DNA of 21,187 nt from a virus, in the IMG/VR virus record IMGVR_UViG_3300037606_000284, positions 1-21,187 of that record, one strand, 5' to 3'. The position numbers and the translations under genes are program-made. Below, in pieces: positions 1 to 21,187 of this stretch (its first letter is position 1; every line of letters starts with the position of its first letter). The notes beneath the pieces were generated by a model, which saw only the letters and a list, made by a program, of their open reading frames with translations, was not told where the DNA came from and did no database searches.

Positions 1-157
1 TGTTACGCATGGGGTCTAATTCTACGAAAGATGTCAATAAGATACTAGAATCTAGGTATCCTTGTTGAGCACCAATCATTTCCGCCCCTGTTACAGGCGC
101 AATGCTCATGCCTGTAATGGCTGCCCCGTTTATGGCTAAATTTTGATTTGAAAACAT
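1..157 (-). CDS. Start of a structural-region protein (partial, runs off the window)
   Basis: An open frame starts at an ATG at 157 and stays open to the window edge, giving the first 52 residues (begins MFSNQNLAING, then a Gly/Ala/Ile-rich stretch). It lies 17 nt downstream of the scaffold-like gene on the same strand and has the usual A-rich leader (AAAATTAAATG). The position after terminase, portal and scaffold-like genes is where a major capsid protein or another head protein is often found, but the visible residues are too few to identify a family. No signal peptide or membrane segment is obvious. The call as a real gene rests on frame openness and spacing; the role is inferred from position only. 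Confidence 0.6.
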   Translation of the reverse strand, partial: MFSNQNLAINGAAITGMSIAPVTGAEMIGAQQGYLDSSILLTSFVELDPMRN

Positions 158-174
158 TTAATTTTAAGTTTAGT

Positions 175-1281
175 TTATTGTTGTGATTTATTGTGTTTCT
201 CAAAAATCTTTTTAGTGTAGTCTTCTAAAGACTCGTCCGAGATTTTTGTAGGTTTTGTATTGCTTAGATTTATAGTAAACAGGGGCTTTAATTGTCCTTC
301 TATTTTTGCATTTAGAACATCTTTTGAAGAAACTTGTTTTTTGAATGCTTCCCGATTGCTTAAAAAATAATTAATTTCCGCAAATGCTTCGGGGTCTTTT
401 TGTGCTTCAAAATATAACTTGTCTGTATTAGATAAGCCATTCTCATCTAGTTTAGTTGCGTTCTCTACAAGCTGTTTCTTTATATTTGCAACTACATTCA
501 TTTTAGAATAGTGCAATTCTAAATTTTTCTTGTACTCTTTTTGGTCATTTCTTTCTCTAGTTACTCGCTCACTTTCAGAAACTCTTTTCTGTTCTATGGC
601 ATCGTTATGTAGTATTAAGTGTCCATCTAGTATTTGATTGGCTTGACCTTCTAATTCTCCCTCGTCAATAAGAGATTTTATTTGGGCTTGAATTACTTTT
701 TGACTTACGCCTTTTTGCTCTAAATCTCTACCTACGATATTTATTTGAACTTGTTCTTGGTCAATATTTTCTTTAAGGTATTCTAATTGATTAATTGCAG
801 TTACGTTCTCTCTGATTATTTCTGAGATGTCTCCACCGTTTTTATCAATTTCTAAAAGCTTTTTAGCTCTGTCGCTAACGCCCTCTGTTGAGATATACTT
901 TTCGTTACGCTGTTTTTCGGTTTCCTCTTTCCAGCCTTTTAAGATTTCTTTGTATCCCTCTTCTGTTAAGTTTTGAATGTCCTCTAAATAAACGTCTTGT
1001 CCTTCATAGTTAATTGCAAAGTTTTCTATAAAACCGTCTTCAATTAATCCTTTTAATTTCTTAGAGTGATTAGTCTCAGGTTTTGCTTTGACTACCTTTT
1101 CGGGTTCGACTTGTTTTTCTGCTTTAGGGGCTTCAGGTAAGGTGATATCTTCTACCTTTGGTGTCTCTACGACTGCTGATGTTGGTGTCTCTACTTTAGG
1201 TTCTTGAGCTTCTTTTTGTTTATTAAAAATAGCTGTAATTAAATCTGTAGATGCTGTTTGTAAGGGTTGTGTATTTTCCAT
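175..1281 (-). CDS. Scaffold-like coiled-coil protein of the head module
   Basis: A 368-residue protein starting at MENTQ. A TTG five codons upstream is possible but would lie almost at the predicted transcription start. The first ~75 residues are low-complexity, Pro/Glu/Lys/Val-rich (repeated VETP, KAEK, EPEK motifs). The rest is strongly charged and helical with likely coiled coils (residues ~115-300) and almost no aromatic or Cys residues. This composition, and the position directly after the portal gene and before another structural gene, fits a head scaffolding protein that shapes the procapsid and then leaves. No sequence motif proves this; it could be another internal head protein. It has its own promoter-like element (1294-1325), so it can be made in different amounts from the portal. 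Confidence 0.6.
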   Translation of the reverse strand: MENTQPLQTASTDLITAIFNKQKEAQEPKVETPTSAVVETPKVEDITLPEAPKAEKQVEPEKVVKAKPETNHSKKLKGLIEDGFIENFAINYEGQDVYLEDIQNLTEEGYKEILKGWKEETEKQRNEKYISTEGVSDRAKKLLEIDKNGGDISEIIRENVTAINQLEYLKENIDQEQVQINIVGRDLEQKGVSQKVIQAQIKSLIDEGELEGQANQILDGHLILHNDAIEQKRVSESERVTRERNDQKEYKKNLELHYSKMNVVANIKKQLVENATKLDENGLSNTDKLYFEAQKDPEAFAEINYFLSNREAFKKQVSSKDVLNAKIEGQLKPLFTINLSNTKPTKISDESLEDYTKKIFEKHNKSQQ

Positions 1282-1293
1282 TCTTTCTTGGTG

Positions 1294-1325
1294 CAAATTT
1301 AGTATGTTAATGTTTCTTATCCAAA
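1294..1325 (-). promoter_or_regulatory. Promoter TTTG-N20-TAAATTTG for the scaffold-like gene
   Basis: On the minus strand a TTTG box (1322-1325) and a TAAATTTG box (1294-1301) are separated by exactly 20 nt. This matches the -33/-7 pattern known for Bacteroidota primary sigma factor. The predicted transcription start is only a few bases before the ATG at 1281, so the message would be almost leaderless. Confidence 0.65.
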
Positions 1326-1347
1326 TGTGTTAAATTGTTTGTACCTT

Positions 1348-1367
1348 TTGACAAAAAATTTTGTCAA
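1348..1367. repeat. 20-bp dyad (9-bp arms) upstream of the scaffold-like promoter
   Basis: TTGACAAAA and its perfect complement TTTTGTCAA flank a central AA. The dyad lies 23 bp upstream of the -33 box of the 1294-1325 promoter, in the 209-nt gap between the portal stop and the scaffold-like start. It has few G/C pairs and no T-run after it on the minus strand, so it looks more like a protein-binding operator than an intrinsic terminator. The rest of this gap, up to the portal stop, is AT-rich with no gene seen. Confidence 0.4.
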
Positions 1368-1490
1368 TTACAAATTTTGTTTTTTAGGTTAAAGTATTTC
1401 TAAGATTGTTCTATTTACTTTGTTTATTTTTAGGTTATTCCTTGGCTAAAGCCCCAAGTGATAGGGTTTTCTTGAACGGGGTCATAAGTT

Positions 1491-4274
1491 TTACATTGGA
1501 TTAATAATAGCTATTTCTTTATCATTTTGTAATTTTTCTCTCCTTAATTTAATTTCCTCATATTTAAGTTTTATCTTTTCAGCCTCTATTCTTTTACTGT
1601 TGTCATCCATATCAATTTTTCTGCTGAACTCCTTTTCTTTCATGGCTACATCACTCATGTAAGCCTCTTGCTTTAAGTTCATTTCAAAGGCTTGTTTTAA
1701 TGCGGGCATGTCATCCTGTTGTGTAGAAGAGCTATCTCTACCTAAAGCCGTTAAATAAGCTTCCTTATATTGCCAACCACCTTTAATATTTACTAATTCT
1801 ACTTCATGTGCTTGTAAATCTTCTACATTAGCTTTATTGGCATCCAATTGTCTTGTAAGTTGGCTGTCTTGAAATTCTCTTTCTTCCTGAGCTTTCTTAT
1901 TTGTATTCATTCTCATCTCCTTACCTATTTGTCTTAATTTAAGTGCGTAAGGATTTGTGAATATATCTACGAGGTCACTGAAGTCTTTCTGTATTGTATT
2001 GTCTGACATTAACATTGACTGCAATGCTTTTACAACCGCTCTATCTTTTGATGTCGCTGCGGGCATAACTGAAATTCTTCTCAAAGGAAAGTATTCAGGG
2101 TCTTCTGCTAATATGTCTATAAAGCTGTTTGAATTGTCGCTGTTCTTCATAAGTCGTGTAGATGACTTCCCATTAACTTCACACTGTTGTGCAATAGCTA
2201 TATGCAGTTCGTTTGACTTAGATTTAGAAGTATTAAACTCGTCAATGTAGTTTGATATAAGGGCGTAAGATGCTGTAGCTTGTTGGGTTACTCCTTCCGC
2301 AGTTTCATAGGTTGTGGGGGCTCCTAACATTTGCGGTGTTATTCCCACTTGCTGAAATCCTTGCTGTCTAAAGTATTCTGCCATTTCTCTTCTGTATTGA
2401 ACTTGAGCTGTAAAAACAACTTCGTTCCTTTGAAATAGATTTGGATATACAGCACTACCTTGAGTGTTTGCTCTTGAGGGGTCTGTTGGTAATAATTTTG
2501 TAAGCTTAATTGTGTTTGAGAGAGAGTATAATGTTTCCTCTGTTGTTTGGTCTTTATATTCTGAAGGAAGCGAATTAATGTCTACCGTATGAAACACCCC
2601 TAATTCATCTGCCATTAATTCACCAATCTGATTTAGACAAATATTGTGTAATTGTTGATAAGGAAAAGCTTTTGTAATTGCTGACTTTGTAATGATTCCT
2701 CCAACAGGGTGTTGAATTTGATAAATATTACTATCTCCTCTGATTTGCTGTTGAATAGGTTTACCCCATAAAATTAAATCTTCTTTTAAAGGTATTGAAT
2801 TATTTGACTTTACTACTACCACGTAATAAGATTGAGGTTTGTAGTGCCAACTTAAAGTGTTTACGTAGTCAGAGATATCACCTTCTCTAAGAGCTTCTTG
2901 TAACTCGCTTAATGAAACATTCTTTTTTATTTTTATGTCGTTCTCCTTTATGAATTCTTTCATAAGGTCTTCAGTAACTGTTTGTATGTCTAAAGCTCCT
3001 ACTTCATTTTCATAAATTAATACTCCAAACTTTTCCATTGAAGTCCAATATGCCTCTAGCACTTCCACTGTTGCGTTTGTAACGTGTATGTCTGTTCTTA
3101 AATCTCTCTGTCTATTTGTTGTGCTCGGATTAAATTGTCCGCCCGCTCTTGGCATCCAATCTCTTGTAGTTGTACCATCCTCTTGTTTTGTATATGCAAT
3201 AGGTTCCCCTAAAGCATTTTCCATAGCCAAATTAACTTGGTGGTCTTGATAATTATGGAATGGCATTATTAGATTTTCTGCAAAGGGCGCAATGCCTGAA
3301 CTTGATAGTGGTAGTATTCCCGCACTATAATCTGTACCTTGTCCAAAGTAATCTCCAAGTTTTTCTTGGTCTTTGGTTGTCATTAAATGACCGTACTTAG
3401 AAATAGCACCACTTATGGACATCGCTGTAAGCCTACCGATATATTCACAATCTTGGGGGTATCTTGTATCGGCATACTCCGAAAAGAATACTTCCTCCAC
3501 TTGCCAATCTTCTATGGTGTAATAATCATATCCAACTCGGTAATGTCTAAACCATCTTCCTGTTAGTATATAATCTACTAGGCATCTTTTGTCAGCCTCC
3601 TCTAAATGAAACTTTTCCTTATCTCCATTGAGTACATTGTTAGCCCAATCTGTAGCTATAACTTTAAAGTTTTTAGATAACCCCTTTTCAATTTCTTCGG
3701 GCGTTAACTTTTGAACTTCCTCGTCTAATTGTGCTAGATATTGTTGTTGTTCTTTCTCCGATGCGAATTCCGTTTGATTTGGATTAAATCCTCTGCTAAT
3801 TAAAAATCCGTCTATTTCTCTTTTAAATACCGCCTGAGCATATTCGTGCAACTTTTCCGAGCGCATTCTAATATACTCATTGGTGGAGTACTCGTCATTT
3901 GAGGTAATCCGATATAAACTGTCCACTTCGCTGAAAGCTCCTTTAATAGCATTTGCAATAATACCTAAAAAGTCAAAATGTTTTAAATGTGTTGATAACT
4001 CTACGTCAGATTTTAAAACTTTAAAGTCACTCATTTGGTCAGAGGTGCTTAAAGTCTTTTCAATATCAACAGAACGATACACAAATTCGCCCTCAGTCAT
4101 TTTACGAATGTCTGAGAATACAGAATTTCTACCTCTTTGTCTTACTGCTTCCCAATAGAAAAAGTCCACATTTGCTTTTAACCAAGCTGGGGTTTTCTTT
4201 TTAAGTGGGATAGTTTGTACAGGTAAATTTCTTTGTCCTGTACTTAATCCATTATATATAGCGTAGTCTTGCAA
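1491..4274 (-). CDS. Portal protein (very large)
   Basis: A 927-residue protein directly downstream of the large terminase, the classic place for the portal. The portal is the dodecameric ring at one head vertex through which DNA is packaged and to which the tail attaches. The protein is soluble and mixed alpha/beta, starts with a basic stretch followed by Trp-rich sequence (KKKTPAWLK, residues ~25-33) and ends in a long charged helical tail (~790-920), as portal C-termini often do. At 927 residues it is much longer than typical siphovirus portals (400-550) and closer to those of crAss-like phages. No ATG is available: an in-frame TAA lies 12 codons upstream and the next Met is at residue 59. 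Start is therefore TTG at 4274, supported by the promoter at 4294-4324, which puts transcription start just before it. Identification is by context and overall character. Confidence 0.75.
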   Translation of the reverse strand: MQDYAIYNGLSTGQRNLPVQTIPLKKKTPAWLKANVDFFYWEAVRQRGRNSVFSDIRKMTEGEFVYRSVDIEKTLSTSDQMSDFKVLKSDVELSTHLKHFDFLGIIANAIKGAFSEVDSLYRITSNDEYSTNEYIRMRSEKLHEYAQAVFKREIDGFLISRGFNPNQTEFASEKEQQQYLAQLDEEVQKLTPEEIEKGLSKNFKVIATDWANNVLNGDKEKFHLEEADKRCLVDYILTGRWFRHYRVGYDYYTIEDWQVEEVFFSEYADTRYPQDCEYIGRLTAMSISGAISKYGHLMTTKDQEKLGDYFGQGTDYSAGILPLSSSGIAPFAENLIMPFHNYQDHQVNLAMENALGEPIAYTKQEDGTTTRDWMPRAGGQFNPSTTNRQRDLRTDIHVTNATVEVLEAYWTSMEKFGVLIYENEVGALDIQTVTEDLMKEFIKENDIKIKKNVSLSELQEALREGDISDYVNTLSWHYKPQSYYVVVVKSNNSIPLKEDLILWGKPIQQQIRGDSNIYQIQHPVGGIITKSAITKAFPYQQLHNICLNQIGELMADELGVFHTVDINSLPSEYKDQTTEETLYSLSNTIKLTKLLPTDPSRANTQGSAVYPNLFQRNEVVFTAQVQYRREMAEYFRQQGFQQVGITPQMLGAPTTYETAEGVTQQATASYALISNYIDEFNTSKSKSNELHIAIAQQCEVNGKSSTRLMKNSDNSNSFIDILAEDPEYFPLRRISVMPAATSKDRAVVKALQSMLMSDNTIQKDFSDLVDIFTNPYALKLRQIGKEMRMNTNKKAQEEREFQDSQLTRQLDANKANVEDLQAHEVELVNIKGGWQYKEAYLTALGRDSSSTQQDDMPALKQAFEMNLKQEAYMSDVAMKEKEFSRKIDMDDNSKRIEAEKIKLKYEEIKLRREKLQNDKEIAIINPM

Positions 4275-4289
4275 AATCTTGTAGTTTAA

Positions 4290-4321
4290 TTTGCAAATTT
4301 AATAATATTGTTTTATCTTTG
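4290..4321 (+). promoter_or_regulatory. Plus-strand promoter-like element TTTG-N20-TATCTTTG, antisense to terminase
   Basis: TTTG (4290-4293), a 20-nt spacer and TATCTTTG (4314-4321) form a near-perfect Bacteroidota promoter on the strand opposite to the flanking genes. It would fire into the 3' end of the terminase gene. It is interleaved with the minus-strand promoter at 4294-4324. No gene is seen downstream on this strand, so it could make an antisense RNA or be a by-product of the symmetric TTTGCAAA core. Confidence 0.45.
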
Positions 4322-4324
4322 CAA
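4294..4324 (-). promoter_or_regulatory. Promoter TTG-N20-TAAATTTG for the portal gene
   Basis: On the minus strand TTG (4322-4324), a 20-nt spacer and TAAATTTG (4294-4301) match the Bacteroidota -33/-7 pattern. The predicted start of transcription (~4288) is about 14 nt before the TTG start codon of the portal gene, which supports that unusual start. Confidence 0.6.
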
Positions 4325-4349
4325 CTTTGTTAAAGTGGTTGTAATAAGT

Positions 4350-7004
4350 TTATCTATTTTGGCGGAAGAATGAGCGTTTTTTATCGGGCGGTCTGAAGAA
4401 TTCTAGTTTTCTTTGGGGGCTTACTTTCTCTTGGTTTGTATTGATTTTTGGGATGTTTAGCTCTTTGGGTATCCAAAACGATGCACTTCGTAAATAGTGT
4501 GCGTATGCTACTGAAGCCATTGCGCTAGTGATTCTATCCACGTTCAAATTCTCTGACCAATTTATAATTTCTTCAAGTAAGCCCACATCATCAACTTTTT
4601 GAACTCCCTTCAAAAGCTTTGTTGTTCCATCTTCTTGCTCCACTTCAAAAGTTTCATTACAATAATCTACAAAAAAGTCAAATAAGAATTTTTTAGTTGT
4701 GCTAGGGTTCCAACCTGTTTTTCTTTTGTTATTATTGGGTATATTAAAACTAGATGAAAAATCCAAACTTGGTGCTAAGTACTTTTCTGATAAATGTCTT
4801 ATATCAAGAAAGTCCTTTATACCGTAGTTAAAGTTTTCCCCAAAAGCAGTCCTATCTAAATTATAAGCTTCCATGAGTAATTCCCACTTTTCCCATACAG
4901 TTTTATGTTTATCTGGACGGAAGGAAATTGAGGCTACTACTTTTTCTGAAAAGGGGTCTCCTAAAACTTTATTTTTAAATACGTAAAAGGAAGATACTGA
5001 TGATGTTTCAGAGTCGTCCGATGCATAGTCATCAAATCCCGCTGTATACATTCCATAGGGGGGTTTTACTTCGGGAATATCTTCAAATATTAAAAATGGT
5101 GCATCCACTATTCCACCTCTGTGGGGGAAATCTGCCAATGGTTTATTAGATAGTGTACTTTGTATTTTACCTTGTGAGTCTCTATACAGGTCTCTACGTC
5201 TATCCCACAGTCCTGTTTCTATTAAATAAGCTTTATGTGCTTTTGCTTCGTTTACAGGGAAGCGGTTTCTTGAACCCGATTGAGTTATTTCTGAGGGTTT
5301 TATTGGTGCATATATAGTTGTCTTGTGTAATTTAATTTTATCCTTTGACGCAGCCTCTCTTTCGGCTTCTATTCTTTCCTTTGCTACTTTCCAATCAGTT
5401 ACTTTTATTTTTATTTTCCTCAATGCTATGCTTTCGGGTTTACCTAAATAATCCGCCAAAGTGCTCTCTATCTTGGGCATATCAACTCTACACTGTCCAG
5501 GAATAAAAGCACCAAAAGGTTTTAATTTATCCTCCTCCCAAGTAATATATTCAGGAGAAACGCCTCTCTCTAATATATCCCATTGCATAGGCATTATACT
5601 ATATGTTTCAGGGTCTCCTAAAGCTTTTACTCCATCTACGGATAATTCATCTGTACCTGCCGTACCACTTAATATTACTCTTGCCCTTAAACTACCATCT
5701 GTGCCTACTAATGCGGGCACTAAAGATTCTATAGCCTCAAGAAACAAACTTTTCATGGCTTCATCTAAGACTACTATTCCTGTCGGAGTAAAACCCGCAA
5801 ATACTTCCTTATTATTCCCAGAGTCTGTGTTTATAATATGTAATGTAGATAAAAGTATAGTTTTATTCCCCTTTGTTTTAATACCAAGCTCTACTTTTTT
5901 ACTCCAATCATTCGTTACATTGTATACTTTGAATGCAGGGTTTTTATTTAAATTATCTACTTTAAAAGACTTTGAAAGTTGCTCTAAATCTTTTGCGGAA
6001 GCTCCTGCACATAATAGAGTCTCTTCACCTAAAGTTGCTGCATGTGATAGCATACTAGCCTCTGTAGTCGTTTTAGCTACTCGTCGAGAGCATGCTAAGA
6101 AAAGCATTTTATACTCACTGTCCTCTAACCTATCTCTATTTTCAAAAATCATATAGTCACTATCTCTCAATGGTGGATTCATTTTGACATCCTGAGAAAA
6201 ATACTTTTGTTTAGTCTCATTCCAAAGATTAACAGGTATGGGTGTTATAAATATATTTATGTGATAATAAGCCCACCCTGAAATATATATGCCATCTATA
6301 TTTATCCCACTTTTTATTTTTTTAAACTCATCAACATAAAATTGTAAACACTCCTTACTTTGTTCCCAATAATGGAGGTTTATGTCCCATTTAGGGACAT
6401 TATTCATATAGATTAACATCTCGTTATTTGGAGGGGTAATAAAGTCTATTTCTTTATAATCTAATTCTTTTTGTATAACTTCTGAATATTCTGGTAATTC
6501 TATAAGTACTCTGTGCATTGTTAACGGTGCTTTTGCATCCGAAAGAAATTCTATTGTGTTTAAATTTTCATCTCCAAACCTAATATCCAAAGATTCCACA
6601 GCGTCATCTATTGCATTATATTTTTTTTGTAAAGTGTTATGAAAGTCCATCTCCTCTAACTTCAAATCGTTTGTAGCTATTTCATCTAAAGAGAAACCAT
6701 TAATATAAGTATCAATCCTATCCATGTGGGTAGTGATTACTCTATTAACATGTGTTACATACTTTTTAAATTGTGGTAATCTGTGATGTTGGTTTGCTTT
6801 TTTGGCGAAAAATTTTAATCGGTCTATAAGAATAAGTACAGACTGGTCTTGAACCATAAACTCATCTTTCTTTGGGTTTACTACTTTTCCATTTTCTATA
6901 CGTATTTCTCCCAATAAAGTCCAGTCATTCTCCCTTATATATTTCTCTGTTTTTAAAAGGGAGGGGGTGTATTTCTGTATATATATATCTACGAATTCTG
7001 CCAT
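4350..7004 (-). CDS. terL: Terminase large subunit (packaging ATPase and nuclease)
   Basis: An 884-residue terminase motor protein: it drives DNA into the procapsid with ATP and cuts the concatemer. The ATPase centre shows a Walker-A-like motif CSRRVAKTT (305-313, Lys311), Walker B VVLDEA (411-416, Asp414/Glu415) and a coupling motif ILSGTAG (444-450). The nuclease domain (RNase H fold) follows with acidic residues at GFDDY (Asp658), GENFNYG (Glu723) and NVDRITSA (Asp823). The N-terminal ~290 residues precede the ATPase and are longer than in most terminases (usually 450-650 in total), as in crAss-like and other large-terminase phages. It starts at an ATG 2 nt after the stop of the upstream homing endonuclease and is followed by the portal gene. 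No small terminase subunit is recognised nearby; one of the unknown small genes upstream may be it. Confidence 0.93.
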   Translation of the reverse strand: MAEFVDIYIQKYTPSLLKTEKYIRENDWTLLGEIRIENGKVVNPKKDEFMVQDQSVLILIDRLKFFAKKANQHHRLPQFKKYVTHVNRVITTHMDRIDTYINGFSLDEIATNDLKLEEMDFHNTLQKKYNAIDDAVESLDIRFGDENLNTIEFLSDAKAPLTMHRVLIELPEYSEVIQKELDYKEIDFITPPNNEMLIYMNNVPKWDINLHYWEQSKECLQFYVDEFKKIKSGINIDGIYISGWAYYHINIFITPIPVNLWNETKQKYFSQDVKMNPPLRDSDYMIFENRDRLEDSEYKMLFLACSRRVAKTTTEASMLSHAATLGEETLLCAGASAKDLEQLSKSFKVDNLNKNPAFKVYNVTNDWSKKVELGIKTKGNKTILLSTLHIINTDSGNNKEVFAGFTPTGIVVLDEAMKSLFLEAIESLVPALVGTDGSLRARVILSGTAGTDELSVDGVKALGDPETYSIMPMQWDILERGVSPEYITWEEDKLKPFGAFIPGQCRVDMPKIESTLADYLGKPESIALRKIKIKVTDWKVAKERIEAEREAASKDKIKLHKTTIYAPIKPSEITQSGSRNRFPVNEAKAHKAYLIETGLWDRRRDLYRDSQGKIQSTLSNKPLADFPHRGGIVDAPFLIFEDIPEVKPPYGMYTAGFDDYASDDSETSSVSSFYVFKNKVLGDPFSEKVVASISFRPDKHKTVWEKWELLMEAYNLDRTAFGENFNYGIKDFLDIRHLSEKYLAPSLDFSSSFNIPNNNKRKTGWNPSTTKKFLFDFFVDYCNETFEVEQEDGTTKLLKGVQKVDDVGLLEEIINWSENLNVDRITSAMASVAYAHYLRSASFWIPKELNIPKINTNQEKVSPQRKLEFFRPPDKKRSFFRQNR

Positions 7005-7006
7005 TA

Positions 7007-7948
7007 TTATATATTTATTATCTCTTCAATTGGTAAATTCATAGTATAGCACTCTGTTCTACCTGCGAAATTTATTTTAGGTATGTGTTTATAATTTCTG
7101 TACTTCTTGTGTAATTCTATCTCTAAATCGTATATAAACCCCGCTTCTTCTATATACTCAAATAAGATTTTATACTTGTAGGGCATCAAAGAAGGTCTAA
7201 ATCTATTTTTTATTGTTTGAAAAGTCTTACCAATTTTGTAAAAGACTTCCTTACCTTTCTTACACTCTATTAAATATAAAATTGTATCTCTACCCTTTGC
7301 CGTATGCACATACCCTTTTTTATTGTAAATACTTCCACCACCTAGGGTACACAACGGACAACCCTGCCCTCTAGCGTAACTTTCTATACTTAACTTGAAT
7401 TCGTGTTGATGTTCCTTACATATTATAGTTACCTTGTTATCTTTTCCGTTGCATTTTAATTTTGAGTAGTCGTGTTTATCTCCATGAATTTTATAAGTTA
7501 CCTCTTTAAATATATCCTCGTTATTGTGCTTAGTTTGTGCTTTTTCACACACGTTGCACCCATTCCCTCTTAAATGTAAATCGGGTCTTTCTTCTAACTC
7601 TTTACCACACTTATTACAAGTTAACTTCACAAGTGTTTTATTATTTGAATACTCTACTTTACTATAGTCATATTTGTCTCCGTATATGTCGATAGAATCT
7701 TGTATAAACTTATCCCGCCCTTTACCTGCAAATTTTATTTGACGTTCCCTCCCACATTTAGGACAAGATGCTGTTTTGTGAATTTTAGGGGTTTGCCAAA
7801 AGTATTCTTGATGTTTGTTACAGAATATTTCAACTTTAGTTGTACTATTTACATGAACCACTTTGTCGTACCCATAAGCATCGCCATGTTTTTCAACCGA
7901 CCTTTTAATGAATTCCTCTTTTGTTATTGGTTGATTATTTTTTACCAT
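7007..7948 (-). CDS. GIY-YIG homing-type endonuclease with three zinc-finger repeats
   Basis: A 313-residue protein. The first 200 residues are three repeats of about 65 residues, each with a GDxYxYxK(V/L) core and paired Cys motifs (C62PKC65; C111NKC114 with C131NVC134; C177 with C197PLC200). These are treble-clef-like DNA-binding units of the kind found before phage homing nucleases. The C-terminal domain (~222-300) is GIY-YIG-like: LYLIE (225-229), FYKIGKT (236-242), Arg249 and Glu276 in DLEIEL. It sits between a terminator (7975-7991) and the terminase start, 2 nt from the latter, which is typical of a mobile gene beside a conserved essential gene. It shares its C-terminal layout with the 377-residue protein at 17284. 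It likely cuts a specific site in sister genomes to spread itself; the exact target is not visible. Confidence 0.85.
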   Translation of the reverse strand: MVKNNQPITKEEFIKRSVEKHGDAYGYDKVVHVNSTTKVEIFCNKHQEYFWQTPKIHKTASCPKCGRERQIKFAGKGRDKFIQDSIDIYGDKYDYSKVEYSNNKTLVKLTCNKCGKELEERPDLHLRGNGCNVCEKAQTKHNNEDIFKEVTYKIHGDKHDYSKLKCNGKDNKVTIICKEHQHEFKLSIESYARGQGCPLCTLGGGSIYNKKGYVHTAKGRDTILYLIECKKGKEVFYKIGKTFQTIKNRFRPSLMPYKYKILFEYIEEAGFIYDLEIELHKKYRNYKHIPKINFAGRTECYTMNLPIEEIINI

Positions 7949-7974
7949 TAATGATAGTTTATTTAAACAACAAA

Positions 7975-7991
7975 AGGGACGCTGTGTCCCT
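7975..7991 (-). terminator. Intrinsic terminator after the small-gene cluster
   Basis: On the minus strand AGGGAC and GTCCCT form a 6-bp stem around an ACAGC loop, followed by TTTTGTTGTTT. It lies just after the stop at 7997 and before the GIY-YIG gene, so it would end or attenuate transcription from the small genes before the endonuclease and terminase. Confidence 0.7.
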
Positions 7992-7996
7992 GTTTA

Positions 7997-8266
7997 TTAT
8001 TTTGTTTTTTCTTTTTCCGTCGAAATAAAATTTTCTTTAAAATACTTCTCTGCGATAAGCCATTGGTCTAAACGGTTTTTTGGATTTCTACCTACCACAT
8101 CTCCTATTTTTGGGGAGCCGTTTTTTAAGTCCTCACCACTTATTGAAATGTTGAATTGAAATGGTGCAGGTAATTTGTCATCGTTATTAAATAATATAAT
8201 ATCGTTTTGAGTAATGGCTCTTATCTCGGCTTTATTGCTTTTTAAATATTCTTTGAATTCACTCAT
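7997..8266 (-). CDS. Unknown 89-residue protein upstream of terminase
   Basis: I do not recognise a family. The N-terminal half is mixed (starts MSEFKEYLKSNKAEIRA). The C-terminal half has a compact motif KIGDVVGRNPKN followed by DQWLIAEKYF, which has the look of a conserved core with a beta turn and an amphipathic helix, and a Lys/Glu tail. It starts at an ATG 2 nt after the stop of the upstream gene and ends just before the intrinsic terminator, so it is the last gene of the small-gene run. Its place before terminase makes a virion-assembly role or a small terminase possible, but size and sequence do not settle this. Confidence 0.75.
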   Translation of the reverse strand: MSEFKEYLKSNKAEIRAITQNDIILFNNDDKLPAPFQFNISISGEDLKNGSPKIGDVVGRNPKNRLDQWLIAEKYFKENFISTEKEKTK

Positions 8267-8268
8267 TA

Positions 8269-8691
8269 TTATTCCTGATTTTGTTCGGCTTGATATTTTG
8301 AAATCTCCAACTGCCTTTTTTTGTAAAAATCATACAGTTCTTGGTCTACAATTTCTTTTTTCCCGCCACTAATATTGAAAGTATATTTGACTTGATAGTC
8401 TCCTAATTCTTCTAATATTTCCTTTGGAATATCTATGAGGTCAGAAAAAGCTATAATGTAATTGTAAAGCCTGTTTTTCATTTGTGCTACGTCGATACTC
8501 AGTGGTTCGAGGTAGCCCATTTTATCAAAGAAAATGTTCGATTGATTTTCAAATTCAGGGATGTCTTTTACGGCTTCTGCAATCTGTGCTCTTTTGTTTT
8601 CTAAATCTTTTGATTCTTGTTCAAAGTAGTTTTTGAATTCAATATATTCTTTGAATGCTGTTTCTATTTTGTTTTTAATTATGTTGCTCAT
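8269..8691 (-). CDS. Unknown helical 140-residue protein
   Basis: An acidic, largely helical protein without Cys or obvious motifs. Residues ~1-45 are heptad-like (KNKIETAFKEYIEFKNYFEQ) and likely coiled coil; a less charged middle (~60-105) is followed by a helical C-terminus rich in Tyr, Lys and Glu. It starts at an ATG 1 nt after the stop of the upstream gene and is followed at 2 nt by the 89-residue gene, so all three are probably translated from one message. Small terminase subunits are helical and of this size, so that is one possibility, but no helix-turn-helix is clear. The function is unknown. Confidence 0.78.
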   Translation of the reverse strand: MSNIIKNKIETAFKEYIEFKNYFEQESKDLENKRAQIAEAVKDIPEFENQSNIFFDKMGYLEPLSIDVAQMKNRLYNYIIAFSDLIDIPKEILEELGDYQVKYTFNISGGKKEIVDQELYDFYKKRQLEISKYQAEQNQE

Positions 8692-8692
8692 T

Positions 8693-9223
8693 TTATGTTT
8701 TTACGGAATTTTCTATTCTTCTACTACTACTGACTACGTTTGTTTTATTAATACCTCCATTTAAAAATAAAAACATGCGTTCTCCCTCCACGAGTTCTGA
8801 TACTAATACAGGGTCTTTAAAATCTTTATTAAACTTGCTTTTATATTCTTCCCTTAAATCACGGGTTTCTTTTAATAGTTTGTCCCTAACTTCATCCGCT
8901 TCAATTTCTGTCTTGTAAAGAGAATCTATATGCCATCTTAAATTCCCAACTTCTCCTGTACAGTAATTTACAGTGTACACTATTTCATGCCCTCTATAAT
9001 AAGCTCCTTCATCATATCCTGTCATATCCATTGGTATACCAATATACTCTGAACCCCCTTCTTTATCTTCCCCTACAATATAATTATTGTCACATTTATT
9101 ACAGTGGTAAACTGTGAAGGTTTCTACACTATGTCCCTTAATAGGCTCTAAAGCCTCTACGGGTGTTTCTTCTTTACAAACATAACACTCGTGATTTCCC
9201 TTGTATTTATTAATTTGATTCAT
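8693..9223 (-). CDS. Zinc-ribbon protein of unknown function (176 residues)
   Basis: Two Cys pairs, C13xxC16 and C41xxC44, 24 residues apart, form a probable zinc ribbon at the N-terminus. The middle (50-100) is aromatic- and Gly-rich (GYDEGAYYRGHEIVYT) and the second half is a charged helix (~110-140) ending in a basic Ser/Arg tail. The fold suggests nucleic-acid or protein binding, as in the small zinc-ribbon proteins that are common in phages, but no catalytic motif is seen. It lies in the tightly packed left-arm run, 4 nt after the upstream stop and 1 nt before the next start. Confidence 0.78.
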   Translation of the reverse strand: MNQINKYKGNHECYVCKEETPVEALEPIKGHSVETFTVYHCNKCDNNYIVGEDKEGGSEYIGIPMDMTGYDEGAYYRGHEIVYTVNYCTGEVGNLRWHIDSLYKTEIEADEVRDKLLKETRDLREEYKSKFNKDFKDPVLVSELVEGERMFLFLNGGINKTNVVSSSRRIENSVKT

Positions 9224-9227
9224 GTTT

Positions 9228-9479
9228 TTATTTTTGCGGGAATTTTAGTCCTCTCCTCCCCAATATTTTCAATAACTCTGTTAATATTTCTATATCAAAT
9301 TTATAATCTTTGTCAATTACTTCTAATATAATACCTACTTTATATTGATATGCACCTATACTAAAGTCCTCATCTTCGCAATCTTGTTCTGCATCTTGTA
9401 TTAGGTCAATTGTAACTTGATGTGCTTTTTCTAACGCCTTCCAAATTTTTGTTTCTAACTCTAATATTTTATGTCTCAT
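9228..9479 (-). CDS. Unknown acidic 83-residue protein
   Basis: Mostly helical and acidic, with one Cys and an EDCEDED-like cluster in the middle (written in the sequence as QDCEDEDF) and a short basic C-terminus. No known motif is seen. Its ATGA start overlaps the stop of the upstream 67-residue gene by 4 nt, a sign of translational coupling. The function is unknown; the neighbourhood is the head/packaging arm. Confidence 0.72.
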   Translation of the reverse strand: MRHKILELETKIWKALEKAHQVTIDLIQDAEQDCEDEDFSIGAYQYKVGIILEVIDKDYKFDIEILTELLKILGRRGLKFPQK

Positions 9480-9679
9480 TGTTCAAAAGTATCTGAAAAG
9501 TAATCTGTTCTATTGGTTTCCATTAGTGCATTATACAGTTCATCATTAGTTAGATTGTAAAATCTTTTTTTTGCCGTTTTTTCTATTTGTGTTAATTTTT
9601 CTCCCACCGAAAATCCGTCTCGAATAAGAAATAATTTAAACAATTCTTCGTGGATAACTCCTTCTAAATTTACTGACAT
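9476..9679 (-). CDS. Unknown small protein (67 residues)
   Basis: A small, mixed-charge helical protein (begins MSVNLEGVIHEELFKLFL). No motif is recognised. It overlaps the upstream DUF1573-like gene by 10 nt and the downstream gene by 4 nt, which argues that it is a real, coupled gene. The function is unknown. Confidence 0.7.
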   Translation of the reverse strand: MSVNLEGVIHEELFKLFLIRDGFSVGEKLTQIEKTAKKRFYNLTNDELYNALMETNRTDYFSDTFEQ

Positions 9680-9984
9680 TCGCCTCTCATTTTAATTTTG
9701 GCAATTTGTCTGCCGTTAGTTTTAATATTTGTCGTCTTTGAAAATGTTCTATCACAATCGTTATATGTGAGTGTTACTTTCAATGTTGTACTGTCTACTT
9801 CTTGTCTTGTGGGGGAAGTGCAACCGCATGTTATATGTACTGTTGTGTTGGTTGCGTCCGATAGATTTGATATTAGTAACTCCACTGTTTTGTTTTCAAA
9901 CTGTTTTGTTTCGCCCATTTCAATTACCCAATCTTCTCCTTCTTTTACTAGGGTGTATTTTTCTGATATTTTTTCTATAACCAT
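9670..9984 (-). CDS. DUF1573-like Ig-fold protein
   Basis: A 104-residue protein starting at MVIEKISEK; the ATG overlaps the stop of the upstream gene (ATGGTTATAG). A longer start at 10035 would run deep into that gene and is less likely. The core matches the pattern of DUF1573: a CGCTSPT motif (residues ~53-59) followed by alternating beta-strand sequence, a fSKTT strand and a final tNG...I.i.G strand (written here as NGRQIAKIKMRG). In Bacteroidota these are Ig-like domains, usually secreted. This copy has no signal peptide, so it probably acts in the cytoplasm or on the virion, for example as a decoration or stabilising protein. The fold assignment is by eye; the role is inferred. Confidence 0.72.
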   Translation of the reverse strand: MVIEKISEKYTLVKEGEDWVIEMGETKQFENKTVELLISNLSDATNTTVHITCGCTSPTRQEVDSTTLKVTLTYNDCDRTFSKTTNIKTNGRQIAKIKMRGECQ

Positions 9985-10166
9985 TCTTCTATTTTTACCG
10001 TTTTTAGTATTTCCGTTATTTCTCTTTCCGTGCAATTTTTGTGCACCAAAATAAATTTAACAGGTCTTTCGCATCTAAAAGTTCTCTCTATGTTGTCTAT
10101 TAGAGTTTTTGAAAAGTCTCTTTCAAATGTCTCTGATTCGTTGCTAACTATTTTTACGTTTATCAT
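9975..10166 (-). CDS. Unknown small protein (63 residues)
   Basis: A small alpha/beta-looking protein with two Cys (RTFRCERP, HKNCTERE) and an acidic, helical C-terminus. It ends in TAG, read here as a true stop, which overlaps the ATG of the next gene. Its own ATGA start overlaps the upstream stop by 4 nt. No family is recognised. Confidence 0.7.
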   Translation of the reverse strand: MINVKIVSNESETFERDFSKTLIDNIERTFRCERPVKFILVHKNCTEREITEILKTVKIEEWL

Positions 10167-10384
10167 AGTGTTGGCGTTTTTGAAACTATCACCATTTTTA
10201 TATTATCTATATTTGAAACCCCTAATATACTGTGTGTACTTTGACTAAGGTATTCTCCAATTTGAATCGGTTCTACGCAAGTTGATTTCTTAAAATCCTT
10301 ACTTTGATACCTTAAACATCCTACATTATTTATATAAAAAGCATTACTATCTTCGGGTACTTTAATTGCTATTAATTTATTCAT
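10163..10384 (-). CDS. Unknown small protein (73 residues)
   Basis: The start chosen is the ATG of MNKLIAIKVPED at 10384, because a further upstream start would overlap the previous gene by more and adds only an unlikely MPQRKMVG segment. Two Cys are present (GCLRYQ, STCVEP). The sequence alternates hydrophobic and polar residues and is probably mostly beta. The upstream stop is TAG, 2 nt before this ATG. The function is unknown. Confidence 0.7.
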   Translation of the reverse strand: MNKLIAIKVPEDSNAFYINNVGCLRYQSKDFKKSTCVEPIQIGEYLSQSTHSILGVSNIDNIKMVIVSKTPTL

Positions 10385-10386
10385 AC

Positions 10387-10671
10387 CTACCATTTTTCTT
10401 TGGGGCAAATTTCTAATCCCTCTTCTGTTTTATAGTATATGCTACAGCTTTTACATCCCAAACAACTACCTAAATTATCTTCATCTGCATTTCCCGTAAT
10501 CCAAGAGTAAAAGTCCGACAGCTTTTTTAGAACAAGTTTGGTTAATGGTATCTTATGTACGTTCTTTGAATTGAAAGGACAAACTTTACATATTCCTCTT
10601 CTTCTTTCTGTTTCTTCCTCTTCTCTAGGTTTTTTGAAGCGGGAAAGTATTATTGTTTTAAGTATTTTCAT
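10387..10671 (-). CDS. Six-cysteine metal-binding-like small protein
   Basis: A 94-residue protein with a basic N-terminus and two Cys clusters: C28KVCPFNSKN (Cys28, Cys31) and C70LGC73KSC76, plus Cys89 in EICPKEKW. This spacing fits a zinc- or iron-binding knuckle. Small proteins with a CxxCPxNSKN motif and a CP..KW end are familiar to me from Bacteroidota phages, but I know of no function. It starts at ATG directly after the three-way-junction RNA candidate (10694-10769), so that structure lies in its leader, and it ends in TAG just before the next gene. Confidence 0.75.
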   Translation of the reverse strand: MKILKTIILSRFKKPREEEETERRRGICKVCPFNSKNVHKIPLTKLVLKKLSDFYSWITGNADEDNLGSCLGCKSCSIYYKTEEGLEICPKEKW

Positions 10672-10693
10672 TTGTTTTTATTATAAAGCCAAA

Positions 10694-10769
10694 AGAGGAG
10701 ATGTATAAAAAAGATTTGTGAGTCTAGCTCACGGTGAATATTGCTCTAGGCAACCTGACTTTCTCCTCT
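10694..10769 (-). ncRNA. Three-way-junction RNA element with two identical CUAGA loops
   Basis: In the 114-nt gap between two genes an 8-bp stem (AGAGGAGA 10694-10701 with TCTCCTCT 10762-10769) encloses two hairpins: a 5-bp stem GTGAG/CTCAC (10718-10732) and a 4-bp stem TTGC/GCAA (10741-10753). Both hairpin loops are the same five bases, CTAGA on the minus strand, the transcribed direction. CUAG is self-complementary, so the loops could kiss each other or another copy. It lies in the leader of the six-Cys gene (start 10671) and could be a regulatory leader or a small RNA. The structure is read by eye; no covariation was tested. Confidence 0.5.
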
Positions 10770-10785
10770 ATTTGACCGTATTCTG

Positions 10786-11106
10786 TTATTCTATTTTTAA
10801 ACTGTTGTGATTATTTAAATAATAATGTAATTGTTTTTCGGCTCTTTTATAATGCGGGCTATCAATTCCTTTTTTCAAGTTATCAAGTTTTAATTTTCTG
10901 TGGATAAATGAGCCTACTTTGTTTAAATGAAAACCCATAGAACTTGTTTGTGTATCTTCTAATTTATAGAGTATAAAAAGTTTTATAGCCTTGTAAAGGT
11001 CTTCAATATCTTCTCTTGGTATCCCCGTTATTTTCCGCTTCTCTGTATATCGGTCTATCCAATCTTCTTCTGTGAAATATTTTAAATAACTTTCCATTCC
11101 AGCCAT
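10786..11106 (-). CDS. Unknown helical 106-residue protein
   Basis: A helical, mixed-charge protein (MAGMESYLKYFTEEDWIDRY at the start; an internal ATG at MESY, 11097, is equally possible). The middle (REDIEDLYKAIKLFILYKL) is an amphipathic helix and the C-terminus is basic, with a His-rich tail. It overlaps the end of the upstream winged-helix-like gene by 25 nt, or 16 nt with the later start. No motif is recognised; possible DNA-binding or small-terminase-like roles cannot be separated. Confidence 0.72.
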   Translation of the reverse strand: MAGMESYLKYFTEEDWIDRYTEKRKITGIPREDIEDLYKAIKLFILYKLEDTQTSSMGFHLNKVGSFIHRKLKLDNLKKGIDSPHYKRAEKQLHYYLNNHNSLKIE

Positions 11107-11432
11107 AAATAATTTGTTTCGCTTGAATTAATATATTGGTCGTATATTTGAATTAAGTCTTGATGCATTCTTTTACCGTTTCTTCTGTCTACGTTTATTA
11201 GAATGCCTTTGTCGCTCAATCTTTTAACAAGCTGTCCGTAATTTTCTTTTGTCGTTTTATAGTTTAACATAAAACTGTTCTTTGATTTATCATTTACTCC
11301 TTCACATCTTAATATCTCACAAAGTAAGTCAAGCTCTCTCGATGTAATATTTTGAAAGCGGAATATACAAAGTGTGTGGACAAACTGCCTCACCGCTTCA
11401 ACTCTGTTAGTTGATGTTGGAAGAATTAGCAT
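11082..11432 (-). CDS. Winged-helix-like protein of unknown function (116 residues)
   Basis: The N-terminus (MLILPTSTNRVEAVRQFVHT) is followed by a helical segment TSRELDLLCEIL (~30-41) and then NYGQLVKRLSDKGILINVDRRNGKRMH (~64-90), which has the shape of a recognition helix, a wing and a basic strand. This resembles a winged helix-turn-helix DNA-binding domain. Three Cys are present but not in a metal motif. The ATG lies inside the stop of the upstream GroES-like gene (ATGCTAA), so the two are coupled. It may be a transcription regulator of the left arm or a small terminase-type DNA-binding subunit; neither is proven. Confidence 0.72.
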   Translation of the reverse strand: MLILPTSTNRVEAVRQFVHTLCIFRFQNITSRELDLLCEILRCEGVNDKSKNSFMLNYKTTKENYGQLVKRLSDKGILINVDRRNGKRMHQDLIQIYDQYINSSETNYLWLEWKVI

Positions 11433-11737
11433 AGTTTACAAGCTATCATTTTATGTGACTGTAATAAATACGTGTCTTTTATTGTACCTAAGCCATCGAT
11501 GTTTATTTCCTTTGTCATTGCATCTCCACGAACTAAAACTGTGTCTCCTACCTTAACAACTGTCTGTAACGCTCCAACTTTAAGTACTTGGAAGAATTTG
11601 AGGGCGTTGCTCTCGCTTGGCGTCGATGATGTCTCGAAAGGATTTACTTCCGAAGTAATTCCGTCTAAAGGCTGCGTCTTTTTTCCAAGAATAACTTCTT
11701 CGCTGTAAAATTCCAACTTCTCTAAAATGTTTGTCAT
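11426..11737 (-). CDS. GroES-like co-chaperonin fold protein
   Basis: A 103-residue protein whose order of features matches GroES/Cpn10: an N-terminal strand (SEEVILGKK, ~12-20), a Ser/Thr/Pro-rich segment where the mobile loop would be (~34-44), then FQVLKVG (49-55) and the hallmark VKVGDTVLVRG (61-71), EINIDG (77-82) and a final YLLQSHKMIACKL (90-102). Phages such as T4 carry a diverged GroES (gp31) that works with host GroEL to fold the capsid protein. A place at the head of the capsid/packaging arm fits that role. The assignment is by pattern, not by alignment; a small beta-barrel of another family is the main alternative. The first 158 nt overlap the end of the upstream gene in another frame. 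Confidence 0.55.
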   Translation of the reverse strand: MTNILEKLEFYSEEVILGKKTQPLDGITSEVNPFETSSTPSESNALKFFQVLKVGALQTVVKVGDTVLVRGDAMTKEINIDGLGTIKDTYLLQSHKMIACKLC

Positions 11738-11999
11738 TGTTTATTTTTGTTATGGTCTTTTCGATGAGCTTTCTTAAAGGGCGAGCATGATAACCATGTA
11801 TTGCTAATCGAACTATGATTTTGTTTGTCGGCTTATAATAAAACCAAAATAATACCCTTCTGTTTTTGTAATCGTTTAATGCTACTACTACTGTGTCGCC
11901 CATATAGTACAATTGTATTGCTTTTTTTCTTCGGCGATGTTGAGATAGTTTTGAATATTTCATCATAGTATAAAAGTAGACAAAATATTTCTCAAGCAT
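11580..11999 (-). CDS. Basic 139-residue protein, first gene of the left arm, overlapping the next gene
   Basis: The ATG at 11999 lies 18 nt after the -7 box of the promoter at 12018-12048, so it is the first gene of the minus-strand operon. The protein is very basic and rich in Arg/Lys/Tyr (SQHRRRKKAIQLYYMG). A central strand-rich part (DTVVVALNDY, RRVLFWFYY) precedes a basic helix and tail. No family is recognised. The last ~52 codons overlap the start of the GroES-like gene in another frame for 158 nt; in that part codon choice (CGA, CGC, GCC, ATC) is unlike the rest of the window, so this tail is probably an overprinted extension. Nucleic-acid binding is a guess from charge. Confidence 0.6.
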   Translation of the reverse strand: MLEKYFVYFYTMMKYSKLSQHRRRKKAIQLYYMGDTVVVALNDYKNRRVLFWFYYKPTNKIIVRLAIHGYHARPLRKLIEKTITKINNDKHFREVGILQRRSYSWKKDAAFRRNYFGSKSFRDIIDAKREQRPQILPST

Positions 12000-12017
12000 A
12001 ATTTATTTATTAGATTA

Positions 12018-12048
12018 CAAAAATACAACATATATTTTATATAAACAA
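12018..12048 (-). promoter_or_regulatory. Promoter TTG-N20-TATTTTTG for the left arm
   Basis: On the minus strand TTG (12046-12048), a spacer of exactly 20 nt and TATTTTTG (12018-12025) match the Bacteroidota promoter pattern. It drives the divergently transcribed left arm, and the first start codon is 18 nt after the -7 box. Confidence 0.65.
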
Positions 12049-12115
12049 TACTTTTAACAAAAGTTTAACTTATTACAAACAGTTTCACAAATTAGGAAGT
12101 TACAATTAATTGTTC

Positions 12116-12123
12116 TATCTTTG
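12116..12123 (+). promoter_or_regulatory. -7 box TATCTTTG for the first right-arm gene
   Basis: A perfect TATCTTTG lies 19 nt before the ATG at 12143. The -33 region at the expected distance reads TTAGG and is only a weak match, so the promoter may need an activator. Together with the left-arm promoter it makes a divergent control region at 12018-12123; no gene is seen in the 143 nt between the two arms. Confidence 0.55.
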
Positions 12124-12142
12124 TAGCCTAAAGAAAGAAGAA

Positions 12143-12412
12143 ATGTATAATGAGCAAAAATTAGGAATTTCAGAATACTCCGAAGTTTTTTATGACCGTC
12201 TATCTACCGTGGTATGTAACCGTGAATATGTAGAACAAAATAAAGACTTTTATGAACAAGTTATCTGGAAAACTTTTGAGAGGTACAACAATTCAAAAAC
12301 GGAATCATATTCAATCAATCAAATTGTTACAATTTTCGAGATAATACTTGATAGTATGCTAAAGTTTAAGCCATCAAATGAGTTACCAGAGGATTTAATA
12401 AATATAGTATAA
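12143..12412 (+). CDS. Unknown 89-residue protein, first gene of the right arm
   Basis: The start is the ATG of MYNEQKLGIS, because an upstream TTG frame would cover the -7 box. The protein is acidic, helical and Tyr-rich (SEYSEVFYDRL, KDFYEQVIWKTFERY) with a hydrophobic helix (INQIVTIFEIILDSML, ~55-70). No family is recognised. As the first gene behind the divergent promoter it is probably expressed early; a host-takeover or regulatory function is possible but only inferred from position. It is followed by about 580 nt without a protein gene. Confidence 0.7.
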   Translation: MYNEQKLGISEYSEVFYDRLSTVVCNREYVEQNKDFYEQVIWKTFERYNNSKTESYSINQIVTIFEIILDSMLKFKPSNELPEDLINIV

Positions 12413-12419
12413 AACCTGT

Positions 12420-12531
12420 CGGCGTCCCTACAAAGAATCTAAGGAGTTCAGAGGTAGAAGCACCTAGCGTTGAAACTGTGGTAAGACACTTTAAAATTTA
12501 AGTGCGGTGAGTTAAGGGTTTCTCACAAAAT
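12420..12531 (+). other. Structured non-coding segment before the tRNA
   Basis: No open frame of useful length exists here on either strand. Several hairpins can be drawn in the plus direction: AGGT/ACCT (12452-12455 with 12462-12465), CACTT/AAGTG (12487-12491 with 12500-12504) and GTGAG/CTCAC (12507-12511 with 12522-12526). The piece AGTTCAGAGGTAGAAGC (12444-12460) resembles a tRNA D-arm (A box), but no matching acceptor and T arms fit. It may be a degenerate tRNA, a tRNA leader or an unknown small RNA. Confidence 0.35.
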
Positions 12532-12602
12532 TGATTTATGGTGTAATGGTAACACAACTGTTTTTGGTGCAGTCTTTCTAGGTTCGAGTCCTAGTAAATC
12601 AA
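12532..12602 (+). tRNA. tRNA-Gln (anticodon TTG)
   Basis: A full cloverleaf can be drawn. The acceptor stem TGATTTA/TAAATCA has 7 perfect pairs, the D stem is GTGT/ACAC with loop AATGGTA, and the anticodon stem is ACTGT/GCAGT with loop TTTTGGT (anticodon TTG, 12564-12566). A 4-nt variable loop leads to the T stem CTAGG/CCTAG with loop TTCGAGT. No CCA is encoded. It would read CAA glutamine codons, which are common in the Gln-rich portal and other genes here. Confidence 0.93.
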
Positions 12603-12760
12603 CAATAATAAATAGGAAAATTTATTATTTCGTTCCTTTACCTTAGGTTTGGGACTTACAAAGGCTTTGATGTGTTGTGCCCGAAACAACCTTTGATTTT
12701 AAAATAACTGTGTTATGTAGGGATAAGAGACTATTTAATGCATAAAATACATAAATAAGT
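12603..12760 (+). other. Non-coding stretch between tRNA and the nested hairpins
   Basis: No gene is seen on either strand. Two hairpins are visible: GTTCC/GGGAC with inner ACC/GGT around TTA (about 12629-12656), and AAAGG/CCTTT enclosing GTTG/CAAC (about 12659-12696). The rest is AT-rich. This stretch and its neighbours (12413-12990) could hold a non-coding RNA or a replication origin beside the polymerase-like gene, but no iterons were found by eye. Confidence 0.3.
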
Positions 12761-12769
12761 TTATTTGAC

Positions 12770-12878
12770 CTAGGAAGCCAATAGACATATAAATTATTAA
12801 ATTACAACGAAAGTCATTTAAGCAATTTCAAAACCATCTTCCTAGTACAGTGGTTTTTTTGCTTTAAATGGCTTTTTT
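12770..12878 (+). terminator. Nested terminator-like hairpins with a loop complementary to upstream sequence
   Basis: An inner stem AAAACCA/TGGTTTT (12830-12836 with 12851-12857) runs into a T-run. An outer stem of 13-14 pairs with one bulge (12810-12823 with 12861-12875) is also followed by Ts. The inner 14-nt loop contains CTTCCTAG (12838-12845), the exact complement of CTAGGAAG at 12770-12777. This can form a pseudoknot or a switch. It looks like an intrinsic terminator or attenuator before the polymerase-like gene. Confidence 0.5.
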
Positions 12879-12990
12879 ATTTATTAAGGAATTTTTCAAA
12901 CATTTTTTAGTAATTTTTCAATGTTTATAGGGGCTACCGAATTATTGATGCTACATCATAAGACATACTACTAAAATTAAAATAATTACT

Positions 12991-14166
12991 ATGAATATAT
13001 ATAATAACATATTACTTAATAATAGAATAGATATACTATTGAAGGAATTTGGGTTAAACTTAAAATTCAAGTCGCATATATTATACATAATATTTCATAT
13101 ACGTACTTACCCATTTAAAGATAGACATTATGAAGATGGAGACTTTGTTCCTGTAAAAATTGAGTATTTGAGAAGTTTAATTTCCGCACGGTATACAAAA
13201 CCCCTTTTAGAAGCAATGGTTAAATCAGGTATTTTAGAATGTGATAATATTTATATTGTAGGTAAAAAATCAAGAGGCTACAGAATAACAGAAAACATTA
13301 GGAAAGTTAAGTTCTATTTACAACTAATGGAAGATTCGGAATTAGCTGAAAAGATTAAAAATAAACTTGACGAAACTGTTGATAAAGTTTTAAGTAGAAA
13401 AGACGGTTATTCATATATTACAAAATGCATGCTTAATTTGGATATGGATTACAAAAAAGCAAATAAATATTTAAATTCTAAAAATGTTCCAGCCAATATA
13501 AAAAAGAAGTTGCAAATGATGGTTGATATATTTCACGATAAGTTTGCAACAGTTGATGATAAAGGAAACAGATTACATAACAATCTAACTAACATCGCAA
13601 CTCCTTTAAGAGGTACTTTGAACTACAATGGGCATAAGTTAGTCCAATGTGATTTAAAGAACTCACAGCCGTTATTATTTAGAATTCTTTTAAATAAGTA
13701 CCACTTACCACAAGAAGAATTAGACAGATATTTGAATGTAGTTTGTAATATTGGTTTTTATGAATTTTTTGCTGGAAAGTTAGGAGTTAAACTAACCCAA
13801 AAAAATAGAAGTGATTTCAAAAAGAAAATATTTGGTGGTGTTCTTTTTGATAGAAACAGAAATAAACTCTCAAAGTATGAAAAAGTTTTTGAAGCGGAAT
13901 TTCCCTTAATATTTCATTGTATGAGGGATATGAAAAAGGACGATTATAAAAATATTCCTATATTATTACAGAAATTAGAGAGCAGTTACATTTTTACTTG
14001 CGTAGACAAATTAAGAAAAGAAAATAAAGATATTGAGCTACTAACTATTCACGATTCAGTTTGTTGTATAGAGGGTAAAGAAGAAATTGTATATAAAGTT
14101 ATGATGGAGGAATTTTATAATATGTTTAATATTTTGCCGAAAATAAAAATAGAAAAGTTTGGATAA
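12991..14166 (+). CDS. Minimal family-A-polymerase-like protein with N-terminal winged helix
   Basis: A 391-residue protein with the order of motifs of a family A DNA polymerase palm. RLHNNLTNIATPLR (194-207) leads to motif A CDLKNSQPLLFR (220-231: Asp221, Gln226, Arg231). A motif-B-like segment RSDFKKKIFGG follows (273-283: Lys277-279, Phe281, Gly282), then motif C LLTIHDSV (350-357: His354, Asp355). Family A enzymes normally have D-S-Q-I-E-L-R and H-D-E; here Ser replaces Glu in motif C and the Glu of motif A is changed. There is no exonuclease domain, and at 391 residues it is about half the usual size. Residues ~50-110 look like a winged helix. It may be a replicative, primer-making or repair polymerase, or an inactive relative. 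It starts at ATG after 580 nt of structured non-coding DNA. Confidence 0.7.
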   Translation: MNIYNNILLNNRIDILLKEFGLNLKFKSHILYIIFHIRTYPFKDRHYEDGDFVPVKIEYLRSLISARYTKPLLEAMVKSGILECDNIYIVGKKSRGYRITENIRKVKFYLQLMEDSELAEKIKNKLDETVDKVLSRKDGYSYITKCMLNLDMDYKKANKYLNSKNVPANIKKKLQMMVDIFHDKFATVDDKGNRLHNNLTNIATPLRGTLNYNGHKLVQCDLKNSQPLLFRILLNKYHLPQEELDRYLNVVCNIGFYEFFAGKLGVKLTQKNRSDFKKKIFGGVLFDRNRNKLSKYEKVFEAEFPLIFHCMRDMKKDDYKNIPILLQKLESSYIFTCVDKLRKENKDIELLTIHDSVCCIEGKEEIVYKVMMEEFYNMFNILPKIKIEKFG

Positions 14167-14189
14167 TTAAATTTAAATAGTTATCTTTG
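14158..14189 (+). promoter_or_regulatory. Promoter TTTG-N20-TATCTTTG for the small-gene cluster
   Basis: TTTG (14158-14161, in the last codons of the polymerase-like gene), a 20-nt spacer and TATCTTTG (14182-14189) are a perfect match to the Bacteroidota pattern. The ATG of the next gene is 21 nt downstream, so the following small genes can be expressed apart from the polymerase-like gene. Confidence 0.7.
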
Positions 14190-14209
14190 TGTAATTAAAA
14201 ACAGAAAAT

Positions 14210-14395
14210 ATGTTTGACGTAGATAAGCAGTGGTTAAATAGATTGTATCAAGCGATATATCACGTAGACCTCATAGGGGAAGAAGATTTATTGTGGGAAC
14301 TTAAAGGTTTGGAAATTAAGTTTTTTAAATTAGAGTTAGAAGATTTTGAGTGGCAAAGGTTGGCAGACATAGAAGACGAATTAGATATTGCATAA
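14210..14395 (+). CDS. Unknown acidic 61-residue protein
   Basis: Short, very acidic and helical (begins MFDVDKQWLNRLYQ; ends in EDELDIA), with two Trp-containing segments. It is the first gene after the promoter at 14158-14189 and has an A-rich leader. No family is recognised. Its charge would suit a DNA-mimic or an inhibitor, but this is only a guess. Confidence 0.68.
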   Translation: MFDVDKQWLNRLYQAIYHVDLIGEEDLLWELKGLEIKFFKLELEDFEWQRLADIEDELDIA

Positions 14396-14426
14396 AATAG
14401 AAAAAATTTTCGCAAAAATAAAACAA

Positions 14427-14762
14427 ATGAAACTAATTTATACAGTAAATAAAACCGAAACGGTAGAAACAGACATTGACCTCCCAATCTATATTCACAC
14501 GCAAGGAGAGGACTTAGACGATGAATATATAAAATGGGACGGAGAAAAAAAGATAACGGTCTCACGGGGCTGGTATGACCTCTCAGTGAGCATTTCTACT
14601 AACCCACCAAGCATTTATCCGCAAACATTAGAAAGAAATTTAATAACAGCGGAAATATTCAATGAGCAATTAAGCATTGCTTTGGAAACTATCAATCCTA
14701 TTGAGGCGGTTAGCGAAGGATTTTTTGAAAGAATGGATATTGTTTATCCGCAAAATAAATAA
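14427..14762 (+). CDS. Unknown 111-residue protein
   Basis: The start chosen is the ATG of MKLIYTVNKTETVETD, preceded by an A-rich leader; a TTG start 13 codons upstream would overlap the previous gene. The first half is beta-like (DLPIYIHTQ, ISVS) with an acidic loop, and the second half is helical. No Cys and no motif are recognised. It is followed 1 nt later by the next gene. The function is unknown. Confidence 0.7.
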   Translation: MKLIYTVNKTETVETDIDLPIYIHTQGEDLDDEYIKWDGEKKITVSRGWYDLSVSISTNPPSIYPQTLERNLITAEIFNEQLSIALETINPIEAVSEGFFERMDIVYPQNK

Positions 14763-14763
14763 A

Positions 14764-14949
14764 ATGGAAATATTAAAAGGAACATATAAAAATGTAAGTT
14801 TTAGATACTCCCCTCATACAGAGGAAAAAGACACTGATGGTTTACTAATCATTAATCATTCTAATGGAGTAGAATCAACACATATAATAAATAATTGGGG
14901 GATAACGAGAATTTTTCAATACATAGAAAGTTTAAATAATATAGTATAA
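14764..14949 (+). CDS. Unknown 61-residue protein
   Basis: The ATG at MEILKGTYK directly follows the upstream stop. The protein looks like a small beta-rich domain (KNVSFRYSPH, GLLIINHSNG) with a short C-terminal helix. No motif is recognised. It is followed 1 nt later by the 96-residue gene, so it is part of the same run. Confidence 0.65.
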   Translation: MEILKGTYKNVSFRYSPHTEEKDTDGLLIINHSNGVESTHIINNWGITRIFQYIESLNNIV

Positions 14950-14950
14950 A

Positions 14951-15241
14951 ATGGAATACATAAGAGAAAATTGGAAAGATTACAGCACAAGACTTAAAAG
15001 CTACGGCTATACAGAAGAAGAGTTAAACACCTTACGACCAATAAGAGAAGACGCAGAACAAATACCAAATGAAATGTTTGACGAGCTTGTTAGACAAGGA
15101 GTGATTAAGTGTACAAGAAAATTAAAGAAGAAGAGAAGCTTGTATGTTTTGGAAGGAGATAATCGTGTGTACTACCTTGAACATTGGAATAAGAGAGTAG
15201 AATGGTGTGGTTATTTTAAAGATGAAGAAGATGGAGAATAA
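14951..15241 (+). CDS. Unknown 96-residue protein
   Basis: Charged, with an acidic N-terminal helix (TEEELNTLRPIREDAEQ), a basic middle (CTRKLKKKRSLYVLEG) and an aromatic C-terminal part with Trp, Tyr and Cys. The pattern of a helix followed by a basic strand pair could be a small winged-helix domain (FDELVRQGVIKC), but this is weak. It overlaps the next gene by 11 nt. The function is unknown. Confidence 0.7.
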   Translation: MEYIRENWKDYSTRLKSYGYTEEELNTLRPIREDAEQIPNEMFDELVRQGVIKCTRKLKKKRSLYVLEGDNRVYYLEHWNKRVEWCGYFKDEEDGE

Positions 15242-15425
15242 ATATTACATGCTTGGAGAAGACAGGTTTTTTGAGACATTTGGAGACGGTTTCTTTTATT
15301 TTATTTTCGGCGAAAAAAGGATTAAAACAGGATTTTTAGAATCTATGGGGAGTTATATAACAGAGCTAGATAAAGTACAATACGAGAAGGAAATAGATTA
15401 CAGACTTAAATATTTTGTGCGATGA
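15231..15425 (+). CDS. Unknown 64-residue protein
   Basis: The start is taken at ATGGAGAATAA, where it overlaps the stop of the previous gene; an ATG three codons earlier is also possible. The protein is aromatic-rich (FFETFGDGFFYFIFG) with a Lys/Glu tail. Its stop overlaps the next start (ATGA). No family is recognised. Confidence 0.65.
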   Translation: MENKYYMLGEDRFFETFGDGFFYFIFGEKRIKTGFLESMGSYITELDKVQYEKEIDYRLKYFVR

Positions 15426-15727
15426 CAAACGCTGAAATTAAAAACTTACCCTCAAAAAGTAAACGGGCAATATATTTCGACTACTATTGGATTAATTTAA
15501 AGATGTGCTATGAAGATATAGAAATAGCTATAACCGAACATAATAAAAAAAGATTAGAAGCCAATATTAAATATCCACTATTACTACCGAACACTCATTT
15601 TTCAAGTGAAAGACTATCTAAAAGTCATATTAGAAGTTTTACAGACTTTTGCAACGAAGAAGACGAGAGAGTTTCCGAGGGAATAATTGGGAGATATAGA
15701 AGATTTAAAGATAGAATTATTTTATAA
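15422..15727 (+). CDS. Unknown 101-residue protein
   Basis: A helical, basic protein (begins MTNAEIKNLPSKSKRAIYFD), with a Ser/His/Phe-rich middle and a C-terminal REGRYRRF-like basic tail (here IGRYRRFKDRI). The ATGA overlap with the upstream gene shows coupling. No motif is recognised; it is the last gene before the promoter at 15733-15763. Confidence 0.68.
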   Translation: MTNAEIKNLPSKSKRAIYFDYYWINLKMCYEDIEIAITEHNKKRLEANIKYPLLLPNTHFSSERLSKSHIRSFTDFCNEEDERVSEGIIGRYRRFKDRIIL

Positions 15728-15732
15728 TAAAC

Positions 15733-15763
15733 TTGCACAGTAACTATAAAACACCTATCTTTA
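15733..15763 (+). promoter_or_regulatory. Promoter TTG-N20-TATCTTTA
   Basis: TTG (15733-15735), a 20-nt spacer and TATCTTTA (15756-15763) fit the pattern with one change at the last base. It lies in the gap before two mini-ORFs and the HNH/AP2 gene, and the first ATG is at 15782. Confidence 0.6.
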
Positions 15764-15781
15764 CAGAAACAAAAAAATAAA

Positions 15782-15832
15782 ATGACAGTAGAGAAACTAA
15801 TAGAAGAACATAAATTAGCCAAACTAGAATAA
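15782..15832 (+). CDS. Mini-ORF, 16 residues (MTVEKLIEEHK...)
   Basis: A 16-residue frame starts 18 nt after the -7 box of the promoter at 15733-15763, with an A-rich leader. Its sequence resembles the first residues of the next mini-ORF and of the 69-residue coiled-coil protein (start, basic/acidic LI-E-K pattern). It may be a truncated copy of that small gene or a leader peptide. Confidence 0.35.
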   Translation: MTVEKLIEEHKLAKLE

Positions 15833-15847
15833 AAAAACAGAATAAAA

Positions 15848-15901
15848 ATGAATAAAATTAGAGACTTAATAGAGCGATACAAATATGGACATTCTTTATA
15901 A
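15848..15901 (+). pseudogene. Broken small gene interrupted by the HNH/AP2 gene
   Basis: The frame reads MNKIRDLIERYKYGHSL and stops. The beginning is typical of a small phage coiled-coil gene and is close in pattern to MIDKIQSLIQEQK at 16637. The HNH/AP2 start codon (15885) lies inside it, so insertion of the endonuclease probably cut the original frame after about 12 codons. No 3' part in frame is seen downstream. Confidence 0.4.
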
Positions 15902-16640
15902 TTATAATAGTAGATTAGGTGAAAAAACTATTACAAACGAAGGTTATGAAATTGAAATAATTGAATGGTTTGGTGTAAGAAATTGTACAATTAAGTTTGA
16001 AAATGGGGTTATTTTATATAATATAAAATATCAAGGTTTTAAAAAGAAAAACATAGTTAACCCTTATCACCCATCATTATATGGTGTTGGATATCTAGGT
16101 ATTGGTAAACATACTTCCAAATCAACACATAATAATATGAACTATTATAAAATTTGGAGTTCTATGATACAAAGAACAAATAGTGAAAAAAGGGCTAAGG
16201 TATCTCCAACTTATTCTAAATGTTCGGTAGCAGAAGAGTGGAAATGTTTTCAAATATTTGGAGATTGGTTTGTAAAATATCATAAAAAAGATTTTCATTT
16301 AGACAAAGATATTTTAATAAAAGGAAATAAAGTATACTCCCCTGAAACTTGTTGTTTTGTACCAAGAGAGATTAATAATCAATTCAAATCATATTCTGAT
16401 AAATATGGAGAATTACCAAAAGGGGTTAGCTTCTATAAAATAACTAAAAGATTTACAACTCAAATAAGTTTGTATGGTAAAAGAGTAGCCTTGGGTTATT
16501 TTAACACACCTGATGAAGCATTTAAAGTATATAAAAATACTAAAGAAAAACACCTTAAGGAATTAGCAAATAAGTGGAAGGACGACATTGAATATAATGT
16601 TTATATAACAATATTAAATTACACAATAACAAAAAAATGA
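15885..16640 (+). CDS. HNH homing-type endonuclease with AP2 domain
   Basis: A 251-residue protein. Residues ~88-165 hold the HNH-type core usual for phage AP2-linked nucleases: YYKIWSSMIQRT, CSVAEEW, then HLDKDILIKGNKVYSPETCCFVPREINN (His138, Asn148, Cys156). Residues ~177-230 form an AP2-type DNA-binding domain (LPKGVSFYK, GKRVALGYF, DEAFKVYK, ELANKW). The first ~80 residues carry a GVGYLGIG motif before the nuclease. Homing endonucleases of this type make a site-specific break and move by repair. It begins inside a broken small gene and its stop overlaps the next start (ATGA-like), so it is neatly placed in the operon. The exact site is unknown. Confidence 0.85.
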   Translation: MDILYNYNSRLGEKTITNEGYEIEIIEWFGVRNCTIKFENGVILYNIKYQGFKKKNIVNPYHPSLYGVGYLGIGKHTSKSTHNNMNYYKIWSSMIQRTNSEKRAKVSPTYSKCSVAEEWKCFQIFGDWFVKYHKKDFHLDKDILIKGNKVYSPETCCFVPREINNQFKSYSDKYGELPKGVSFYKITKRFTTQISLYGKRVALGYFNTPDEAFKVYKNTKEKHLKELANKWKDDIEYNVYITILNYTITKK

Positions 16641-16846
16641 TAGATAAAATACAAAGTTTAATACAAGAACAGAAATTAAGTGTTCAAGAAACACGTGAAC
16701 AATTAAATCAAGTCGCCTCTCTTTTAGACGTTAAAAATAAATTGTCGCTAAAAGAAAGGGCAGAATTAGAAAATACTATTAACGAATTAGAGCAAGAGGT
16801 TTCACTTAGATTTGGATTCTTAAGCGATTTAGAAAGTTTACTGTAA
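16637..16846 (+). CDS. Small coiled-coil protein (69 residues)
   Basis: Highly charged, with regular heptad spacing (IQEQKLSVQETREQL, LKERAELENTINELEQEV), so a parallel or antiparallel coiled coil is likely. No other motif is seen. It overlaps the HNH/AP2 stop by 4 nt and touches the next gene without a gap. The function is unknown; similar small coiled-coil genes often lie near phage replication genes. Confidence 0.72.
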   Translation: MIDKIQSLIQEQKLSVQETREQLNQVASLLDVKNKLSLKERAELENTINELEQEVSLRFGFLSDLESLL

Positions 16847-17203
16847 TTGAAAGAAGATAAAATTCTCATTAGACAATTCAAAGACAAATCTTCAAATTTT
16901 TTTGTAAACAACACTCACTACAATTTAAACGCTTTAGGAGGGATAACTTTCTGTGCGGGTGGAATAAGTAGTGAAGCAGACATAGAAGCCTTACAGAACT
17001 TTATTAAGAGAAATAAGAAGACGTTTGTAGCATCTACACCTAATGTTTTCTCGAAAGAGTTGAAGGAATATTCAGTTTTGAATTTTGGGATTCATAAAAA
17101 TAAGAGGCTTGATACTTTGAGTAACGACTATCTGAAATGGTTGTTTGAGAATTCGGCGGACGAAAGTATAAAAAATGAGGTTAGAGGTTTAATAGGTAAA
17201 TAG
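16847..17203 (+). CDS. DUF3820-like protein with TTG start (118 residues)
   Basis: The frame directly follows the upstream stop and contains no Met, so translation must start at the TTG at 16847 or at another non-ATG codon. The C-terminal part NFGIHKNKRLDTLSNDYLKWLF (79-100) has the FG-x-K-x-x-x-L-x-x-L-x-x-x-Y-L-x-W pattern of DUF3820, a small domain also found at the end of exonuclease X-type proteins. The N-terminal 75 residues are beta-like with a GGITFCAGGISSEADIEAL stretch and no recognised family. A nucleic-acid-related role fits both the domain and the neighbours, but it is inferred. The frame ends in TAG. Confidence 0.65.
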   Translation: MKEDKILIRQFKDKSSNFFVNNTHYNLNALGGITFCAGGISSEADIEALQNFIKRNKKTFVASTPNVFSKELKEYSVLNFGIHKNKRLDTLSNDYLKWLFENSADESIKNEVRGLIGK

Positions 17204-17283
17204 TTAAAATTTCAGCAAAAAAAATAAACCCTTTCACGCCAAGTCAGTTTAAAATGGTATAGGTTTGGCGGGGAATAAAAGAC

Positions 17284-18417
17284 ATGGTACATACACACGA
17301 AACATTCATAGAGAAATTACTAACAGTCCACGAAGGATATATTCGAGGTGAGTTTGCAGTGTATGGTCGTTTTATAAGCATTAAGAAAAAACTACTAATA
17401 AAAGACAAGTATGGCTTTCATAAGGTGTTGCCTGGTGATTTATTAAATATGAAGTGTAAAAATATGACAGTAAAATCTGCAATATTTAAAACCAATTACA
17501 TTAAAGAATACTTACATCAAAATATAAAAGCATATTTTAAAAGGGATTTTAGACTAATTTCTGATTATACATTAGGTAAGCAACCTGCGATATTTAAAGA
17601 TAACCACGGTAATTCTTTTTCAATGAGTGTGTCAAATGTATTAACGGGTAACAAGCCTTCTATTAAATCTGCTATAAATAAAGATGAATTTATAATTAAA
17701 AAACTTTACCGACAAAATAGAGGTTTTAGAAACGGAGAGTTTGATTACATATCTCATTTTAATAAAAATCAAACAATAATATTAGTTTTGTCCGATTTAT
17801 TTGGAACTTACAATATGGATTCATCATCCGCTTACAATGGTTCAAAACCTACAATAGAGGTAGCAACGGACAAGAGTAAAAATCTAGTCAAACGATTAGA
17901 ACAAAATGGAGGAGATTATGATTACTCTAAAGTTGTATACTCTAAAATGAATGACAAACTAATTATAGGATGTAAATTACACGGCGATTATAAACAGCGT
18001 TCATATAATCATATTAGAGGGGAAGGTTGCGAGAGGTGCGGAAGAGTATCAACCACAGAAAAATTATCAGACACCCCAACAGGTTGGTCGCACGGTTCTT
18101 GGATTAGTTGGGCGGAAAAATCTAAAAACTTTGATTCTTTCAAATGTTATATTTTAGAGATAAAGTCTGTTGATAATAAAGAGTCTTTTTTTAAAGTGGG
18201 TAGAACATACACAACTATTAAAAACAGATTTAAGTATATTGATAAGTTTTACTATATTGATAAAGTTATAAAAGTATTTGAGAGTGATGATGCTAAGTAT
18301 ATAATAGATAAGGAATTAGAACTATTAAAAAATAATAAGATTTACAAATACAAACCTCTGAAAAACTTTGGGGGTTCGCAAGAATGTTTTACTAAAGTAG
18401 AGTATGAAGAAATATAA
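17284..18417 (+). CDS. GIY-YIG homing-type endonuclease with four DNA-binding repeats
   Basis: A 377-residue protein. The first ~260 residues are four tandem repeats of 60-70 residues. Repeats 1-3 end in related segments (NMTVKSAIFK ~60-69; KPSIKSAINK ~124-133; KPTIEVATDK ~188-197). Repeat 4 has the GDYDYSKVVY core and keeps the zinc Cys (C230, C249xxC252), which repeats 1-3 have lost. The GIY-YIG-like nuclease follows: CYILEIK (288-294), FFKVGRTYTTIKNRF (302-316, Arg315), Glu344 in DKELEL, and a FGGSQECF end. The same C-terminal order is seen in the protein at 7007. It overlaps the NinG-like gene by 14 nt. The role is site-specific cleavage for gene mobility. Confidence 0.83.
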   Translation: MVHTHETFIEKLLTVHEGYIRGEFAVYGRFISIKKKLLIKDKYGFHKVLPGDLLNMKCKNMTVKSAIFKTNYIKEYLHQNIKAYFKRDFRLISDYTLGKQPAIFKDNHGNSFSMSVSNVLTGNKPSIKSAINKDEFIIKKLYRQNRGFRNGEFDYISHFNKNQTIILVLSDLFGTYNMDSSSAYNGSKPTIEVATDKSKNLVKRLEQNGGDYDYSKVVYSKMNDKLIIGCKLHGDYKQRSYNHIRGEGCERCGRVSTTEKLSDTPTGWSHGSWISWAEKSKNFDSFKCYILEIKSVDNKESFFKVGRTYTTIKNRFKYIDKFYYIDKVIKVFESDDAKYIIDKELELLKNNKIYKYKPLKNFGGSQECFTKVEYEEI

Positions 18418-18847
18418 AAAACTAAATTGGGATGAAGATGATTTAGAGTCTTTACCTAATGGAGATTTAAAAAAATTAGGAGATTATTGGATGCGGGTAT
18501 ATGTTTTAGAAAATGCAGAAAAAAGAAACGGTAAATATTATTGCCCATTAAAAAAACAATGGTATACAGAAGATAAAATGCATTTATGTCACTACATTGA
18601 CCGTGGAATCATAAAGCACAGATTTGATTTAGATAATGTGCATTTAATCTCTTCGGTGTCTAATACCTTTGAAGCACAAATTCCCGCAGTAGGATTTAAA
18701 TCAAAACATCATAAAGAGTACGAAGAATATTTAATTTTAAAAATAGGTAAAAAAAAGTTTAATAATCTCTTGGATTCTAAAAATAATTTAACTATCTTTA
18801 CACAAGCTGATTATATCAGAGTAATTAAACAATTTAAAAATGAGTGA
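18404..18847 (+). CDS. ninG: NinG-like recombination nuclease
   Basis: A 147-residue protein with the layout of lambda NinG (Rap), a small nuclease that cuts branched DNA such as Holliday junctions and D-loops. YYCPLKKQWY (Cys47) is followed by HLCHYIDRGIIKHRFDLDNVHL (Cys62, His63, and the R..Fd..NVh pattern), then a helix (HHKEYEEYLILKIG) and KFNNLLDSKN at the C-terminus. The second Cys pair that follows in NinG (CxxCN) is missing here: the segment reads ISSVSNTFE, so zinc binding may differ. The gene sits two genes before RecA/UvsX, which supports a recombination role. It overlaps the upstream homing gene by 14 nt and the next gene by 8 nt. Confidence 0.72.
   Translation: MKKYKKLNWDEDDLESLPNGDLKKLGDYWMRVYVLENAEKRNGKYYCPLKKQWYTEDKMHLCHYIDRGIIKHRFDLDNVHLISSVSNTFEAQIPAVGFKSKHHKEYEEYLILKIGKKKFNNLLDSKNNLTIFTQADYIRVIKQFKNE
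18770..18800 (+). promoter_or_regulatory. Internal promoter-like element TTG-N20-TATCTTTA in the NinG-like gene
   Basis: TTG (18770-18772), a 20-nt spacer and TATCTTTA (18793-18800) repeat the element at 15733-15763. It lies inside the 3' end of the NinG-like gene, 40 nt before the next start, and could boost expression of the 137-residue gene and of the recombinase. Confidence 0.45.
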
Positions 18848-19253
18848 TAAGACGCACCCGTTTGAAGAGTTGTCCAATTTAATAGGACAGTATCAAACTA
18901 ATAAAAACAGTTTTGACCAAAAAGAATTACAGACAATGAGAGAAGACATTAGTCTTTGCTTATTTTATTTATCGGACTCTGCAAGTCAAGCCCTTGCAAA
19001 CTACGACATGAGCGAGCATAATCGTAAAACAAAAATGTCAGAAAGAGAGCAGTTTTACAGAAGTGAAGTAGGCTCTAATGGAAAATCAATGACCGTAGCT
19101 GAATCTGAAAATCTTGCAAGAATAGATTGTAAAGAAGAAACAGAGTTGTGCAAAAATGCATTAAGACAAAAGGAGAGAGTAAGAATAATTTTATCTGCAA
19201 CCTCACAAATATTAAATGCGATTTCAAGTAGACTAAATATGATAACAAAATAA
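18840..19253 (+). CDS. Unknown 137-residue protein before the recombinase
   Basis: Helical and charged. Residues ~1-60 contain an amphipathic start (HPFEELSNLIGQYQTNKN) and a SLCLFYLSDSASQAL helix. The second half (~60-135) is a long helix with EREQFYRSEV, ESENLARIDCKEETEL and LRQKERVRIILSATSQILNAISSRL, which suggests a coiled-coil hairpin. It lies between the NinG-like and RecA-like genes and 2 nt before the latter, so a helper role in recombination (mediator or single-strand binding partner) is plausible. No family was recognised. Confidence 0.72.
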   Translation: MSDKTHPFEELSNLIGQYQTNKNSFDQKELQTMREDISLCLFYLSDSASQALANYDMSEHNRKTKMSEREQFYRSEVGSNGKSMTVAESENLARIDCKEETELCKNALRQKERVRIILSATSQILNAISSRLNMITK

Positions 19254-19255
19254 AA

Positions 19256-20260
19256 ATGGCAAAAGAGAAAAAAGACGCTTTAGAAGGGGTAATTGAGAAG
19301 TTAGATTTTTTATACGCAAAAGGAGCAATAGTAAACTTAGGGACTAATCCAAGATACACTCAAAAAGTTTTAACAGGAAGACCTAGTATAGATTATGTTA
19401 CTGATGGAGGATTACCAAAAGGGAGACTAATATTAATTGCAGGAGAGCCTAGTGCAGGTAAAAGTTCGCTCACAATTCAGTTAGCTGAAAAATTTGGAGA
19501 TAAAATACTTTACGCAGATACGGAGGCGACATTGACATCTGATTATCTGGTAGATTTAGGTGCAGACCCTTCAAAATTTAGTCATTTTATACCTGAAACT
19601 ACTGAAAGTATGTGCGATATTATTAGACAACAAATTCCAAACTTTAATGTGGTAATTGTAGATTCCATAAATAATAGTGCCAGTGGTGAACAATTACAAA
19701 AAACGGCAGGGGAGAAAACTATGGCAAACCGAGCAAATGTTTTGTCTAGTCAACTTCCAATTTTAATAGGGTTAGCTAATCAATATAATACAACTATAAT
19801 TATTTTATCCCAAGTGAGGGATAATATGAATAAAGCTAATAAATACAGCCCCGATACAGTAGTACCAGGAGGTAATAGTTTACATCACAACAGCTCAATG
19901 ACTTTAGAACTTTTTAAATCTTCAAAGAAAGAGAAAGAAGAAAAAGGAACTTTAGGAAATAAAGATAAAGTTGTTGAGGGTAATATGGTGAGAATTAAAT
20001 GTACTAAAAATAAAGTAGGTAAGGTAAACAGAGAGGTTTCCGTTGAGTTTACTTATGGACTAGGGTACACTATTGAAGCTGACATTGCATCGTCCGCAAA
20101 ACGATTAGGTATTTTAGAAATGAAAGGTAGTTGGGTAACTTATAAAGGGAGTACTCTCGTACAAGGGATTGATAATTTGGTTCCTATGTTATTTGACAAC
20201 CCTGAACTATTAGAAGAATTACGATTAGCGGTATTAGAAAAAACTACAAAAGAAAACTAA
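19256..20260 (+). CDS. uvsX: RecA/UvsX-like recombinase
   Basis: A 334-residue strand-exchange ATPase. It shows Walker A GEPSAGKSS (63-71), the catalytic Glu in YADTEATL (Glu90), Walker B VVIVDS (132-137), the LSQVRDN motif (184-190, Gln186) and the L2-type loop VPGGNSLHHN (203-212). The C-terminus (~265-334) is a short helical domain, as in phage UvsX-type recombinases, which are slightly shorter than bacterial RecA (about 350). It coats single-stranded DNA and pairs it with a duplex, for repair, for recombination-dependent replication and for the spread of homing genes. It follows the NinG-like and 137-residue genes in an operon-like run, with an A-rich leader. Confidence 0.9.
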   Translation: MAKEKKDALEGVIEKLDFLYAKGAIVNLGTNPRYTQKVLTGRPSIDYVTDGGLPKGRLILIAGEPSAGKSSLTIQLAEKFGDKILYADTEATLTSDYLVDLGADPSKFSHFIPETTESMCDIIRQQIPNFNVVIVDSINNSASGEQLQKTAGEKTMANRANVLSSQLPILIGLANQYNTTIIILSQVRDNMNKANKYSPDTVVPGGNSLHHNSSMTLELFKSSKKEKEEKGTLGNKDKVVEGNMVRIKCTKNKVGKVNREVSVEFTYGLGYTIEADIASSAKRLGILEMKGSWVTYKGSTLVQGIDNLVPMLFDNPELLEELRLAVLEKTTKEN

Positions 20261-20296
20261 CCTTCGGTAGTATTACCAAAAATTAATAGCAAAAAA

Positions 20297-20476
20297 ATGA
20301 AAAAAATATTATTATATCTATTAGAATTAACATTCGAAAAGTTAGTTCAAAAGACAGGACAGAAAGCTATGGTAAGTGGTTTGTATAGAAGTGGAGATGA
20401 AATAATTCCGTTATCTAAGTCGGAGAGGTTTCCACCTAGTGAGGATAATGTTTGGAATTTAGTTATTTCTGTTTAA
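20297..20476 (+). CDS. Small YjzC-like protein (59 residues)
   Basis: An ATG with an A-rich leader opens a 59-residue frame. The segment SGLYRSGDEIIPLSKSERFPP and the ending VWNLVISV resemble the small YjzC-type domain (SGIY...G....LS.G..FP....W) known from Bacillus and phages, whose function is unknown. The first 20 residues form a helix. It follows the recombinase by 36 nt. Confidence 0.55.
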   Translation: MKKILLYLLELTFEKLVQKTGQKAMVSGLYRSGDEIIPLSKSERFPPSEDNVWNLVISV

Positions 20477-20517
20477 CCCTTTTTTTGGCGAAATATGTGG
20501 ATAAGAACAATCTCAGG

Positions 20518-20548
20518 TTGGGTATATTTCAAAACAGAATATACTCAA
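20518..20548. repeat. Inverted repeat, 11-bp arms with 9-nt loop
   Basis: TTGGGTATATT and AATATACTCAA pair over 11 bp with one G-T wobble around a 9-nt loop. It lies in the 107-nt gap before the 59-residue gene at 20584. No T-run follows, so an operator or an RNA hairpin in the leader is more likely than a terminator. Confidence 0.4.
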
Positions 20549-20583
20549 CAAGGACTAGTAACGATTATAAAGGTAACAAACGC

Positions 20584-20763
20584 ATGAAAATAAATTATAG
20601 AACGTACTGCGGACTAGCAGGAGACTTACAAGAACTATTAATAGCAGAGACAGAGAATAATAAACTATCTGTTTTGTACACAAGGGTTGGTATTTTTAAA
20701 AAATTTAATTACTGGCTCGCAAAAAAGAAACTTACAAATATTTTAAATAAGTATGGCTATTAA
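20584..20763 (+). CDS. Unknown basic 59-residue protein
   Basis: The ATG at MKINYRTYCGLAGDLQELL is the chosen start; an earlier TTG-type frame would overlap the previous gene and run through the inverted repeat. The protein is short, with an Ala/Leu/Glu helix in the middle and a very basic C-terminus (KKFNYWLAKKKLTNILNKYG). It overlaps the next gene by 11 nt. No family is recognised. Confidence 0.6.
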   Translation: MKINYRTYCGLAGDLQELLIAETENNKLSVLYTRVGIFKKFNYWLAKKKLTNILNKYGY

Positions 20764-21178
20764 GAAAGAAGCAGTAGAATGGACTTATGGTTCGCAAGTT
20801 ATAGATAACATTTTAAAAACACCTGAAGGTTCCCTAGCATTCATTTACAAAATATCTCTACTTGATGGGACAGGTCGTTATTATTATGGTCGTAAAACTA
20901 TGTGGAAACCACGCTATACGAGCGGTAAAAATAAAGGAATAAGTAAGGGGTCATATGTTTGGCGAACTTACTGTGGCTCATCAAAGGAACTCACAGCATT
21001 AATCAAGGATAATACGCCTTACAAAAAAGAAATACTAAAATTCTGTTTTTCAAAAGCGGAGACAACTTATGAGGAAACTAAACAAATACTTTGTGGGGGA
21101 GGTTTGACAGACCCTCTATGTTTGAATTTTTGGATAAAAAGTTTGATTTACTCTAAACATTTAAAACCAAATAGTTAA
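20753..21178 (+). CDS. GIY-YIG-like nuclease (Seg-like, 141 residues)
   Basis: The N-terminal half contains FIYKI (30-34) and GRYYYGRKTMWK (41-52), matching the two strands of a GIY-YIG nuclease. A WRTYCGSSKELTALI segment (70-84) and EILKFCFSKAETTYEETK (93-110, with Glu107/Glu108) follow, the pattern of small phage nucleases of the Seg-like kind. The C-terminus is hydrophobic and may be a DNA-contact or dimer part. It starts 11 nt before the upstream stop. It is the third GIY-YIG-type gene in the window. Homing or repair-type cutting is likely; the substrate is unknown. Confidence 0.72.
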   Translation: MAIKKEAVEWTYGSQVIDNILKTPEGSLAFIYKISLLDGTGRYYYGRKTMWKPRYTSGKNKGISKGSYVWRTYCGSSKELTALIKDNTPYKKEILKFCFSKAETTYEETKQILCGGGLTDPLCLNFWIKSLIYSKHLKPNS

Positions 21179-21187
21179 ATTTCCGCA

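Follow-up and report, generated by a model that had tools for sequence, protein, structure and literature searches.

A polymerase gene within a co-directional run

The window, by which we mean the whole 21,187-nucleotide stretch of viral DNA analysed here, carries a compact family-A-type (TV-Pol-like) polymerase gene at positions 12991–14166 of the plus strand, an assignment drawn from the ORF and its translation, homologues, an AlphaFold2 model and fold matches. The product is 391 amino acids long, followed by a stop codon; the length given in an earlier note on this DNA is exact. That note also had the gene sitting alone behind 580 nt of structured non-coding DNA, and neither part of this description held. 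The gene is part of a co-directional run, in which it follows a small plus-strand ORF (12110–12412; start at 12110 or 12152) whose product is 41–42% identical to that of positions 6813–7088 in a related viral contig, L157, and a plus-strand tRNA-Gln gene (anticodon TTG, 12532–12603); Cellulophaga phage phi17:2 has an array of tRNA genes in the equivalent position. The supposed non-coding DNA is mostly the tRNA-Gln region and has no significant extra structure: the 387 nt from the tRNA to the start codon fold weakly better than shuffles (z −1.6, with 6/100 shuffles equally good). In this upstream DNA no RNA family but the tRNA reaches its threshold. Promoter and terminator scans gave counts at chance level. 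With this z-score, short repeats and a tRNA as the sole RNA family, a structured origin in the upstream DNA is not supported.

Downstream of the polymerase gene, a 96-aa protein (14951–15241, plus strand) is 49% identical to proteins of L157 and a second contig, L160, that lie beyond the gene occupying the equivalent slot. The same rightward run includes a RecA-family recombinase gene (19256–20260, plus strand; Pfam RecA, 1.8e-28; PHROG UvsX-like, 1.1e-52). Homing-endonuclease-like genes are located at 7007–7948, 15885–16640, 18404–18847 and 20753–21178, and by type comprise a PHROG endonuclease, an AP2-containing, a NinG/HNH-like and a SegE-type GIY-YIG protein. Adjoining the portal gene, positions 175–1296 encode a conserved protein of unassigned function that matches phrog_34402 (1.9e-23) and a phi17:2 gene.

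The window terminase is 38% identical (over 95%) to those of Cellulophaga phages phi17:2 and phi4:1, and the order portal, terminase, RecA is common to the window and phi17:2. On these sequence matches, the window belongs to a phage related to the ~145-kb phi17:2. As phi17:2 encodes a complete, full-size PolA of 808 aa and L157 also has a PolA match, the window's phage probably encodes a full-size PolA elsewhere, as seen in its sibling.

Compared with a 64%-identical homologue (L001), the polymerase ORF differs at 103, 65 and 182 first, second and third codon positions, with pN of 0.24 and pS of 0.77 at saturated synonymous sites; the frame is therefore protein-coding and under purifying selection. 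A chance ORF is ruled out by this codon-position pattern together with 136 viral and 55 bacterial homologues.

Predicted fold of the 391-residue protein

Searches with the single protein against Pfam, PHROGs, NCBIfam and PDB sequences returned nothing significant; Pfam DNA_pol_A did not match it at E values up to 10, nor any of 51 family members at 0.1. The AlphaFold2 model (pLDDT 90.6, pTM 0.86) places a predicted family-A polymerase palm and fingers at residues ~131–391. The best Foldseek matches were all family-A polymerases (E 9e-6), extending from residue ~131 to the C-terminus, and VIA-align matched 246 residues to Pol theta with a Z of 15.2 and an rmsd of 3.1 Å; Klenow, Taq and T7 DNA polymerase were likewise among the structural matches. 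The closest viral models include a ‘Putative DNA polymerase I’ protein, a Zamilon virophage replication protein and a barbavirus polymerase. Identity as a reverse transcriptase was not seen, the structural matches listed being family-A polymerases. In hhalign profile–profile comparison, the family aligned with a PolA set at E 7.9e-5, with O-helix and motif C both falling in register, whereas three unrelated proteins scored 0.55–0.61. The corresponding comparison with T7 RNA polymerase was weak (E 0.074), being made with a single sequence and less sensitive than the PolA-set test. The family-A-like palm suspected in the earlier note is thus borne out by structure prediction and by profile comparison alike.

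Ahead of the palm, the model shows two further regions. Residues ~20–112 (13048–13326, plus strand) form a predicted winged helix with helices at 24–38, 57–63 and 66–78 and strands 82–85 and 96–99 around the wing. Modelled by itself, this domain is again a winged helix, and a second look at its structural neighbours returned many winged helices (ORC2, Fur, ArsR, MarR) at a best Z of 7–8, a generic likeness; the DNA-binding-like N-terminus proposed from sequence is in keeping with both. Residues ~116–180 (13336–13530, plus strand) are helical in the model (116–134, 139–147, 154–161 and 168–180) and, from their position ahead of the palm, may constitute the thumb. With only a winged helix, a helical region and palm and fingers in the model, and with Pfam and NCBIfam silent, no exonuclease domain is present, which agrees with the absence noted earlier.

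Conserved motifs and the active site

Sequence conservation within the family is concentrated at the predicted active site. All 56 non-redundant viral members have the motifs D221-x-x-N-S-Q-P227 and T352-x-H-D355-S356, and in 88 members (56 viral and 32 bacterial) R194, D221, N224–P227, Y257, K277, E330 and H354–S356 are all 100% conserved, so that the two aspartates singled out in the earlier note are kept in every aligned homologue. Its motifs are all present in the order given: a conserved RxHxNxT...R block at residues 193–207 (R194, H196, N198, T200, R207; 13567–13611), motif A (D221-L-K-N-S-Q-P227; 13651–13671), the fingers O-helix (13807–13833) and motif C (T352-I-H-D355-S356; 14044–14058), all on the plus strand. 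The exception is the register of motif B, which had been read as FKKKIFGG; hhalign against the PolA set places it at R273xxxK277xxxF281, equivalent to R754/K758/F762 of E. coli Pol I. While K277 is 100% conserved, the residue four positions before it is Arg, or often Lys or another residue in phage members. The fold matches to family A, the PolA profile match and the invariant D221 and D355 all support reading the protein as a polymerase.

Two active site substitutions set the family apart. Pol I Glu710 is the residue that guards against ribonucleotides, and by a gapless count from the catalytic D221 the invariant Q226 would occupy this ribose-gate position. The Gln suggests a relaxed sugar choice, with dNTPs, rNTPs or both as candidate substrates. 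The Ser in place of Glu in motif C, already remarked upon, is found in all 88 members; the resulting HDS, which aligns with Pol I HDE and T7 RNA polymerase HDS, is probably T7-RNA-polymerase-like.

Distribution of the family

The first relatives, found by tblastn, were six huge-phage records of 595–735 kb, and a profile scan extended the family to 136 viral contigs, of which some exceed 500 kb. Bacterial genomes contributed 55 loci, mostly from Bacteroidota, Ignavibacteriota, Planctomycetota and Verrucomicrobiota; an evenly drawn set of 296 Bacteroidota genomes included 13 with the family, among them the genome that had served as centre. This patchy bacterial occurrence is a mobile-element-like spread, and a tyrosine integrase lies within about 7 kb of 27 of 51 bacterial copies. 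The family has no matching Pfam or NCBIfam model and is uncurated there. In the tree, the window protein groups with L001 (100/100) and falls near bacterial copies rather than within the large phage clade, the deeper branches being weak.

Each of 19 huge-phage records holds a single family copy, accompanied by PolB in 13 and PolC in three. The PolB matches in LR756501, LR756502, LR745206, LR756504 and several IMG/VR contigs lie in two separate ~480–500 aa frames, far apart in one genome, which gives the impression of a PolB divided between two genes. Four records encode another compact protein of family-A type directly downstream of the family gene (L010:6011-7300, L011:6041-7330, L002:7020-8306, L012:5997-7217), with a 4-nt overlap in three of the four. 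It possesses a DYxxxE-type motif A, YG, HDG and a degenerate exonuclease-like N-terminus, and the L010 protein matches Pfam DNA_pol_A at 2.8e-18.

Comparison with described polymerases

The family resembles the TV-Pol proteins of Iyer, Abhiman and Aravind (2008, PMC2579912), which are minimal thumb-palm-fingers cores of ~400–600 aa without an exonuclease, occur in stand-alone forms, have two conserved Asp, an RxxxK in the fingers and a conserved Arg ahead of the palm, and are found in Bacteroidetes, Planctomycetes, Verrucomicrobia, integrase-bearing mobile elements and viruses. The family likewise has a helical unit before the palm, R194 in all members, RxxxK (K277 100%) and integrases near 27/51 bacterial copies; R194 is probably the absolutely conserved Arg of the TV-Pol pre-palm hairpin. 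Among the differences, the 391-aa protein lacks a fused D5-like helicase, its N-terminal domain is a winged helix where that of TV-Pol is described as all-helical (PMC2579912), and the family here resides in tailed phages with records of up to 735 kb, not in small elements. Neither a D5-like helicase nor an integrase/resolvase was seen in the window itself. From motif A to RxxxK, no Asp is invariant across the 88 members; the TV-Pol paper describes a conserved Asp in the fingers. Against MAP_030 of Ma-LMM01, which we take to be the TV-Pol candidate of that phage, the family profile gave no significant match, aligning at E 0.03 over the N-terminal region only, with the polymerase core undetected; the Zamilon virophage protein is matched by fold.

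Similarity extends to divPolA2 (Yutin et al. 2024, PMC11348598; AUR84708), which shares tailed-phage hosts, a length of ~400–430 aa, an N-terminal globular domain and an exonuclease-free palm and fingers, and is likewise extra to a regular polymerase. The profile alignment with AUR84708 runs in register for 169 columns (E 8.7e-4). However, divPolA2 has DFKAFE in motif A and FDE in motif C rather than DxxNSQP and HDS, and up to three paralogues rather than a single copy per record; by sequence it would be at most a sister family.

CCPol-MP, encoded by the mobile element SCCmec, is likewise an A-family polymerase without an exonuclease and is a demonstrated primase-polymerase (Bebel et al. 2020, PMC7581432). 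Unlike the 391-aa protein, which has Gln at the Glu710 position, a fused winged helix and no identified MP, CCPol keeps the equivalents of Glu710 and Phe762 and needs the MP subunit for priming (PMC7581432). Pol I and T7 DNA polymerase share with the 391-aa protein the palm and fingers fold, the catalytic Asp pair and the O-helix R/K/F, but the latter is half their size, without 3'-5' or 5'-3' exonuclease, and has HDS for HDE, Gln for Glu710 and an added winged helix.

Taken together, sequence and model assign the 391-aa protein as a minimal family-A polymerase, TV-Pol-like and related to divPolA2. The ‘separate lineage of phage polymerase’ of the earlier note stands insofar as the family is separate within the family-A/T7-RNAP superfamily; the kind, however, had already been described (minimal TV-Pol/divPolA2-type). 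It differs from the nearest described relatives in having an invariant Gln where Pol I has Glu710, and in the HDS of motif C.

Exchange of unrelated genes at the locus

Four viral contigs of 141–147 kb (L157–L160) encode terminases that are 42–86% identical to that of the window. No TV-Pol-like gene was present in the region read of these four relatives, nor was a copy found in phi17:2. The slot that holds the TV-Pol-like gene in the window is filled in L157 and L160 (L157:5681-6619, L160:5543-6448) by a protein of 312 and 301 aa, respectively, 54% identical between the two and without a Pfam match, which we read as helix-turn-helix-like. In L158 and L159 (L158:5022-6239, L159:4751-5962) it is filled by a BT4734-like_N + PriCT_1 protein. 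BT4734-like proteins form a family of AEP primases marked by the motif hhhDhD (PMC5862659), to which LMYIDID in L158 and FLYLDID in L159 correspond.

The flanks tie these slots together. The left anchor (the small ORF before the tRNA) is shared by the window and L157, and the right anchor (the 96-aa protein) by the window, L157 and L160, while the left flank is common to L158, L159 and L160 at 82–94% identity. The window flanks therefore match L157 and L160 directly, and the AEP carriers L158 and L159 connect via L160; these are different, not identical, phages. Moreover, the polymerase gene of L001 and the AEP gene of L158 each lie just before a helicase gene with one small ORF between, and in L001 helicase and RecA are downstream of the polymerase. 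Sibling ~145-kb phages differ in which of several unrelated proteins they encode at one position of the replication module. It was from evidence of this type, unrelated genes exchanged in place, that Iyer et al. predicted the primase-polymerase function of TV-Pol (PMC2579912).

A candidate primase-polymerase

The 391-aa protein may be a primer-making or initiating (prim-pol-like) polymerase beside a full-size replicative PolA, a reading that we favour at roughly even confidence because relatives encode an AEP primase at this locus and because CCPol-MP provides a precedent for an A-family primase-polymerase (PMC7581432). The enzyme would be an active, exonuclease-free, minimal DNA-templated member of the family-A/T7-RNAP superfamily: its winged helix would bring it to phage DNA, where the thumb-palm-fingers core would synthesize a short primer strand or lengthen one. 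Catalytic activity, primer synthesis and sequence-specific DNA binding are all presumed here, and the winged helix could serve a purpose other than priming. The suggestion of an origin-bound primer enzyme gains indirect support from the slot shared with an AEP primase or HTH-like protein in the four relatives. No SSB-like partner such as MP was identified. Several huge phages with the family gene already encode a Toprim primase, so that priming is no obvious gap there and the notion that such phages lack a primase is not supported.

An unlikely elaboration of this reading joins initiator and primase in one polypeptide. The winged helix would read the origin, the relaxed-gate core (Gln for Glu710) would start strands de novo without a partner, and the gene would stand in for the AEP gene at its position; one subset of huge phages would pair the enzyme with the second compact family-A polymerase, from the overlapping or abutting gene.

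Next after the priming or initiating reading, and possible if doubtful, ranks an accessory repair or recombination DNA polymerase that extends existing 3' ends (gap filling, or D-loops with RecA and helicase) and never primes. The RecA-family gene in the same run, the helicase and RecA genes downstream in L001, the additional replicative PolA, PolB or PolC of these phages and the proposal of divPolA2 as a repair polymerase (PMC11348598) are all consistent with such a role, but the AEP primase encoded at this position in relatives, the fused DNA-binding-type winged helix and the missing exonuclease argue against it. Quite unlikely is a small single-subunit RNA polymerase that serves early transcription or primes with RNA, its winged helix reading the promoter: DNA polymerases rank first in profile and fold matches, the T7 RNA polymerase comparison is weak in its less sensitive, single-sequence form, and the large N-terminal domain of that enzyme is absent, even though HDS and the Gln at the ribose gate point towards it and divPolA2 has been discussed as a possible RNA polymerase too (PMC11348598).

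It is very unlikely that the phage captured the gene from a mobile element with an integrase, for which it served as replication enzyme, and makes no use of it in its own cycle. Such a capture would account for the grouping of the window protein with bacterial copies (at modest branch support), the integrases beside many of these and the absence of a copy from phi17:2 and the matching region of L157; yet the window has no integrase or transposase, the L001 copy sits beside phage helicase and RecA genes, and the gene is under purifying selection. A catalytically dead palm that acts solely through DNA binding, as initiator or regulator, is extremely improbable given that every member keeps both metal-binding aspartates, R194 and the Lys of the O-helix, although the L157/L160 slot protein without any polymerase motif could be cited for it.

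A combined primase and polymerase role for minimal family-A polymerases was predicted in 2008 (PMC2579912), and CCPol alone among them had been tested by 2020 (according to PMC7581432). As the slot in these ~145-kb phages is filled by a real primase family in relatives, the primase-polymerase prediction is directly testable. Phages that rank among the largest known carry a single copy of the family gene per record, and the family's invariant ribose-gate Gln and RNA-polymerase-like motif C would bear on the divergence of DNA and RNA polymerases within the superfamily.
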